From contig NZ_SMLG01000008.1 of NCBI RefSeq assembly GCF_004349195.1, positions 1-64,000 on the forward strand: a stretch of 64,000 nt of DNA. The letters are read 5' to 3'. The notes beneath the pieces are model-generated. The model worked only from the letters and a program-made list of their open reading frames with translations, ran no database searches and was not told the DNA's origin. Each line of letters begins with the position of its first letter. The first letter of the stretch is position 1. This DNA comes from Flavobacterium rhamnosiphilum (GTDB taxonomy: Bacteria > Bacteroidota > Bacteroidia > Flavobacteriales > Flavobacteriaceae). Shown piece after piece: positions 1 to 64,000 of this stretch. The position numbers and the translations under genes are program-made.

Positions 1-1137
1 CGATACCGTTACCAGTATTGGTTGAGTAATTTGAACTTCAGAACTTGTATTGCTACATCCGTTAGCTTCAGATATAACTACTTTGTAAAATCCTACACCT
101 AAACCCGTGTAAGTTCCATCTGAATCACCATTTGTCGTCAAACCATTTGCAGTAAAAGATCCTCCTGAAGTTGCTGAAAACAACAAATCATAAGTTATTG
201 TTCCAACTCCTCCTGTTTTAGTCGCTGTTACTGTACCATCAGAACTTCCATTACATTGCACATTAGTTTTTTCTATTGAATTAATAGCTATTGTACAACA
301 AGCCTCTACTGTTATATCATTAATTGTTTTAGTATTTGGACTTACCACATTTGTTGGATGTGACACCGTTAAACTAGCGCTATGTGGACCAGCTGAAGAA
401 TAAGTCACAGTATATGGTCCCTTTGTTGTTAAATTAGTTGGTGAAACCGTTGCAGCTCCAGGAAAAGACCATGCGTAAACATTATTTGTAACACCTCCAG
501 TGGTTGAGTCTGTATAAGTAACTTGTTGAAAAGCTCCCACATTACATACTTTACTTACTAAAAAATCAGTAAATATTGGCGTATTCACAATTATTGTAGA
601 TGTAAGCAAATTTTTATCACACATTGATTTTTGCGTATGACAACCAGGAGGGGTTTGGTTATTAGTCTGCCAAGTCATAAATAAATTCTTAATTTCTAAA
701 GTCTCTCCACAAGTATAACTCGGTACGGCAACAATTCTATATTTTCCAGGTGCGAATTCTCCAACATGACCTACACTGATTTTTTGAGTACCTGAATAAG
801 ATGCTCCACTAAGATCTATTTTATCATCATCTTTAAACAAATCGAATTGTACATACATATTCTCTTTAGTAGAACTCAAAACATTTACCCAAATATAAAC
901 ACCTGTCGAAAAAGGAGTTCCATATGTACAAGATGTAATCGCCGCTCCGCTTGCATTGCCTAAATACACTTCTCCAATAGTAACTGCAGAGGTTGTACAG
1001 TCATTAGCTGCCAAAACACAGGCATCGACTAAAGCTGGGGTGCCTGAAAAAACAGTTGGTGTTTGTGAAAACCCAATTGTTGTAGAAAACAACAATATTA
1101 AAAAAGCTAAAAATCGAATAAAAGTAATTTTTTTCAT
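1..1137 (-). CDS. Secreted PKD/SprB-repeat protein, C-terminus beyond window
   Basis: The reading frame opens with ATG at 1137 and stays open for 379 codons to the window edge, so the gene is partial. The N-terminus is a clear signal peptide (basic start, hydrophobic core, ending near GFSQ), so the product is exported. After about 200 residues comes a PKD-like stretch (YAWSFPGAATVSP). It is followed by an SprB-type repeat (CNGSSDGTV, then YTGLGVGFYKVVI and a closing NGCSNTS). In Bacteroidota this architecture belongs to large cell-surface or gliding-associated proteins exported by the type IX system, whose sorting domain would lie off the window. The exact role is unknown. It follows a short secreted ORF on the same strand by 85 bases. 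Confidence 0.8.
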   Translation of the reverse strand, partial: MKKITFIRFLAFLILLFSTTIGFSQTPTVFSGTPALVDACVLAANDCTTSAVTIGEVYLGNASGAAITSCTYGTPFSTGVYIWVNVLSSTKENMYVQFDLFKDDDKIDLSGASYSGTQKISVGHVGEFAPGKYRIVAVPSYTCGETLEIKNLFMTWQTNNQTPPGCHTQKSMCDKNLLTSTIIVNTPIFTDFLVSKVCNVGAFQQVTYTDSTTGGVTNNVYAWSFPGAATVSPTNLTTKGPYTVTYSSAGPHSASLTVSHPTNVVSPNTKTINDITVEACCTIAINSIEKTNVQCNGSSDGTVTATKTGGVGTITYDLLFSATSGGSFTANGLTTNGDSDGTYTGLGVGFYKVVISEANGCSNTSSEVQITQPILVTVS

Positions 1138-1222
1138 AATATTTATTATTTAAATAAATTAGTAATGAATTCTTTAAAATAGTAGGATTTCATCCAAATT
1201 TCCCAATAAAAGAATTAGTGAT

Positions 1223-1390
1223 TTATAGGTCTTTTGCAGTACAACCTGCATATGTACAAGCAGGTGATTCAGCTAAGCTAACCGTAGGATTTGTCTGTGA
1301 ATAACTGTTTAGTATTGTAAAAAACAAACTCAAAATAAAAATAATAGGTTTAAAACTGTTTTTTTTGCTGGGGGTAATTTTTGTTTTCAT
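1223..1390 (-). CDS. Short secreted peptide, possibly a truncated gene
   Basis: This is a 55-residue ORF. The first 33 residues form a signal peptide ending near NSYSQ. The mature part is only about 22 residues (TNPTVSLAESPACTYAGCTAKDL) and holds two cysteines. A longer start at 1465 exists but would bury the signal peptide. The SQ-TPTV junction resembles that of the next gene downstream on this strand, which suggests a broken or remnant paralogue rather than a designed peptide. The frame ends at TAA and neither other frame continues a recognisable domain. Function is unknown. Confidence 0.45.
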   Translation of the reverse strand: MKTKITPSKKNSFKPIIFILSLFFTILNSYSQTNPTVSLAESPACTYAGCTAKDL

Positions 1391-1947
1391 ACAATCAATT
1401 TTTAATATGCTGTTTGTAATTAATTTTATTGATAGATTATGGACATTTTTATAGGATAATATCAATTTTTGAAATCATACTGATTTTATTTAAATGATAA
1501 TTTTTTGAAGTTAAATGCTTGAATGTTAAGCTAAACTAACTAGAATGATTTAATTCCAATTTTTTTTTCTACCAATAACCTAAATACTCGTTGAAATGAC
1601 ATTTCTTGTTAAAAAAAAACTAAAAAAAAGTATTCTTATGTCTTTTTTATGATAGCTTTTGATCTTTTTACTTCTATTGTAGTTTTTTTAAATAAAATTT
1701 TAACATTTCAAATCTATATTTTTAATTAATATTAACAAATAAAAAGCAAGATAAAACACTTAAATAGTTGATTACTTGTGGTTTTACGTTATTTACATGT
1801 AAGAATAATAGTATTTTAATGGGTTTGTTTGTATTTTATCTATTGGGTTAATAGTTAAATAAAAAAGTACATTTAAAATATATTTTTGTAAATTGTATCT
1901 TAATTCTCGAACTATTTGCTAATTGATTACAAAATTATTTTTTCATT
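1391..1947. other. A/T-rich intergenic region
   Basis: About 550 bases between divergent genes with no credible ORF. It is rich in A and T runs. The right end holds a -7-like element TATTTTTG at 1881-1888, which would serve the polyphosphate operon beginning at 1948. No properly spaced -33 element was found. No other structure was seen. Confidence 0.5.
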
Positions 1948-2433
1948 ATGAAAAACCTAATATTAGTTCGGCATGCAAAATCAAGTTGGGAAGTTCCAAT
2001 GCATGATAAAGATCGTGGTTTGACTTGTCAAGGAATGAAAGATGCTCATCTTGTTTCTATTCATGCAAAAGATTTTATTCCCAAAACGTATATTATTTGG
2101 GCAAGTTCTGCAAAAAGAGCGACAAACACAGCGTTAATTTTTGCTCAAAATTTAGCCTATCCTATAGAAAGTATCGTTTACAAAGACGACCTTTATACTT
2201 TTGATGAAAAGAAACTGGAGGAAATTATCAAATCATGCAGTAATCTTTTCGAAAGTATTATTGTTTTCGGACATAATGGTGCAATTACAAATTTTGTTAA
2301 TAAATTTGGGGATGATTATATTGATAATATTCCTACAAGTGGTTTTGTATCCTTGAAATTTGATACCGATGATTGGAAAAAAATTAAAAAAGGTAAAATA
2401 AAAAAAATAATATTTCCCAAAGATTTAAGATGA
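1948..2433 (+). CDS. SixA-like histidine phosphatase
   Basis: A 161-residue protein of the histidine phosphatase (phosphoglycerate mutase) superfamily. The catalytic RHAKSSW motif has Arg8 and His9, a conserved Arg57 lies in SSAKRA, and the second histidine is His109 in GHNGAI. The small size and RHAKSSW form match the SixA subgroup, which dephosphorylates phosphohistidine proteins; the substrate here is unknown. The stop overlaps the start of ppk1 by four bases (ATGA), so the two are translationally coupled. This is notable because Ppk1 works through phosphohistidine intermediates; a functional link is inference. Confidence 0.88.
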   Translation: MKNLILVRHAKSSWEVPMHDKDRGLTCQGMKDAHLVSIHAKDFIPKTYIIWASSAKRATNTALIFAQNLAYPIESIVYKDDLYTFDEKKLEEIIKSCSNLFESIIVFGHNGAITNFVNKFGDDYIDNIPTSGFVSLKFDTDDWKKIKKGKIKKIIFPKDLR

Positions 2434-4517
2434 ATAAAGTATTAGAATATAAATATATTGATAGAGAAAAAAGTTGGTTAGCTTTCAACGCCAGAGTACT
2501 TCAAGAGGCTGGTGATAATTCAGTTCCACTATTAGACAGACTGCGATTTTTAGGTATTTTTTCGAATAATTTAGATGAGTTTTTTAGAGTTCGTTTTGCA
2601 GCCATTAGACGATTGAGTCTGACAGGGATAACCGGAGAAAAGTATCTCGGAGGTATTTCTGCGCAGCAATTAGTAAAGGATATTACTGAAATTGTAATCC
2701 AGCAACAATCTGAAAGTTTACGGATATTAAATATTATTGAAACGGAACTGGAGACTAAAAATATATTTATTATCACTGAAAATGACATTACAATTGAACA
2801 AGAAATCTTTTTGAAAGACTTTTTTATTCAAAAATTAAGTCCTGAATTAGTAACAATAATTTTGAATGATTTAGCAGAGTTTCCAGTATTGAAAGACACT
2901 TCGGGTTATTTAGCCATTAAACTGGTTATGAATCAAAATTCAGAAGTTCGTTATGCCGTTATTGAAATTCCAAAAACAATCAACCGTTTTGTTGTTTTAC
3001 CGTCTAATAATGAAAAACAATATATTATACTTCTGGATGATGTCATTAGACATAATTTAAGCAGTATTTTTAATATTTTTGACTACAAAAGTGTTTCTGC
3101 ACACATGATAAAAATTACCAGAGATGCTCAACTTGACATCGATAGTGATTTAAGTAAAAGTATGATTGAAAAAATATCATTGAGTGTTAAAGATCGTAGA
3201 ATTGGTGAACCGGTGCGCTTTATTTATGACCAATTAATAGAAGAAGATACTTTGCAATTTTTTCTTGATAAAATGAAAATTGTTTCTACTGACAGCATTA
3301 TTCCCGGAGGAAGATACCACAACAGACGCGACTACATGAATTTTCCAAATCTGGGTCGATTTGATTTATTATACAAAACCAATGATCCTTTGCCAATTCC
3401 AGGATTAAGTCTTGAAGGAAGTATGTTAGAAAAAATAAGTGAAAGAGATTATTTATTAAATGCACCTTATCAATCCTTTTCATATCTCACTAAGTTTTTG
3501 CGTGAAGCGGCATTAGATCCAAAAGTAACTTCGATAAAAATTACGTTATATCGATTGGCAAAAAATTCTCAAATTATTAGTTCACTGATAAATGCGGCCA
3601 AAAATGGAAAAAAAGTAACCGTTCAAATCGAATTGCAAGCTCGTTTTGATGAAGCTTCCAATATTTCGTATGCTGAGCAAATGCAAACGGAAGGTATTGA
3701 ACTAATTTTTGGAATAAAAGGATTAAAAGTACACAGTAAAATATGTGTTATTGAAAGAAATGAGAATAATAAAATAAAGCGATACGGTTTTATTTCAACA
3801 GGAAATTTCAATGAATCAACAGCAAAAGTGTACACTGACGTAACTCTTTTTACGAGTCATCAACAAATTCTGAAAGATATTATGCGAATATTTGAGTTTT
3901 TTGACATCAATTATAGAGTGCATCGCTACAAACATCTCATTGTTTCCCCGCATTATACCAGATCTCGATTTATAAAATTAATTGATAGAGAAATTACTCA
4001 TGCATTAGCAGGAAGAAAAACGCATATAAAACTAAAAATGAATAGTTTGTCTGATTTTGAAATGATAGATAAATTATACGAAGCCAGTAGAGCAGGAGTG
4101 AAAATTCAACTCGAAGTTAGAGGGATTTGTTCATTGATACCGGGAATTCCCGGAATGAGTGATAATATCGAAGCTATAAGTATAGTCGATAATTATTTAG
4201 AACATTCCAGAATTTATATTTTTGGAAATGCAGGACAAACGGAAGTTTATATTTCATCAGCTGATTTTATGACCAGAAATCTGGATGGTCGTGTTGAAGT
4301 TACCTGTCCAATATACGATCAGGAAATAAAAAATGAGTTAATCGATAACTTCGATATAGGTTGGAAAGGGAATGTAAAGGCCCGTTATCATTCTTATAAA
4401 TTAGATAATAAATATAGAGTTCGAAATCATAATCCTGTTTTTAGGGCACAATTAGAAACCTATAAATACTATCAAAGCAAAGTGGAATTAGAATCAAAAA
4501 CAGAAGAAATAGTATAA
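2430..4517 (+). CDS. ppk1: Polyphosphate kinase 1
   Basis: Full-length 695-residue Ppk1, which reversibly transfers the gamma phosphate of ATP to inorganic polyphosphate. The start (YIDREKSWLAFNARVLQEA) is the typical N-domain. The autophosphorylated histidine is His435 in KVHSKI, and the second catalytic histidine is His592 in EHSRIYIFG. These are the same numbers as in the E. coli enzyme. Phospholipase-D-like folds carry both. It overlaps the SixA-like gene by four bases and precedes a Ppx/GppA-family gene by about 100 bases, giving a synthesis-and-breakdown operon. Confidence 0.97.
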   Translation: MNKVLEYKYIDREKSWLAFNARVLQEAGDNSVPLLDRLRFLGIFSNNLDEFFRVRFAAIRRLSLTGITGEKYLGGISAQQLVKDITEIVIQQQSESLRILNIIETELETKNIFIITENDITIEQEIFLKDFFIQKLSPELVTIILNDLAEFPVLKDTSGYLAIKLVMNQNSEVRYAVIEIPKTINRFVVLPSNNEKQYIILLDDVIRHNLSSIFNIFDYKSVSAHMIKITRDAQLDIDSDLSKSMIEKISLSVKDRRIGEPVRFIYDQLIEEDTLQFFLDKMKIVSTDSIIPGGRYHNRRDYMNFPNLGRFDLLYKTNDPLPIPGLSLEGSMLEKISERDYLLNAPYQSFSYLTKFLREAALDPKVTSIKITLYRLAKNSQIISSLINAAKNGKKVTVQIELQARFDEASNISYAEQMQTEGIELIFGIKGLKVHSKICVIERNENNKIKRYGFISTGNFNESTAKVYTDVTLFTSHQQILKDIMRIFEFFDINYRVHRYKHLIVSPHYTRSRFIKLIDREITHALAGRKTHIKLKMNSLSDFEMIDKLYEASRAGVKIQLEVRGICSLIPGIPGMSDNIEAISIVDNYLEHSRIYIFGNAGQTEVYISSADFMTRNLDGRVEVTCPIYDQEIKNELIDNFDIGWKGNVKARYHSYKLDNKYRVRNHNPVFRAQLETYKYYQSKVELESKTEEIV

Positions 4518-4619
4518 TTATTTGTTCAAATCTAATTTAATATTTTCATTAATTTTTTGACTTTAGAATTAATAAATAGACAAATTAATTACTAAAAGCA
4601 TAAACGAATCAAATCCAAA

Positions 4620-5510
4620 ATGATTAAAATAAAAAAATATGCAGCAATCGATATTGGCTCTAATGCCATGCGTTTATTGATTGTAAATATTGTAGAACAA
4701 GAAGGAAAAGAACCACAGTTTAATAAAAGTTCGTTAGTACGTGTTCCAATTCGTCTAGGTCAGGATGCCTTTACAGTGGGTGAAATTTCTGATGAGAATA
4801 TGGAAAGAATGTGCGATGCCATGAAAGCTTTTAATCTTTTGATGAAAGTACATAAAGTGGAACGTTATATGGCTTTTGCAACTTCAGCCATGCGCGAAGC
4901 CTACAACGGTAAGGAAGTTGTTGCTTTAATAAAGAAAAAAGCCGATATAAAAATAGAAATTATTGATGGGAAAAAAGAAGCTGCTATAATTGCTTCTACT
5001 GATTTGCATCATCTGCTGAAAACAGATGAAACCTATCTTTTTGTAGATGTTGGCGGTGGAAGCACTGAGTTTACCTTATTCTCTAATGGTAAAATGATAA
5101 ATTCAAGATCATTCAAAGCAGGAACTGTGCGATTGCTTAATGAAATGGTACACGATATTGTATGGGATGAAATTGAAAAATGGATTAAAACAAATACGGA
5201 AGAATACGATGAAGTCACTTTAATAGGGTCTGGTGGAAATATTAATAAGTTATTCAAAATGTCCGGAAAGATACAGGAAAAGCCATTATCTTATATCTAT
5301 ATGAATTCTCAATATGCTTTCTTGAATTCACTTTCGTACGAACAAAGGATTTCAGAATTAGGATTGAATCCGGATCGTGCCGATGTAATTATTCCCGCGA
5401 CAAGAATTTATCTGAATGCAATGAAATGGAGTGGTGCCAGACATATATATGTTCCTAAAATAGGGCTTTCAGATGGTATTGTAAAAGCCATGTATTACGG
5501 TAAGATATAA
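4620..5510 (+). CDS. Ppx/GppA-family exopolyphosphatase
   Basis: A 296-residue protein with the ASKHA phosphatase fold. It has the N-terminal phosphate-binding motif DIGSNAMRLL (residues 9-18), the second motif VDVGGGSTEF and the GSGGN motif. It lacks the C-terminal HD extension of long Ppx enzymes, so it is the short, two-domain form. Substrate may be polyphosphate or the 5'-phosphate of pppGpp; location after ppk1 favours polyphosphate. The next gene begins nine bases after its stop. Confidence 0.9.
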   Translation: MIKIKKYAAIDIGSNAMRLLIVNIVEQEGKEPQFNKSSLVRVPIRLGQDAFTVGEISDENMERMCDAMKAFNLLMKVHKVERYMAFATSAMREAYNGKEVVALIKKKADIKIEIIDGKKEAAIIASTDLHHLLKTDETYLFVDVGGGSTEFTLFSNGKMINSRSFKAGTVRLLNEMVHDIVWDEIEKWIKTNTEEYDEVTLIGSGGNINKLFKMSGKIQEKPLSYIYMNSQYAFLNSLSYEQRISELGLNPDRADVIIPATRIYLNAMKWSGARHIYVPKIGLSDGIVKAMYYGKI

Positions 5511-5518
5511 TTTATAAT

Positions 5519-6091
5519 ATGAATAAAAACAGACTTGAAGCTTTCAGTGATGGTGTTTTGGCTATCATAATTACTATTATGATACTGGAAATAAAAGTTC
5601 CGGAAGGGCATAATTTTGAGGATTTAAAAATTCTTTTTCCAAAATTTATAAGCTATATTCTAAGTTTTATATATGTTGGAATTTATTGGAATAACCATCA
5701 TTATTTAATACATGGACTGACTAAAGTGAATGGTAAAATTCTTTGGTCAAACTTGCATTTGCTTTTTTGGCTATCGTTAATTCCTGTTTCTACGGGATGG
5801 ATGGGAGAACATTATTTTGCTAAACAAACAATGACTTTGTATGGGGTTATTCTGCTATTATCGGCAATTGCTTATATTATTTTACAAAAAAATATTATCC
5901 TAAATGAGGGGAAAGATTCTCTTTTGGGTAAAGTTTTAGGAAGAGATCTTAAAGGGAAAGCTTCAATAGCGTTATATTTCTTAGGTATATTTTTTTCTTT
6001 TTTTAATGAATTGATTTCAGGAGTTATCTATTTTATTGTAGCCCTGATTTGGTTAATTCCAGATAAAAGGGTCGAAAGAATTTTTAAGTAG
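5519..6091 (+). CDS. TMEM175/DUF1211-family channel-like membrane protein
   Basis: A 190-residue membrane protein with the family hallmark at its start, RLEAFSDGVLAIIITI, where the FSD motif lines the pore helix in TMEM175 potassium channels. Several further hydrophobic segments follow, about six in all. It is eight bases downstream of the exopolyphosphatase gene and is probably the last gene of that operon. Potassium leak conductance is known for family members; the role next to polyphosphate genes is not known. Confidence 0.85.
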   Translation: MNKNRLEAFSDGVLAIIITIMILEIKVPEGHNFEDLKILFPKFISYILSFIYVGIYWNNHHYLIHGLTKVNGKILWSNLHLLFWLSLIPVSTGWMGEHYFAKQTMTLYGVILLLSAIAYIILQKNIILNEGKDSLLGKVLGRDLKGKASIALYFLGIFFSFFNELISGVIYFIVALIWLIPDKRVERIFK

Positions 6092-6155
6092 TTATTCTTA
6101 TTACAAATGATTTCCTAATATCATTAAGGTAAACCAGATTTATTAAAAACAACAA

Positions 6156-6713
6156 ATGAAATCCATATTCAAATCATTACAACTGCTCCCCGAAAATGAA
6201 TTAAATAAATTAGATGCGTTAGTAACGGAACGGAAACTCAAAAAAGGAGATTTTTTAATTCGAGAAAATCAAATTTGTAATGAAATTGTTTTCATAAAAT
6301 CAGGTGTCTTACGCTCCTTTTTTTTAAATAATAAAGGAGACGAAATAACAAATTGTATCACTTTTGAGAATGAATTTATGGCCGCTTTTGCTAGTTTTAT
6401 CACTAGAAAACCAACGGAAGAAAATATTCAGGCAATTTTTGATACTGAATTGCAAATTATCAGCCATGAAAATTTAGAACTACTTTATAAAAACAGTATT
6501 CATTGGCAAGAAGCAGGTAGGAAAATAGCTGAAATGGAATATGTCACATTACAACAACGAATGGTATCTTTTCAAAAATTGACAGGAAAAGAACGCTATG
6601 AAGAATTATTTAGGCTTCATAAAAAATACATTCAGCTTATTCCATTACACAATTTGGCTTCTTTTTTAGGAATAACCCCAAGACATTTAAGTCGGATTCG
6701 AAAAGCGCTTTAA
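6156..6713 (+). CDS. Crp/Fnr-family transcription regulator
   Basis: A 185-residue protein with an N-terminal cyclic-nucleotide-binding-like beta roll (KKGDFLIRENQICNEIVFIKSG) and a C-terminal helix-turn-helix (LHNLASFLGITPRHLSRIRK). It lacks the iron-sulfur cysteines of Fnr. The fold is that of the small Crp-like regulators common in Bacteroidota, whose ligands are mostly unknown. The flavodoxin-fold oxidoreductase gene just downstream on the same strand is a possible target. Confidence 0.88.
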   Translation: MKSIFKSLQLLPENELNKLDALVTERKLKKGDFLIRENQICNEIVFIKSGVLRSFFLNNKGDEITNCITFENEFMAAFASFITRKPTEENIQAIFDTELQIISHENLELLYKNSIHWQEAGRKIAEMEYVTLQQRMVSFQKLTGKERYEELFRLHKKYIQLIPLHNLASFLGITPRHLSRIRKAL

Positions 6714-6754
6714 TTATAGGACATTTGTCTTGTAGCTATGTTTTTTTTATGGGG

Positions 6755-6762
6755 TATTTTTG
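6755..6762 (+). promoter_or_regulatory. Candidate -7 element of the oxidoreductase gene
   Basis: TATTTTTG matches the Bacteroidota TAnnTTTG -7 element and lies 15 bases before the ATG at 6777. This supports the later start for the oxidoreductase, because the longer reading frame from 6738 would begin upstream of the promoter. A well-spaced -33 element is not evident. Confidence 0.4.
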
Positions 6763-6776
6763 TCCAAAATATAAAC

Positions 6777-7355
6777 ATGAAAAAAATTCTTATTATAAAT
6801 GGACATCCAAACCCGTCGAGTTTTAATTATGCATTAGCGGAGTATTACAAAAATGGAGCGATTCAATCAGGTGCACAGGTAGATATGATTACAATTGCTA
6901 CTTTAAAATTTAATCCTAATTTACAATTTGGCTATCAAAAGCGAATTGAATTAGAGGAAGATTTAATTGAATCTTGGGAAAAAATTAAAATTGCTGAACA
7001 TTTAGTTTGGATTCATCCGGTTTGGTGGGGTGGTTTACCTGCAATTACAAAAGGCTTTATTGATCGTCTTTTTTTGCCGGGAATGGCTTTTAGATACAGA
7101 GAAAATTCTATTTGGTGGGATAAACTTTTAAAAGGAAAAACAGCACACATTATTACTACATTAGATCAACCTGGTTGGTATTACAGATTGTTTTTTGGAA
7201 GACCAAGTGTGAATCAATTAAAGAAATCAACTTTAGAATTTTGTGGCATAAAACCAGTTAAAGTCAGTTATATTGGAGTCATAAAAACTTCTGATGAAAA
7301 GCAAAGAGAAAACTGGTTGCGAAAAGTTTTTCAATTTGGTTTAAAAAACAAATAA
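6777..7355 (+). CDS. NAD(P)H-dependent flavodoxin-fold oxidoreductase
   Basis: A 192-residue protein of the NQO1/KefF/MdaB group. It begins MKKILIINGHPNPSSFN, the FMN phosphate-binding loop, and has the typical HPVWWGGLPAITKGFIDR segment. These enzymes reduce quinones or similar substrates by two electrons using a bound flavin. The start was placed at 6777 because residues before it have no family match and a -7 element precedes it. It lies downstream of a Crp-family regulator. Confidence 0.88.
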   Translation: MKKILIINGHPNPSSFNYALAEYYKNGAIQSGAQVDMITIATLKFNPNLQFGYQKRIELEEDLIESWEKIKIAEHLVWIHPVWWGGLPAITKGFIDRLFLPGMAFRYRENSIWWDKLLKGKTAHIITTLDQPGWYYRLFFGRPSVNQLKKSTLEFCGIKPVKVSYIGVIKTSDEKQRENWLRKVFQFGLKNK

Positions 7356-7356
7356 T

Positions 7357-9134
7357 TTACGCATCTAAATCTAATCCAAATGTTGTTCGTAACAGTTCAA
7401 TATTTGGATTTATTTCATGAAGTCTATTGTATCGGTCTTGGTCATTAAAGCTTCTTTTGTTTTCGAAACTCTCATTCACAATAACTTCTATTGTAATATC
7501 ATGATTGTGTAAATGACCTTTTAAATGTCCTAAAAGTCCGTTTAGTTCTTTTTCAAAATCTAATTTAGAACCTTCATTAGGCAATTCAATTGAGATGGCA
7601 GTTCCATCTAGTTTAGGATCGTTGATAAGTAATAACGATTCCATGATTTTATACCCTTTATCTCCTAAACGTTGCGCATATTTATTCCATTGCAACAACA
7701 TTTCAGTCTCTGTAAAAGATTCAGTCGGCAAATGAAGCACTTCTTTTACAATTCCTTTATTGCTTTCTTCTAATGCTTTTTTGGCACGAATACTCGATAA
7801 TGAAAATGCAGAAATCTTTGGTTCATTTGATAATGGAGTTAAGATTTGAGAATTAAGATTTGAGAATTTAGGTTGAACAACTTCTGAATTTAATTCTTCT
7901 CTGGAAACTTCGGGAGCGTTTAGGGTAACAGTTTCGGGTTTGGAAACTGAAATTTGATTTTTGACATTGCCATTTTCATTGCTATTGCCATTGTTTTTTG
8001 GAATTTCTATTATGGAGTAGTCATTCTTCCTATAATAAGTAGGTGGAATTATAAATTGCTCAACTTTTTTTTTTCTCCATCATAAGTGATAGAGGCAAGT
8101 TGCATCAAACAAAGTTCAACAAGAAGTCGTTGATTTTGGCTTAGTTTGTATTTCAAATCACAATCGTTTGCAATTTCGATTCCTTTTAAAAGAAAGTCTT
8201 GACTGCATTTTTGGGCTTGCACACCATACATTTGTTGCGCTTGTTCCCCAACTTCTAATAATGATAGCGTAGCAGGTGTTTTAGATACTAATAAATCTCT
8301 AAAATGGGAAGCCAATCCTGATACAAAATGATGTGAATCAAAACCTTTGGCAAGAATATCGTTGAAAGCGATTAATAATTCCGGGATTTTGTTTTCCAGA
8401 ATCAAATCGGTGATGTTGATGTAGGTTTCGTAATCCAACACATTCAAGTTTTCCGTAACGGCCTGACGTGTTAAATCTTTTCCACAAAAAGAAACTACTC
8501 GGTCAAAAATCGACAAAGCATCTCGCATCGCGCCATCTGCTTTTTGAGCAATAATATGCAAAGCGTCATCTTCAAAATTAACCCCTTGACTGGTAGCCAC
8601 TTCGGCAAGATGTTCTTTAGCATCTTTTACGGTGATTCTTTTGAAATCAAATATTTGACAACGAGAAAGTATCGTTGGAATAATTTTATGTTTTTCGGTC
8701 GTAGCCAATATAAAAATGGCGTGCTTTGGCGGTTCTTCTAATGTTTTCAAAAAAGCATTGAAAGCTGCCGAAGACAACATGTGAACCTCATCAATAATGT
8801 ATACTTTGTATTGTCCCGTTTGTGGCGGAATACGGACTTGGTCAATTAAATTTCTGATATCATCAACGGAGTTGTTGGAAGCAGCATCTAATTCGAAAAC
8901 ATTAAAGGCAAAATCTTCATTTGGATCGTCATATCCCGGCTGATTTATTTTTCGAGCCAAAATACGGGCGCAAGTAGTTTTTCCAACGCCACGAGGTCCT
9001 GTGAATAATAGGGCAGAAGCCAAATGATTGCTTTCTATGGCATTCAATAAAGTATTGGTAATGGCTTTTTGTCCTACAACATCTTTAAATGTTTGAGGAC
9101 GATATTTACGGGCCGATACAACAAATTGTTCCAT
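7357..9134 (-). CDS. dnaX: DNA polymerase III subunits gamma/tau (frameshift product)
   Basis: The clamp-loader ATPase. The zero frame (8049-9134) gives 361 residues with Walker A GPRGVGKTT, Walker B DEVHML, sensor SRCQIF and the collar region, then stops. A -1 shift at the A10 run (8065-8074) continues the protein through 7357 to about 592 residues, the expected tau length, adding the polymerase/helicase-binding tail. The four-cysteine zinc module of E. coli DnaX is absent. The start MEQFVVSARKYRPQTF was preferred to an upstream non-ATG start. The two products would match short gamma and long tau. A homopolymer sequencing error is the alternative. Confidence 0.88.
8065..8074 (-). other. Slippery A10 tract, probable programmed frameshift site in dnaX
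   Basis: On the coding strand the zero frame reads GAA AAA AAA AAG TTG, so it contains the heptamer A AAA AAG in the correct phase, the same heptamer used by E. coli dnaX. A zero-frame stop (TAA) follows four codons later at 8049-8051. After a -1 slip the frame reads GTT GAG CAA and stays open to 7357. The ten-A run would also permit transcriptional slippage, as known for Thermus dnaX. No strong downstream stem-loop was recognised. Confidence 0.65.
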
Positions 9135-9251
9135 AGAATTTTTATTCGAAAGCAAATATAGGTTTTAATTTAAAGATGGAAAAATTTAAGTATTGAAAGA
9201 TTTTATAATTTTTTAAATGGTTTTTTGTTCCCGAATTTCTAGTCTGGATAG

Positions 9252-9304
9252 TCCCGAATTTTCGGGAGAAATCCTTTTCTTGTTTTTCTTTAAAACAAGA
9301 AAAG
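9252..9304. repeat. Two-hairpin intergenic repeat
   Basis: The gap between dnaX and the methyltransferase gene holds two perfect inverted repeats. One has a 7 bp stem (TCCCGAA/TTCGGGA, 9252-9267). The other has a 13 bp stem (CTTTTCTTGTTTT at 9274-9286, partner at 9292-9304). No thymine run follows on the minus strand, so this is not a simple terminator. From memory it resembles a dispersed Flavobacterium intergenic repeat, but this could not be searched. The rest of 9156-9436 shows nothing else. Confidence 0.55.
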
Positions 9305-9436
9305 ATTACTTCACAATACTTTTATTTTAATTGGAGTTCAGTGAATTTCATTTGTAATGAATAGCTGGAAATAGCTCCTAACTAAATTACAATTTCAAAA
9401 AAATAAAGTATTTCTAAATCTGATTGGATAGTTTTT

Positions 9437-10549
9437 TTAACTAAAAACGGTTCTTGAAGAATTTAAAAATTTCAAACCGGATAATGGATATTTTGGGACT
9501 CCTTTTTGTTGGATTAATACTTTGAATTTCGTTCCCATATCAAATAATAGTCTGTAATTCATTACTGCTTCATGGGCTGCCAATTGCAAATTATCCTTAT
9601 TTTTAAGTAAAGCAATATTTTGATATTCTTTAATACCGAGCGCTAATAAAAAAGGTGCTTGATCCACTATACCACAACAATCTAGCCCGTTTTGCGCGCC
9701 CCAATGCGATATAGCAGAGAAATTGGTATGAGATGTGATGTCTTGTTGACCAATAAATTGATAAGGATTGTCGTTTTTGTGATGCTTGTGATAGCACAAT
9801 AATGTACCGGAACTCCTGTGGTTGTGGTATAATTCAGCCGACAAAGAACCATAATCTATGGTGATTACATATCCTTTCTGTATGGATTGTGAAACTTCTT
9901 TTATCCAAGATACCGCTTCCAAATTGACTTCCGTGCGAAATCCTTTTGGCAGTTGTACATTTAATGTTTCGAAATATTGGGTGAGTTCTTTTTTTGCAGG
10001 TTTCAAAACTTCTATGAAAACCTCTTTATAGTCTACAAAGACTTCCTGAAGTTGTTCTTCCATAATTACCTGATGCACCGCAAAATTATCAACCAGTTCA
10101 TTCGATAAAATACAACCGTTAATTTCAGGAATATCTTGGATTGAATTGTACCAACTTACTTTTTCATGCAAATGTTTTTTTTCAATTTCACGCATGCTGA
10201 CACTTTTTTCGATGATACAATAGGTTAAGCTATCATACAAAGCGGGATTATTCTTGAGATAATCTAAAATATCATGACATAATAAACCGGTTCCGGCGCC
10301 ATATTCAACAATCGTAAAAGGTTTTTTTTCTAAAATCTCCCACATTTCTTCGATTTGATGGCCTAGCATGGCTCCAAAGTCGGCAGAAATATAAGGGCTG
10401 GTGTAAAAATCGCCATTGGATCCTATCTTGTCCTGTATAGAATTATAATACCCCAATTCTGGATAATACAATGCCATTTCCATAAAATCCCGAAAAGAGA
10501 TTGGTCCTTCTTTTTTGATTCGTTCTATTATTATTTCGGATAACAGCAT
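9437..10549 (-). CDS. MidA/NDUFAF7-family SAM-dependent methyltransferase
   Basis: A 370-residue protein of the COG1565 family. It begins with the characteristic region ISFRDFMEMALYYPELGYY and has a SAM-binding motif I (VEYGAGTGLLCHDIL). In mitochondria the homologue NDUFAF7 dimethylates an arginine of complex I; bacterial targets are not established. The gene stands alone between two intergenic repeats or spacers on the minus strand. Confidence 0.88.
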   Translation of the reverse strand: MLLSEIIIERIKKEGPISFRDFMEMALYYPELGYYNSIQDKIGSNGDFYTSPYISADFGAMLGHQIEEMWEILEKKPFTIVEYGAGTGLLCHDILDYLKNNPALYDSLTYCIIEKSVSMREIEKKHLHEKVSWYNSIQDIPEINGCILSNELVDNFAVHQVIMEEQLQEVFVDYKEVFIEVLKPAKKELTQYFETLNVQLPKGFRTEVNLEAVSWIKEVSQSIQKGYVITIDYGSLSAELYHNHRSSGTLLCYHKHHKNDNPYQFIGQQDITSHTNFSAISHWGAQNGLDCCGIVDQAPFLLALGIKEYQNIALLKNKDNLQLAAHEAVMNYRLLFDMGTKFKVLIQQKGVPKYPLSGLKFLNSSRTVFS

Positions 10550-10626
10550 AGAACTTAAATAATTAATTTTTTTGGGAAACCTTAAAATGAAGTTGTTGTT
10601 GTTTAAAAAAGAGGACTATACGGCAA

Positions 10627-10935
10627 CTAGAGTTTGCATTGCCCGCTGCTTTCTATGCATAATTTTTCCAAAACAAGTGCAGCATCATTATCAGAATTTG
10701 CCGAAAAACCAGCTACAAAAACTCCATTTTCTCCTGAATCAGAGCTGATGCCATATACCACCGATTCTTCGCCAGGATCAGTATCCCCTTCGTAGCGATA
10801 CACGTGTTTTACTTCATATTTATGCGGATTTGCTTTAATATCATCTTGATGAATATTAAAATCATAGGTGAAACCTTTTTCTTTTAGATCTTCTAAGGCT
10901 TCTATAACAGTGGTATAATGGTACGTTGGCTTCAT
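10627..10935 (-). CDS. Conserved small hypothetical protein
   Basis: A 102-residue soluble acidic protein starting MKPTYHYTTVIEALEDLKEKGF. There is no signal peptide or membrane segment. The sequence has two likely alpha/beta units and a tyrosine- and aspartate-rich middle (YRYEGDTDPGEESVVYG). I recall such proteins being common in Bacteroidota, sometimes with a doubtful phosphoribosylpyrophosphate synthetase label; nothing here supports that enzyme. Function unknown. Confidence 0.7.
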   Translation of the reverse strand: MKPTYHYTTVIEALEDLKEKGFTYDFNIHQDDIKANPHKYEVKHVYRYEGDTDPGEESVVYGISSDSGENGVFVAGFSANSDNDAALVLEKLCIESSGQCKL

Positions 10936-11059
10936 GATTAATGGAAGATTAATTGTTAATTATAAAGATAACTAATTTATTATTAAGTCGTTGTGAAATG
11001 GATGTTAAAGTAAATAATCTAAAACTGAGATACATCAAAAAATGTTGTAATTTCGCACC

Positions 11060-11371
11060 GCAGACCGCCTTATCGCCGTTTTGAGTAATCAAGAGGGAGG
11101 AAAGTCCGGACACCATAGGGAAGCATAGCGGGTAACCCCCGTCGGTTCGAGCAATCGGATTAGGACAAGTGCAACAGAAAGTATGTACAGGTAATGCTGT
11201 AGTGAAACCAGGTAAACTCTATGCGGTGAAATATCAAGTATATCAGCATTTAAGGGCTTCTCGTCCGTTGTTGAAGGGTAGATAGCTTGAGTCCCGAAGT
11301 AATTCGGGATCTAGATAAATGATAAGGTATCGTTAGTGATAATGAGAACAGAATCCGGCTTATAGGTCTGC
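11060..11371 (+). ncRNA. rnpB: RNase P RNA, bacterial type A
   Basis: The catalytic RNA of RNase P, which matures tRNA 5' ends. The conserved 5' core GAGGAAAGTCCGGAC lies near 11096, and the conserved 3' core ACAGAATCCGGCTTA near 11348. P1 is closed by GCAGACC (11060-11066) pairing with GGTCTGC (11365-11371), which sets both ends. A TAATTTCG element at 11048-11055 is a close -7 match at the right distance. A T run follows the 3' end. A TCCCGAA/TTCGGGA hairpin lies at 11292-11309. Confidence 0.95.
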
Positions 11372-11381
11372 ATTTTTTATA

Positions 11382-11398
11382 TATATTTGCGCAAATAT
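11382..11398 (+). promoter_or_regulatory. Symporter -7 element within a 16 bp palindrome
   Basis: TATATTTG (11382-11389) fits the -7 consensus. It overlaps the perfect palindrome ATATTTGCGCAAATAT (11383-11398), 13 bases before the symporter ATG. This suggests a regulator could bind over the promoter, though the sequence is A/T-rich and chance is possible. No regulator gene is adjacent. Confidence 0.4.
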
Positions 11399-11411
11399 CA
11401 AATATATTTTA

Positions 11412-12662
11412 ATGAAACAATCTTCTTCTATTAATCGAGAAAATTTAAAAAAAGGAATTTTTGCGTTACTTTTCTCCAATCTAACTTTTTGGGTGCTTAT
11501 CGCTATTATTGCGGGAATTTTATTAGGGCATTTTTCTCCAGCCAATGGAGTTAAAATGGAGATAATAGGAAAAACATTCGTTGATATCATCAAACTTTTT
11601 ATTGGACCAATTATTTTTCTGACGATTGTTTTGGGAATTTCCAGTATGGGAGATTTAAAGAAAGTAGGACGTATTGGTTTTAAGGCATTATTATATTTCG
11701 AAATTGTTTCTACAATTGCATTAACTATAGGAATTGCCGTTGCATATTTTTTTCAACCCGGGAAAATAGACAGAACAGGATTGGCTTTGCAAGATCCGAG
11801 TAAATTCACCAATGCAGCTTCAGAAAATTTTTCATGGCTACAATTCTTTTTCTCTAATTTTACTTTGCAAGTTCTCGTAGCAGCAATTGTAACCGGAGTT
11901 TTGCTTAATTTTTATAAGAAGAGAGAACAGACAATTCTTGTTTTAGAGCGATTTTCTAATGTTGTTTTTCTAGGATTAAAATATGTAATGTATCTAGCCC
12001 CATTAGGTGCTTTTGGAGGAATGGCTTATACTATTGGTAAATTTGGTTTGGCCACACTTATTCCTCTCGGAAAATTGATGCTTTCGGTTTATCTCACTAT
12101 GTTTTTATTTGTGTTTATAATACTTGGTGGGATCCTTCGTTATTATAAAATTAATATAATTTCGATTTTAAAATACATTAAAGAAGAACTTTTATTGGTT
12201 CTCGGTACCTCTTCTTCTGAAGCTGCTTTACCAAGTATAATGGTAAAATTGGAAAGAATGGGGTGTAGTAAATCGGTTGTCGGATTGGTAATCCCAACTG
12301 GTTATTCTTTTAATCTGGATGGAACTTCAATCTATTTATCGATGTCGGTTATATTTCTAGCTCAATTGTACGATGTGCATCTTAGTTTTTTTGAAATATT
12401 GAGTATAATCGGTATTCTAATGATAACCTCAAAAGGAGCTGCTGGCGTTACTGGAAGTGGCTTCATAGTTCTTGCTTCAACACTTACAGCGCTTCATAAG
12501 ATTCCAGTAGAAGGATTGGCATTTTTACTTGGGGTAGATAAGTTTATGAGTGAAGCTAGAGCAATTACAAATTTAATAGGAAACAGCGTAGCTACAATTG
12601 TTATATCTAAAAGTGAATTTGATTTTTCTGAATTAAATCTTGAACCTGTTACCGATAATTAA
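11412..12662 (+). CDS. Dicarboxylate/amino acid:cation symporter (DAACS)
   Basis: A 416-residue inner-membrane transporter of the GltP/DctA/GltPh family. It has about eight hydrophobic segments, the serine-rich re-entrant loop ending GTSSSEAALPSIM (about residues 257-269) and the conserved NLDGTSIYLSM motif of TM7. The second hairpin TSKGAAGVTGSGF is also present. These are substrate- and sodium-binding elements for glutamate, aspartate or C4-dicarboxylates; which one is not shown. It follows rnpB and has its own -7 element. Confidence 0.93.
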   Translation: MKQSSSINRENLKKGIFALLFSNLTFWVLIAIIAGILLGHFSPANGVKMEIIGKTFVDIIKLFIGPIIFLTIVLGISSMGDLKKVGRIGFKALLYFEIVSTIALTIGIAVAYFFQPGKIDRTGLALQDPSKFTNAASENFSWLQFFFSNFTLQVLVAAIVTGVLLNFYKKREQTILVLERFSNVVFLGLKYVMYLAPLGAFGGMAYTIGKFGLATLIPLGKLMLSVYLTMFLFVFIILGGILRYYKINIISILKYIKEELLLVLGTSSSEAALPSIMVKLERMGCSKSVVGLVIPTGYSFNLDGTSIYLSMSVIFLAQLYDVHLSFFEILSIIGILMITSKGAAGVTGSGFIVLASTLTALHKIPVEGLAFLLGVDKFMSEARAITNLIGNSVATIVISKSEFDFSELNLEPVTDN

Positions 12663-12672
12663 ACTTAAATTA

Positions 12673-13590
12673 ATGAAAACAAGAATTGGGATTTTAGGAC
12701 TCGGAGGAGTGGGTGGTTATTTCGGAGGTTTATTAGCCAAAGCTTATTTTGACTCAGATACAATTGAAATCGTATGTATTGCCCGTGGCGAAACCCAAAA
12801 AGCAGTAGCTCAAAACGGATTAAAAATCATTTTAGACGAAAGTGAAATGACTGTTTTTCCGAATTTGGTTTCTAACAATCCAAACGAAATTGGGAAACTC
12901 GATTACCTTATTTGCGCCACTAAAACCTATGATATTGAAAGTAGTTTTGAATCCATAAAAAACTGCATTGCGCCAAACACGATAATCTTGCCTTTATATA
13001 ATGGTGTCGATGCCACGGAACGCATACAAATAGCATTTCCTGAAAATGTTGTTTTGCAAGGTTGCGTGTATATTGTTTCGATGATTGTTGCTCCGGGAAT
13101 TATCAAGAAAATTGGCCCTTACGAAAAACTATTCTTTGGTTCTAAAAATGCTCCGGTTTCTAAATTGAAGGAATTGCAATCCATTTTCGAAAATGCAAGT
13201 ATCGAAAGTTATCTTGTAGAAAATAGTGAAGAAACAGTTTGGGAGAAGTTCATTTTTATTTCCGCTCTGGCTTCAGCAACTTCGTATTTGAACCAAAACA
13301 TTGGAGGGATTTTAAATAATCCTGAAAATAAAGCAGTTTATATTTCATTGTTAAACGAGATTACTGCTGTCGCTTCCGCAAAAGGGTTAGCGTTGCCAAA
13401 TGACATTGTTGCCCAAACGATTATTAAATTGGAGAAATCGCCACAAGATGCCACTTCATCGATGCACAGAGATTTGTTGGCAAATCGAAAAACAGAAGTG
13501 AATTCCTTAACAGAATATGTGGTAAAAGAAGGTTTGAAATATGGAGTTGCTACTCCAATATATAAGAAAATATTGGAGAAACTATCTTAA
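12673..13590 (+). CDS. 2-dehydropantoate 2-reductase family protein
   Basis: A 305-residue ApbA/PanE-family NADPH oxidoreductase. The N-terminal Rossmann motif GILGLGGVGGYFGGLLA is complete, and the C-terminal helical domain begins with the ENSEETVWEKFIFISALASATS region carrying the family lysine. The family reaction is reduction of ketopantoate to pantoate for coenzyme A synthesis, but many paralogues act on other substrates, so the symbol panE is withheld. The start was moved from 12640 to the ATG at 12673, which directly begins the Rossmann strand and clears the preceding gene. Confidence 0.85.
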   Translation: MKTRIGILGLGGVGGYFGGLLAKAYFDSDTIEIVCIARGETQKAVAQNGLKIILDESEMTVFPNLVSNNPNEIGKLDYLICATKTYDIESSFESIKNCIAPNTIILPLYNGVDATERIQIAFPENVVLQGCVYIVSMIVAPGIIKKIGPYEKLFFGSKNAPVSKLKELQSIFENASIESYLVENSEETVWEKFIFISALASATSYLNQNIGGILNNPENKAVYISLLNEITAVASAKGLALPNDIVAQTIIKLEKSPQDATSSMHRDLLANRKTEVNSLTEYVVKEGLKYGVATPIYKKILEKLS

Positions 13591-13605
13591 AAAAAATAAC
13601 TAAAA

Positions 13606-14199
13606 TTATTCTTCTTCACCATCGTTTTGGTCTGATTCATTTTCAGAATCTTCCTCCTTATTGCCTATTTCGAAGAAACTAAAAATAGAACCACCATAAC
13701 TTTTTTGGAACGAAAAGTGAATCATGTGATCCAATTTGGTATATTTTGAATGCTCGATTACCATCATTCCTTCTTCATTTAGCAATTCTTTTTCGAAAAT
13801 TAATAAAACAATTTTCTCGAAAGTTTTTTGGTCCAAAGCATAAGGTGGATCCGCAAAAATAATATCGTACGAAGTTTTGCATCTTTCTAAATAGGTAAAA
13901 ACATCACTTTTAGTGGCTGCAATATTAAAATCATATTCGGCAGCAACTTGTTTGATGAATTTTACACAACCAAAATCACCATCAACAGAAGTAATCGGCG
14001 TGCTTCCTCTTGAGGCAAATTCGTAACTGATATTTCCGGTTCCGGCAAATAAATCTAATATTTTAAGCCCTTCGAAACTGAAATGGTTGTTCAAAACATT
14101 GAATAATGCTTCTTTAGACATATCGGTTGTGGGACGAACGGGAAGTCCTTTTGGTGGAAAAATGCGTCTTCCTTTGTATTTTCCTGAAATGATTCTCAT
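13606..14199 (-). CDS. rsmD: 16S rRNA (guanine966-N2)-methyltransferase
   Basis: A 197-residue RsmD. It begins MRIISGKYKGRRI, has VRPTTDMSKEALFNVL, the SAM motif DLFAGTGNISYEFASRG and the catalytic FADPPYAL motif. It methylates G966 of 16S rRNA in the 30S subunit. The C-terminus carries an extra acidic tail of about 20 residues, not part of the fold. Its start overlaps the stop of the DUF3822 gene by four bases, so the pair is translationally coupled. Confidence 0.95.
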   Translation of the reverse strand: MRIISGKYKGRRIFPPKGLPVRPTTDMSKEALFNVLNNHFSFEGLKILDLFAGTGNISYEFASRGSTPITSVDGDFGCVKFIKQVAAEYDFNIAATKSDVFTYLERCKTSYDIIFADPPYALDQKTFEKIVLLIFEKELLNEEGMMVIEHSKYTKLDHMIHFSFQKSYGGSIFSFFEIGNKEEDSENESDQNDGEEE

Positions 14200-15002
14200 G
14201 AGTTGAAAAGTATAAAATGATTTCTGTTTTCGGCCTCAGAAAAATAATTGTTCCATCGCAAATCTTCCACATCTATGAGGGAAACGTTGCGAATGTATTT
14301 GTAAGCGATTTTGAAATAATCACTTTCGGTATCAATATTTCCGATTAATTCCAATGGGAAGTTTTCGGGATTTAAGTTCAATTGTTCAGCCGTGAATAAT
14401 ATGTAATACAAGAAATCTTCCGGCGTATTGTAATCAAATGAATTGAAAAGGAGTAGTTTTTGGTTCTGAACTACAATAATTTCAAAATGACCGGCATTAA
14501 TATGTACAAACATTTTTTTCTCATCCTTATTTTTGGAAGCAACCAATAATTTGGAAACCAAAATACTGTTCGCATGTTTGTAATCGAAAGTACCAAATTG
14601 GTCAATAAAAAAATTATTGATATTCACATACGGAATATAAACCGCATTCATTTGATAGTTTGGAATTTCATCAAAAGCGAAAAAATCGGTTTCAAAAACC
14701 TTGGTATTGTATTGCAAATAACTGCCTAAAAAGTTTTCATCAAATAAAGGTTCCGGTACAAAAGTAGAAAGGTTGTTGTTATGAATTATCAGAATTTCAT
14801 CATAGGAATCCTTTAATTCCGAATGATCTCTAAAAGCATCAGCAAACAAATCTTCAATTTTTGTGGCTTTATGAAAGGTCTCAAAATGCACTTCGTTAAA
14901 TGAAATTACGGTATTATTTAGCGTATCAAAACAACAAAAAGAAAGTCCCGTCAAGGAAACTTGAATGGAAAGTTTTTTATATTTTTTTTCGGCTATGTTC
15001 AT
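14196..15002 (-). CDS. DUF3822-family protein
   Basis: A 268-residue protein typical of Bacteroidota, almost always next to rsmD. The start KKLSIQVSLTGLSFCCFD and the middle FVHINAGHFEIIVVQNQKLLLFNSF resemble an actin/ASKHA-like fold, as inferred for the family; no catalytic motif is clear. It is the first gene of a two-gene unit with rsmD (ATGA overlap). Function unknown. Confidence 0.85.
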   Translation of the reverse strand: MNIAEKKYKKLSIQVSLTGLSFCCFDTLNNTVISFNEVHFETFHKATKIEDLFADAFRDHSELKDSYDEILIIHNNNLSTFVPEPLFDENFLGSYLQYNTKVFETDFFAFDEIPNYQMNAVYIPYVNINNFFIDQFGTFDYKHANSILVSKLLVASKNKDEKKMFVHINAGHFEIIVVQNQKLLLFNSFDYNTPEDFLYYILFTAEQLNLNPENFPLELIGNIDTESDYFKIAYKYIRNVSLIDVEDLRWNNYFSEAENRNHFILFNS

Positions 15003-15052
15003 AATACTATTGATTTTTTCAACAACGCAAACTTACAAATTTAAAAATCAAT

Positions 15053-15180
15053 AACAATTGCAATGGCAAAATTCAATTACAAAATTCACTTGCAATGACA
15101 ATAGCAATAGCAATGACAATAGCAAAATTCAATGGCAGTAATTGAAAATTGAAATTGCTATTGACATTGAAATTGAAAAA
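15053..15180. repeat. Low-complexity imperfect tandem repeat
   Basis: Irregular repeats of CAATGACAATAGCAATAG-like units followed by their near reverse complement (AATTGCTATTGACATTG) fill the gap between the divergent DUF3822 and helicase genes. The arrangement could fold as a long imperfect hairpin. It probably arose by replication slippage. No gene is present. Confidence 0.6.
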
Positions 15181-15212
15181 ACATTCTTTACTTTGCAGTC
15201 AAATAACACGAA

Positions 15213-16634
15213 ATGAATTCCTCCCTGTTTTATAGTCTTTTACAAAAAAAGTTTCCTTTTCAACCCACGTATAAACAGGATGTTTTTTTTCAAAAAATAG
15301 CAATTTTTTTAACCGAAACCGATAATAAAACCATCTTCGTATTAAAAGGATATGCGGGAACGGGAAAAACAACCGTGATTTCTACGATTGTAAACAGTTT
15401 ATTGGACATCAATAAAAAGTATGTTTTGTTGGCGCCAACGGGTCGTGCGGCAAAAGTGATTGCTAATTATTCGAACAAACCAGCTTTTACGATTCATAAA
15501 AAAATATACTTTCCAAAGAAGTCTTCCGGTGGTGGCGTTACTTTTACGTTACAACAAAATAAACACAAGAACACGATTTTTATCGTCGATGAAGCTTCGA
15601 TGATTTCGGACACTAATTCCGATTCTAAGTTATATGAAAACGGTTCCTTATTAGATGATTTGATTTCGTATGTATATTCAGGAACCAATTGCAAAATGAT
15701 TTTACTGGGTGACACCGCTCAGTTGCCTCCGGTGAATTTGGATATCAGTCCAGCTTTGGATATTCGCACTTTGGGAATGAATTATGATAAGGAAGTAGAA
15801 CATATTGAGTTGGACGAAGTGATGCGTCAGGAAGAAAATTCCGGGATTTTGCATAACGCCACTGAACTTCGGGAATTATTGAAGGATTCCTTTATAGATG
15901 AATTCAAATTTGACGTCAAGAAATTCAAGGATATAGTTCGATTGACCGATGGATACGATATTCAGGATGCCATCAATTTCGCCTACAGTAATTATAGTAT
16001 AGAAGATACTGCCTTTATTGTTCGTTCCAATAAAAGGGCAAATCAATATAATGAGCAAATCAGAACCAAAATCCTCGATAAAGAAAGCGAACTTTCTACA
16101 GGTGATTTCCTGATGGTGGTGAAGAACAATTATTTTTGGTTAAAAGATTCTGATGAAGCGGGTTTTATTGCCAACGGTGATATTATCGAAATATTGGAAA
16201 TTTTCAATATCAAAGAATTGTACGGTTTTAAGTTTGCCAAAGTAAAAATAAGAATGATTGATTATCCCAATCAGATTCCGTTTGAAACGGTATTGTTAAT
16301 GGACACCATAAAAAGTGAATCACCATCTTTAACGTATGAAGAATCCAACCGATTGTATCAGGAAGTGTTGAAAGATTACGAAGGTGAAACCAAATTCCAA
16401 AAATTCCAAAAAGTGAAAGCCAACGAATATTTTAATGGTTTGCAAGTTAAATTTTCATATGCAATAACCTGTCATAAGTCCCAAGGTGGTCAATGGAATA
16501 CTGTTTTTATAGAACAACCGTATTTACCGGACGGAATCAATAGAGATTACATTCGCTGGTTGTACACCGCAATGACCCGAGCAAAAAATAAATTATATTT
16601 GATTGGTTTTAAGGATGAGAATTTTGTAGAGTAA
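15213..16634 (+). CDS. SF1 RecD-like ATP-dependent DNA helicase
   Basis: A 473-residue superfamily 1B helicase. It has Walker A GYAGTGKTT (about residue 46), motif Ia LLAPTGRAAKV, Walker B VDEAS, motif III LGDTAQLPPV, motif V TCHKSQGGQW and motif VI YTAMTRAKNKLYLIG. It is shorter than RecD or RecD2 and lacks their N-terminal domains, so it resembles the Dda/Pif1-like short group common in Bacteroidota. It likely unwinds DNA 5' to 3' in repair or replication restart. Confidence 0.92.
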   Translation: MNSSLFYSLLQKKFPFQPTYKQDVFFQKIAIFLTETDNKTIFVLKGYAGTGKTTVISTIVNSLLDINKKYVLLAPTGRAAKVIANYSNKPAFTIHKKIYFPKKSSGGGVTFTLQQNKHKNTIFIVDEASMISDTNSDSKLYENGSLLDDLISYVYSGTNCKMILLGDTAQLPPVNLDISPALDIRTLGMNYDKEVEHIELDEVMRQEENSGILHNATELRELLKDSFIDEFKFDVKKFKDIVRLTDGYDIQDAINFAYSNYSIEDTAFIVRSNKRANQYNEQIRTKILDKESELSTGDFLMVVKNNYFWLKDSDEAGFIANGDIIEILEIFNIKELYGFKFAKVKIRMIDYPNQIPFETVLLMDTIKSESPSLTYEESNRLYQEVLKDYEGETKFQKFQKVKANEYFNGLQVKFSYAITCHKSQGGQWNTVFIEQPYLPDGINRDYIRWLYTAMTRAKNKLYLIGFKDENFVE

Positions 16635-16744
16635 ATTTCATAAACATATAAGTCATATATGCTTAACAATTAAAGTAAAATTTAAATAGCTTATATGGTT
16701 TGAAAAATTAATTTGTCTGTTTTAAACTTTTAATAGAATTGGTT

Positions 16745-17575
16745 ATGAACACTTTAAACGACTTGCATAAAATTTCAGGTTCTTTTTCGAATACCGAAAA
16801 AATGCCGGTGCTGTTTTTAGGACACGGCAGTCCGATGAACGCAATTGAAGAAAATCAGTTTGTAACGGGTTTTCGAAATTTGGCTAAAACGTTACCACAA
16901 CCGAATGCCATTTTGTGTATTTCGGCGCATTGGTTTACCAAAGGGACAAAGGTAACCGCAATGGAAATGCCACGAACGATTCACGACTTTGGAGGTTTTC
17001 CGCAAGCGTTGTTCGACGTGCAATATCCTGCGAAAGGAAGTCCCGAATTAGCATTAGAAACCAAACAATTGTTGACACCGGTAGAAGTAGAGCTGGACGA
17101 ACATTGGGGCTTGGATCACGGTGCTTGGAGTGTCATCAAACATTTATATCCCGAAGCGAATGTTCCTGTGATTCAGTTGAGTATTGATTATACAAAATCC
17201 GGGCAATACCATTTTGAGTTGGCTCAGAAACTAAGTGCGTTGCGTACCAAAGGAATCTTGATTGTAGGTAGTGGAAATATTGTGCATAATTTGAGATTGG
17301 TCGATTATCATAATTTCGATAAAGACAATTACGGATACGATTGGGCAATTGAAGCAAGGGAAACGGTGAACAATTATTTAGTGGACGGGAATTTCCAGCC
17401 GTTGATTGATTTTGAAAAACAAAGCAAAGCGTTTCAATTAGCAATTCCTACGCCAGAACATTATTTACCTTTGATTTATACCTTGGGATTAAAAGGAAAA
17501 TCCGAAGAACTGAGTTTGTTTAATGATAAGTTATTAGCGGGTTCGCTGAGTATGACTTCAGTGAAGATTATGTAG
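16745..17575 (+). CDS. ygiD: 4,5-DOPA dioxygenase extradiol-like protein
   Basis: A 276-residue class III extradiol ring-cleavage dioxygenase. The metal-site histidines lie in FLGHGSPMNAI near the start, SAHWF and DHGAWSVIKHLYP; a fourth conserved histidine is in the region PTPEHYLPLIY. The family is represented by E. coli YgiD and plant DOPA dioxygenase; it uses zinc or iron. The natural bacterial substrate is unclear. The ATG at 16745 was chosen over a TTG six bases earlier. Confidence 0.9.
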   Translation: MNTLNDLHKISGSFSNTEKMPVLFLGHGSPMNAIEENQFVTGFRNLAKTLPQPNAILCISAHWFTKGTKVTAMEMPRTIHDFGGFPQALFDVQYPAKGSPELALETKQLLTPVEVELDEHWGLDHGAWSVIKHLYPEANVPVIQLSIDYTKSGQYHFELAQKLSALRTKGILIVGSGNIVHNLRLVDYHNFDKDNYGYDWAIEARETVNNYLVDGNFQPLIDFEKQSKAFQLAIPTPEHYLPLIYTLGLKGKSEELSLFNDKLLAGSLSMTSVKIM

Positions 17576-17671
17576 AGAAATAATGGGGAATAAATCTTAT
17601 ATTTGGGTGATTAAAAAACAAACATTTATTTATGAGTCGCTTATTATAACATCAAAAAAAGTTTAAATAAA

Positions 17672-18181
17672 ATGGAAACCAAAGATATCTTATTTATAAT
17701 TGGAATTATGGCGACCCTGGCTGTGAGTCTAGTAAATCTATATTTTACTGCCAAAAACCGAAAAAATAATTTGCGGGAACATATTTATAAAGAACAGATT
17801 AGAATTTGTACATTAATAATAAATGATTTTTATAAACTTAACCTTCATATAACTGAATTATTTGAAAATCCCGAAGTTCAAAATGATTCAGTGAATAAGT
17901 TTGAAATTATTGGTGCAATTATATATCAGCACGAACACATCCTTCCTAATAATATTGTTACACTCTCAAATGAAACTTTGTATAAAAGTGAAGGTTTTTT
18001 TGTTTCATTGAGAGAAAAAAACCAAGCAAAAACTGAAGAAGAATATAAAGAATATTTTAATAATTATTATTTGTTGGTAATTTTAATTCGAGATTATTTC
18101 GGTATTGATAGCTTATCTAAAGAAAATCAGACCCTATATAAACTTCCAAAATATTATAAAAGAATAATGGGGAAATTTTAG
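17672..18181 (+). CDS. Hypothetical protein with one N-terminal membrane segment
   Basis: A 169-residue protein. Residues 7-26 (LFIIGIMATLAVSLVNLYFT) form a membrane anchor, followed by a basic stretch and a mostly helical cytoplasmic part with many aspartates, asparagines and tyrosines. No family is recognised. A hairpin terminator follows. It stands alone between the dioxygenase gene and the zinc-ribbon protein gene. Confidence 0.65.
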   Translation: METKDILFIIGIMATLAVSLVNLYFTAKNRKNNLREHIYKEQIRICTLIINDFYKLNLHITELFENPEVQNDSVNKFEIIGAIIYQHEHILPNNIVTLSNETLYKSEGFFVSLREKNQAKTEEEYKEYFNNYYLLVILIRDYFGIDSLSKENQTLYKLPKYYKRIMGKF

Positions 18182-18197
18182 TAATGTTTTTTGGAAG

Positions 18198-18246
18198 ATT
18201 GGTGTTTTTTATATTATTTATGACACCAATAAATTATTTTTTTTAA
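18198..18246 (+). terminator. Hairpin terminator
   Basis: An 8 bp stem (ATTGGTGT at 18198-18205, ACACCAAT at 18223-18230) with a 17-base A/T-rich loop, then a T-rich stretch. It lies just after the stop of the 169-residue membrane-anchored protein. Confidence 0.5.
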
Positions 18247-18286
18247 TATAAATTCAATCATTTTTCCAACCTTAACTAAATTTATT

Positions 18287-18940
18287 ATGACAACAATAGT
18301 CGAAATGCCAGAAAGTGAAGAACAAATACAAATTATTCAATTTAAGAAAAATGCAGTCGAAATTTATTTAAAGAGTGGCAAAGAAGAACTTGTTAAATAT
18401 TTGGAAGAGGTAGACATTTTAAGAAAGGAAGAAAGAGTAAAAAAAATTGAATATCAAAAAAATCATAATGCTGAAAATGGAAAAGTATTTGTTCATTGTC
18501 CCAAATGCGGATATCGATTCCATTTTTTTAATATAACTGATGGCAAAATTACTGGTGGGATTAGTGGCGCTTCTGCTGGGGCAATTCTTGGGGCAAAAAT
18601 AGGAATAGCAATGGGGCCTTTGGGAGCCATTGCCGGAACTATACCCGGAGCTATTTTAGGTGGTATTTTCGGTAAAAACATTGGAAATAATTTTGACAAA
18701 CCAATTTGTCCTAATTGTGAAACAAAGTTTCAAGCTCCAAATAATCTACAGTCATATATTTCTGAATTTGAAATGTCTGAAATAATAGTATTCTACAAAA
18801 CCATAACTGTAGATGAAATAATTGAAGAATCTAAAATAAGTGTCCAAGACACCGTTGCATTCAGAACGGCAGAAACCAATCAGAAATTGGATAAGTTCCG
18901 CAATAAGCTTTCTGGTTATAAACTTGAAATAAAAGAATAA
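18287..18940 (+). CDS. Zinc-ribbon protein with inserted glycine-zipper segment
   Basis: A 217-residue protein of unknown function. Residues 1-60 are charged and helical. A CPKC pair (about residue 69) and a CPNC pair (about residue 141) form two halves of a probable zinc ribbon. Between them lies a 50-residue glycine/alanine-rich hydrophobic stretch (GGISGASAGAILGAKIG ... GAILGGIFGKNIG) of glycine-zipper type, able to enter a membrane. The C-terminal 60 residues are charged. The membrane segment within the ribbon is unusual. Confidence 0.75.
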   Translation: MTTIVEMPESEEQIQIIQFKKNAVEIYLKSGKEELVKYLEEVDILRKEERVKKIEYQKNHNAENGKVFVHCPKCGYRFHFFNITDGKITGGISGASAGAILGAKIGIAMGPLGAIAGTIPGAILGGIFGKNIGNNFDKPICPNCETKFQAPNNLQSYISEFEMSEIIVFYKTITVDEIIEESKISVQDTVAFRTAETNQKLDKFRNKLSGYKLEIKE

Positions 18941-18957
18941 CCCCCCACCCAGCTAGC

Positions 18958-18974
18958 GCGAGCGTCCCGCTCGT
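18958..18974. repeat. G/C-rich REP-like palindrome
   Basis: CGAGCG and CGCTCG (18959-18964 and 18968-18973) pair across TCC within a markedly G/C-rich island (AGCTAGCGCGAGCGTCCCGC, 18951-18970) in otherwise A/T-rich DNA. It follows the stop of the zinc-ribbon gene. Such G/C-rich snippets recur between genes in Bacteroidota as I recall; no second copy was seen in this window. Confidence 0.45.
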
Positions 18975-19054
18975 GACCACAAACTAAATATAACTTTTTC
19001 TTTCAATAATAATTATCACTAATCTTCAGAACAAACCCCTCAAAACTACTTATT

Positions 19055-19735
19055 GTGAAAACACAAGACGATAAAAAATTAGATAATCCGGTTTGGTTTT
19101 CGTTATCAGAAACGCATCAAAGTTTTGCGGTAGATTATGACAGTGTAAAATTTTATCATCCGGATTATTGTCTGTTTGGTGGTTTTGAAAAAGGCAATGC
19201 GATTGTAAAGCCTATTGATGAATATTCTGCTAAAGTTGATAATTTTTTTATTGTTGGAGAAAAACCGGAACTTTCAAATCTATTGAAGTTAAATAAAGAA
19301 GTTATTTGCCTTCAAATGATTGTTTATGATGCAATCGATATTACAATTAATGATCCAATCGTAAAACTCACTGACGAACATATCGATGCTTTATATGAGT
19401 TGGTTAACTTGGTGCAACCGGGTTATTTTAAAAGAAAAACTGCTTTATTAGGCAATTATTATGGTATTTTCAAAAACGATGAACTTGTTGCTGTGACTGG
19501 TGAACGCATGCAAATGAATGATTTTGTTGAAGTAAGTGCAGTAGTCACACATCCTAATCATACCGGAAAAGGATACGCCAAACAATTAGTTATCCATACT
19601 GTAAATGAAATTTTTAACCAAAATAAAACGCCTTATTTACATGTGATTGAAGATAATAGTGGAGCAATACAACTGTACGAGAAATTAGGTTTTACAATCA
19701 GGCGAAAAATCAGTTTTTGGAATATCACGAAGTAA
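19055..19735 (+). CDS. GNAT N-acetyltransferase
   Basis: A 226-residue protein. The C-terminal half is a GNAT domain of FR47-like type, with the acetyl-CoA loop HPNHTGKGYAKQLV and the late motif HVIEDNSGAIQLYEKLGF. The N-terminal half is a divergent partner domain, as in two-domain family members. The start is a GTG at 19055; no closer ATG preserves the N-terminal domain. Substrate unknown. It stands alone upstream of a TA locus. Confidence 0.85.
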   Translation: MKTQDDKKLDNPVWFSLSETHQSFAVDYDSVKFYHPDYCLFGGFEKGNAIVKPIDEYSAKVDNFFIVGEKPELSNLLKLNKEVICLQMIVYDAIDITINDPIVKLTDEHIDALYELVNLVQPGYFKRKTALLGNYYGIFKNDELVAVTGERMQMNDFVEVSAVVTHPNHTGKGYAKQLVIHTVNEIFNQNKTPYLHVIEDNSGAIQLYEKLGFTIRRKISFWNITK

Positions 19736-19840
19736 ATTTAAGTTGAGAATTAAGAACAGTTTTTAACTTCTAAAAACATACTAACTAAGGTTGGAAAGAC
19801 GGTGATTTAATTTCATTAGAATAAAAAGTACAGAAATAAA

Positions 19841-19882
19841 CCGTATGATTTATTTTTTATACGGATATTATCCGTATATTTG
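19841..19882 (+). promoter_or_regulatory. Promoter and operator of the GNAT toxin-antitoxin pair
   Basis: A perfect 19 bp palindrome ATACGGATATTATCCGTAT (19859-19877) overlaps the -7 element TATATTTG (19875-19882). An extra CCGTAT half-site lies 18 bases upstream (19841-19846). Three alternating half-sites around the promoter fit autorepression by a ribbon-helix-helix antitoxin. The ATG at 19900 is 17 bases past the -7 element. Confidence 0.7.
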
Positions 19883-19899
19883 AAAAAAAATACTGTGTT

Positions 19900-20190
19900 A
19901 TGGCAACAAAAACAATTAAAATCGAAAAAGCTAGATTTGATACTAAATTGCCTATTGAACAAAAATTATTGTTCGAAAAAGCCGCACGTCTTGGCGGGTA
20001 TCGCAATCTAACCGATTTTGTAATTAGTACCGTTCAAATTAAGGCAAAAGAAATTATAAGCGAAAGAGAACAAGTTTTGGCTTCTCAAAGAGATAGCGAA
20101 ATTTTCTTTGAGGCCATTACGAATCCTAATACTCCAAACCAAGCACTTCAAGCAGCTGCAAATGATTTTAAAGCATTGCTTTCAGAATGA
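19900..20190 (+). CDS. DUF1778-family antitoxin (TacA-like)
   Basis: A 96-residue protein with a ribbon-helix-helix DNA-binding start (KIEKARFDTKLPIEQKLLFEKAARLGGYRNLTDFV; strand then two helices) and an extended helical C-terminus that would wrap the toxin. The gene pairs with the GNAT gene through an ATGA overlap, as in TacAT-type modules. It probably represses its own promoter through the CCGTAT sites upstream. Confidence 0.9.
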   Translation: MATKTIKIEKARFDTKLPIEQKLLFEKAARLGGYRNLTDFVISTVQIKAKEIISEREQVLASQRDSEIFFEAITNPNTPNQALQAAANDFKALLSE

Positions 20191-20690
20191 GTCAATTATC
20201 TGAAACCCTAAATTCAGGGCATAAAAAAAAGGATTTTTTTTGCGGAAAAGAGATGTTGGATGACTATTTACAAAAACAAGCCAACCAGGATATCCGTAGA
20301 AAATTATCGGCCTGTTTTGTTTTGATTGACAAGGAAACAGGTTTTATATCAGGTTATTATACTTTAGCCAATAATAGTATCTCTTTGGATTTAGTTCCTT
20401 CCGAATTACAAAAACAATTGCCAAAATCATACACCTCAATTCCAACAACCTTGATTGGTAGATTAGCTGTTGATCGGAAATTTCAAGGTAATGGTACCGG
20501 GAAACTATTATTGATTGATGCCCTTAAAAGGAGTTATGAATTATCAAAAAATATTGGTTCTTTTGCCGTAATTGTTGACCCTTTAGATGAGGATGCTGTA
20601 AATTTCTACAGCAAATATGGATTTATAACTTTGCCAGATAGTGGCAAAATGTTTTTACCAATGAAAACCATTAGTAGTTTATTTGAATAA
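20187..20690 (+). CDS. GNAT toxin (TacT-like)
   Basis: A 167-residue acetyltransferase toxin. It has the family segment FFCGKEMLDDYLQKQANQD, the acetyl-CoA loop DRKFQGNGTGKLLL and the C-terminal YSKYGF with the probable catalytic tyrosine. TacT toxins acetylate the amino group of charged tRNAs and block translation; the target here is inferred. It overlaps the antitoxin gene by four bases. All expected motifs are intact. Confidence 0.9.
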   Translation: MSQLSETLNSGHKKKDFFCGKEMLDDYLQKQANQDIRRKLSACFVLIDKETGFISGYYTLANNSISLDLVPSELQKQLPKSYTSIPTTLIGRLAVDRKFQGNGTGKLLLIDALKRSYELSKNIGSFAVIVDPLDEDAVNFYSKYGFITLPDSGKMFLPMKTISSLFE

Positions 20691-20801
20691 TAATAAAAGT
20701 TGTTGTTTATTAAATCGTACACTAAATTATTTTTAAATGTTTAGTAATAAAAAATAAAACTTTGCGACTTAGTTTATTTGTAGCAAATTAAAAACATAAT
20801 A

Positions 20802-21527
20802 ATGAAAATAATAGCAGTCATTCCCGCCCGTTACGCTTCGACACGATTTCCCGCTAAACTGATGCAGGATTTAGGAGGAAAAACGGTCATTTTAAGAACT
20901 TATGAAGCGGCCATAAACACGCAATTGTTTGATGATGTTTTTGTGGTAACGGATTCGGATTTAATTTATAACGAAATCGTTTCTAATGGTGGGAAAGCCA
21001 TCAGGAGTATTAAGGAACACGAATCGGGGAGTGATCGAATTGCGGAAGCAGTCGAAAATCTGGACGTTGATATTGTGATTAACGTGCAGGGAGATGAACC
21101 GTTTATAGATGCGGAACCTTTGGCAAAAGTGATTGAAGTTTTTAGAAATGATTTGGATAAAAAAGTGGATTTGGCTTCTTTGATGCGCGAAATCACAAAT
21201 GAAGAAGACATCAATAATCCCAACAATGTAAAAGTAGTGGTGGATCAAAACGGATTTGCATTGTATTTTTCACGTTCGGTAATTCCTTATCCAAGAGAGA
21301 AAAATGTGGGTGTTCGGTACATGCAACACATCGGGATTTATGCTTTTAGAAAACAAGCTTTATTGGATTTTTACAGTTTACCGATGCAATCTTTGGAAGC
21401 ATCCGAAAAACTGGAGCAATTACGCTATCTGGAATTTGGAAAACGAATCAAAATGGTCGAAACGACTCATGTTGGAATCGGGATTGACACTCCGGAAGAT
21501 TTAGAAAAAGCCAGAAAAATGTTGTGA
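20802..21527 (+). CDS. kdsB: 3-deoxy-manno-octulosonate cytidylyltransferase
   Basis: A 241-residue KdsB, which makes CMP-Kdo for lipopolysaccharide inner core. It begins [19 protein letters not shown], the nucleotide-binding loop, and carries [10 protein letters not shown] and the metal-binding end [14 protein letters not shown]. The length is normal. The stop lies two bases from the stop of the convergent channel gene with no terminator between. Confidence 0.96.
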
Positions 21528-21528
21528 T

Positions 21529-22239
21529 TTATTCCAGATTTTCATGATCAAAGTAGCCTTTGGTTTTTACTTTGGTGGAAAAGAAATTCAAGAAAAGCAC
21601 AACGAAAAACAGAAACAATAACGCTTGTGTAGTTACCAGGAATTTCCCTATCGTGGTTATTGGATGATAATCTCCATACCCTATGGAAGAGGAGGTTACG
21701 ATGCTAAAATAAACCGCATCAAACCAATGAAAGAAAGGTCTGTTTAAGTAACTGTCAATAGAATAAAACACGGCATACGCAAATGCAATTTCTAAATAAT
21801 TAAAGAAAAGCAACAACATTGATCTCTTATACGAACGTGGTTTTGAAAATAAATCAGAAGCAAAAATTAATGTTGGAATGTAAAAAACGGTTTCCAAAAA
21901 AACATAAATGAGAATCCAAATAATCCATTGATGGCTTTGCCAATGATTTACTAAAATCAATATTGGAAAAACCACTTTAAGTAAAACATAGAAATCCAAA
22001 GCTAAATCCTGGTATTCGACTCCTTTTTTGCTGGCCCAATATTTAATGTAAATTCCAGGGAAAAGTAATTGGGAAGAAGCAAGGAATAACCGCACGATTT
22101 TTTCAATTCCATTGTCTTCCTGATGATCGTTATTCCAAATGGATTGAATATTTTGTATCCGTTTTTGAATGGGATTAAATTTGGGTTGAAAACCCTTTGA
22201 CGTTTTCCCAAGAAGCAGTTTTTTTAAAATTTTTTTCAT
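21529..22239 (-). CDS. Two-transmembrane-pore potassium channel family protein
   Basis: A 236-residue integral membrane protein. After a basic N-terminal region, several hydrophobic segments precede the pore loop TSSSIGYGDYHP, a potassium selectivity filter (GYGD), and a last membrane helix (FLVTTQALLFLFFVVLFLNF). There is no RCK or cyclic-nucleotide domain at the C-terminus. It would conduct potassium in the inner membrane. It converges on kdsB. Confidence 0.85.
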   Translation of the reverse strand: MKKILKKLLLGKTSKGFQPKFNPIQKRIQNIQSIWNNDHQEDNGIEKIVRLFLASSQLLFPGIYIKYWASKKGVEYQDLALDFYVLLKVVFPILILVNHWQSHQWIIWILIYVFLETVFYIPTLIFASDLFSKPRSYKRSMLLLFFNYLEIAFAYAVFYSIDSYLNRPFFHWFDAVYFSIVTSSSIGYGDYHPITTIGKFLVTTQALLFLFFVVLFLNFFSTKVKTKGYFDHENLE

Positions 22240-22343
22240 TCCAGCAGAGTATTAAATAACGCTATGTAAGAGTACAAAATAATTGTGTTGCTTTAAGACT
22301 ATTGGATTGCGAATTTTCAGAAAGAATATTTACGGTTCATTAT

Positions 22344-23009
22344 TTAATTCAATTTTTCGATTACGATCAATTCATTATGAACTTCAACTCTTGGAATGGT
22401 TTTTATTTGAAATTGATTTTTGTAAAATTCGGAGACGTATTTTTTATTTCTTACATTTTGACTTTCATTCAATAGCATTGTATTAAAAAGAATAAAACCA
22501 TTACTTTTCAAAAGAGAGCAAATTCTATTGATGAAAAAAGTTTCAAATAGAAAATTAGGCATTGTTGTGTCTTGAAAAATATCAATAATAATTAAATCGT
22601 ATTTGGTTTTTGTTTTTAAAACAAATTCGAAGGCATCATCAATTACAATTTCAAGATTTTTCACTTCCTCCAATTTAAAATACGTATTGGCTATTTTAAT
22701 TATTTCCGGGTCAATTTCTACTCCGGTAATTTTTCCTTTGTATTTTATTTCATCAACCAATGTTTTTATAACGCTTCCGCCGGCAACTCCCAAAACTAAA
22801 ATATGATTCATTGGGACTATTTTTTCATAACCAATGTTTTTTAATCCTAATCTTAAAATGCGTTGCAAACTGCCATACGAATAATTTGTATTTTCAGAAT
22901 CTAAAACCAATTCACCATTTGCCCAAGTCACCTCTATTGATTTACTCAACGAAGATTTGGTTTCATAAATTTTTATTGGAATTAGATAACTGAATATTTT
23001 TTTAATCAT
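22344..23009 (-). CDS. Spermidine synthase-like methyltransferase-fold protein
   Basis: A 221-residue protein of the polyamine synthase fold. It has VLVLGVAGGSVIKTL (motif I region, HILVLGVAGGS), GVEIDPEIIKIA (motif II) and YDLIIIDIFQDTTMP. The Y-x-S-x-Q segment YSYGSLQRI resembles the family start. It lacks the longer N-terminal beta domain of true SpeE and the usual DxxE residues for putrescine are not clear, so the substrate is uncertain. Other polyamine genes lie at 32.7-35.2 kb. Confidence 0.7.
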   Translation of the reverse strand: MIKKIFSYLIPIKIYETKSSLSKSIEVTWANGELVLDSENTNYSYGSLQRILRLGLKNIGYEKIVPMNHILVLGVAGGSVIKTLVDEIKYKGKITGVEIDPEIIKIANTYFKLEEVKNLEIVIDDAFEFVLKTKTKYDLIIIDIFQDTTMPNFLFETFFINRICSLLKSNGFILFNTMLLNESQNVRNKKYVSEFYKNQFQIKTIPRVEVHNELIVIEKLN

Positions 23010-23070
23010 TGGTGGCAGTTTTACTCAAAAATAAGATATAAATTATTTATTTTGTACTAAATAAGAAAGA

Positions 23071-23622
23071 ATGAAGAAACAATTTTACAAATGGATATTT
23101 TTCAGGCTCATGGGTTGGAAAATAGTTGGGACTATTGATGCGGATATCAAAAAATGTGTCATGATGGTGATGCCGCATACGAGTAACCATGATTTTTATT
23201 TGGGGATTTTTACCAGAGGAATTACAGGATTAGAAATGAATTGGGTGGGTAAAAAAGAATTGTTCCGTTTTCCTTTTGGATTTTATTTCAAATATATGGG
23301 TGGAGAACCATTGGATCGCTCAGGAGGTTTGAACAAAGTTGATTCTATTGCGGCTATTTTTCAAAGAAAAGAAGTTTTTCGTCTGGCAGTTGCACCTGAG
23401 GGAACCCGTAAAAAAGTGGGCGAACTAAAAACGGGATTTTATTATATTGCCTTGAAAGCAAATGTTCCTATAATTCCTGTTGCATTTGATTTTGGTAAAA
23501 AAGAAGTCAATCTTGGAAAGCCTTTAATGCCAACGGGGGATATAGAAGCGGATCTTATTATTTTGAAAAAGCATTATGTAGGTGTAGAAGGAAAAATTCC
23601 TGAAAACGGATATAAATTATAA
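23071..23622 (+). CDS. PlsC-like 1-acyl-glycerol-3-phosphate acyltransferase
   Basis: A 183-residue glycerolipid acyltransferase-fold protein. The catalytic motif is HTSNHDF (H-x4-D, about residue 36), and the substrate motif is PEGTRKKVGELKTGFYYIA. It would acylate a lysophospholipid or related alcohol at the membrane; its small size and lack of a strong membrane helix match short PlsC-like proteins. It is followed by a bidirectional terminator. Confidence 0.85.
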   Translation: MKKQFYKWIFFRLMGWKIVGTIDADIKKCVMMVMPHTSNHDFYLGIFTRGITGLEMNWVGKKELFRFPFGFYFKYMGGEPLDRSGGLNKVDSIAAIFQRKEVFRLAVAPEGTRKKVGELKTGFYYIALKANVPIIPVAFDFGKKEVNLGKPLMPTGDIEADLIILKKHYVGVEGKIPENGYKL

Positions 23623-23657
23623 ATTGAGTTTATTTCAGTTTTTAGGTTTAAATTTTT

Positions 23658-23687
23658 TTAGACCGTTTTTAATTAAAAACGGTCTAA
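23658..23687. terminator. Bidirectional terminator between convergent genes
   Basis: A perfect 30-base palindrome with 15 bp arms (left arm TTAGACCGTTTTTAA) and T/A runs on both sides. It sits between the acyltransferase stop (23622) and the stop of the XRE regulator (23691) and can serve both strands. Confidence 0.85.
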
Positions 23688-23690
23688 TTT

Positions 23691-24167
23691 TTAATTAGGA
23701 TTAAAAACTTTAAATGTACCATCTTTATAAAAGAATACAATTTTTTCCACGTCGCTTGAAATGGAATCTTTTATGGTATTTTGATTTTCTGCTTTTTTTG
23801 TTTCCAATGAATTTCTATTTATTGGATTTTGTATTTCTGAGAATAAATTCTCAGGAATTATTTCAGTATTCGATGGAGTAGGAATATTTTGTTTTACAGC
23901 TTGCTCAACGCTGTTTTCTGTTTTATCAAACTGCTCCGAATTTTTTGGAAAATTTCCTTTTCCGTTCAAAATCCAATACAAATCCACATCGGGAAAAACC
24001 TCTAATATTTTAAGGATAAAATCCAAGCTGGGTTTGTTTCTTCCTGAAAGTAGGTGAGACAAACTGGAACGCTGTACGCCAATTTTATCCGCAAAAGAAG
24101 AAGCATTCAAACTGTAGTAATCCAGTATAATTTCTAATCTTTTTATAAAATCTTCTATGTTTACCAT
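23691..24167 (-). CDS. XRE-family helix-turn-helix regulator
   Basis: A 158-residue regulator. Residues 5-65 form a Cro/C1-type HTH (SSFADKIGVQRSSLSHLLSG) ending in the Bacteroidota pattern VDLYWILNGKGNF. A long low-complexity linker leads to a short conserved C-terminus (VEKIVFFYKDGTFKVFNPN). Its own promoter carries operator-like TTTAC/GTAAA palindromes over the -7 and near the -33 element, which fits autorepression. The divergent carboxypeptidase gene has the same sites and is a probable target. Confidence 0.88.
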   Translation of the reverse strand: MVNIEDFIKRLEIILDYYSLNASSFADKIGVQRSSLSHLLSGRNKPSLDFILKILEVFPDVDLYWILNGKGNFPKNSEQFDKTENSVEQAVKQNIPTPSNTEIIPENLFSEIQNPINRNSLETKKAENQNTIKDSISSDVEKIVFFYKDGTFKVFNPN

Positions 24168-24192
24168 TGTAAATTAATATTGAAAATTAACT

Positions 24193-24464
24193 ATTTACAA
24201 ATGTAACTAAAATAGAATGAAATACCAAAATTACAAGTGTAAATAGTATTTCTAGTAGTAAATAATTTAAAGTTTAAAATGACATAATAACTGGTAATGT
24301 ATTGATAAACAATAAAATGAAGTTGACTTAATGAATAGGTAACAATTGTTAATTAGGGAAAGCCAGTTTACTAGGCTTAATTGCAAAATACTGTTTACAT
24401 CATTGAAATATTTTAAATAACAGCAGTTTACAAATGTAAATATAAAGATGTTTACTTTTGTAAA
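24193..24464. promoter_or_regulatory. Four TTTAC-N4-GTAAA operators and two promoters
   Basis: Four copies of a short palindrome lie between the XRE gene and the carboxypeptidase gene: 24193-24206, 24230-24244, 24427-24440 (TTTACAAATGTAAA, perfect) and 24451-24464. On the minus strand TACATTTG (24205-24198) is a -7 element with TTTG 20 bases upstream near 24226-24229; the first two palindromes cover these. On the plus strand TACTTTTG (24453-24460) lies inside the fourth. The symmetry predicts control of both genes by the XRE protein. Confidence 0.7.
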
Positions 24465-24478
24465 TCAAATAAAACAGC

Positions 24479-25633
24479 ATGAATTTAGAACAATTATTTA
24501 GTCAATATAAAGAAGAATCTATCCGTGGTCGTTACATTACTTTAAATTCGGTTGAGCCGTTATTACAAAAATTAAACACCAATAAGCAACTTAGAATTAT
24601 TGGAAAATCAGTTCTTGGAAAATCTATTTATTCGTATGAAATCGGAGAAGGTAAAACTAAAATTTTCCTTTGGTCGCAAATGCATGGAAATGAAAGTACG
24701 ACTACAAAAGCGTTGTTTGACTTTTTAAATGTATTAAATGGAGGTTCGGAATTGGCACAACAATTACTAAATGCATTTACTTTTTATAGTATTCCAATGT
24801 TAAATCCTGACGGTGCAACATTATACACAAGAGAAAATGCTAATAAAGTCGATTTAAATCGCGATTCTCAAGATCTTACCCAGCCAGAAAGTAAATTATT
24901 GAGAGAGACTTTCGAATCTTTTAAACCGGATTATTGTTTTAATCTTCATGATCAGCGCACTATTTTTGGCGTTAGTGATACCGGAAAACCGGCTACAATG
25001 TCGTTTTTAGCGCCTTCTTATAATGAAGAACGGGAAATAAATGAATCCAGATTGAAAGCTATCAATTTGATTGCAGGTATAAATGAGGTGCTTCAGGAGT
25101 ATTTGCCAAATCAAATAGGCCGTTTTGATGATTCTTTTAATATAAACTGCATTGGAGATACTTTTCAATATTTAGGTGTACCAACTTTATTATTTGAAGC
25201 GGGGCATTTTGTAAATGATTATGAAAGAGAAGAAACGCGTAAATATGTTTTTATGGCGCTGATTTCCAGTTTTGAAATACTCAGCGAAAACGTTATAGTT
25301 AGCAATGAAATTAACAAATATTTGAATATTCCTCAAAATAAAGTCGTTTTTTATGATTTTATATATAAAAACATCAGGATAAATTATGATGGTATCGAAA
25401 TAATCACCAATTTTGCAGCACAATACAAAGAAGAGTTAATTGAAAATCAGATTTGTTTTAATGCCTATGTTTCACAAATAGGAGATTTAGAAAATTATTT
25501 TGGTCATTTTGAATACGATGCTCAAGGAGCTTTATATAAAGATGATTTTGACAATATTCCTAAATTAAACCAAAAAGCTGATTTTTATTTAGATAATAAC
25601 ATAAAAATTGTTAACGGAATGATAAAAATATAA
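24479..25633 (+). CDS. M14-family zinc carboxypeptidase
   Basis: A 384-residue peptidase. Zinc ligands are in HGNES (H-x2-E, about residues 70-73) and FNLHDQR (about residue 161). The substrate arginine is in DLNRDSQ, and a glutamate near LLFEAGHF is the likely catalytic residue. There is no signal peptide, so it is probably cytoplasmic, unlike many M14 enzymes. The last 110 residues are an extra beta-type domain. Its promoter overlaps a TTTAC palindrome, which links it to the divergent XRE regulator. Confidence 0.85.
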   Translation: MNLEQLFSQYKEESIRGRYITLNSVEPLLQKLNTNKQLRIIGKSVLGKSIYSYEIGEGKTKIFLWSQMHGNESTTTKALFDFLNVLNGGSELAQQLLNAFTFYSIPMLNPDGATLYTRENANKVDLNRDSQDLTQPESKLLRETFESFKPDYCFNLHDQRTIFGVSDTGKPATMSFLAPSYNEEREINESRLKAINLIAGINEVLQEYLPNQIGRFDDSFNINCIGDTFQYLGVPTLLFEAGHFVNDYEREETRKYVFMALISSFEILSENVIVSNEINKYLNIPQNKVVFYDFIYKNIRINYDGIEIITNFAAQYKEELIENQICFNAYVSQIGDLENYFGHFEYDAQGALYKDDFDNIPKLNQKADFYLDNNIKIVNGMIKI

Positions 25634-25709
25634 TATTTATGTCTTTTTGTTGTTTTTATGTATATTTTTATACTTTGTTATAGCAATTAATAAAATTAAT
25701 TTAAGAATT

Positions 25710-26189
25710 ATGAGTAAATTTCGTTTAGATGAAGTAGATCACCAGATTTTAGATATGTTGATAGACAATACAAGAGTTCCATTTACGGATATCGCGAAAA
25801 AGTTATTGATTTCTGCAGGAACTGTGCATGTTAGGGTGAAAAAAATGGAGGATGCCGGTATTATAATGGGGTCTTCATTAGTACTTGATTATGATAAATT
25901 AGGGTATTCTTTTATCGCTTATGTTGGTGTTTTTCTAAACAATACCTCTCAAACAAAGTTTGTTTTAGAGCGAATTAATGAAATTCCATTTGTGACGGTT
26001 GCTTCTGTTACTACAGGGAAATTCAATATCTTTTGTAAAATTAGAGCTAAAGATACGAAGCATGCTAAAGATGTTATCTTTATGATTGATGATATTGATG
26101 GTGTTTACAGAACTGAAACTATGATCTCACTTGAGGAAAGCATAAATGATAAGAAGCGCTTGATGCATACTATTTTCAAAAATATGTAA
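25710..26189 (+). CDS. Lrp/AsnC-family transcription regulator
   Basis: A 159-residue regulator. The N-terminal HTH is LDEVDHQILDMLIDNTRVPF and IAKKLLISAGTVHVRVKKM; the C-terminal RAM ligand domain follows (YVGVFLNN, then VASVTTGKFNIFCKI). Lrp-type proteins bind amino acids and wrap DNA as oligomers. The start at 25710 was chosen because the longer frame from 25647 adds a hydrophobic stretch foreign to the family. A strong terminator follows. Confidence 0.93.
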   Translation: MSKFRLDEVDHQILDMLIDNTRVPFTDIAKKLLISAGTVHVRVKKMEDAGIIMGSSLVLDYDKLGYSFIAYVGVFLNNTSQTKFVLERINEIPFVTVASVTTGKFNIFCKIRAKDTKHAKDVIFMIDDIDGVYRTETMISLEESINDKKRLMHTIFKNM

Positions 26190-26219
26190 TTAATCTTGAA
26201 TGCGCTATATTATAAATAT

Positions 26220-26248
26220 AACCTCAAGTTAGTTCTTGGGGTTTTTTT
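26220..26248 (+). terminator. Rho-independent terminator
   Basis: A 9 bp stem (AACCTCAAG with CTTGGGGTT, one G-U pair), a six-base loop and seven T residues. It ends transcription of the Lrp-type regulator gene before ppc. Confidence 0.85.
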
Positions 26249-26286
26249 ATGACAAATTAACTAACTAAACCAACTACAACTGAATT

Positions 26287-28872
26287 ATGTACACGCTACC
26301 AAAAATTGAACGTTTCAATCAGGATGTTCTTTCTAAATACCACATTTATAATAGTGTTTTTATTACATTACCTTTCGATTCTATTGATAATACTGGGGTT
26401 TTACTTCCTTTATTTACAGATGTTTGTGAAATTGGTTTCAAAAAACAGGAAACTCCTAAGGAGATAGTCGATTTTTTTGCCAAAAGATATTTGCATAGTG
26501 CTTCAGAGACAGAAAAAATTGATTTGATGTTTCGTTTCATTCAATATATTGAACGCCAAATCGTTTTATTTGATGCTATTGAAGATGCTGCTTTTCCTGT
26601 AGTCAATAATATGGAAGGAAGAGGTTCGTTGAGAGATATCAAGGAAAAGTCAGATGCTAAAGACAAGGAAGATGAATTGATTGATTTTCTGGAAGATTTC
26701 AATGTGAGAACGGTTTTAACGGCACATCCTACGCAATTTTATCCAGGCGCTGTTCTTGGAATTATCAATGATTTAACAGAAGCTATCCGAAAAAACGACT
26801 TACTTATTATCAAGCAATTGCTGGCTCAATTGGGTAAAACTCCTTTTATTCAAAACGAAAAACCAAACCCTTTTGATGAAGCGGTTAGTTTAATCTGGTA
26901 TCTTGAGAATGTATTTTATCAAACTTCCGGAGAGATGGTGCATTATCTTCAAAAGAATATTTTTAATGGAAACTCCATAAAAAATCCATTGATTAAACTT
27001 GGATTTTGGCCCGGTGGTGATCGTGATGGAAATCCATTTGTAACAACAGAGATTACTTTGAAAGTAGCGGAGCGTTTGCGAACTTCCATTTTGAAATGCT
27101 ACTACATAGAAATGAGAAATTTAAAAAGAAAGTTAACTTTCTCTGGAGTAGATGCTTTGGTGACTGAATTGGAACAAAAACTTTATAGGTCTGTTTTTTA
27201 TTCTAAAGGTGATATTTTTATCACTTTAAATGAATTTAAATCACAATTGAATAAAATAAAACAGATCGTAATTGACCAACATCAATCTTTATATTTAGAT
27301 GAAATAGATGGACTTCTTATAAAAGTGAATCTGTTTGGATTTCATTTTGCGTCTTTAGATATTCGTCAAAACAGTAAAATACACGATGCTGTGTTTAAAG
27401 ACGTAGTGGGATTGTATTCGAATTCGAATACATTAGTTTTTCCTAAGAATTATTATGAGCTTTCTGAAGCCGAGAAGTTTTCGGTATTGTCTAAAGTCAG
27501 AGGAAATCTTGATTCGAATGCATTTGAAAATGAAATGACAAAATCTACGATCGAATCTATTCAAGCGATCAAGGCGATTCAGGAAAATAATGGAGAATTT
27601 GGTGCAAACCGTTATATCATAAGTAATAATGAAAGTGCGTTGAATGTGATGGAAACCTTTGCGTTATTCCGTTTGTGTAACTGGGAAAACCCATCTGTTG
27701 ATATTATTCCGCTTTTCGAATCTGTTGATGATTTGCAGAATGCGCATGAAATCATGGAGAAATTGTATACGAATCCCGCTTATGCGAAACATTTGACGAA
27801 TAGAAACAACAAGCAAACCATCATGCTTGGTTTTTCTGACGGAACAAAAGATGGAGGGTATTTAATGGCGAATTGGAGTATTTATAAAGCCAAAGAGGAA
27901 CTTACTGCAATTTCTAGGAAGTATGGCATAAAAGCTATTTTCTTTGATGGTCGTGGCGGTCCGCCGGCTCGTGGTGGTGGAAAAACGCATAAGTTCTATG
28001 CTTCGTTGGGGCCAAATATTGAAAATAATGAGATTCAGGTTACGGTTCAGGGACAAACGATTAGTTCAAATTTTGGAACGTTAGATTCATGTCGTTATAA
28101 TTTGGAAAATTTATTAAGTGCCGGTGTAACCAATCAAGTTTTTAGTAAAGGACAAAATGAATTGACAACTGGCGAAAAAGATATTTTGGATCAATTGGCT
28201 GGTTTAGGATATGAAAAGTATTTAAGTTTCAAAAACCATCCTAAATTTATTCCGTATTTAGAACAAATGAGCACTTTAAAATATTATGCCAAAACAAATA
28301 TTGGAAGCCGCCCATCCAAAAGAAGTAAATCGGAACATTTAGATTTTGCTGATTTGCGAGCGATTCCTTTTGTGGGTTCTTGGAGTCAGTTGAAGCAAAA
28401 TGTACCCGGATTTTTTGGAGTAGGTACTGCTTTAAAGTATTTTGAAGATACGGATCAATGGGATAAAGTTCAAGATTTATATGATAATTCTATGTTCTTT
28501 AAAACCTTGTTAGAAAACAGTATGATGTCATTGGCAAAATCATTTTTCCCATTAACGGCTTACATGAAAAAAGATCCTCAATTTGGTGCTTTTTGGCAAA
28601 TAATTTATGATGAATTTTTAGAAACAAAAAGATTACTTTTGAAAATTGCAGGTCATAAAGAGCTTATGGAAAATTATCCTGACGGTAAAGCATCCATACA
28701 AATAAGAGAGCGTATTGTACTGCCATTGTTAACAATACAACAATATGCATTACTTCGTATAAATGAATTAAACAAAGAGGATAAGCCAGATGAAGCTTTA
28801 ATAAAAGTGTACGAAAAAATTGTTACCCGTTCTCTTTTTGGAAACACAAATGCCAGTAGAAATTCGGCCTAA
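26287..28872 (+). CDS. ppc: Phosphoenolpyruvate carboxylase
   Basis: An 861-residue PEP carboxylase, which fixes bicarbonate onto PEP to give oxaloacetate. The catalytic His lies in LTAHPTQF (about residue 155). GFWPGGDRDGNPFVT, GFSDGTKDGGYL and FDGRGGPPARGGG form the active site. It is slightly shorter than the E. coli enzyme (883) but ends normally with the C-terminal NTNASRNSA. It is monocistronic after the Lrp-gene terminator. Confidence 0.97.
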   Translation: MYTLPKIERFNQDVLSKYHIYNSVFITLPFDSIDNTGVLLPLFTDVCEIGFKKQETPKEIVDFFAKRYLHSASETEKIDLMFRFIQYIERQIVLFDAIEDAAFPVVNNMEGRGSLRDIKEKSDAKDKEDELIDFLEDFNVRTVLTAHPTQFYPGAVLGIINDLTEAIRKNDLLIIKQLLAQLGKTPFIQNEKPNPFDEAVSLIWYLENVFYQTSGEMVHYLQKNIFNGNSIKNPLIKLGFWPGGDRDGNPFVTTEITLKVAERLRTSILKCYYIEMRNLKRKLTFSGVDALVTELEQKLYRSVFYSKGDIFITLNEFKSQLNKIKQIVIDQHQSLYLDEIDGLLIKVNLFGFHFASLDIRQNSKIHDAVFKDVVGLYSNSNTLVFPKNYYELSEAEKFSVLSKVRGNLDSNAFENEMTKSTIESIQAIKAIQENNGEFGANRYIISNNESALNVMETFALFRLCNWENPSVDIIPLFESVDDLQNAHEIMEKLYTNPAYAKHLTNRNNKQTIMLGFSDGTKDGGYLMANWSIYKAKEELTAISRKYGIKAIFFDGRGGPPARGGGKTHKFYASLGPNIENNEIQVTVQGQTISSNFGTLDSCRYNLENLLSAGVTNQVFSKGQNELTTGEKDILDQLAGLGYEKYLSFKNHPKFIPYLEQMSTLKYYAKTNIGSRPSKRSKSEHLDFADLRAIPFVGSWSQLKQNVPGFFGVGTALKYFEDTDQWDKVQDLYDNSMFFKTLLENSMMSLAKSFFPLTAYMKKDPQFGAFWQIIYDEFLETKRLLLKIAGHKELMENYPDGKASIQIRERIVLPLLTIQQYALLRINELNKEDKPDEALIKVYEKIVTRSLFGNTNASRNSA

Positions 28873-28931
28873 AGAAGAATTTATATTTAAGAATAAGACT
28901 ATCCGTGACTAGTGCCAAAGCGATAAAGTTA

Positions 28932-29008
28932 GCCACGGATTTCACAGATTTTCACAGATTTCTTTAATAACAGATATAAAATCTGTGAAAATCTGTGAAA
29001 TCCGTGGC
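28932..29008. repeat. Perfect 30 bp inverted repeat
   Basis: Arms at 28932-28961 and 28979-29008 are exact reverse complements with a 17-base spacer. Each arm holds two copies of TTCACAGATT after GCCACGGAT. It lies 60 bases after ppc. The structure can act as a transcription terminator hairpin, but no T run follows on the plus strand, so a dispersed repeat is equally likely. Confidence 0.75.
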
Positions 29009-29128
29009 CAAAAAAAAGACTTGGTAGGTATTAAGGACAGTCATATTTTAGAATTCAGTTTTAAGATTGTTTAAGATTGTTCTATAGGAAGTTTTAAAAA
29101 TAAAAGTATTCAAATTAAAGATAAATTT

Positions 29129-29644
29129 ATGGAATCAAATCAATTGCCAACTAATGAATATGCGAGTTTTTATTCTCCTTATATTAATGCGCTCGGAAAT
29201 GTAGTGTTACTGGAAGAATTAGAAACTTGCCTGCATGACTTTATTAAATTTGTACAAAATATCCCAATGGATAAATTTGATTACAGATATGCCGAAGGAA
29301 AATGGACAATCAAAGATATTATTCAACATCTGATTGATGCCGAACGCATTTTTGCCTATCGTGCGTTACGAATTTCCAGAAATGACAAAACCCCTTTACC
29401 GGGTTTTGAAGAGAATGATTATGTTGATAATGCGAATGCTAACGATAGAAGCATTCAAGATTTATTGACTGAATTTTCCGCTGTAAGACAATCTACTTTG
29501 TTGCTTTTTAAAAGTTTTTCAGAAGAACAATTGAAAAGAATGGGAATTGCTTCGAACGCTGCTGTTTCAGTTCGCGCCATTGGTTTTATTATCATTGGAC
29601 ATCAAAAACACCATCAAAAGGTTTTTCAAGAAAGGTATTTATAG
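29129..29644 (+). CDS. DinB-family protein
   Basis: A 171-residue four-helix-bundle protein. The metal-site histidines are in KDIIQHLIDAERIFAYR and the C-terminal GHQKHHQKVFQERYL. DinB/YfiT proteins are thiol-dependent transferases or of unknown role; there is no evidence for DNA damage control here. Its 3' end overlaps the convergent glycosylase gene by 53 bases. Confidence 0.88.
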   Translation: MESNQLPTNEYASFYSPYINALGNVVLLEELETCLHDFIKFVQNIPMDKFDYRYAEGKWTIKDIIQHLIDAERIFAYRALRISRNDKTPLPGFEENDYVDNANANDRSIQDLLTEFSAVRQSTLLLFKSFSEEQLKRMGIASNAAVSVRAIGFIIIGHQKHHQKVFQERYL

Positions 29645-30122
29645 GGTATTTGAAACCGCTGGACCAGATTTTCAGCTTGTTTTCAAATGACATTGTATTA
29701 GCTGGACTAGTGGAAGGCATCACATAATACGCGATGCCTTCTATTTGTCCGAATTTTTTCAGAAAGTATTTATGGCTTTCTTTTCCGTTAAAAATAATTG
29801 TAGTGATTCCGTTAAATTCTTTGAATAACGTTTCAAAATCATTTTCTTTTTGATGTTTGATATGAATATCCAAACTTCCTTTTCTTTCGCAATTTTCTAA
29901 AACATCCCAAAGTCCAATGTTATTCGCTTGGAGTAATTGTATCTTTTCTTCGAAAACTTCGGATATTGGTAAATGATCCAACAGTGTGTACATTATCTTC
30001 CAAAAATGATTTCTTTTATGCGCATAATATTCCTGCTTTTCCAGTGAAGCGATGCCAGGCATTGTTCCCAAAATTAAAATTTCGGTTTGATAATTCACAA
30101 AAGGTGGAAAGGATTGTATCAT
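29592..30122 (-). CDS. DNA-deoxyinosine glycosylase-like, uracil-DNA glycosylase superfamily
   Basis: A 176-residue protein. The first motif is ILGTMPGIASLEKQEYYAHKRNHFW, typical of the hypoxanthine-DNA glycosylase group, with NGKESHKYF in the middle and the late motif MPSTSPAN. It would remove deaminated purines from DNA. It is transcribed with recQ (eight bases downstream of the recQ stop), giving a repair pair. The 3' 53 bases overlap the dinB-family gene on the other strand. Confidence 0.87.
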   Translation of the reverse strand: MIQSFPPFVNYQTEILILGTMPGIASLEKQEYYAHKRNHFWKIMYTLLDHLPISEVFEEKIQLLQANNIGLWDVLENCERKGSLDIHIKHQKENDFETLFKEFNGITTIIFNGKESHKYFLKKFGQIEGIAYYVMPSTSPANTMSFENKLKIWSSGFKYPINTFLEKPFDGVFDVQ

Positions 30123-30130
30123 ATTGGGAT

Positions 30131-32242
30131 TTAAAGTGTTGCTTTTTCTTTTTCCAGAATGGCCAGTGCTAACCGAATTTTTCCATAATCTATTTTTTCT
30201 TCAAAATAATCAAAATAGGGTTTTAAGGTATTTGGGAATTTCAGTTTTATTTGCGCTTCAGCAATTTGTAAAACGTCTTCTTTAGAAATAAACGGATTCA
30301 AATCTATGTCAGCTCCGTCAACATATAGTTTAGCTAAATGGGACATGATGGTACTTAATCCTAATTTTCTTTTTTGAGCGATTTCTTCGACCGACAATCC
30401 ATTTTTATATAATTCTAATGTTTCTTTATAGGTAGTGGTTTCTTTTTTCTTTTTAGCGCCTTTTGCTTTCTGGAAATCTTGAATAACTTTTATGAAAGCA
30501 TCTCCATATTTTTCTAATTTCGCTTTTCCAACACCATCAATTGTCAGTAATTCCTGATCACTCATTGGTCTTTCGGTTTCCATTTGGCGCAAAGCCGCAT
30601 CACTAAAAATTACATAAGCAGGAACGTTTTCTTCTTTGGAAATTTCGTAGCGTAGTTTTCTAAGTGTTTCAAAAAGTGAATTAGCAACCGCTTTACTTTT
30701 TACTTCCTTGATTTCAGATTTATCAACATTGATTTTCTGAACGGTGGTCAATTGTACTTTTTCACCTTCAAACAATACTTTTTTCGCAAAGGCTGTTAAT
30801 CTGATTTTGTTTTGTTGATGAAAAGCAATTTCACAATAGCCTAAATTTATTAATTGTATTAAATATTGATTCCAATCAAACCACGAAAGATCAGTACCAA
30901 CACCATATGTTTTTAGGTTTTGGTATTCTTTCTCATAAATATAAGCATTTTTTGAACCGCGCAAAAAGTCAATAATTACGGGCAAAGGTTCCGTTTCCTG
31001 TAACCGAATGATTGCCGATAATGCTTTTTGTGCAAGTACAGTTCCATCGAAAAATAAAGGTGGATTTTTGCAAATATCACAATTCCCACAGTTCTCTGTA
31101 ACGAGTTCACCAAAATAGGAAAGCAGTATTTTTCTGCGACAACTTAAAGCATCAGCATATTGTTTCATTCGCTCCAGTTTGGCCAGTTGCACTTCGGCAT
31201 TCAAACCTTGAGAAGCAAATTTTTGCAATTGAATCATGTCGCCGTAACTTTCGAATAGTACTGTTTCTGATGGCAAGCCATCTCGTCCGGCGCGACCAAT
31301 TTCCTGATAATACCCTTCGATGTTTTTAGGTAAATTATAATGAATTACCCAACGAACGTTTGATTTATCAATACCCATCCCAAAAGCAATGGTTGCACAA
31401 ACCACCTGGCAGTCATCATTGATAAATTCGTCTTGTGTTTTGGAACGAATTTTATTGTCTAAACCGGCATGATACGCTTTGGCGTTAATGCCAATTTTTT
31501 GTAGTTTTTCAGCAAGTTCTTCCGTCGTTTTTCTGCTTAGGCAGTACACAATTCCAGATTCATTTGGCTTTTCTTGGATGAAATCTATTATTTGTTTGAC
31601 TCTGTCTAAAGCGGGGCGTACTTCTAAACTCAAATTTTTTCTGTCAAAAGAAGCGACGAAAATTCTAGGATTTATTAGATTTAATTGCTGGCTAATATCT
31701 TTACGTGTAGCTTTATCGGCTGTAGCAGTTAAAGCTAAGATTGGAGTAGAAGGGAAGCGGTTTTTCAGATATCCTAAATTAGTATACGCTGGTCTGAAAT
31801 CATGTCCCCAAGCCGAAATACAATGAGCCTCGTCTATAGCAATCAGACTTATGGTCAAACTATTGAAAAGGTTGTCCAGAAAAGACAAACTTTCCGGAGC
31901 GATGTAAACTAACTTAATTACGTTAGATTTTAAACGTTCGATATAAAATTGTCGTTCGTCTTCGGTTTGACTGCTATTTATAAAACAGGCTTCGATTCCA
32001 TTGGCTTTTAAACTGTCTACCTGATCTTTCATCAAAGCGATAAGTGGTGAAATTACGATTGTAATTCCTGGGAAAATTAGCGCGGGTAACTGAAAACAAA
32101 TTGATTTTCCACCACCCGTTGGCATAATCGCCAGTGTGTCCTGACCGGAAAGAATACAATTTATAATGTCTTCTTGGTTGGGTCTGAATTTTTCAAAACC
32201 AAAGTTTTCCTTTAGTTTGGCGTGTAAAATTTGATTTGTCAT
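30131..32242 (-). CDS. recQ: ATP-dependent DNA helicase RecQ
   Basis: A 703-residue RecQ. Motif 0 (FGFEKFRPNQEDII), Walker A MPTGGGKS, DEAH box IDEAHCISAWGHDFR, and QEIGRAGRDG are all present. A four-cysteine zinc site is CRRK with CGNCDIC, followed by RQC, an HRDC domain (about residues 515-590) and a C-terminal helical extension with an HTH (LYKNGLSVEEIAQKRKLG). It unwinds recombination intermediates 3' to 5'. It heads a unit with the glycosylase gene. Confidence 0.96.
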   Translation of the reverse strand: MTNQILHAKLKENFGFEKFRPNQEDIINCILSGQDTLAIMPTGGGKSICFQLPALIFPGITIVISPLIALMKDQVDSLKANGIEACFINSSQTEDERQFYIERLKSNVIKLVYIAPESLSFLDNLFNSLTISLIAIDEAHCISAWGHDFRPAYTNLGYLKNRFPSTPILALTATADKATRKDISQQLNLINPRIFVASFDRKNLSLEVRPALDRVKQIIDFIQEKPNESGIVYCLSRKTTEELAEKLQKIGINAKAYHAGLDNKIRSKTQDEFINDDCQVVCATIAFGMGIDKSNVRWVIHYNLPKNIEGYYQEIGRAGRDGLPSETVLFESYGDMIQLQKFASQGLNAEVQLAKLERMKQYADALSCRRKILLSYFGELVTENCGNCDICKNPPLFFDGTVLAQKALSAIIRLQETEPLPVIIDFLRGSKNAYIYEKEYQNLKTYGVGTDLSWFDWNQYLIQLINLGYCEIAFHQQNKIRLTAFAKKVLFEGEKVQLTTVQKINVDKSEIKEVKSKAVANSLFETLRKLRYEISKEENVPAYVIFSDAALRQMETERPMSDQELLTIDGVGKAKLEKYGDAFIKVIQDFQKAKGAKKKKETTTYKETLELYKNGLSVEEIAQKRKLGLSTIMSHLAKLYVDGADIDLNPFISKEDVLQIAEAQIKLKFPNTLKPYFDYFEEKIDYGKIRLALAILEKEKATL

Positions 32243-32272
32243 TTTGGCGTATATTTTGAATCCTAAAGTAAT

Positions 32273-32308
32273 AAAAAAAGGAACTCGTTTGGGTGAGTTC
32301 CTTTTTCT
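32273..32308 (-). terminator. Hairpin terminator of the acidic-protein gene
   Basis: A stem of AAAAAGGAACTC with GAGTTCCTTTTT and an eight-base loop. It lies after the stop at 32332 on the minus strand and before recQ. The A and T flanks allow function in either direction. Confidence 0.8.
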
Positions 32309-32331
32309 AATTTATTTAAAAATGGGATTAC

Positions 32332-32739
32332 TTAATCCTCATCATCTTCGTCATCATCTTCATCCGAAAAGTCTTTTTCGTCTGAATCCTCATCATCTTC
32401 ATCATCTCCTGAGTCTGAATCCGGTTTATCGATAGCGTCATCATCGTCGTCGTCGTCAATATCGTCGTCTAAATCAAGACCTTTAATTGGTTCAACAACA
32501 TCGTCAATGATTATTTCGTCATCTTCATCATAATTTTCAATTCTATCAGCAAGTTTAGTGCTCACTTTTACTAAATAAATAGTGTCTTCAGTTCGTACTT
32601 CAACTGCTTCAACCAATTCATTTTTAGCGTTTCTAAAACTAATAATGTTTGAATCATCATAACCATCTGGAAATTTATCCACCAATAGGTTTAAAATTTC
32701 ATTGGTAAGTTTTGCGTAATCAACAATTACTCTTTTCAT
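32332..32739 (-). CDS. Acidic hypothetical protein with poly-aspartate tail
   Basis: A 135-residue protein. Residues 1-75 are a small folded domain (MKRVIVDYAKLTNEILNLLV, then AVEVRTEDTIYLVKVS), and residues 75-135 are almost only Asp, Glu and Ser. Such proteins are found in Flavobacteria, sometimes misnamed DNA primase; no primase motif is seen. The tail may be disordered or bind cations or basic proteins; this is inference. It lies nine bases after the deoxyhypusine-synthase-like gene and is probably cotranscribed. Confidence 0.75.
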   Translation of the reverse strand: MKRVIVDYAKLTNEILNLLVDKFPDGYDDSNIISFRNAKNELVEAVEVRTEDTIYLVKVSTKLADRIENYDEDDEIIIDDVVEPIKGLDLDDDIDDDDDDDAIDKPDSDSGDDEDDEDSDEKDFSDEDDDEDDED

Positions 32740-32748
32740 AAAAATATT

Positions 32749-33720
32749 CTATAAATCTAATAAATAAGCGAAAATTAAAGGTGCTACAATGGTAGCATCG
32801 GACTCAATAATAAACTTAGGCGTTTTAATGTCTAATTTACCCCAAGTAATTTTTTCATTTGGCACCGCTCCAGAATACGAACCATAACTGGTTGTTGAAT
32901 CTGAAATCTGACAGAAATAACTCCAAAACGGAATGTCATGCATTTCCATATCTTGGTATAACATTGGCACCACACATATTGGAAAATCTCCAGCAATACC
33001 ACCACCAATTTGAAAGAAACCTACACCGTTTGTACTGTTTTTTGGATACCAATCTGACAAGAAAACCATATACTCGATACCGGATTTCATTGTAGAAGCT
33101 TTTAAATCTCCTTTGATTACATACGATGCAAATATATTTCCCATGGTACTGTCTTCCCATCCCGGTACAATAATAGGTAAATTTTTCTCAGCAGCTGCAT
33201 ACATCCAACTGTCTTTTAAGTCAATTTCATAATATTCTTCAAGAACACCTGAAAGTAACATTTTATACATAAATTCATGCGGAAAATATCTTTCGCCTTT
33301 ATCATCAGCATCTTTCCAGATTTTGTAAATATGCTTTTGCAAACGACGGAATGCTTCGTGCTCCGGAATACAAGTGTCAGTAACACGATTTAAACCTCTT
33401 TCCAGTAAATCCCATTCGTCTTGAGGAGTCAAATCACGGTAATTAGGTACTCTTTCATAATGAGAATGAGCCACTAAATTCATGATGTCTTCTTCAAGAT
33501 TTGCACCAGTACAAGAAATAATATGTACTTTGTCCTGACGAATTATTTCGGAAAAAATCTTTCCAATCTCTGCTGTACTCATAGCTCCAGCCATGCTCAC
33601 CATCATTTTTGCACCATTGGCTAATTGTTGTTCGTAAGCCTTAGCTGCGTCAACTAAAGATGCAGAATTAAAATGCAAATAATGCTTTTCAATAAACTGA
33701 CTGATTGGTCCTTTGCTCAT
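32749..33720 (-). CDS. Deoxyhypusine synthase-family protein
   Basis: A 323-residue protein of the DHS fold. It has the NAD-binding region MMVSMAGAMSTAEIGKIF and SCTGANLEEDIMNLVAHSHY, and retains the lysine of the WGK motif (ITWGKLD), which forms the enzyme intermediate with aminobutyl in true DHS. Bacteria lack the eIF5A substrate; related bacterial enzymes use other amines, for instance to make homospermidine, so a polyamine role is inferred. It follows the arginine decarboxylase gene on the same strand. Confidence 0.88.
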   Translation of the reverse strand: MSKGPISQFIEKHYLHFNSASLVDAAKAYEQQLANGAKMMVSMAGAMSTAEIGKIFSEIIRQDKVHIISCTGANLEEDIMNLVAHSHYERVPNYRDLTPQDEWDLLERGLNRVTDTCIPEHEAFRRLQKHIYKIWKDADDKGERYFPHEFMYKMLLSGVLEEYYEIDLKDSWMYAAAEKNLPIIVPGWEDSTMGNIFASYVIKGDLKASTMKSGIEYMVFLSDWYPKNSTNGVGFFQIGGGIAGDFPICVVPMLYQDMEMHDIPFWSYFCQISDSTTSYGSYSGAVPNEKITWGKLDIKTPKFIIESDATIVAPLIFAYLLDL

Positions 33721-33813
33721 TTTTTAAAATTTAAATACTTAAAAATCATTGCATTAGAAATGTAATCTCAAATTTAACGAATTTTTAAATTGACTAATTG
33801 AATTATTGTGAAT

Positions 33814-35217
33814 TTATTTTTTCTTATCGTAACCTAATATTTTTAAGACATCTTCAGAGGTTTGTTGTTCCGAAAATACTTCCGTTGCCAAAAATCCGTT
33901 CTCATCTCTATCTATAAGTATGTGTTTCGGCTGTGGAATAAGGCAGTGATGCAAGCCACCGTAACCACCTATAGTTTCCTGATAGGCTCCGGTATTAAAG
34001 AATCCTATATATAATGGTTTTTCTTTATTGTATTTTGGCAAGTAGATGGCATTCATGTTCTGCTCTGAATTGTAATAATCATCGCTGTCACAAGTCATTC
34101 CCCCTAATAAAACCCGCTCGTATGTATCATTCCAGCGATTGACTGCCAGCATGATAAAACGTTTGTTGATAGCCCAAGTATCCGGTAAAGTAGTGATAAA
34201 AGAGGAATCAATCATGTTCCATTTCTCTCTGTCATTTTGTTGTTTTTGATACAATATCTGATAGATAGCTCCGCCACTTTCGCCTACAGTATACGAACCA
34301 AATTCAGTAAAAATATTTGGAACATCAACTTCAGCTTCATCACAGGCTATTTTTATCTGATTGATGATTTCATCAATCATATATTGATAGTCGTACTCAA
34401 ATGCTAATGAGTTTTTTATTGGAAAACCACCACCAATATTTAATCCGTCAAGAGTAGGACATTCTTTTTTCAATGCCACGTAAACCTTGATACATTTTAC
34501 TAATTCATTCCAGTAATAGGCATTGTCATTGATTCCTGTGTTGATAAAAAAGTGCAACATTTTCAGTTCCAATTTCTTATTTTCTTTGATTTCTTTTTTG
34601 TAAAACGGAACAATATTTTTGTATCCAATTCCCAATCTTGAAGTATAAAACTCAAATTTAGGTTCTTCTTCCGCAGCAATTCTAATTCCAATCTTGAATT
34701 TATTCTTTATCTGACCCTGAAGTAAATCAAGTTCTTCATAATTGTCAATAATTGGAATCGTATTTTTATGACCCGTATTAATAAGTCGTGCTATGTTGTC
34801 AATATATTGGTCTCTTTTGAAACCATTACAAATTACATACGTGCTTTTATTGATTTTACCGTTTGCCAATAAGTTCTCAACAATATTAATGTCAAAAGCA
34901 GATGACGTTTCAATATGGATGTTATTCTTAAAAGCCTCATTCATTATATATTCAAAATGAGAACTTTTAGTACAATAGCAATAGTAATATTTTGCCTCAT
35001 ACTTATTTTTTTCCATTGATTTACGAAACCAGCTTTTGGCTTTGTTGATGTTGTTGGAAATTTGAGGTAAATAAGTGAATTTTAAAGGCGTACCATATTT
35101 CTCTACTAGTTTCATCAAATCAATATTGTGAAACTGAAGATTATCTTTGTTTAAAGTAAATTCTTCTTGTGGAAAGTAATAGGTTTGATTGATTAAATCA
35201 GAATATTTTGTATTCAT
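33814..35217 (-). CDS. Arginine decarboxylase, fold type III PLP enzyme
   Basis: A 467-residue PLP-dependent decarboxylase, shorter than E. coli SpeA but typical for Bacteroidota. The PLP lysine lies in YYYCYCTKSSHFEYI, and the glycine loop LNIGGGFPI and the C-terminal motif GMTCDSDD are present. It would make agmatine from arginine, the first polyamine step. It precedes the deoxyhypusine-synthase-like gene by about 90 bases, suggesting a shared polyamine pathway. Confidence 0.9.
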   Translation of the reverse strand: MNTKYSDLINQTYYFPQEEFTLNKDNLQFHNIDLMKLVEKYGTPLKFTYLPQISNNINKAKSWFRKSMEKNKYEAKYYYCYCTKSSHFEYIMNEAFKNNIHIETSSAFDINIVENLLANGKINKSTYVICNGFKRDQYIDNIARLINTGHKNTIPIIDNYEELDLLQGQIKNKFKIGIRIAAEEEPKFEFYTSRLGIGYKNIVPFYKKEIKENKKLELKMLHFFINTGINDNAYYWNELVKCIKVYVALKKECPTLDGLNIGGGFPIKNSLAFEYDYQYMIDEIINQIKIACDEAEVDVPNIFTEFGSYTVGESGGAIYQILYQKQQNDREKWNMIDSSFITTLPDTWAINKRFIMLAVNRWNDTYERVLLGGMTCDSDDYYNSEQNMNAIYLPKYNKEKPLYIGFFNTGAYQETIGGYGGLHHCLIPQPKHILIDRDENGFLATEVFSEQQTSEDVLKILGYDKKK

Positions 35218-35268
35218 TATGTTTTAGAATTATAGATTAGAATAGTGTACAATAACTTAATCTAAAAT

Positions 35269-35448
35269 TCAAACTCTGATATTTGCATAAACGATCTGAA
35301 GCTTCTCGTTTTCTGCTTTCATGTACTGGAAAATATCAAAACTAAAGTTTCCTTTAATAGAATAAAACCGTTTCAATATTCTTAGAAAAGACATATTGTT
35401 TCGGGTTTTATTAGAGCTATAATTTCGCTTGTTTTGACTTTTTTTCAT
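35269..35448 (-). CDS. Small basic hypothetical protein (59 residues)
   Basis: The ORF runs from ATG at 35448 to TGA at 35269. The product begins MKKSQNKRNYSSNKTRNN, is strongly basic in its first half and ends KLQIVYANIRV. A good -7 element TACATTTG lies at 35461-35454, with only five bases between it and the ATG. No family is recognised. Support comes from the promoter position and from filling an otherwise empty 290-base gap. It may be cotranscribed into the decarboxylase gene 50 bases downstream. Confidence 0.5.
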   Translation of the reverse strand: MKKSQNKRNYSSNKTRNNMSFLRILKRFYSIKGNFSFDIFQYMKAENEKLQIVYANIRV

Positions 35449-35504
35449 CGATGCAAATGTAAAAAATATTATATACGCAATGCAATCCTTTTTATAAAAA
35501 ATAA

Positions 35505-36572
35505 TTAAGATTTATAATCTTGAAACGCTTCAAGAATTAATTCATTTTCAACAGATTGATTGATTTTTATTTTCCCGATACCTTCTATTAAAGCAAATTG
35601 TATGTTTCCATACTCATTTTTTTTGTCGTGTATCAGTAATTCCAGGATAGGCTCGATGTCATTTTCTTCAAAAATAATGGTGTCATATATAGACTTTATG
35701 CTTGATTTTATCTGAAAATACTCTTCTGGACTGATTAATTTTTTATGCAATGAAAGGTAACTTTCTAATATCATCCCAACAGCAATGGCTTCTCCGTGTA
35801 ACAAAGTGGTTTTATTTTCATTTTCCAGAAAATAACTTTCAATGGCATGACCCAATGTGTGTCCAAAATTCAATGATTTTCGGATATTTTTCTCAGTAGG
35901 ATCTTGTATTACAATTTCATTTTTTATTTCGACAGAACGGTAAATCAATGCATCAAAATCAGCAAAATCTATGGATTTTAAATCTAAAAATTGCTCCCAA
36001 TACTCCTTATCATATATTAAACCATGTTTCAACATTTCAGCAAGACCGGAACGCATTTCATTCTGGGGCACCGTTTCAAGATATTGTGTATCGATAAGCA
36101 CCATTATTGGAACATTTATAACGCCAATTTGGTTTTTTAAATTCCCTAAATCAACCCCATTTTTTCCACCTACAGAAGCATCAACCATCGATAGGAGCGT
36201 AGTAGGAATGTGAATAAAATCAACTCCACGTTTGAATGTTGAAGCAACAAATCCGCCTAAATCAGTAACAACGCCACCGCCCAGATTAATTACAAGACTT
36301 TTTCTGTCAGCACCAAGTTCCGTTAATACATTCCAAATTTGGACGCAAGTCTCAATATTTTTATTTTCTTCACCGGCATCAAATTCAATGATTTCAATTG
36401 TAAGATCGGTTTCTAAAAAAGGGAGGAATTTTGGTATGCAAAATTCATTAGTATTACTGTCTACAATAATAAAAAGTTTTGAATACTTATTTTCTGTCAA
36501 ATGAAGGTTTAACGCTTCATATCCTTTTTCGTTGAAATGAATCGGATAACTGTTGGCTTGAATTGATTGCAT
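35505..36572 (-). CDS. aroB: 3-dehydroquinate synthase
   Basis: A 355-residue AroB, the second enzyme of the shikimate pathway, which cyclises DAHP with bound NAD and zinc. Signature stretches are GGGVVTDLGGFVASTFKRG, PTTLLSMVDASVGGKNGVD and the metal histidine region NFGHTLGHAIE. The length is normal. It is divergent from the proline dehydrogenase gene. Confidence 0.96.
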   Translation of the reverse strand: MQSIQANSYPIHFNEKGYEALNLHLTENKYSKLFIIVDSNTNEFCIPKFLPFLETDLTIEIIEFDAGEENKNIETCVQIWNVLTELGADRKSLVINLGGGVVTDLGGFVASTFKRGVDFIHIPTTLLSMVDASVGGKNGVDLGNLKNQIGVINVPIMVLIDTQYLETVPQNEMRSGLAEMLKHGLIYDKEYWEQFLDLKSIDFADFDALIYRSVEIKNEIVIQDPTEKNIRKSLNFGHTLGHAIESYFLENENKTTLLHGEAIAVGMILESYLSLHKKLISPEEYFQIKSSIKSIYDTIIFEENDIEPILELLIHDKKNEYGNIQFALIEGIGKIKINQSVENELILEAFQDYKS

Positions 36573-36664
36573 CTGTATTGATTAATTGGAACCGCAAAAT
36601 AAGGCAATTTTTGCTAAATAATATTCAAAACTCTGTCTATATTTGTACAAAAATTTAACAAATA

Positions 36665-37834
36665 ATGGAAAAAATATTCAATAATACTCAAGTTGCCTTT
36701 TCATTAAAAAGTGATACTGAACTTGATAGAGCTTATTTTCTTTTCAAAATGATTGATAATCAACCTCTAGTTCGAATCGGAACTGCGGTTACTAATTTTG
36801 CCCTTAAAGCGAATCTTCCAGTTGAAGGTTTGATTCGAGCTACTGTTTTTGACCATTTTTGTGGTGGAGTAAATGAAGTGGACTGTCTTTCTGTGGTTGA
36901 TAAAATGTATACCAAAGGGGTTTCATCTGTTTTGGATTATTCTGTAGAAGGAAAAGAAGAAGAAGAACAGTTTGACGCTGCGCTTGAAATGACTTTAAAA
37001 ACCATTGAATTTGCCAAAGAACGTCAAGCGATTCCTTTTGCGGTTTTTAAACCAACCGGTTTTGGTCGTTTTGAATTGTATGAGAAATTGGGCGAAAAAC
37101 AAACGTTAACTTCTGAAGAACAAGCAGAATGGAATAGAGTAGTGGCCCGTTTTGATTTGGTTTGTAAAGATGCTCATTCTAAAAATGTTGCCCTTTTGAT
37201 TGATGGTGAAGAAAGTTGGATGCAAGATGCAGCGGATGATTTAGTTACCGAAATGATGCGTAAATACAATAAAGAGAAAGCCATTGTTTTCAATACGTTG
37301 CAAATGTATCGTTGGGATCGTTTGGATTATCTGAAAAAATTACACGAACAAGCCAAAAAAGATGGATTCTTCATTGGAATGAAATTGGTTCGTGGTGCAT
37401 ACATGGAAAAAGAAATTGCACGTGCGGAAGAAAGAGGATATCCATCACCAATATGCGCTTCAAAAGAAGCAACGGATGAAAATTATGATGCTGCAGTTCG
37501 CTATATGATTGAGCATTTAGATACGATGTCTATTTTTGCAGGAACCCACAATGAGTTAAGCACGTATACTTTAATGGAATTGATGCAGGAAAAAGGAATT
37601 AAAACGAACGATGATAGAATTTGGTTTGGTCAATTGTATGGAATGAGTGATAATATCAGCTATAATCTGGCAGCTCATGGATACAATGTTTCTAAATATT
37701 TGCCGTTTGGCCCAGTAAAAGATGTGATGCCGTACTTAATTCGTCGTGCGGAAGAAAACACTTCTGTTGCGGGACAAACCAGTCGTGAATTATCGATGAT
37801 TAAAGCAGAACGTAACCGAAGAAAAGGGAAATAG
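36665..37834 (+). CDS. Proline dehydrogenase
   Basis: A 389-residue monofunctional FAD-dependent proline dehydrogenase, the first step of proline breakdown. It has the barrel motifs YRWDRLDYL, GMKLVRGAYMEKEIARA and FGQLYGMSDNISYNLA, and the RRAEENTSV region near the C-terminus. The P5C dehydrogenase half of PutA is absent. A -7-like TATATTTG at 36638-36645 precedes the ATG by about 20 bases. A bidirectional terminator follows. Confidence 0.94.
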   Translation: MEKIFNNTQVAFSLKSDTELDRAYFLFKMIDNQPLVRIGTAVTNFALKANLPVEGLIRATVFDHFCGGVNEVDCLSVVDKMYTKGVSSVLDYSVEGKEEEEQFDAALEMTLKTIEFAKERQAIPFAVFKPTGFGRFELYEKLGEKQTLTSEEQAEWNRVVARFDLVCKDAHSKNVALLIDGEESWMQDAADDLVTEMMRKYNKEKAIVFNTLQMYRWDRLDYLKKLHEQAKKDGFFIGMKLVRGAYMEKEIARAEERGYPSPICASKEATDENYDAAVRYMIEHLDTMSIFAGTHNELSTYTLMELMQEKGIKTNDDRIWFGQLYGMSDNISYNLAAHGYNVSKYLPFGPVKDVMPYLIRRAEENTSVAGQTSRELSMIKAERNRRKGK

Positions 37835-37879
37835 AAATCAGTGTTCAATTTCTAGTATTCAGTTACATTTAAATCCATA

Positions 37880-37917
37880 AAAAAAACTCCATTCAGCTTA
37901 CAGAATGGAGTTTTTTT
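37880..37917. terminator. Bidirectional terminator
   Basis: A perfect 9 bp stem (ACTCCATTC at 37886-37894, GAATGGAGT at 37903-37911) with an A run before and a T run after. It separates the convergent proline dehydrogenase and ABC exporter genes. Confidence 0.88.
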
Positions 37918-37938
37918 ATGCCAAATGAGTAATAAAAT

Positions 37939-39726
37939 TTAAGAGTTGCTAAATTGTAAATTACTTAAATTTTTATAAATACCATTTTCTAAAGCTATTA
38001 ATTCTTGATGCGTTCCTTGTTCGGTAATTTTTCCTTTATCCAAAACCAAAATTTGATCGGCACTTCGAATTGTCGAAAGGCGGTGCGCGATAATAATGCT
38101 GGTTCTTCCTTCCATTAAAATTTCTAACGCCTCTTGAACAAGTTTTTCACTTTCGCTATCTAATGATGATGTGGCTTCATCCAGAATCAAAATACTTGGG
38201 TTTTTCAATAAAGCTCTGGCAATGGCAATACGTTGTCGTTGTCCTCCGGAAAGTTTAATTCCTCTTTCTCCCACAATCGTTTCAAATTTTTCAGGGAAAC
38301 TTTCGACAAAATTATAAGCATTGGCTTGTTTTGCAGCGGTAACAATTTCTTCTTCGGTGGCATTTGGTTTTCCATAAGCAATATTTTCTCTAATGGTTCC
38401 TCCAAATAAGATCACATCTTGCGGTACAATACTCATGTTTCCACGAAGGTTTTCTAAATCAAAATCATAAATATTTTTTCCGTCAACCAATATTTCTCCT
38501 TCATCAATAGTATAAAAACGTAATAAAAGGGAAGCAATAGTCGATTTCCCGGTTCCACTAGGACCTACAATAGCTATTTTTTGACCGAAATTGGCAGTAA
38601 AACTGACATCTTTCAATACTTTGATTTCTTTTCTCGAATGATAACTGAATGCTACATTCTTGAACGTAACATTACCTTTTATCTTTTGGTTTTCAGCAAC
38701 ATTTTGAATTGAATTAATTTTTTCAGGAGTTTCATCCAATAATTCAAAAACACGTTCGGTTGCGCCAATCGCTTTTTGGATTTGGGCATAAAGCTCCGCT
38801 ATTCCTCCAAAAGAAGCTCCAACGAAAGTGGAATACAACACAAAAGAAATCAATTGTCCCACGCTCATTTCTCCGCTGATGCTCAATCGAACACCAAACC
38901 AAACTACGGCAACGATGGCTCCAAAGAGACAGAATATGATGAATGAAGCGAAATAACCTCGGTATTTCCCACCTTTAATGGCTATTTTTACGACTTCCTT
39001 TATTTTTCCATTATAACGGGCAATTTCATACCATTCATTGGCGAAAGCCTTAACAATACTGATGCCTTGCATGGTTTCTTCAACAATTACCTGACTTTCG
39101 GCTACTTTATCTTGAACATTTTTCGAATATTTCCTGATGAATCGTCCAAAAATAACAGCGGCCACAGCGACAAGCGGAACTACTGATAACATCAACAATG
39201 TCAATTTGATACTTTCATTCGCCAACAAAAGAACACCTCCAATGATTAGAATAAATTGTCTTAAGAATTCGGCTATAGTGGAAGTTAAGGTATCTTGTAT
39301 TTGGGTTATATCAGAACTGATTCGGCTGTTTAACTCCCCAACACGTTTTTGGGAGAAGAAAGACATCGGTAATTTTACCAAATTACTGTAAAGCGATACT
39401 CTAAGATTAGCTAAGGTATTTTCAGTGAAATTGACAAATAAATACAATCTAAAAAATGAAAAAATAGATTGAAGAAATAAGATTACAATTAGCCCTCCTG
39501 CAATCATATTGGCCTGAGAGTTATCTTTGTTTTTCACGCAATCGATAAGCATTCCCATTAATTTTGGAAAGGCAAGAGCAGTAGCTCCAGTAAATAATAA
39601 AAAAATTAAACCTACATAAAATTTCCAACGGTGATTTCCTGCATATTGAAATATTAGAGTTGCTTTTTGGAGTGAACTTGCAGTAATTTTTGATTTTGGT
39701 AAATCGTTTTCTTTGAACCTGGCCAT
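37939..39726 (-). CDS. ABC exporter, fused permease and ATPase (MsbA-like)
   Basis: A 595-residue half-transporter. About six membrane helices occupy residues 30-320. The nucleotide-binding domain follows, with Walker A GPSGTGKST, signature LSGGQRQRIAIARALL, Walker B ILILDEATSSLD and the H-loop AHRLSTI. It works as a homodimer or heterodimer exporting lipid, drug or peptide; the substrate is not shown. MsbA function is possible but not proved. Confidence 0.92.
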   Translation of the reverse strand: MARFKENDLPKSKITASSLQKATLIFQYAGNHRWKFYVGLIFLLFTGATALAFPKLMGMLIDCVKNKDNSQANMIAGGLIVILFLQSIFSFFRLYLFVNFTENTLANLRVSLYSNLVKLPMSFFSQKRVGELNSRISSDITQIQDTLTSTIAEFLRQFILIIGGVLLLANESIKLTLLMLSVVPLVAVAAVIFGRFIRKYSKNVQDKVAESQVIVEETMQGISIVKAFANEWYEIARYNGKIKEVVKIAIKGGKYRGYFASFIIFCLFGAIVAVVWFGVRLSISGEMSVGQLISFVLYSTFVGASFGGIAELYAQIQKAIGATERVFELLDETPEKINSIQNVAENQKIKGNVTFKNVAFSYHSRKEIKVLKDVSFTANFGQKIAIVGPSGTGKSTIASLLLRFYTIDEGEILVDGKNIYDFDLENLRGNMSIVPQDVILFGGTIRENIAYGKPNATEEEIVTAAKQANAYNFVESFPEKFETIVGERGIKLSGGQRQRIAIARALLKNPSILILDEATSSLDSESEKLVQEALEILMEGRTSIIIAHRLSTIRSADQILVLDKGKITEQGTHQELIALENGIYKNLSNLQFSNS

Positions 39727-39869
39727 TATCTATTGTTTATGTCGCAAATGTAAGACTATAACGAATCAATACAAAAAAATAGTAGCGTTTCATGTTTAAT
39801 ATAAAGTGCTATTATAGAGCGTAAAAGCAAATAGAGTCAATATTTTATTGATTTTTTTTATTGTTTTGC

Positions 39870-39899
39870 TTGCAGATACGATTTCTAGCTGTATATTTG
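39870..39899 (+). promoter_or_regulatory. Consensus promoter of tRNA-Val
   Basis: TTG (39870-39872), then exactly 19 bases, then TATATTTG (39892-39899): a full match to the Bacteroidota promoter pattern. It would start transcription about 30 bases before the mature tRNA. Confidence 0.75.
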
Positions 39900-39938
39900 C
39901 ACTCGCAATAAGGAAATGAAAATTACTAAATTGCATTA

Positions 39939-40013
39939 GGGCGATTAGCTCAGCTGGTTCAGAGCACCTCGTTTACACCGAGGGGGTCGGGGGTTCGAAC
40001 CCCTCATCGCCCA
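39939..40013 (+). tRNA. tRNA-Val (anticodon TAC)
   Basis: A 75-base cloverleaf. The acceptor stem is GGGCGAT/ATCGCCC with discriminator A. The D arm is GCTCAGCTGGTTCAGAGC, and the anticodon arm CCTCG-TTTACAC-CGAGG gives anticodon TAC. The T arm is GGGGGTTCGAACCCCT. CCA is not encoded. It is a possible insertion point for the accessory region that follows. Confidence 0.97.
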
Positions 40014-40017
40014 CATA

Positions 40018-40047
40018 ACTTCTCAAGAAATTGAGAAGTTTTTTTTT
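40018..40047 (+). terminator. tRNA-Val terminator
   Basis: A 9 bp stem ACTTCTCAA/TTGAGAAGT with a four-base GAAA loop and a run of T. It ends the tRNA transcript four bases after the mature 3' end and shows that the reading frame starting at 40031 is not the true start of the next gene. Confidence 0.88.
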
Positions 40048-40084
40048 GTCTTTTTTACAAAAACAAATACTATTTCTCTTAAGA

Positions 40085-40345
40085 ATGGATGTCGTAAAAT
40101 TTAAAATCACGCCTAAAACAATAAAAATAGAAGTACGAAATTCAAATAACTATATTTTTGATTTCAATACTGCTGTAGATATTGACAAAGAAGACAAGGA
40201 CATATTATTAAAACTGCACAATGCATTAGTATTGTTATTTAAAAAAGAAAATATTCCAGATCCAAAAAACCACATTTCGCCAAATCAAACTAATATACTT
40301 GACCAGATTAATGCGATAAGTGATTTAAAAGAGGATGAATCTTAA
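40085..40345 (+). CDS. Small hypothetical protein (86 residues)
   Basis: Begins MDVVKFKITPKTIKIEVRNS at 40085; the longer frame from 40031 begins inside the tRNA terminator and was refused. The start looks like a beta-rich domain followed by a helical part (KEDKDILLKLHNALVLLFKKE). There is no signal peptide. No family is recognised. It lies between tRNA-Val and a truncated MITE-like repeat. Confidence 0.55.
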   Translation: MDVVKFKITPKTIKIEVRNSNNYIFDFNTAVDIDKEDKDILLKLHNALVLLFKKENIPDPKNHISPNQTNILDQINAISDLKEDES

Positions 40346-40353
40346 ATAATAAT

Positions 40354-40473
40354 AACCCGTTGGGTATAATTATTAAAAACGTCAATTCGAGTGTTTTTTG
40401 TGCAGTTAAACGGAACAAAAAATGTATCGAGAATCGTTTTTACTGAGATTTTTCTTGTTCTCGATACGATTTA
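40354..40473 (+). repeat. Truncated copy of the MITE-like element
   Basis: This stretch matches the left two thirds of the intact element at 60048-60230. It begins with AACCCGTTGGGTATAATTA, then CGTCAATTCGAGTG, then TGTATCGAGAA and its partner TTCTCGATAC. The right end with the second terminal repeat is missing. It lies eight bases after the stop of the 86-residue gene and before a short match to the FAD monooxygenase gene 3' end. Confidence 0.8.
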
Positions 40474-40487
40474 AGTTATATTTATTT

Positions 40488-40520
40488 GTCTTTTTTCTTT
40501 AGACACCGTCCTCTCGGCTC
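40488..40520 (-). other. Short remnant matching the FAD monooxygenase 3' end
   Basis: Thirty of 33 bases match 57723-57755, the 3' end of the zinc-ribbon FAD monooxygenase gene. On the minus strand it reads EPRGRCLKKKD as in that gene, then stops at once. It is probably the end of a lost homologue. The rest of 40474-40630 shows nothing. Confidence 0.55.
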
Positions 40521-40630
40521 TAATGCCGAAATACTTGCTTTCAAAATATTTGTAAACATTGAGCTGAACTCATTGTCCTCAAACTTTTAATTCCATAATA
40601 AACAATTCTGTATTTTTTGGGGTTGGATTG

Positions 40631-40987
40631 TTATTTTTTGATAATATTTTCATCTTCATTTTTAGAAACAGCAGGAAATAATATGCTGATCTCATTTAAC
40701 AGTTCAAATTCATCAATTGGGAATAACTGCAGGGCAATTCCCAGTATAAGCCCGACATCAATTACCTGATTTTTTATCGTAATGGGAACTTCAGCGCCAT
40801 CTTGATCCAGAGCCACAATACATAATTTCAGCAGATTTCTAATAACCGAAGCGAGTTCATAATAATCATACACTCTTATTTCTGCGGTATAGATCTCGCT
40901 CTTATCTTCAACTGGCTTCAAAGTACTGAGACAGCTGGCGGTCAATCTTTTAATAGTTTCTAAATTTTTAATTTCATTTGTTTCCAT
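40631..40987 (-). CDS. Hypothetical partner of the HEPN-like gene
   Basis: A 118-residue helical, acidic protein (start METNEIKNLETIKRLTASCL). No signal peptide or membrane segment. It begins five bases after the stop of the upstream gene, so they form a two-gene unit. The helix-rich middle YDYYELASVIRNLLKLCIVALDQ suggests a bundle, but no family is recognised. A toxin-antitoxin or defence role is only inferred from the neighbourhood. Confidence 0.65.
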   Translation of the reverse strand: METNEIKNLETIKRLTASCLSTLKPVEDKSEIYTAEIRVYDYYELASVIRNLLKLCIVALDQDGAEVPITIKNQVIDVGLILGIALQLFPIDEFELLNEISILFPAVSKNEDENIIKK

Positions 40988-40992
40988 AACAT

Positions 40993-41865
40993 TTATATAT
41001 TTATTTTGGTTCGATCTTCTTCACTTTCAATTTGCTTTAATCTATCGAGTTCTTTTTGTGTCAAAACATCCGCTTGATTCTTAAATTTACAGCATCTTTC
41101 TTCCAGTAACGGGTAGTATAAATAATCAACATCATTAGCTTTATTAAAACGTAAGGCACTTGGCTGTTGCTTAAGTAATTTAAACATGGATAGATCCTCC
41201 TCAGTTTTACGGGGAAAAAAATCTGTTGTTATAGTGGTGAAATATTCGCAGAGATTAAATAGATGGTCTAATGAAAAGTGATTAGGAGCATAACCCATAA
41301 AAACACGAATCAAAGACAAACAAGCTTGTTCCACTATTTGATGAAGACCAGACATTTTTACTTCATCTGAAGAATTAACTTCATCATCATTATAAACCCA
41401 GCCCCAAATAGTGGAAATATTATTCTTCCTATTTGCTACATAAAGTGATGTGGCTTTTAGATTTCTTTTTGGAATTCCAGTAATGCTTAGATAGGGGGGC
41501 TTCCCTGCATTTTGGTATACTAACTCTGCGTTTTGCATGATGCACCAAAAAAAGTACTGTTGATCGCCACACATTTTTTTAAGACTCTTCACTTGATGTA
41601 TAAGAAGCGTAGCGGTAATACGTCCATCTGTTTTCGTTCTTATTTTATCACACATGTCATTGGTTACATTTTCTATGTTTTCCTCTACAAAAACTAATAG
41701 GTACAAATGTGTATTCTTTTTTTGTATCCCCTTATTTGGATAAATGGTGTGATTTGAACTGTAAGCTGTTTCAAATTTACCAAAACAGTAAATAGCAGAT
41801 GTCTTGATATGTTCTTTAATAACTGCCTCCATTTCTTTTTGCTGTGAAAATTCAATTGCTTTCAT
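40993..41865 (-). CDS. Probable HEPN-like protein of unknown role
   Basis: A 290-residue protein. Residues 1-130 form an alpha/beta part (TSAIYCFGKFETAYSS, then NTHLYLLVFVEENIENV) reminiscent of a degenerate nucleotidyltransferase. Residues 145-260 are helical with a HEPN-like pattern (MSGLHQIVEQACLSLIRVFMG, then HFSLDHLFNLCEYF). The RX4-6H ribonuclease motif of active HEPN toxins is not seen. It heads a two-gene unit, divergent from an XRE regulator, at the left end of the defence-type island. The family assignment is tentative. Confidence 0.55.
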   Translation of the reverse strand: MKAIEFSQQKEMEAVIKEHIKTSAIYCFGKFETAYSSNHTIYPNKGIQKKNTHLYLLVFVEENIENVTNDMCDKIRTKTDGRITATLLIHQVKSLKKMCGDQQYFFWCIMQNAELVYQNAGKPPYLSITGIPKRNLKATSLYVANRKNNISTIWGWVYNDDEVNSSDEVKMSGLHQIVEQACLSLIRVFMGYAPNHFSLDHLFNLCEYFTTITTDFFPRKTEEDLSMFKLLKQQPSALRFNKANDVDYLYYPLLEERCCKFKNQADVLTQKELDRLKQIESEEDRTKINI

Positions 41866-42020
41866 AATTTTAATTTTTTAGTTGATACATGTCCGAAAAA
41901 TTGTATTTTTGTTTAGGTCATAGCAAGTTCCGAACAGTTCCAGCCGTACCCAACCAATTGAGATTGTATCACACCATTCATCATTGGTATTTTATCAATA
42001 AAAATTTCGCAACGATTTAG

Positions 42021-42028
42021 TACCTTTG
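42021..42028 (+). promoter_or_regulatory. -7 element for a possibly leaderless XRE gene
   Basis: TACCTTTG matches TAnnTTTG. It ends only four bases before the ATG at 42033, so a start site at the usual distance would fall on or next to the ATG. The mRNA would then have no leader, like the cI repressor message of phage lambda. Confidence 0.5.
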
Positions 42029-42032
42029 AAAC

Positions 42033-42443
42033 ATGAACACAGCAACAAAACCAAAACATATCGGCAGAAATATCAGCCGCATCAGAGAGCTCAGAGGGAT
42101 GAAACAAGAAGCATTGGCTATTGCAATAGGAGTGAGCCAACAATCGGTTTCTAATATTGAAGGGAGTGAAACAGTTGAAGAAGAAAAACTTGTAGAAGTT
42201 GCAAAAGCCCTTGGCGTAACTGTAGAAGCAATTAAAAATTTTTCAGAGGAAGCGGCTATAAATTATTTCAACAATTACTATGATAATAAAGGTCACATAC
42301 TAAATTCGTGTAACCATATCAATTTTAATCCTATCGAAAAATTAGTTGAAGTTTTTGAAGAAAATAAAAAGCTTTATGAACGTTTAGTTCAAGCCGAAAA
42401 AGATAAAGTCGAATATTTAGAAAAATTATTAAAAGGGAAATAG
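42033..42443 (+). CDS. XRE-family helix-turn-helix regulator
   Basis: A 136-residue protein. Residues 10-65 form the HTH (ISRIRELRGMKQEALAIAIG and QQSVSNIEG), and the C-terminal 40 residues are a coiled coil (EVFEENKKLYERLVQAEKDK). This layout is common in Bacteroidota mobile DNA. It is divergent from the HEPN-like unit and likely controls it and itself. A perfect terminator hairpin follows. Confidence 0.88.
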   Translation: MNTATKPKHIGRNISRIRELRGMKQEALAIAIGVSQQSVSNIEGSETVEEEKLVEVAKALGVTVEAIKNFSEEAAINYFNNYYDNKGHILNSCNHINFNPIEKLVEVFEENKKLYERLVQAEKDKVEYLEKLLKGK

Positions 42444-42466
42444 TCTTTTATAAAAGATACATGAAA

Positions 42467-42498
42467 ACAAAAAAGAGACTTTCGAGTCTCTTTTTTGT
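42467..42498. terminator. Strong hairpin terminator
   Basis: A perfect 14 bp stem (ACAAAAAAGAGACT, 42467-42480; partner 42485-42498) with a TTCG tetraloop and an internal T run. It ends the XRE gene. Confidence 0.9.
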
Positions 42499-42561
42499 TT
42501 AACAGTATTTTTGTTTATTGTGTAATATTAATAAGAAACCAACAAGATGGATAAAAACTAT

Positions 42562-42861
42562 TAAACTTGCGAAAAAGAAAAAGTAAATACCTTTCTCAAC
42601 GCATTGCAAATCGCCTCAAAACTCGCTGACAAAGCCAAAATAAACATTACAGACGGAACAATAAACAAATTAGGCAAAGCACTAAAAAAACACAATTTCC
42701 TTCGCCTGAAAAAGAATGGGATATTTGTTTACGCACTGATAGAAAACACTTGGGAAGAAGTGAACAATAGCAATAAAATGGTAGAAGAAGAAAAAAGAGA
42801 AATTCCAATACAAGAACGACCAAAACAAACACCCAAACAAGAAAACTTACCTTTTGAATAA
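42562..42861 (+). pseudogene. C-terminal remnant of an unidentified mobile-element protein
   Basis: An open frame from 42565 to 42861 with no ATG near its beginning; the only initiation codon is a TTG at 42604. It reads NTFLNALQIASKLADKAKIN, then ITDGTINKLGKALKKHNFLR, like the winged C-terminal domain of a mobile-element helicase or primase, then a charged tail. A 5' piece MDKNY stops at 42561. The gene is probably a truncated remnant; the family is not certain. Confidence 0.45.
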
Positions 42862-43365
42862 TCCTAACAAAAGAGGGAATAAAAAATTTCCACTTTTGTT
42901 TTTAAACTCCCAAAGTGATAACTTATAACTCATAATTTATAATTATCAATTTGCTTTTATTTACACCCACTTCACAGGGTAAGCAGGGTAGCCAAAAAAC
43001 ATCACAAACAATTGCATTTTTTTCTATTTTTAAACAATCGAGTAATATCACATCAAAACAACGCAAATCAGTAAAGTAAGCGGATTGTTTTGCACCCAAA
43101 CAGCCATATAAATCCGTTTTTTATGCCGAAAAAAATAAAATTTATTTTATTCCAAATTAGGGTACCAATCTTACCCTAAATCCATTTTCATCCTTTTACA
43201 TTCCGTTGCTTTTTAGTATGTTTGTAGATTGGTGGTAATATAACATATCACTGGATTGTAATAGATTTTTTATAAGAATTGGTTGCTTTTCAGTAAAAGC
43301 ACGCTGTAACGAAACCAAAAGAAGTCAAATAGTTTTTTTAGCACAAAAACACAAGGAACAATAGT
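42862..43365. other. Intergenic region upstream of the DUF1016 gene
   Basis: About 500 bases without a credible gene. It holds an 8 bp inverted repeat (TTAGGGTA at 43157-43164, TACCCTAA at 43172-43179, seven-base loop), possibly an operator. A -7-like TATGTTTG lies at 43217-43224, 140 bases before the next gene. No direct match to other parts of the window was seen. Confidence 0.45.
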
Positions 43366-44388
43366 ATGGCAGAAGAAACAAATGAGGTAACGATTATTGA
43401 AACCGATTTACTCAATGAGTTATCACAATTGGTGGAGCAAAGCCAGCAACAAGTTATTGTTCAAAACAACAGTGTTTTAACGTTGCTTTTTTGGCAAATT
43501 GGTTTTCGCATCAATGAAACAGTACTCCAAAACAAACGTGCTGAATACGGAAAACAAATTGTGCCGACACTGTCGGCACAATTGGAAAACAAATACGGAA
43601 GAAACTTTACTGAAAAAAATGTGAGACGAATGCTTCGTTTTGCAGAACAATTTATAGACAAGCAAATTGTCGTAACACTGTCACGACAATTGAGTTGGTC
43701 ACACTTCATAGAATTATTACCCATAAAAAACCCGGAAGCCAAATTGTTCTATGCACACCAGGTGAGTAATCAGTTAATGAGCGTTAGGGATTTGCGAAAA
43801 CAAATTGCAACCAAAACTTTTGAACGTGCCGCAATAGCAAACGTTCAAACAAATCCATCGGAACATAAGCTACAATACACCTTCAAAGACCCTTATTTAT
43901 TAGATTTCCTTAATCTAGGAAATGCCTATTTAGAAAAAGATTTGGAACAGGCAATATTATACGAATTAGAAAAATTCATTCTCGAACTCGGCAAAGGCTT
44001 TACGTTTGTGGAACGCCAAAAACGGATGATTATAGATGGCGAAGATTTCAATTTAGATTTGCTTTTTTACCATCGAAAACTGAAAAGATTAGTGGCCATA
44101 GAACTAAAATTGGGTAAATTCCAAGCCAAACATAAAGGCCAAATGGAATTATACCTCAAATGGCTGGACAAATACGAAAAGCAAGAAGGCGAAAACACTC
44201 CAATAGGCTTAATCCTTTGTGCCGAAAGCAGCAGGGAACAAATAGAGTTACTCGAAATGCACAAAGACGGAATAATGGTGGCCGAATATTGGACAGATTT
44301 ACCACCAAAAAAGCAGTTTGAAGAAAAAATACACTTGCTTTTAACCGAAGCTAGAGAAAGAATAGAGAGAAAAAAACTGTTAAAGTAA
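43366..44388 (+). CDS. DUF1016/YhcG-family PD-(D/E)XK nuclease
   Basis: A 340-residue protein with two domains. The N-terminal DUF1016_N part has the pattern GKQIVPTLSAQLENKYGRNF and LSWSHFIELLPI. The C-terminal PD-(D/E)XK nuclease has the aspartate in FNLDLLFYHRKL and the ExK in AIELKLGKF. This family is often found in defence islands and near restriction genes; its role is not settled. Two palindromes lie inside the coding sequence. It stands upstream of the type I R-M operon. Confidence 0.9.
   Translation: MAEETNEVTIIETDLLNELSQLVEQSQQQVIVQNNSVLTLLFWQIGFRINETVLQNKRAEYGKQIVPTLSAQLENKYGRNFTEKNVRRMLRFAEQFIDKQIVVTLSRQLSWSHFIELLPIKNPEAKLFYAHQVSNQLMSVRDLRKQIATKTFERAAIANVQTNPSEHKLQYTFKDPYLLDFLNLGNAYLEKDLEQAILYELEKFILELGKGFTFVERQKRMIIDGEDFNLDLLFYHRKLKRLVAIELKLGKFQAKHKGQMELYLKWLDKYEKQEGENTPIGLILCAESSREQIELLEMHKDGIMVAEYWTDLPPKKQFEEKIHLLLTEARERIERKKLLK
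43557..43692. repeat. Two related palindromes inside the DUF1016 gene
   Basis: A perfect 27 bp palindrome at 43557-43583 (13 bp arms, AATTGTGCCGACA, centre C) and an imperfect one at 43665-43691 (arms beginning AATTGTCGT) share the centre ACACTGT. They encode KQIVPTLSAQL and KQIVVTLSRQL, so the same peptide pattern appears twice. Confidence 0.7.
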
Positions 44389-44513
44389 ATTAATTCTGGT
44401 TGAAGGAAACTATTCGACTAATTTAACTAGTTGGTACAAAAGGTTCAATTAAATAATCACACTAGAAATAGAATATAGTTTAAAAATAAGTAAAGATTAT
44501 TTAACCTTTATGT

Positions 44514-44521
44514 TACATTTG
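44514..44521 (+). promoter_or_regulatory. Candidate -7 element of the type I R-M operon
   Basis: TACATTTG fits TAnnTTTG and lies 59 bases before the hsdM ATG. No -33 partner was found. Confidence 0.35.
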
Positions 44522-44580
44522 CTAAAAAGAATTTAAATATATAAAATGCTGATAATCAGTGTTTTGTAAATAAACAAAAT

Positions 44581-46150
44581 ATGTCAGAAGAACAAAAGCG
44601 ACTTTTAGAAGCCCAACTTTGGGGAATTGCAAATCTTTTAAGAAATAAAATTAGTCCAGATGACTATCGGGATTATATTCTAGGTTTTATCTTTTTCAAA
44701 TATCTTATCGGAGAAACAAAATTTATATGCGAACCAACTTCTAGTAGGAGAAGAAATCACTGAATTTACTAAAGTAACTGATAAAGAAACTCTAGCGGCT
44801 ATTAAAGAAGAATCACTATTAAAACTTGGATATTTTCTTGAACCTTCTCAATTATTTTCTGTTATTACTGCTAAGGGTAATGCAAATACTGAAACGGACA
44901 GTAATTATATTTTAGAAGACTTACAATCAGTACTTAATCATATTGAATTAAGTACAATGGGTACAGAATCTGAAGAGGATTTTAATGCCCTATTTGAAGA
45001 TTTAGATTTAAATTCAACCAAAATTGGACGTTCAGTAAGTGCTCGAAACGAAATAATTGTTCAAATATTAAACTATTTGGATAAAATTGATTTCAAATTA
45101 GAGGAAATTGATGCCGATGTGTTGGGTGACGCTTATGAATTTTTGATTGGTAAATTTGCGGCAGGAGCTGGTAAATCGGCCGGTGAATTTTATACACCAC
45201 AACAAGTTTCAAAAATACTTTCAAAAATTGTTACTACCGGTAAAACAAAGATAAAATCTGCTTATGATCCAACATGTGGCTCCGGTTCGTTATTGCTTCG
45301 AATCACAAAGGAAGCCGAAGTAAGCGAATTTTATGGTCAAGAATTAAACCGTACCACATTCAATTTAGCGAGAATGAATATGTTGTTGCACAACGTACAT
45401 TTCAGAGAGTTTAATATCAAACAGGAGGATACTTTAGAGCACCCACAACACTTAGACAAAAGATTTGAGGCTATCGTCGCAAATCCGCCATTTTCGGCAC
45501 ATTGGAGAAGTGATGCTAATCCATTGAACAGTACTGACGAACGTTTTAGTCAATTTGGTAGAATTGCCCCTAGAACAAAAGCAGATTATGCTTTTTTACA
45601 ACACATGTTATACCAGTTGGCAGACAATGGTATCTTAGCTAGTGTTTTTCCTCACGGTGTATTATTTCGTGGAGCTGCCGAGGGTGAAATTAGAAAATAT
45701 CTGATTAAAGAACTAAATGTTTTAGATGCAGTAATCGGCTTGCCAGCAAATATATTTTATGGCACTTCAATACCTACATGCATTCTGGTACTCAAAAAAT
45801 GTCGTCAAGCTAATGATAATGTAATATTTATTGATGCTAGTGGAGAAGGAAACTTTAAAAAAGAAGGCAATCAAAACATTTTGGAAGATAAAGATGTGGA
45901 AAGAATTGTAAACGCATACAGAAACAGAGAGGAACAAGAGCGTTACAGCCATATAGCAACTTTAGCCGAAATAACAGAGAATGATTATAATCTTAACATT
46001 CCTCGTTATATAGATAGATTTGTTGAAGAGAACACAATTAGTTTAGAGGAAGTTACAACTGCTATAAAGCAAACAAGAAATGAATTGGCTGGAGTTTATG
46101 AAGACATTGCTAATTATTGTCATGAGTTAAATATTCCAACACCTTTCTAA
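44581..46150 (+). pseudogene. hsdM: Type I R-M methyltransferase subunit, frameshifted
   Basis: The start (60 residues, 44581-44763) and the rest (from about 44708 to 46150) are in different frames. Removing one base near 44707 joins them to about 522 residues, the normal HsdM length, with FFKYL leading into SEKQNLYANQ. The SAM motif is AYDPTCGSGSLLLRI and the catalytic motif VANPPFSAHW. HsdM modifies adenines with HsdS and is needed for restriction. The shift is not in a homopolymer. It may be a real mutation, a switch or a sequencing error. Confidence 0.85.
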
Positions 46151-46153
46151 ATT

Positions 46154-47314
46154 ATGACAAACGAAACTGTAGTTCCTCAATTGAGATTTCCGGAGTATAA
46201 TAATGAATGGTGTACTAAAAGTATTTCCGAAGTATTAAAAATTGGAAGTGGTTCCGATTACAAGCATTTAAGTCAAGGAAATGTTCCTGTTTTTGGAACT
46301 GGAGGAATAATGACTTATGTTAATGATTTTTTATATGATGGAGAAACTGTGTGTATTGGAAGGAAAGGGACAATAGATAAACCAGTATATTTTAATGGTA
46401 AAATTTGGACTGTAGACACTTTGTTTTATACTCATTCATTTAATGGATTAATTCCTAAATTCGCTTACTGTCTTTTCCAGAAGATTAATTGGAAAAGGTA
46501 TAGTGAAGCCTCGGGTGTTCCTAGTCTTTCTAAGAACACTATTGAAAAGATAGAGATTGTTTTACCGTCTCTACCTGAACAAGAAAAAATTGCATCATTT
46601 TTATTCTCCATTGACAAACAAATACACCTTTTAGAAAAAGAAAAAGCACTATTAGAAAAATTTAAGAAAGGTGTTTTTCAAAAAATATTCAATCAGGAAA
46701 TCAGATTTAAAGATGATAATGGAAATGATTTTCCAGCTTGGGAAGAGAAAAAATTAGGTGATATTGGAGTCAATTATAATGGGCTTACAGGGAAATCAAA
46801 AGAAGATTTTGGAAGCGGTAAACCTTACGTTCAGTATAAACAAATTTTTGATCAATCTAAAATTGATGTTTTGAAGTTTCAATATGTTAATGTTCTTGAA
46901 AATGAAAATCAAAATACGGTAGAATATGGGGATATTCTATTTACTACATCATCTGAAACACCAAATGAAATAGGAACATCATCAGTTATGCTTGACAAAA
47001 TTGAAGATTTATATTTAAACAGTTTTGGTTTTAGACCTAATTCATTAGAGGTTTTAGTTCCAGAATTTTCAAGGTTTTATTTTCAGAGTCATAAAATAAG
47101 AACTGAAATAATTAAACTGGCTCAAGGAAGTATTAGATATAATTTATCCAAAACAGAATTTTTGAAATTAAGTATTAGTTTACCTTCTAAAGATGAACAA
47201 TCAAAAATTGGTAAATACCTAAGTCAAATTGAAACAACCATTGATAAAAAAGTAATAGAAATAGAAAACACTTATTTATTCAAAAAAAGTCTACTTCAAA
47301 AAATGTTTGTTTAA
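46154..47314 (+). CDS. hsdS: Type I R-M specificity subunit
   Basis: A 386-residue HsdS with two target-recognition domains. The first starts NNEWCTKSISEVLKIGSG; the first conserved coiled coil is LPEQEKIASFLFSIDKQI; the second domain starts FPAWEEKKLGDIGVNYNG and ends with LPSKDEQSKIGKYLSQIET. It sets the DNA sequence recognised by both methylation and cleavage. It begins three bases after hsdM and ends one base before the next gene. No inverted repeats or silent hsdS copies are seen. Confidence 0.94.
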   Translation: MTNETVVPQLRFPEYNNEWCTKSISEVLKIGSGSDYKHLSQGNVPVFGTGGIMTYVNDFLYDGETVCIGRKGTIDKPVYFNGKIWTVDTLFYTHSFNGLIPKFAYCLFQKINWKRYSEASGVPSLSKNTIEKIEIVLPSLPEQEKIASFLFSIDKQIHLLEKEKALLEKFKKGVFQKIFNQEIRFKDDNGNDFPAWEEKKLGDIGVNYNGLTGKSKEDFGSGKPYVQYKQIFDQSKIDVLKFQYVNVLENENQNTVEYGDILFTTSSETPNEIGTSSVMLDKIEDLYLNSFGFRPNSLEVLVPEFSRFYFQSHKIRTEIIKLAQGSIRYNLSKTEFLKLSISLPSKDEQSKIGKYLSQIETTIDKKVIEIENTYLFKKSLLQKMFV

Positions 47315-47315
47315 C

Positions 47316-48506
47316 ATGGAACTGACTAAACAAGCAATACAAAAACATAAGCAAGCCATTGATGGCTTAGATGGGTATATCATAATTGCTTCTGAAATTG
47401 AAGACAATGTAACTTTAAATCCTGACATTGCAATTGAAGCATGTAAATCACTAATTGAAGGTCTTTGTAAAAAAGCTCTTGAATTATTAAGTGATGAATA
47501 TAAAACAACAAAAAGTGTTCGTAAGAATTGTGACAATAATTTGCCCTTTTTAGTAAAGCAAGCATTTGAAAATATTTATCGAAATAAATTTGAAATTGAT
47601 ATTCACAATGCATTATATAAAATTATAAGAAGTAAAGTTAAAATTGATAAATTCATCAATACTAGTGCTGAAATTATTTTTGAAAATACAAAAGAAGCAA
47701 TACTAAAAATCTCAGTCATTAGGGATAATCGAGGAGATATATGTCATGGTAGAATCTATCCTAAGAAGGACGAAAGCGAGGTGCATTTAGCAAAATCAAT
47801 AGCTTCGATAACGGATGGTATTTGTTCATTTATGATAAATGAATTTTCTTCACAATATATTGTTTTTGAAGTTTCTAATAAAAAATTAATTTATGATGAC
47901 CTTATTAGTTTTAATGAGTGGTTAGATAATAAACATAATGTTTTATCAGTCAAAATCGATTTTAGTAATCTACTATATAAAAATGCATATGATAAGTATG
48001 AAGAATATTATTACTCAGAAGAATATTTAGAAATTTTAGAAAATGAAATAGAAGAAGTTGTAACTGAAGAAAAAATAATTGAAAGCATTACTGAGTCATC
48101 AAAGAATGAAGTCATTCCCGAAATTGGTCTTTCAGAACAAATTCTTAAAGCACAACAAGAGATTCCTCAACTAACCGAAGAGCAGTCTAAAAAATTATAC
48201 GAGGTGACTTTTGGTAGAAAAGAAGAAGTCAAACCAATAGTTCAATTAATAAATACGTTTGATGAGAAAACGTTTTGGACAGAAAAAAGAATTCAAGATT
48301 TAAATCAATTTGCAGATGTTAATTCATTTTATGTAGTTGGTTTGAAAAAAATCATCGAAGATTATATTGCTTTTAATGATGAACCTTTAAGAGATAATAT
48401 AGGCAAAATTATGAAACATCCGCCATCATTAGCGGATAGGAGAACTGCTTTATTAGTTATGCTTGAAATAGTTATGGATTTCGCTAATGAATTAAAAGAA
48501 AAGTAA
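47316..48506 (+). CDS. Abi/HEPN-type protein embedded in the R-M operon
   Basis: A 396-residue protein between hsdS and hsdR. The N-terminal 180 residues resemble the abortive-infection C-terminal (Abi_C, HEPN-like) domain: EACKSLIEGLCKKALELL and IRDNRGDICHGRIYP with an RX4H motif (Arg139, His144). The middle is acidic and coiled. The last 60 residues (IIEDYIAFNDEPLRDNIG, then MKHPPSLADRR) resemble the end of HsdR. The ATG at 47316 is preferred to a TTG at 47307. The stop overlaps the hsdR start by one base. An RNase role is inferred. Confidence 0.8.
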   Translation: MELTKQAIQKHKQAIDGLDGYIIIASEIEDNVTLNPDIAIEACKSLIEGLCKKALELLSDEYKTTKSVRKNCDNNLPFLVKQAFENIYRNKFEIDIHNALYKIIRSKVKIDKFINTSAEIIFENTKEAILKISVIRDNRGDICHGRIYPKKDESEVHLAKSIASITDGICSFMINEFSSQYIVFEVSNKKLIYDDLISFNEWLDNKHNVLSVKIDFSNLLYKNAYDKYEEYYYSEEYLEILENEIEEVVTEEKIIESITESSKNEVIPEIGLSEQILKAQQEIPQLTEEQSKKLYEVTFGRKEEVKPIVQLINTFDEKTFWTEKRIQDLNQFADVNSFYVVGLKKIIEDYIAFNDEPLRDNIGKIMKHPPSLADRRTALLVMLEIVMDFANELKEK

Positions 48507-51355
48507 TGACAGCACAACCAGAACAAATATTAGAAAAAAATCTAATTGCTCAGTTAACACGTTTGGGTTATAAAACAGTTGTTATTAAAGACGAAAAGGA
48601 ACTTTTAGAAAATCTAAAAACACAATTAGAAAAGCATAACAAAGTAGCTATTAGTCAACAAGAGTTCAAGCAAATACTAAACCATATCAATAAAGGGAAT
48701 GTATTTGAAAGAGCCAAGATTCTTCGTGACCGAGTTCCTTACACTAACGATTTAGGAGAAAATAAAACCATTGAGTTAATTAATCAAATCCATTGGTGTC
48801 AAAATGAATTTCAAGTTGCACAGCAAATTGAAATGGAAGGCACTTATAAAAATCGATATGATGTTACTATTTTAATCAATGGTTTGCCATTAATCCAAAT
48901 CGAGCTGAAACGAAGAGGTTTAGAATTAAAAGAAGCCTTTAATCAAACCAACAGATACGAACGCCACTCTTATGGTGCCGGAAATGGTTTGTTTCAATTC
49001 ATTCAATTATTTGTAATCAGTAATGGAGTAAACACAAAATATTACGCAAACAATGCTTTAAAGTCCCGAACTTTCAAACAAACTTTTTATTGGTCGGATG
49101 ATAAAAACAAGCTCATTACTCAATTAGCAGATTTTACTAATATTTTCCTAGAGCCTTGTCACGTTTCAAAAATGATTACAAAATACATTGTACTCAATGA
49201 AACCGTAAAGGCATTAATGATTTTAAGACCGTATCAATTTTATGCTACAGAAGCCATTATTGAAAAGGTAAAAACAACAACCAAGTTTGGATATATTTGG
49301 CATACTACGGGTTCAGGTAAAACATTAACTTCATTCAAAACGGCGCAAATACTTACCAACCTACCCAATGTACATAAAGTGGTTTTTGTCGTGGACAGAA
49401 AAGATTTAGACTACCAGACTACAAAAGAATTTAATGGTTTCAGTAAGGGAAGTATTGACGGAACTAACAATACTGAGGCACTAGTAAAACAATTAGCCGG
49501 TGATAATAAACTTATAGTGACCACCATACAAAAACTGAATACTGCTATTTCTAAAGCAAAGTATTTAGGAAAAATGGACAAGATAAAAAACGAAAGAGTT
49601 GTTTTTATTTTTGATGAATGTCACAGAAGTCAATTTGGAAAAACGCACGATACCATAAAAAAATTCTTTTCCAATTGTCAGATGTTTGGTTTTACAGGAA
49701 CGCCAATTTTTGATAAAAATGCAGGCTCAAACGAATTTGGAAAACGAACAACCGAAATGTTGTTTGGCGAAATGTTACACAAATATGTCATTACAGATGC
49801 CATTAGAGACGAAAACGTACTTAAATTTTCTATAGAATACATACGAACATTCAAACGCAAAGAGGATATTGTTGATATAAATGTAGAAGCAATAGACGAA
49901 GTTGAAGTAATGAATGCACCAATTCGACTGAACAATATTGCAGATTATATTGTTACAAATCACAACCGTAAAACACATCAAAAAGAGTTTACGGCTATTT
50001 TTTGCGTTTCTAGTGTTGCTTCATTAGTAGAATATTACAAACTGTTTCAACAAAAAAAAGAAGCAGGATTGCACAACCTTAAAATAGCGACAATTTTTTC
50101 ATATCAAACCAATGAAGAAGATTTAGATGCGGTTGGTACTTTTGAAGAAGAAGATTTGATAATAGCTGCCGAACCAAGAGAAGAATATGGCACCAATCAT
50201 TCTAGAGATAATTTAGAAACATTTATTGGACATTATAATCAAATGTTTAGCACCAATTTTACAACAAAGGACACACAATCTTTTTATAATTACTATAATG
50301 ATATTGCAAAACGTGTTAAACAAAAAGAAGTAGATATTTTGTTGGTAGTCAATATGTTTTTAACTGGTTTTGATAGTAAATCACTCAATACCTTGTATGT
50401 AGATAAAAACTTAAAATACCACGGTTTAATTCAAGCATTTTCAAGAACTAACAGAATTTTAAACGAAATCAAATCGCAAGGAAATATTGTTTGTTTTAGA
50501 AACTTAAAACAAGATACTGACGATGCTATTGAACTGTTTTCGAGATTAGAACATAAAAATGAAATTATATTACAACCGTATGAAGATTATGTAACAAAAT
50601 TCAACAGCTCATTTATTACACTAATACAAATAACGCCAACAGTAAATAGCGTTAATAATCTGAAAAGTGAAGAAGATGAAGTAGAATTTATCAAAACATT
50701 TCGGGAGTTAATGCGATTAAGAAATGTTTTAAGCACTTTTACGGAATTTAATTTTGATGATTTGTCAATGACAGAACAACAATTTGAAGATTACAAAAGC
50801 AAGTATTTAGATTTGTATGATAAAACCAAAGGATTTAATCAAATACAAAAAACATCCATTCTGGACGATATTGATTTTGAATTAGAATTGATACATCGTG
50901 ATGAAATTAATGTTACCTACATACTGAAATTGCTAGCAAAATTAAATAACAGCACTTCCGAAGAAATTGAAAAGCAGAAAAAAGCAATCATCGATTTAAT
51001 TTCTGGCGATGTAGAATTAAGAAGTAAACGGGAATTAATTGAAAAATTTATCGAACAAAATTTACCCGTAATTCAAGAAAATGATGATATTCCTGATGAA
51101 TTCAACAAATTCTGGGAGTTAGAAAAAGAAATAGCATTAAATAAAATAACGCTCGAAGAAAATCTAGATGCCAAAAAATTAGAAGAAATAATCGGAAAAT
51201 ATATGTTTACCGAAAAGAAACCTTTGCGAGATGATGTGGTTGGTATGATGAAAACTAAACCAGGATTAAAAGAAAGGGGCATTACAGCTGAAAGAATAAC
51301 TGATAAAATTTACAATTTTGTCAATACTTTTATAAGTGGAATAACTGGTTTTTAG
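48506..51355 (+). CDS. hsdR: Type I R-M restriction subunit
   Basis: A 949-residue HsdR. The PD-(D/E)XK nuclease has YDVTILI and IQIELKRRG (about residues 115-133). The translocase has Walker A HTTGSGKTLTSF, DEAD-like FIFDECHRSQFG, FTGTPIF and the helicase end LIQAFSRTNR. The C-terminal helical domain (EEIIGKYMFTEKKPLRDDVV) docks HsdR onto the methyltransferase. It starts with a one-base overlap to the Abi/HEPN-type gene, so translation is coupled. The subunit looks intact, although hsdM is frameshifted. Confidence 0.95.
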   Translation: MTAQPEQILEKNLIAQLTRLGYKTVVIKDEKELLENLKTQLEKHNKVAISQQEFKQILNHINKGNVFERAKILRDRVPYTNDLGENKTIELINQIHWCQNEFQVAQQIEMEGTYKNRYDVTILINGLPLIQIELKRRGLELKEAFNQTNRYERHSYGAGNGLFQFIQLFVISNGVNTKYYANNALKSRTFKQTFYWSDDKNKLITQLADFTNIFLEPCHVSKMITKYIVLNETVKALMILRPYQFYATEAIIEKVKTTTKFGYIWHTTGSGKTLTSFKTAQILTNLPNVHKVVFVVDRKDLDYQTTKEFNGFSKGSIDGTNNTEALVKQLAGDNKLIVTTIQKLNTAISKAKYLGKMDKIKNERVVFIFDECHRSQFGKTHDTIKKFFSNCQMFGFTGTPIFDKNAGSNEFGKRTTEMLFGEMLHKYVITDAIRDENVLKFSIEYIRTFKRKEDIVDINVEAIDEVEVMNAPIRLNNIADYIVTNHNRKTHQKEFTAIFCVSSVASLVEYYKLFQQKKEAGLHNLKIATIFSYQTNEEDLDAVGTFEEEDLIIAAEPREEYGTNHSRDNLETFIGHYNQMFSTNFTTKDTQSFYNYYNDIAKRVKQKEVDILLVVNMFLTGFDSKSLNTLYVDKNLKYHGLIQAFSRTNRILNEIKSQGNIVCFRNLKQDTDDAIELFSRLEHKNEIILQPYEDYVTKFNSSFITLIQITPTVNSVNNLKSEEDEVEFIKTFRELMRLRNVLSTFTEFNFDDLSMTEQQFEDYKSKYLDLYDKTKGFNQIQKTSILDDIDFELELIHRDEINVTYILKLLAKLNNSTSEEIEKQKKAIIDLISGDVELRSKRELIEKFIEQNLPVIQENDDIPDEFNKFWELEKEIALNKITLEENLDAKKLEEIIGKYMFTEKKPLRDDVVGMMKTKPGLKERGITAERITDKIYNFVNTFISGITGF

Positions 51356-51444
51356 TTTTTGTAAAAATCCAAATTAGGTATTTACAATAGGAGAATATAT
51401 TTATGTTACCGACTTAAAGCATTTGAATTTAATATAAAATTATA

Positions 51445-51877
51445 ATGATGAGTACAATAATTGCAATATGGAATTCAGGAGGAAAAGGAAAATCTTCTAC
51501 TATCTTAAATCTAGCTAACTTGTTAATGTCAAGTTATACAACACACAAAGTTATATATTGCTCTAAGAATGCCAGTACACTTACAATTGATTTTAGAAAT
51601 TAGTGGAAAAGTGATTGCTTTAGAAAGTCAGGGGGATCCAAAAACAAACCTAGTACAAAGGCTTGATGATATTGTTGTGAAATACAAACCAGATTTGATA
51701 ATTTGCTCAACAAGAACAAGAGGAGAAACAGTTCACGCAGTTGATAATACTGCTAATAAATACGGTTTCGATACAATTTGGACTTCAACATATCAAATTG
51801 CTCACAGTCAAAGCCTTGTCAATAGCATTAAATCGGAACATTTACTTGACTTAATTGTAAAATTAGGTTTAATATAA
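51445..51877 (+). pseudogene. ParA-like ATPase, frameshifted
   Basis: The first frame (from ATG 51445 or 51448) has the deviant Walker A of ParA proteins (WNSGGKGKSSTILNLANLL). A second frame continues at about 51569 with LILEISGKVIALESQGDP, KPDLIICSTRTRGET and the end VKLGLI. One extra base or two missing bases near 51555-51575 separates them; joined they give a protein of about 145 residues, short for ParA. Gene decay or a sequencing error is possible. Such genes often accompany mobile DNA. Confidence 0.65.
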
Positions 51878-51880
51878 ACA

Positions 51881-51988
51881 AATAACCTAACACAGGAAAA
51901 GCAGGAATGGGTAAAATGGGCAACTGATAAAGCTGATTGGCTTGATCTATTAATCAATAAACCAGATGACATACTGGATGCTAAATAA
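51881..51988 (+). other. Open fragment with conserved-looking peptide
   Basis: The frame reads NNLTQEKQEWVKWATDKADW and continues to DILDAK before TAA, with no start codon. It directly follows the ParA-like stop in the same frame. It looks like the end of a lost gene; the family is not recognised. Confidence 0.35.
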
Positions 51989-52090
51989 AGATACTGTCCA
52001 TTAAACAGCTTTTTTGTTATAAACAACAAGACAAACAAGCGGTCTCTCTCCAGTCACTCCCGTCTTGATTATTCATTATTTTAAAGCTTA

Positions 52091-52140
52091 CTTCTTCAAA
52101 TCCTGCAAAAAAATGGTTTGTAAACAAATTCGTAAGGACC
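52091..52140 (+). repeat. Module-boundary repeat, copy R1 (no hairpin)
   Basis: Matches the pattern CTTCTTCAAATCCTGCAAAA followed by ATGGTTYGTAAAC and TTCGTAAGGACC, shared with copies at 56443, 59356 and 60291. This copy lacks the terminator hairpin of the others and ends 10 bases before the 305 bp repeat copy A. Confidence 0.75.
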
Positions 52141-52150
52141 CCCTGCTATC

Positions 52151-52457
52151 CGAGGTGTTCGTTGCGTGGGCTAGGCAAAGTCTCCCGACTTTGACCTCGC
52201 GAGTAAAATAAGTTAGGTTTACTTCTTGGTATGCTTGGATTTTTTGATAACTTGATCTAATATCCGTGTTGCAAATGCTTGTTTTACTGCTATGAGTGAA
52301 AATTGGGACTCGTTGCAACTAGCACAAGGAGTTTGTTGTTTGTCCTTCCAACACTTTTAATTAAACTTAAGACAGTTTGTAAGCAAGTAGAGTTGTAAGG
52401 CTAAACTGAAAGGTTTTTATATATTTGGTTTGATTAATAAACTGAAAATAAGGAAAA
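52151..52457 (+). repeat. 305 bp direct repeat, copy A
   Basis: About 95% identical to 55561-55866 in the same orientation. It includes GAGGTGTTCGTTGCGTGGGC near the left end and ACTCGTTGCAAC near the middle. The copies flank two secreted-protein genes. The ORF on the minus strand inside it also occurs in copy B and is a result of the repeat, not evidence for a gene. The identity of the element is unknown. Confidence 0.85.
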
Positions 52458-52515
52458 AAAACCGATATCGCGGATTTTTAATCTGTGTCCACAAAGATTA
52501 GTAATTTCAATTTTA

Positions 52516-52554
52516 TAAAAAAGCTGCAGGAATTATTTTCTTGTAGCTTTTTTA
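52516..52554. terminator. Imperfect hairpin terminator
   Basis: AAAAAGCTGCAGGAA pairs imperfectly with TTCTTGTAGCTTTTT across an A/T loop. It lies in the gap between repeat A and the first secreted-protein gene, with no gene directly before it. The remainder of 52458-52813 holds only a CGGATT-type snippet near 52584 and A/T-rich DNA. Confidence 0.5.
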
Positions 52555-52813
52555 TTGTGTTAACTTTATGGCTTATTGTTACGGGCACGGATTACACCCG
52601 AGCGATAGCGAACTGACGAAGTAAATCCGCCTTTACTTTGTATTAGATAAAAATACTAAATTTATTCAATTCATTAATAAAAATCTAAATAGAAACATCA
52701 ACAACTTAAAAGCTAACATTGTCTAAATGCAATACGAGTTTATATTTTAATATATGCCATGTATTTTGTATTTATATTATGTTAATTTTGACAGAATTTT
52801 AAAGCTAAATCAC

Positions 52814-54001
52814 ATGAAGTTAAATTACCTACTAGGTCTTTTTCTGTTTCCCCTTTTTACTTTGAATGCACAAAGCATTTCAACAGAATTAGTAGAATAC
52901 CAGGTTTTAAGAGAACCAAAAATTAGTATCGACGCCAATTCACGTCAGTATTCAGTAACAGTTACTTCACCTTACAACTTGACGAGTGATGAAGTTTATG
53001 CCCAATCTAAAGTTGATTTTCAAACCGAATTAAAGAATTTTGATAAGGTAACTACGGATAGCCAAAACGAGTTTAAACAAAAACTAGCAGATTACGATGC
53101 TGATGTAGCAAAAGCCAGTGCTAAATATAAATCAGAGTCTGAAGAATTTAAAAAGCTTACTTTATTAGAGCGTTTAACGCTACAGGATAAAAATCAAAAT
53201 CCTAAACTTGTTCTTCCAAACAGACCGCTTTATGTAGCGCCACTAAAACCGGTTTATCACGAACCAAACCTTCAAAACTTTGTTATTATTGATAATAATG
53301 TTTTAGCTTCTCAGGTAAACATTGACGGTTTTACTAAAGACGGAAATTATTTGACTATTTTATTAGACATCAAAAAAACTAATTTTCAGGATAATTCAGG
53401 ACAAACGTATGCCAATCAGCCTACAACACTTATTGTAAAACAAAATGGGCAAGAAAAAATAAATAAAATCTTTTTCCAGGAATATAAATACATTAGTTCG
53501 TCTCCAACAAACAACATCAATAAACCTCACGAAGAACAACAACATTTGAGAAAAGTCGTAGCTTTTATCAATGATTATTTAAATGAAACATTTGCTTTTA
53601 AAACAATCCGATATAGTGTAAGACTTCAGAGAGTTAAAAACAAAGGGCAATATGATGATTTGGAAAAAGCAGATATTTATGTTTCAACTAATTTAAAAAA
53701 ATTAAGCCCTGAAAATCCGCAAATTAATGCCGTAGCTTTTACCGGAATGCAAAAAGGAATTGATATTTGGAGAGAAACCTTAACTAAGATTGATTTTAAA
53801 GATCCAAAAACCGATTTTAACGCAAAAATTGCAAAGTTTATTTACTTTAATTTAATGAATTTAAATTTGGCATTAGATAAAAAAACTGAAGCAGAAAAAG
53901 TACTTAATGAAATGCAGGAAAATTTAATTTACATCAAGTTAAATTCAAGCGAGGAAACCGAATTAAAAGCCATCGAAAAGCAAATTTATAAAACGACTTA
54001 A
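52814..54001 (+). CDS. Secreted hypothetical protein, first of a pair
   Basis: A 395-residue protein. The start at 52814 gives a clean signal peptide (MKLNYLLGLFLFPLFTLNAQS); the longer frame from 52754 adds unsupported residues. The mature part has alternating beta-like and coiled regions, with KPVYHEPNLQNFVIIDNNVL and a tetratricopeptide-like C-terminus (NLALDKKTEAEKVLNEMQENL). No family is recognised. It is 11 bases upstream of the second secreted gene; both lie between the 305 bp direct repeats. Confidence 0.75.
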   Translation: MKLNYLLGLFLFPLFTLNAQSISTELVEYQVLREPKISIDANSRQYSVTVTSPYNLTSDEVYAQSKVDFQTELKNFDKVTTDSQNEFKQKLADYDADVAKASAKYKSESEEFKKLTLLERLTLQDKNQNPKLVLPNRPLYVAPLKPVYHEPNLQNFVIIDNNVLASQVNIDGFTKDGNYLTILLDIKKTNFQDNSGQTYANQPTTLIVKQNGQEKINKIFFQEYKYISSSPTNNINKPHEEQQHLRKVVAFINDYLNETFAFKTIRYSVRLQRVKNKGQYDDLEKADIYVSTNLKKLSPENPQINAVAFTGMQKGIDIWRETLTKIDFKDPKTDFNAKIAKFIYFNLMNLNLALDKKTEAEKVLNEMQENLIYIKLNSSEETELKAIEKQIYKTT

Positions 54002-54012
54002 AAACTAATAGT

Positions 54013-55422
54013 ATGAGAACAAAAATACTTGCACTCCTTTTTTTACTGCTAAACCATTCTGGATTTAGCCAGATTAATAAAGAATACGGAACTAAATTTG
54101 ACTACGATGCACGAGAAATAGATTTTAAAGTAGTTTTGGTTGATAACTACAATCATTATATGTCTTCTATAATAAATGTGGACGGCGGAATGCAGTCAAG
54201 CAACAAAATTATTATTAGAAAATTTGATCAAAAAAATCAGTTAGTTGAGACCTTTACAGAAGAATTTCCATATAAAGACTCATTTACGCTTCATAATTAT
54301 GTTGCAAGTTATGAGGTTGGAAAAGAGAAGCTTATAATTTTAACGGATTGTTATTCAAATAAAACAAAAAAGAAAGAAATTCATCAAATTACATTTGATA
54401 AAAAAACGGGTTTATTTGATAAAAAAGTAATCGCTGAATATACTTTTGAAAGCCTTTCAAAATCTGGAACTACTTATGCAATGGTTTCACAAAACAAAAA
54501 CTATTTCGGAATTGTTTACAGTAAATTTGCAAATAAGAAAATTGCAGAAGAACATCAATGTACCATTATAGATGGAAGAACAGGAGATTTACTTTGGCAA
54601 AAAGACGTTTCCTTTCCGTTATTATCATTTACAGACGATGTAGTTTTAAGTGATAGCGGAAAAGTGATTTTCGTCAGAACTACTAAAGAAACCGGATCTC
54701 AAAACGTATTGGCCATAGCAGACGGAAATACTGTTGAAAACAAAGATTTTGGTAAAGAAGATGTGAAGATTAAGAAACCGCTTTCTTTTTCAGTAGGTCC
54801 CAACGAGTATCTGATCGCATTTAATAATTATGCACACGGAATAAATCGCGGAGAATTTGATAAAGTTCTTGTTTATGATGTAAATGCAGGTACGGTCTTG
54901 AAAAATAATCCTATAGAAAGTTTAAGAAATATTAAGGATTTAAAGAAAGTTAATTTCAATACTCTGTCTATACAAAATGATGAAATTAACTTATTTGTTG
55001 ACTGTGACTTTCAAAGCGGAACAAAACCGGATCCTACCTTTCCAAATTCTACATTCAAAGTTCCGGAATATTCAAACGGTTACCCAAGTCTGCTAATATT
55101 TAATATGAATGGGGAACTGACAAGAACTGTAGATTATAAGGTACGACCAACCAGAGAAGGTTATAAATCAATTGGTGTGCAAAATATTAAAGGGAATTAT
55201 TTTCTAAATACACATGTAAACGGACAATATGAAGTTCCTGGAATTTACCGATTAAATAACGGTTCGATTGACAACAATCTTAAAATAAAATCTTTAGATG
55301 ATGATGGAACAATAATTACAGGTTTTGTGAATTATTTACCAGAAGCTAAAAGATTAATTTTGGCGAAAACAGAAGGCAATAAACAAATGGTTTTTATCAA
55401 TCTTTTGAATATTCAGCTGTAA
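54013..55422 (+). CDS. Secreted hypothetical protein, second of a pair
   Basis: A 469-residue protein with a signal peptide (MRTKILALLFLLLNHSGFSQ). The mature part is made of repeated beta-strand units with ends like GRTGDLLWQKDVSF and GNTVENKDFGKEDV, which suggests a beta-propeller. No enzyme motif is seen. It directly follows the first secreted gene and is probably cotranscribed with it. A good terminator follows, then repeat copy B. Confidence 0.75.
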   Translation: MRTKILALLFLLLNHSGFSQINKEYGTKFDYDAREIDFKVVLVDNYNHYMSSIINVDGGMQSSNKIIIRKFDQKNQLVETFTEEFPYKDSFTLHNYVASYEVGKEKLIILTDCYSNKTKKKEIHQITFDKKTGLFDKKVIAEYTFESLSKSGTTYAMVSQNKNYFGIVYSKFANKKIAEEHQCTIIDGRTGDLLWQKDVSFPLLSFTDDVVLSDSGKVIFVRTTKETGSQNVLAIADGNTVENKDFGKEDVKIKKPLSFSVGPNEYLIAFNNYAHGINRGEFDKVLVYDVNAGTVLKNNPIESLRNIKDLKKVNFNTLSIQNDEINLFVDCDFQSGTKPDPTFPNSTFKVPEYSNGYPSLLIFNMNGELTRTVDYKVRPTREGYKSIGVQNIKGNYFLNTHVNGQYEVPGIYRLNNGSIDNNLKIKSLDDDGTIITGFVNYLPEAKRLILAKTEGNKQMVFINLLNIQL

Positions 55423-55457
55423 AAAGTTAACTCAAAATAAAATTACTTTTATAATAG

Positions 55458-55490
55458 AAAGGCACTTGTTTACAGCAAGTGCCTTTTTTT
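55458..55490 (+). terminator. Rho-independent terminator
   Basis: Stem GGCACTTG/CAAGTGCC (55461-55468 and 55476-55483), flanked by AAA and a T run. It ends the secreted-protein pair. Confidence 0.9.
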
Positions 55491-55560
55491 ATATTTATGC
55501 TTTCTGGCAAGACAGTAATTACTTTGAAGTACCGCTGGTGCGGGTATCTCCCCAGCTCTC

Positions 55561-55866
55561 TGAGGTGTTCGTTGCGTGGGCTAGGCAAAGTCTCCCGCCT
55601 TTGATCTCTCGAGTAAAATAAGTTAGGTTTACTTCTTGATATGTTTGGATTTTTTGATAACTTGATCTAATAGCCGTGTTGCAAATGTTTGTTTTACTGC
55701 TATGAGTGAAAATTGGGACTCGTTGCAACGAGCACTAGGAGTTTGTTGTCTGTCCTTCCAACACTTTTAATTAAACTTAAGACAGTTTGTAAGCAAGTAG
55801 AGTTATAAGGCTAAACTGAAAGTTTTATATATATGGGTTTATTAATGAACTGAAAATAAGGAAAAT
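55561..55866 (+). repeat. 305 bp direct repeat, copy B
   Basis: Same orientation as copy A (52151-52457), with about 15 differences. Here the central GCAACGAGC forms the better palindrome (CTCGTTGCAACGAG). It lies between the secreted pair and the DoxX-like gene. Confidence 0.85.
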
Positions 55867-55936
55867 AACAACAACCAGCTTAAATCTGGCCAAATAGTAA
55901 TGACAATCGTATCAAATCACAAAAAAATCAATAACT

Positions 55937-56326
55937 ATGAAAATTTTTAACAATACTTTTTTACTTCGCCTGGCAGTTGCGATTATTCTCTTTATGCATA
56001 GTGTGCCAGGAATGTTTAACAACGGAGTAAATACTTTTGGGACTTTGTATTTAGACCAAATTGGTTTTGCTCCCTTTGGAATATTTCTGGCTTGGACTAT
56101 TAAATTATCACACTTGGTGGCTGCTTTATGTTTATTATTTGGAAAATATGTAAAATTGACATCTTTAGTTACAATTTTAGTATTGATAACAGGTATTATT
56201 TTAATCCACTTCAAAGAAGGGTGGTATGTTGTAGGCGGTGGAAGAAATGGTGTAGAATTTAATTTCTTGCTGATATTCGCATTGTTGGCTATTATGTTTC
56301 CAAATGGGTTAAAAAAAGCAGCTTAA
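55937..56326 (+). CDS. DoxX-like membrane protein
   Basis: A 129-residue protein with four membrane helices: LLRLAVAIILFMHSVPGMF, FGIFLAWTIKLSHLVAALCL, LTSLVTILVLITGIILIHF and FNFLLIFALLAIMF. The pattern and size fit the DoxX/SURF4-like family. The function is not set, though some members take part in thiol redox or in sulfur metabolism. It lies after repeat copy B. Confidence 0.75.
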   Translation: MKIFNNTFLLRLAVAIILFMHSVPGMFNNGVNTFGTLYLDQIGFAPFGIFLAWTIKLSHLVAALCLLFGKYVKLTSLVTILVLITGIILIHFKEGWYVVGGGRNGVEFNFLLIFALLAIMFPNGLKKAA

Positions 56327-56335
56327 CGACGGCAC

Positions 56336-56378
56336 ATAAAGCATAGATAAAGCATAGATAGTGTATGGATAGTGTATG
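56336..56378 (+). repeat. Short tandem repeats
   Basis: Two copies of AAAGCATAGAT are followed by two copies of AGTGTATG(GAT) just after the DoxX-like stop. Slippage-type repeats without a gene. Confidence 0.6.
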
Positions 56379-56442
56379 AAAAGCTGGAAGTTGTCTTTAG
56401 AAGCTAATAACCCATCTCAAATCATTAAGTTTTTAACGCTAA

Positions 56443-56524
56443 CTTCTTCAAATCCATGTAAAAAATGGTTCGTAAACAGGTTCGTAAGGACCACAAAAAA
56501 CTCCTTAAGAAATTAAGGAGTTTT
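56443..56524 (+). repeat. Module-boundary repeat, copy R2, with hairpin
   Basis: Best-preserved copy. The core (56443-56492) ends GGTTCGTAAGGACC; a hairpin AAACTCCTTAAgAAATTAAGGAG follows with a T run, able to terminate. The same core is seen at 52091, 59356 and 60291. The gap 56525-56698 holds a CGGGTACAGATTG snippet and no gene. Confidence 0.8.
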
Positions 56525-56698
56525 CCTTTTTATGTCTTTTTTTGAGATTATACTCTTACCTGTTACGGGTACAGATTGCAAATCCGCAATCGGGTTAATT
56601 ATTCAGAAGTACATAAGGAACGGTAGAATAAGTGATGAAGAAGAAAAATATCCTTAAAATGAAACTTTTTGATTCATTCAAGATTGATAGGTTCATAG

Positions 56699-57616
56699 TT
56701 AATCAATAATGTCTCGCTTAGCTTCTTGTGTTTGTTTTATAGGTATGCCTGCCAGTTCAGAGATGGTGGCTTCGATCATTTGTGACATACTATTTAGTGC
56801 GAGATCATTCGGTTCAGTGCCAAATGGTTCTTCGATTTCATCGGCAATGGCCTCAAAAGCAACAAAAGTATAAGCAATAAAGGCAACGAGAAAAGGAGTG
56901 AGCCATTGCAGGCTGTCTACCAATCCAAAAGGCAATAAAAAACAGTATATGTAAACCGTTCGGTGCAATAAAACACGGTAGGTATAGGGTATAGGTGTAG
57001 ATGCAATTCTTTCGCAGCCTCCTACTATGTCGGTTAGTGCATCGAGATTTTCATCAAAGCGTGCCTGCTGAATAGAATCGATTATATTTTCATGTTTGGC
57101 TTTTTGTATCCATTCAGCCATAAGTTTGGTAAGCATAATGGGTTTATATTGTGCCTGTGATACTATTTTGAACTGTCTTTCAGTAAGACGTATTTTTAAA
57201 TCATTTTCAGAATCAGTATTTCTTAATTGATGTTTTAGAGCGTAGGCAAAAGAGCGTAGCAAAGAAATAAACTCTATTTTGGATGAATCATCTATTTTTG
57301 AATCTGTTAAAGTTAAGGTCTGCCGTGCTAATGATCGGGTATGGTTTAATAAAGCTCCCCAGAGTTTTCGCCCTTCCCAAAATCGCTCATAGCTAACATT
57401 GTTGCGAAAGCCAAGAAATAATGCCAGTACAAAACCAAATAAAGTTAATGGCGCCGGATTAAGAGGAATTTTAAACGAAAAAATATTTCCATGAAAATAT
57501 ACGATGACTAAAGATAAAATAAACAATAAAATCAGACGGGGCAACAATTGGGGTAGGACTGAACCATGCCAGACAAAAAGCATTTTAAACCAGTTTTCTT
57601 TATTTTTTATTATCAT
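56699..57616 (-). CDS. Bestrophin-family chloride-channel-like protein
   Basis: A 305-residue membrane protein (bestrophin/UPF0187). It has a hydrophobic start (LPRLILLFILSLVIVYF), the family motif LALFLGFRNNVSYERFWEGRKLWG, and the late segment PFLVAFIAYTFVAFEAIADEIEEPFGTEPNDL. Bacterial members form ion-conducting pentamers. It follows the FAD monooxygenase gene on the same strand by 100 bases. Confidence 0.92.
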   Translation of the reverse strand: MIIKNKENWFKMLFVWHGSVLPQLLPRLILLFILSLVIVYFHGNIFSFKIPLNPAPLTLFGFVLALFLGFRNNVSYERFWEGRKLWGALLNHTRSLARQTLTLTDSKIDDSSKIEFISLLRSFAYALKHQLRNTDSENDLKIRLTERQFKIVSQAQYKPIMLTKLMAEWIQKAKHENIIDSIQQARFDENLDALTDIVGGCERIASTPIPYTYRVLLHRTVYIYCFLLPFGLVDSLQWLTPFLVAFIAYTFVAFEAIADEIEEPFGTEPNDLALNSMSQMIEATISELAGIPIKQTQEAKRDIID

Positions 57617-57716
57617 AATTTATTGAAATAAATCCCTTAAAAATATACACTTTATCAATACAAATATAAAAATTCGATTTGTTAACCAACGATTTAAGTT
57701 TAGTTAAAGCACCTTG

Positions 57717-59165
57717 TTATGCGTCTTTTTTCTTTAAACATCGTCCTCTTGGCTCATCACCCTCATGAAGCACAATTTCGGAATGAAGGAACTGTGCGGC
57801 TTCTGCTGAATCTTTCACTTTGGTAGCACTTCGTTCTAACATTTCTGATTCAAACTCAGTTAATACACTTTCCCTCACTCCAGCTTTTCTCCATTGAGAT
57901 GCAGCTCTACATCCCCTTGAGATTCCCCGAGCCAGTGTTAGTGCATCCAGCAGAGCTTGATTTGCCCCCTGTCCTTTGAATGGACTCATTGGGTGAGCCG
58001 CATCTCCAATAAGAGTCACTTGACCCATTTTCTCCAACAATTCTGACTCGAGTAATTCCCGGTCATACACGGGATAACCAGAAATCTGAGCTTTCAGGGT
58101 CGCCGCTAAAATTTGAGGAATGGGATCGTGCCACTGAGTTCTGCGACACGCTTCTTCCTTGAGTGCTTGAGGTCCTTGAGCACTTAACGCCTTAGCCTCT
58201 TCTTCTGGCATTGGGAAGCTAAGTTGCCACATCACCGAATCTGAAGTATAAGGCATCATGTAGATCCGCTCATTGCCATTGGCGGTTTGAAATACAGTGG
58301 CCGAGTCCAATAAAGAACTATTAACACCTTCGAGAGCGTTCAAAGGACAAATACCCAATATCACAATACAACCTAGGTAACGTAAAGGGGTAATATCCTC
58401 ACTAATCAGCAATCTCCGCACCGAACTACGAATACCATCGGCTCCAACTACGAGATCCGCTTTGGCATTCTTGATTTTCCCGTCCACTTGAAAGCTTAAA
58501 TCAACACCTTCATTCTCACATGCCGCAAAATCTACTAACTGGTGTCCCCACTGTACCGCATCATGTCCGCCGAGTTGCTCCAGTAGCGCTAAGCGCAAAG
58601 ATTGCCGTGCGATATGCACATTTGTACGTTTCGAAGACGTTTTCTTATCTGACTGTATCCATTTTCTGACTCCCCATTCACCGATCACTTTTCCTTCTGT
58701 AGTATGCACTAAATGTCTTGTTGAAATCACTCCTTCTTTCAATGAGAAAATGCCCAATCCCTCGATCGCTTTACTAGCTTGTTGCAATGTGAGTCCATAG
58801 CCCTGAGATCTGGCTTCGAAATTATTATCTCGCTCATAAAGGGTAAAGGGGATTCCGCGGTGTAAACAAGCCACAGCTAGAGCCACTCCGCCTATACCAC
58901 CGCCAATAATAGCAACGTGTGGGTAGTTTTTTTTATCAGCTACAGGAGGACTGGCAGAATGGATTAACCCGGATCCGGAACATTTTAAGCAGGAGTGAAG
59001 GTGGCCCTTAGGACGAACTGGAGCTGTCCCTTCGCCTTTCATTTTTTCAAATTGATCGAATGCCATCTGGTAGCGGAGTCGTACTTTCTTGGTTAGCCCT
59101 CTACTTTTCTTGCCGCGTCCCTGACATTCTAAGCACATAGTCCAGCTTACATCTTCATTTTTCAC
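57717..59165 (-). CDS. FAD monooxygenase with N-terminal zinc-ribbon motifs
   Basis: A 482-residue class A flavoprotein monooxygenase with an extra N-terminus. Residues 10-68 hold CLECQGRG and CLKCSGSG, the CxxCxGxG zinc pattern of DnaJ. Then come the FAD Rossmann motif AIIGGGIGGVALAVA, the DG motif VVGADGIRSSVRR and the GD motif LIGDAAHPMSPFKGQGANQA. It would hydroxylate an aromatic or related substrate with NAD(P)H and oxygen. The base composition is visibly less A/T-rich than its neighbours, which suggests transfer. A 3' end remnant like it lies at 40488. Confidence 0.88.
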   Translation of the reverse strand: MKNEDVSWTMCLECQGRGKKSRGLTKKVRLRYQMAFDQFEKMKGEGTAPVRPKGHLHSCLKCSGSGLIHSASPPVADKKNYPHVAIIGGGIGGVALAVACLHRGIPFTLYERDNNFEARSQGYGLTLQQASKAIEGLGIFSLKEGVISTRHLVHTTEGKVIGEWGVRKWIQSDKKTSSKRTNVHIARQSLRLALLEQLGGHDAVQWGHQLVDFAACENEGVDLSFQVDGKIKNAKADLVVGADGIRSSVRRLLISEDITPLRYLGCIVILGICPLNALEGVNSSLLDSATVFQTANGNERIYMMPYTSDSVMWQLSFPMPEEEAKALSAQGPQALKEEACRRTQWHDPIPQILAATLKAQISGYPVYDRELLESELLEKMGQVTLIGDAAHPMSPFKGQGANQALLDALTLARGISRGCRAASQWRKAGVRESVLTEFESEMLERSATKVKDSAEAAQFLHSEIVLHEGDEPRGRCLKKKDA

Positions 59166-59355
59166 TTTCTCTTTATTTAACTAATGCTGGTCCTAATTAT
59201 TAACTGTTATATAATTTAACGTGAGAAATTTATATTTTTCAGCGTTTTTGCCGCTTGTGGCAGTTGCGTAACTTTAAGACAAAAGATTAGCAGCGCAAAA
59301 CTACTTTTTTCAAATTGAAATAGAAAGGATTTTCCAGAGCTATTTTATTGAAATT

Positions 59356-59440
59356 TTCTTCAAATCCTGCAAAAAAATGATCGTAAACAGGTTCGTAAGA
59401 ACCACAAGATAAACTCCATTAGAAATAATGAAGTTTTTTT
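59356..59440 (+). repeat. Module-boundary repeat, copy R3, with hairpin
   Basis: The core ends GGTTCGTAAGAACC and is followed by AAACTCCATTAGAAATAATG, which pairs imperfectly with AAGTT and a T run. Same orientation as R1, R2 and R4. The remaining gaps 59166-59355 and 59441-59568 show no gene. Confidence 0.75.
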
Positions 59441-59568
59441 ATTTCTGATAGATTATTAGATGTAAGCGTCAAAAAAAATTACCATAAAAATTAAAGGTTT
59501 CTTAAATTGATTTGAATGCATTTTTACTTATCGTAAATTAGCAATACGATAACTTAAATATGCAAACC

Positions 59569-60015
59569 ATGAAAAGGAAAATCACTTTTATAGCATTATT
59601 ATTGGGTTTTGTACTATCGACCAATGCTCAAAAGAAAATAAAAATCACTGAATTACCAGAAGCAGCACAGGAATTTCTGCAAAAATATTTTAGTCATACA
59701 TCCGTTAATATCGCCAAGAAAGATGCGGAACACGGTGAAAAAGGATATGAAGTCAAGCTTAAAGATGGTACCGAAGTAGAATTTTGGAAAGACGGTTCCT
59801 ACCGTGAGGTAGATGGCGGCGACAAACCCATACCAACCGCATTCATTCCTGCATCAGTCAAAGATTACGTGGCAAAAAATTATCCGAATGAAAAAATCAC
59901 GCACATTGATTATGGACACAAAGATCTCGATGTTGATTTAACAAACGATATTGATCTGGAATTTACCAAGGAAGGGAAAATTTTAAAAGGGAAAAAAAAC
60001 AAAAAAGAAAAATGA
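59569..60015 (+). CDS. Periplasmic PepSY-like protein
   Basis: A 148-residue protein with a signal peptide (MKRKITFIALLLGFVLSTNAQ). Two PepSY-like repeats follow: ITELPEAAQEFLQKYFSH with YEVKLKDGTEVEFWKDG, and IPASVKDYVAKNYPNEK with LDVDLTNDIDLEFTKEG. The family (DUF2874/PepSY-like) is common in Bacteroidota and of unknown role. The ATG at 59569 was preferred, though one at 59560 is possible. The tail is lysine-rich. Confidence 0.85.
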   Translation: MKRKITFIALLLGFVLSTNAQKKIKITELPEAAQEFLQKYFSHTSVNIAKKDAEHGEKGYEVKLKDGTEVEFWKDGSYREVDGGDKPIPTAFIPASVKDYVAKNYPNEKITHIDYGHKDLDVDLTNDIDLEFTKEGKILKGKKNKKEK

Positions 60016-60041
60016 TGCTGCTGTTGCAAATGACAAACTCT

Positions 60042-60236
60042 ATTCTTAACCCGTTGGGTGTAATTATTCAAAACGTCAGTTCGAGTGTTTTTTGTGGAGT
60101 AAAACGGAACAAAAAATGTATCGAGAACCGTTTTTAATTCAAAATTTTCTTGTTCTCGATACAATTTTCTAACGAAAATCACTCGAACTGACGAAAATTA
60201 TAATTAAAAACTAATTACACCCAACGGGTTATTCTT
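60042..60236. mobile_element. MITE-like element with 6 bp target duplication
   Basis: The element is 60048-60230. It has perfect 19 bp terminal inverted repeats (AACCCGTTGGGTGTAATTA) and is flanked by ATTCTT on both sides (60042-60047 and 60231-60236), as expected for target-site duplication. Two inner perfect inverted repeats (CGTCAGTTCGAGTG; TGTATCGAGAAC) nest inside, so the whole can form a long hairpin. It encodes no transposase. A truncated relative lies at 40354-40473. Confidence 0.88.
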
Positions 60237-60290
60237 AATTCATTATGTAGCTGTAAATACAATTTGAAAGTGATTATTTTAAAGGTGGTT

Positions 60291-60372
60291 TCTTCGAATC
60301 TTAAAAAAAATGGTTCGTAAGTGGTTCCATATGAATCACAAAAAACTCGATTAGAAATAATAGAGTTTTTTA
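60291..60372 (+). repeat. Module-boundary repeat, copy R4, with hairpin
   Basis: The most diverged copy (TTCTTCGAATC, then ATGGTTCGTAAGTGGTTCC), followed by AAACTCGATTA pairing with TAATAGAGTTT around GAAA, and a T run. It lies between the MITE-like element and the kinase gene and may also end transcripts from the minus-strand kinase gene. Confidence 0.7.
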
Positions 60373-60394
60373 TGCCTTATGTTTTATACCTCTT

Positions 60395-61729
60395 TTAATT
60401 ATCAACCAAACAAATCACAAAAGTGGTTTTTCCTTCGTCATTTCTGTACGCCAGATAACCTCCGTGAGCTTCCACAATGCTTTTGGACAGCGTCAATCCA
60501 ATTCCGGCACCTTCATTCCGGGTGGTAAAAAACGGCAGGAATATTTTGTTTTCTATTTCTTCTTCTATGCCTTTCCCATTATCGGTAATCGTGATAAAAG
60601 TTCTCTTTTCTTTGACTTCCGCCGAAATAACAATCTCTTTCTTTACAGTATCTTTCAAAGCATAAATGCAATTCGTAAGAAGATTAATCAATACCTGTTC
60701 CATTTGTTGCGGGTCAATATTTAGCCGACGGTCGAAAGCAATCGTGTTTACGACTTCTATTTGTTCTTTCTTGAATAGGGTTGACATAATTTGCAAACCG
60801 TTTTCAATCCATTGAAACAATTCTATTTTTTCTTTTTTCGGAGAAGGCAACATAGCGAGTTTTCGGTAACTTTCCACAAATTGCTGCAAATGGTCGCTTC
60901 GCCTTAACATCGTGGCAACACTACTTTTCATATCATCCAAATCTTCCGACGAAATGGTTTCCTGTTGAACCAATTCCTGTAGATTCTGGGAAAGTGACCG
61001 GATAGGAGTGATCGAATTCAAAAGCTCATGCGAAATCACCTTCATCAAATTGATCCACGCTTCTTTCTCTTTTTTCTCGATTACATTTTGAATCGAATCG
61101 AGCAAAACAACAAAATAGTCCCGATTGTAAATTTCACTCCTTGAAGTCTGCATCACAAATGTTTGTGTGTCTTGTTGATTAACACGTATCTCTAATGATG
61201 TTTTAATTTCCTGAAAATTCTGCTCCTCAATGATTTTAGATAAGGAAGGCAACTGATTTTTCAGATAATTCCATTTGGAAACTTTTGGTACATCAAAATG
61301 TTTGGAAAAATAATCATTCATCAAAAAGATATTCCAGTCATTTCCTTCCTTTTGCAGAATAATAATACCTGATTCGATATTGTTTAAAATAGAACGGTAA
61401 ATAATATCTTTTGAAACCTGCTCGTTTTCTTTGTTTTTTAGTGTTTCATACAACTTGAATAAGTTGGAATAATTTTGATAGGATTTATGCTTGGAAAAAT
61501 CCGATGTAAAATCATTTTGCAAAATCGAAGTTATTGTTCTGTCGTAAAGCAAAAAAGCATTTTTAACATAAAAATACATTTCTGCTAAAAGTAAGAAAGC
61601 TATAAAAAAAACAAATGCGGCTGTAAAAACCAATCCTTTTTGAAAAAGAAAGATGGAAATTCCAGTAGCGGAAAGAATAAAAATTAATCGGACAAAAAGA
61701 AGTTGGTAGGTTTTCCAGGATTTAAACAT
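60395..61729 (-). CDS. Membrane sensor histidine kinase (NtrY-like)
   Basis: A 444-residue kinase. Two membrane helices lie at the start (about residues 10-50), with almost no periplasmic loop between, so the signal is likely cytoplasmic or membranous. A PAS-like region follows at about residues 110-220. The H-box is VISHELLNSITPIRSL; the ATPase has NLLTNCIYALKD, DNGKGI and GAGIGLTLSK. It is two bases downstream of the response regulator gene and would phosphorylate it. Confidence 0.92.
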   Translation of the reverse strand: MFKSWKTYQLLFVRLIFILSATGISIFLFQKGLVFTAAFVFFIAFLLLAEMYFYVKNAFLLYDRTITSILQNDFTSDFSKHKSYQNYSNLFKLYETLKNKENEQVSKDIIYRSILNNIESGIIILQKEGNDWNIFLMNDYFSKHFDVPKVSKWNYLKNQLPSLSKIIEEQNFQEIKTSLEIRVNQQDTQTFVMQTSRSEIYNRDYFVVLLDSIQNVIEKKEKEAWINLMKVISHELLNSITPIRSLSQNLQELVQQETISSEDLDDMKSSVATMLRRSDHLQQFVESYRKLAMLPSPKKEKIELFQWIENGLQIMSTLFKKEQIEVVNTIAFDRRLNIDPQQMEQVLINLLTNCIYALKDTVKKEIVISAEVKEKRTFITITDNGKGIEEEIENKIFLPFFTTRNEGAGIGLTLSKSIVEAHGGYLAYRNDEGKTTFVICLVDN

Positions 61730-61731
61730 AT

Positions 61732-63081
61732 TTAGTTGGTGCTAATGTTATATTTTTCTAAACGTCGGTATAATGCGCCTCTGGACAATCCCAATTCCTC
61801 AGCAGTTTTACTAATATTGTTATTGTTCTTGAAAAGGATTTTTTCAATGGCTGTTTTTTCGACAGCCGAAAGCTGAATATCGTCCTGGCTTTCTTCGTAA
61901 GTTGTTATTTGTTCCAAATCCAAATCCGATACAGTAATTCGATTGTTTTCACAAAGAATAACGGCACGTTCTATTCGGTTCTCCATTTCACGGATGTTCC
62001 CGTTCCAAGCGTGTTTTTCGATTTGTTCCAATGCTTTTTCGTCAAAAGTGATTTCATCCCGTCCGTATTTAGCAATCATTTTTTGCAAAAGATAGTATGC
62101 CAAGGGAATTTTGTCTTCGTTTCGTTCTCGTAATGGAGGCAACACGATTTCCATAGTATTAATGCGATAATACAAATCTTCTCGGAAGTTTTTATCGGCA
62201 ACTTCCTGTTTCAAATCCATGTTGGTAGCCGTGATAATACGAACATTCAAAGGTCTTGCTTTCGATTCTCCCAATCGGGTTACCGTTTTGGTTTGGATAA
62301 CTTGCAAGAGTTTAGATTGTAAATGCAAAGGCACATTTCCAATTTCATCCAAAAAAATAGTGCCGTTTTGAGCCATTTCAAAACGTCCGGCAGTGTCGAC
62401 TTTGGCATCTGTAAAAGCGCCTTTGGCATAACCAAATAATTCGCTTTCAAAAATATTGGAATTCAAAGAACCCAAATCAACGTGAATAAAAGGACTGTTT
62501 TTTCGTTCCGATTGGCTAAAGATATGATGTGATAAAACAAATTTACCAGTTCCGTTCTCGCCAAGGATTAAGACATTGGCATCCGTTTTTGCTACTTTAT
62601 CAGCCAGTGAATACGCCTTTTTGATAACCTCTGAATTACCAACAAAGAATTCGTCTACAATCCCGATATTATTTGATCTCTTCTGCTCTTTCCGACTTTT
62701 ATCAACAGCATGTTTTACAACGCTGAGCAATTTTTCGTTTTCCCAAGGTTTTAAAATATAATCAAAAGCCCCCGCTTTTAATCCTTCTACAGCCGTTTCT
62801 ACCTTTCCAAAAGCAGTCATTAAAATAACGACAGTTTTTGGCGAAAGTGTTTTTATTTCTCTTAATAAATACAAACCCTCTTTGCCGTCTTCAAATCCTA
62901 TTCTGTAATTCATGTCGAGCAAAACCACATCTATGGTATTTTTTGCCAATAATTCAACTACATTCTTCGGATTATTGAGCGTATAAATGTTTTCAAAATG
63001 TTTTTTAAGGAGCATTTTGGAAGCAAAAAGAATGTCTTCTTGGTCGTCTATGACTAAAATAGAGGCGTTGGTTTTTTTCAT
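61732..63081 (-). CDS. Sigma-54-dependent response regulator, NtrC family
   Basis: A 449-residue regulator. The receiver domain has DVVLLDMNYR with the phospho-aspartate (about residue 57). The AAA+ domain has Walker A GENGTGK, ELFGYAKGAFTDA and Walker B TIFLDEIGN. The sigma-54 contact loop is GAFTDA rather than GAFTGA, a change I recall in other Bacteroidota members. The C-terminal Fis-type HTH is ISKTAEELGLSRGALYRRL. It likely activates the divergent HlyD operon through the paired palindromes at 63172-63208. Confidence 0.94.
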   Translation of the reverse strand: MKKTNASILVIDDQEDILFASKMLLKKHFENIYTLNNPKNVVELLAKNTIDVVLLDMNYRIGFEDGKEGLYLLREIKTLSPKTVVILMTAFGKVETAVEGLKAGAFDYILKPWENEKLLSVVKHAVDKSRKEQKRSNNIGIVDEFFVGNSEVIKKAYSLADKVAKTDANVLILGENGTGKFVLSHHIFSQSERKNSPFIHVDLGSLNSNIFESELFGYAKGAFTDAKVDTAGRFEMAQNGTIFLDEIGNVPLHLQSKLLQVIQTKTVTRLGESKARPLNVRIITATNMDLKQEVADKNFREDLYYRINTMEIVLPPLRERNEDKIPLAYYLLQKMIAKYGRDEITFDEKALEQIEKHAWNGNIREMENRIERAVILCENNRITVSDLDLEQITTYEESQDDIQLSAVEKTAIEKILFKNNNNISKTAEELGLSRGALYRRLEKYNISTN

Positions 63082-63171
63082 GTGAGGCTAATATTTGCTT
63101 TTTTTATAGGAACATGGTATCGCTATTCTTCATTTTTAGATTATAATTTGGAATCATAGCGATTTCATTAC

Positions 63172-63280
63172 TGTTCGGTTTCGGACAAAAGGTGTTCGAT
63201 AATGGACACCTTTTAAATTTTATTAAAAATAAAAACTTAAAAATAAGGCTGTTGCAATGTTTAAATTTTTGGCACGAAAA
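63172..63280 (+). promoter_or_regulatory. Paired enhancer sites and possible sigma-54 promoter
   Basis: Two 16 bp palindromes with the pattern TGTTCG-N4-YGGACA lie at 63172-63187 and 63193-63208, with centres 21 bp apart, which is two helical turns. About 60 bases downstream TTGGCACG (63269-63276) fits the sigma-54 -24 element, but the -12 position reads TCCC instead of TTGC. The ATG of the HlyD-type gene is at 63309. The layout fits activation by the divergent NtrC-type regulator. Confidence 0.6.
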
Positions 63281-63308
63281 TCCCTTTAAGCTTACCAAAT
63301 CATCAACA

Positions 63309-64000
63309 ATGGACACCATAATTGCACGTAAAACTAACAAAAATAAGTATCTTTTAATCGCATTACCAATTATCTTACTCTTTGGGTATTTTGTCTTTAC
63401 TTCGGCAACAAAAAAAAGAAGTCTTACCATAAAGAGAGCCGAAATCACAATTAAGACAGTTGAAAATGATTTTTTTGAAGATTTTATGTCTTTTCAGGCA
63501 AAAGCCGTTCCTTTAAATTCAATGTTGGTTAACATCATAGAAGGTGGAGCGGTTCAGGAAATATTTGTCGAAAATGGAGATAGGGTTATAAAAGGGCAAC
63601 CGCTGGCAAGATTGTATAATCCTAATGCTGAATTGGCGTATATGCAACAGGAAACCGCCATCATTGAGCAAATTAATAATTTGAATAAAGCCAAACTCGA
63701 TTTGAGAAACCAAGAATTGAATTTAGCAAAAGACTTGATCGCAATAGAACATGATTATTTGGATGCCAAAAATCTGTATGATTTGAACAAGAAACTTTTT
63801 GAACAAGAAATACTCGCTAAAAACGAATGGGAAAAAACCAAAGAGAATTATCGTTTCCAAAAGGAGCGTATGAACATCATAAAGCAAAGCGTCAAAAAGG
63901 AAAAACTGGCGAATCAAATTCAGATTGGGCAACTTAACCAATCGATTGCCATAATGAACAAAAGTCTGGACATTTTGAGAGCCAACAAGCAGCATTTTTT
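63309..64000 (+). CDS. HlyD/RND-type membrane fusion protein, partial
   Basis: The frame is open from ATG 63309 to the window edge, 230 codons. A membrane anchor (YLLIALPIILLFGYFVF) follows a basic start. The lipoyl-like beta hairpin IIEGGAVQEIFVENGDRVIKGQ and PLARLYNPNAEL follow, then a long coiled coil. This fits the periplasmic adaptor of a tripartite efflux or ABC export system, whose other genes lie off the window. It is divergent from the two-component genes, which likely control it. Confidence 0.88.
   Translation, partial: MDTIIARKTNKNKYLLIALPIILLFGYFVFTSATKKRSLTIKRAEITIKTVENDFFEDFMSFQAKAVPLNSMLVNIIEGGAVQEIFVENGDRVIKGQPLARLYNPNAELAYMQQETAIIEQINNLNKAKLDLRNQELNLAKDLIAIEHDYLDAKNLYDLNKKLFEQEILAKNEWEKTKENYRFQKERMNIIKQSVKKEKLANQIQIGQLNQSIAIMNKSLDILRANKQHF

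Follow-up and report, generated by a model that had tools for sequence, protein, structure and literature searches.

A gene between hsdS and hsdR in a type IC-like restriction-modification (R-M) operon of Flavobacterium rhamnosiphilum encodes a HEPN/Abi_C-like body joined by a linker to a C-terminal tail which, judged from profile comparisons, is homologous to the last ~80 residues of the HsdR C-terminal domain (Pfam PF12008 EcoR124_C; PDB 6h2j, 3evy). While in HsdR this domain is joined to the motor and the nuclease, it is here separate from both and joined to an effector. Mimicking HsdR, the tail might dock a HEPN ribonuclease on the M2S core as a PrrC-like guardian that is released when restriction fails, a reading which we regard as evenly balanced between right and wrong.

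Organization of the operon

The window, that is, the whole analysed stretch of 64,000 nucleotides of contig NZ_SMLG01000008.1 (assembly GCF_004349195.1), contains the operon in the gene order hsdM-hsdS-effector-hsdR, with all features described here on the + strand. Membership in type IC is indicated by the joint finding of hsdM, hsdS and an EcoR124-type HsdR, with the hsdM frame broken in the window copy. In hsdM (44581..46150; N6_Mtase E=3e-104 in Pfam), the frame is broken after about codon 42, the main open frame with a start codon covering 44957-46150; by tblastn, residues 1-42 of an Algoriphagus HsdM match in one frame (83% identity) and residues 38-522 in another (79%). If this break is real, the complex of this copy may not form. 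The gene of the specificity subunit, hsdS (46154..47314; Methylase_S E=5e-34 in Pfam, Specificity_I E=7e-88 in PADLOC), is followed by the tailed effector gene (47316..48506; 396 aa) and by hsdR (48506..51355), coding for a type IC-like motor/nuclease subunit of 949 aa (EcoR124_C E=2e-68, HSDR_N E=2e-40) that matches EcoR124 HsdR at E=4e-177 in phmmer. The original prediction of an effector gene between hsdS and hsdR that overlaps the latter by one base was borne out, with base 48506 common to both genes and their coordinates, 47316-48506 and 48506-51355, correct; the same position between hsdS and hsdR was observed in all eight tailed loci.

Relationship of the effector tail to HsdR

The HsdR-type tail of the effector comprises residues 315-396 (48258..48503), and its counterpart is the C-terminal tail of HsdR, residues 862-949 (51089..51352). 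An alignment of only the last 60 residues with the end of HsdR had been proposed; the homology holds, while its extent is longer, with about 72-80 residues. The window effector shares 26% identity over 72 residues with its own HsdR (E=1e-4, a single pairwise comparison), and the Smith-Waterman score of 72 compares with a shuffled mean of 36.6 (SD 5.0, maximum 62), none of 500 shuffles scoring as high. In four loci, the effector versus the HsdR of the same operon gave scores of 148-167 versus shuffled means of 37-39. Profile-profile comparison of the C-termini, suggested at the outset as a check, was equally positive, with E=1.1e-24 between six effector tails and 57 HsdR-type tails, and the window tail alone matched the HsdR-tail profile at E=9e-12, whereby the E-values of the tail profile comparisons, here and below, are those of single comparisons. 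The contig fragments L132 and L077 were left out of the tail sets, and the 2534-aa open reading frame (ORF) of locus L131 is counted among their 57 and 59 HsdR-type tails.

In Pfam, the EcoR124_C cut-off of 23.1 bits was exceeded by two effectors, L001 (29.7) and L002 (29.6); the window protein gave no EcoR124_C match at E ≤ 1, and for L003, L153, L154, L010 and L074 the family was not listed at the limits used. The HsdR-tail profile aligned to residues 950-1032 of a 1038-aa EcoR124-family HsdR (E=6e-6, probability 86%). The tail of the EcoR124-family HsdR matched the effector tails weakly (E=0.007, probability 6%), so that any transfer of contact data from E. coli is indirect. AlphaFold2 models, built from four sequences each, predicted a helical effector with a mean pLDDT of only 42.3 and, for the last 264 residues of HsdR, reached a mean pLDDT of 56.0, with most of the tail scoring under 50 in either model; the HsdR model had clear matches in Foldseek and VIA-align (3evy and EcoR124 HsdR entries) at model residues 3-113 only, before the tail. 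As both models are poor, no structural claim is made.

Distribution of tailed effectors and the hsdS-hsdR slot

Eight loci with a tailed effector were found, each in the slot between hsdS and hsdR, six with a HEPN and two with an FRG body; L153 has an additional gene that separates the effector from hsdR. Because their ORF coordinates agree, L001 and L075 appear to be a single locus and were counted once. L002 derives from a MAG and is a near relative of L001 and L003, so that the eight loci do not amount to eight independent events. The FRG bodies (L010 and L074; PF08867 E=6e-19 and 1e-16) are unrelated to the HEPN body, and the two FRG proteins, which remain colinear, tail included, with 40% identity, match PADLOC PDC-S15. 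Between the operons of L001, from Algoriphagus hitonicola, with a HEPN and of L074 with an FRG effector, HsdM is 90% and HsdR 89% identical, an exchange of cargo on one operon backbone.

That the tail is a by-product of a fusion with the 3' end of hsdR, with no docking role today, and that the effector is an ordinary embedded cargo working alone, is a rather unlikely explanation, for which the nature of the slot nevertheless speaks. The slot accepts cargo generally, with an ORF of at least 100 aa in 29 of 41 loci that were not chosen for an effector; Fic, RhuM, Abi_2, Abi_C, PDDEXK_4, SduA and RT are among the cargo families. The HEPN body also occurs without a tail in the slot (L011, L095) and directly before hsdR (L118), which indicates that the body can do its work at this position, whatever that is, without a tail. 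Equally, foreign sequence joined to an hsdR end does exist, as in L160 with a GIY-YIG domain and L162 with a signal-peptide-like start before the tail. On the other hand, only eight of 68 slot ORFs carry the tail (E ≤ 4.3e-9), all of them found earlier by the tail, and it is present in none of the other 60 (best E=0.017), a count that leaves out four loci lacking a full-length HsdR (L155, L077, L158, L159) and nine in which no upstream hsdS was recognised.

Occurrence of the tail far from R-M operons, which had been named as evidence against the original prediction, was encountered only for HsdR-like scraps, L160 and L162 among others, with no hsd genes within the 8-9.5 kb around the tail match, and none of these scraps includes a HEPN or FRG body. 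Another 19 tail matches, not counting the tailed effectors, fall into short open frames; most of the 17 examined (all except G858 and G809) look like hsdR fragments or remnants, while L080, L081 and L163 were not placed as fragments. A search of viral contigs retrieved no relatives of the whole effector gene. Among plasmids, the whole effector retrieved one record matching residues 21-226 only, and the tail retrieved seven, namely four annotated HsdR proteins and, as identified by ORF calling, two full-length HsdR ORFs of Persicobacter and one hsdR fragment of Thioclava.

Evolution of the tail

Further evidence against a mere by-product of fusion comes from the tail itself. Seven of the eight effector tails, HEPN and FRG together, separate from the HsdR tails (branch support 100/99), the FRG tail of L010 being placed among HEPN tails, so that one tail grouping spans several genera and two effectors of unrelated kind; the AU test (p=0.43) neither establishes nor rejects one common origin for all eight. 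Conserved effector-tail residues include W321 and P370 (8/8 each) and P357 (7/8), and the residues A390 and L393 (7/8 each) are effector-specific. In the tail, dN is below dS, with dN/dS values of 0.13/0.55 (L001-L003), 0.13/0.47 (L001-L002) and 0.22/0.79 (L002-L003). Recent copying of the tail from the neighbouring hsdR was considered and rejected, as the own HsdR ranks 1, 4, 7, 10, 17 and 32 of 57 at 25-42% identity. The window tail belongs to the most diverged ones: the HsdR of its own operon comes 32nd of the 57 HsdR-type tails, at 25% identity.

The HEPN/Abi_C-like body and the linker

The body (residues 1-233; 47316..48014) is 49-55% identical to those of L001, L002, L003 and L153 over 233 residues and is followed by a charged, poorly conserved linker (residues 234-314; 48015..48257), the identity to five tailed HEPN relatives amounting to 22-30% in the linker, 31-55% in the body and 31-41% in the tail. 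The predicted HEPN-type motif with Arg139 and His144 is present as RGDICH at residues 139-144 (47730..47747) and recurs as RGDI[SC]H in all nine family members compared, including the window protein. Directly following the motif arginine, all nine have glycine, the typical N, D or H being absent. Among Pfam families, Abi_C, which we take to be a member of the HEPN clan, matches window residues 102-174 with 16.7 bits, below the cut-off of 24; L001 (19.4), L002 (18.9) and L003 (20.1) likewise stay below it, and L153 and L154 match no Pfam family at E ≤ 0.01. The tailless relatives L011 (32.1 bits), L095 (29.6) and L118 (28.3) are above the cut-off; as no tailed HEPN protein passes it, the HEPN assignment is based on the motif and these tailless relatives. 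Rx4-6H is described as the HEPN RNase site, with N, D or H right after the arginine typical, though not universal (Anantharaman et al. 2013, PMC3710099). Weak matches of L153 to LeoA (21.7 bits) and of L154 to MakE (16.8 of 360 bits) were taken as noise.

Alternatively, the effector might mainly be a regulator of restriction, the tail occupying an HsdR site and keeping the enzyme in a non-cleaving R1 state, with a HEPN body that is structural and not an RNase. EcoR124I is reported to possess two HsdR sites of very unequal affinity, the first HsdR binding far more strongly than the second, and cleavage is reported for the R2 complex only, R1M2S1 being non-cleaving (PMC2878639); the position of the effector gene just before hsdR with its one-base overlap would also suit such a role. 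A regulator is nevertheless quite unlikely, given the Rx4H motif kept in 9/9 bodies, and the replacement of the HEPN body by an enzyme-like FRG body argues that the bodies are effectors.

Relation to known systems and proposed mechanism

Going by the gene names prrA-D, prrC is located between the S and R genes of its operon. A query with an E. coli type IC operon gave no record with the name PrrC among the best 60 of 1,808, and PF13166 had no match in the F. rhamnosiphilum genome itself at E ≤ 0.001. PrrC is described as a latent ribonuclease with a HEPN-type nuclease domain, encoded within the type IC operon of EcoprrI (prrABCD) and associated with and silenced by EcoprrI (PMC2610378, PMC3874165, PMC3710099), and the window effector is likewise embedded and HEPN-like. 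According to its description, PrrC begins with an ABC-ATPase domain and has the nuclease in its final third, whereas the window protein has an HsdR-type tail and no ABC/AAA family at E ≤ 1 in Pfam. The embedded slot and links between HEPN and R-M genes are already published: at least 16 HEPN clades are linked to R-M systems and predicted to be PrrC-like, with fusions to R-M nucleases and helicases noted (PMC3710099), and defence genes are embedded between hsdS and hsdR, as here, in the DarTG2/RptR island (PMC12255303) and the PADLOC PDC candidates. In the parts of these sources consulted, no physical tag from cargo to R-M complex is described, the term 'hsdr' occurring 0 times in the main text on the HEPN/R-M genes (PMC3710099), and a docking tail common to effectors and HsdR was not found in the literature searched.

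According to the reading of a docked PrrC-like guardian, the effector would be a HEPN-family endoribonuclease that carries, behind a flexible linker, its own version of the C-terminal docking domain of HsdR; through this domain it would occupy one of the HsdR sites on the HsdM2-HsdS core. Once docked, the effector would be kept silent, and its presence may in addition restrict formation of the R2 complex that cleaves. If the complex were displaced or altered, either by an anti-restriction protein of a phage or because the enzyme is exhausted, the RNase would be freed or clustered and would cut cellular RNA, providing a back-up defence comparable to that of PrrC with EcoprrI. That the tail anchors the effector to DNA, or to HsdR itself, instead of to HsdM2S is distinctly improbable, even with the DNA-binding role that the paper behind PDB 6h2j reportedly assigns to the EcoR124 C-terminal domain. 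Although translocation, cleavage and ATPase activity are influenced by the helical domain as well (PMC5248579), the literature consulted names as its partner the HsdM/HsdS core, which it is 'believed' or 'proposed' to bind (PMC2878639, PMC5248579).

In the docking scheme, the tail would act as a portable tag, as relatives carry an effector with an FRG domain (ART superfamily) on the same kind of tail; the presence of a different defence enzyme with this tail in related bacteria suggests a reusable plug that attaches 'last resort' effectors to restriction machines. More tentatively, and with more doubt than belief on our side, type I complexes may use an exchangeable docking tag to hold interchangeable effectors in an HsdR site, a HEPN RNase or an FRG ART-family enzyme and perhaps others, which would be released for cell suicide once anti-restriction factors of a phage remove or block HsdR; the restriction enzyme would thereby double as a sensor platform.

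Implications

The hold of an R-M system on an embedded toxin such as PrrC is known functionally, while the parts of the literature searched do not explain how it works physically. A common docking tail, if true, would define an interface that can be tested directly, would allow further such effectors to be recognised by sequence, and would supply a natural tag for attaching proteins to the HsdM2S core. Type I restriction enzymes would then be modular platforms with swappable abortive-infection effectors.

An HsdR-type tail on a protein embedded in a type IC-like operon

The type IC-like operon consists of hsdM (44581-46150), hsdS (46154-47314), the gene of a 396-residue protein, here called the effector (47316-48506), and hsdR (48506-51355). 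The frame of hsdM breaks after approximately codon 42 (44581-44957), Algoriphagus HsdM matching the two frames at 83% and 79% identity, and the break is either real or an assembly error. The effector combines a HEPN/Abi_C-like body, a charged linker and the tail; its body carries the Rx4H-type motif that the original prediction had claimed, RGDICH at residues 139-144, and RGDI[SC]H is present in all nine HEPN bodies compared. The Abi_C match in Pfam (residues 102-174) is sub-threshold with 16.7 bits versus a cut-off of 24, and NCBIfam and PADLOC gave no match at E <= 1. Upstream of hsdM, at 43366-44388, lies a YhcG/DUF1016 PD-(D/E)XK nuclease gene matching the PADLOC candidate PDC-S02. A second type IC-like locus of this genome (contig C11, L093) holds ORFs of 168 and 222 aa between hsdS and hsdR, the interval termed the slot below.

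That the effector shares a C-terminal segment with HsdR, as had been predicted, was borne out by BLASTP (72 residues aligned at 26% identity, E=1e-4 in a single comparison), and none of 500 shuffles of the effector tail scored as high (maximum 62 versus 72 for the real tail). Three whole-gene relatives with 41-42% identity were found in the genome_contigs collection, in Algoriphagus hitonicola (L001), a Saprospiraceae MAG (L002) and Cyclobacterium xiamenense (L003), all three sited between hsdS and hsdR, with tails 38-42% identical to their own HsdR (scores of 153-167 versus shuffled means of 37-39); the cut-off of the Pfam HsdR C-terminal domain EcoR124_C (23.1 bits) is passed by L001 (29.7) and L002 (29.6), but not by L003. 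Profile-profile comparison (hhalign, E-values of single comparisons) likewise upheld the homology, aligning six effector tails with 57 HsdR-type tails at E=1.1e-24, the HEPN tails alone at 5e-23, the FRG tails described below alone at 1e-18 and the window tail alone at 9e-12. The end of one EcoR124-family HsdR matches Bacteroidota HsdR tails at E=6e-6 (prob 86%); the bridge to the EcoR124 structures is indirect, as the same end aligns with the effector tails only weakly, at E=0.007 (prob 6%). Ala390 and Leu393 occur in seven of the eight effector tails, where HsdR-type tails have Val (54/59) and Phe (56/59), a conserved difference that could reflect an altered interface.

Two unrelated bodies carry the tail

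When 395 genomes from the window's order were searched with the whole protein, five gave matches, the own genome included: a protein of 580 aa, encoded between hsdS and hsdR, that matched by its tail alone (G017, L010), with an FRG domain as body (PF08867, E=6e-19); a HEPN protein without tail (G186, L011); a match in a frame of 969 aa, about as long as HsdR (G138); and a weak match to the body region with stops (G125). In overlapping genome samples, with counts that are therefore not additive, tail profile A1 matched 29 genomes out of 395 from the phylum and 32 out of 291 from another order, the majority in HsdR-length open frames, and tail profile A4 matched 36 of 245 genomes of the family of G1013 and 47 of 397 of the window's family. 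New tailed effectors were L074 from A1 (G989; FRG, E=1e-16) and the HEPN proteins L153 (G1288) and L154 (G1252) from A4; the A1 match in G1013 appears identical in locus to L001. This brings the tailed loci to eight, six with HEPN (window, L001, L002, L003, L153, L154) and two with FRG bodies (L010, L074), FRG being a second cargo unrelated to the HEPN body. In L153, the tailed HEPN gene is separated from hsdR by a gene for a pentapeptide-repeat protein (L153:6993-8204; PF13576, E=2e-18); repeats of this type mimic DNA in certain anti-restriction proteins. Both FRG proteins match the PADLOC candidate PDC-S15, and they share 40% identity across almost their full length, tail included; FRG is assigned to the ART superfamily and has been proposed to be a possible NADase (PMC9503650).

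Among the nine HEPN family members, six possess linker and tail, while the three tailless proteins (L011, L095, L118; 208-213 aa) end where the linker would start. Against the five HEPN relatives that have a tail, the window protein shows 31-55% identity for the body, 22-30% for the linker and 31-41% for the tail. Nei-Gojobori dN/dS values for L001-L003 were 0.02/0.72 (body), 0.09/0.17 (linker) and 0.13/0.55 (tail), with tail values of 0.13/0.47 and 0.22/0.79 in the other two close pairs; the window-L001 pair was saturated. With dN below dS, the tail seems to experience purifying selection, though less strongly than the body does. A tree built from 67 tails (8 effector, 59 HsdR-type), with just 81 columns and long branches, puts seven of the eight effector tails on one side of a branch (support 100/99) and pairs FRG L010 with HEPN L153 (96/81), and the L074 tail is too diverged for placement; a single clade of all eight was not rejected (AU p=0.43). 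As L001 and L074 have HsdM 90% and HsdR 89% identical and effector bodies from different families, cargo was swapped on one operon backbone.

The hsdS-hsdR slot as a cargo site

Fifty neighbourhoods of HsdR-type tails, chosen blind to effectors (L082-L131; two from some genomes), were surveyed with nine chosen loci (window, L001, L002, L003, L010, L011, L074, L153, L154). An HsdR-like ORF of >850 aa was present in 59 surveyed loci, with hsdS upstream in 50, and 38 of these 50 held at least one same-strand ORF of at least 100 aa in the slot; once the chosen loci were removed, the slot was occupied in 29 of 41 Bacteroidota type IC-like operons. One of the HsdR-like ORFs is a 2534-aa frame (L131:716-8320) with SNF2/ResIII/helicase and DUF6908 domains, a tail-profile match at E=1e-14 and a sub-threshold Eco57I methylase match, next to ORFs phage-like by eye. 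Twenty slot proteins, including that of L074, and L091 and L118 from loci without recognised hsdS, were scanned against Pfam, which assigned FRG, Fic, RhuM+Fic, Abi_2 (2), Abi_C (2), PDDEXK_4 (2), SduA, RT, GmrSD_N, DnaJ, phage integrase and IS200-like families, with a further PDDEXK_4 match below cut-off in a DUF4268 protein and no Pfam family in four of the 20. Among 68 slot ORFs, called mechanically and some perhaps not genes, eight are tailed, all known effectors (E <= 4.3e-9), and none of the other 60 bears the tail (best E=0.017). With its occupancy and varied families the slot is therefore a general cargo site, and the tail is, in this sample, peculiar to two effector families. Work on E. 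coli DarTG2 has likewise proposed such a cargo role for the slot (PMC12255303).

A guardian docked through HsdR mimicry?

In 2013, HEPN proteins linked to restriction-modification were already suggested to act in the manner of PrrC (PMC3710099), and defence genes lying in the hsdS-hsdR interval are known from published work (PMC12255303). An HsdR-type tail on an embedded effector was not found in the accessible portions of the literature searched, with bioRxiv and most subscription journals outside coverage, and its novelty is claimed within these limits. The RNase PrrC is embedded in a type IC operon, silenced by EcoprrI and freed upon inhibition of EcoprrI by phage T4 Stp (PMC2610378, PMC3874165, PMC12707154); the window effector is likewise embedded in a type IC-like operon, and a guardian role is suggested by analogy.

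Counted against such a role are HEPN relatives that occupy the same slot and lack the tail, the failure of every tailed HEPN protein to reach the Pfam Abi_C cut-off, a Gly directly after the motif Arg, the window's own tail being weakly conserved, the disrupted frame of hsdM and poor predicted structure models. That the tail is a mere fusion relic is a less likely but serious alternative; such fusions do occur, as in L160:6709-7209, a 166-aa ORF in which a GIY-YIG domain is followed by an HsdR tail (EcoR124_C 24.3 bits versus a cut-off of 23.1) with hsd genes absent from the 8 kb examined, possibly a fusion that arose by deletion and would serve as a model for tail capture. A further ORF, of 125 aa (L162:573-950, minus strand), has a signal-peptide-like start (by eye) and an HsdR tail, with hsd genes absent from 9.5 kb.

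Published work describes binding of the HsdM/HsdS core by the C-terminal domain of HsdR as 'believed' or 'proposed' (PMC2878639, PMC5248579), and the first HsdR copy binds far tighter than the second, R1 complexes being reported as non-cleaving (PMC2878639). The low-affinity second HsdR site would be an obvious seat for a tailed effector. Because of the PrrC precedent, the proposed role of the HsdR C-terminal domain and this weak second site, the effector is proposed to be a PrrC-like guardian which would dock through HsdR mimicry, be silenced by the complex and, upon a presumed trigger, may act on a putative RNA target.
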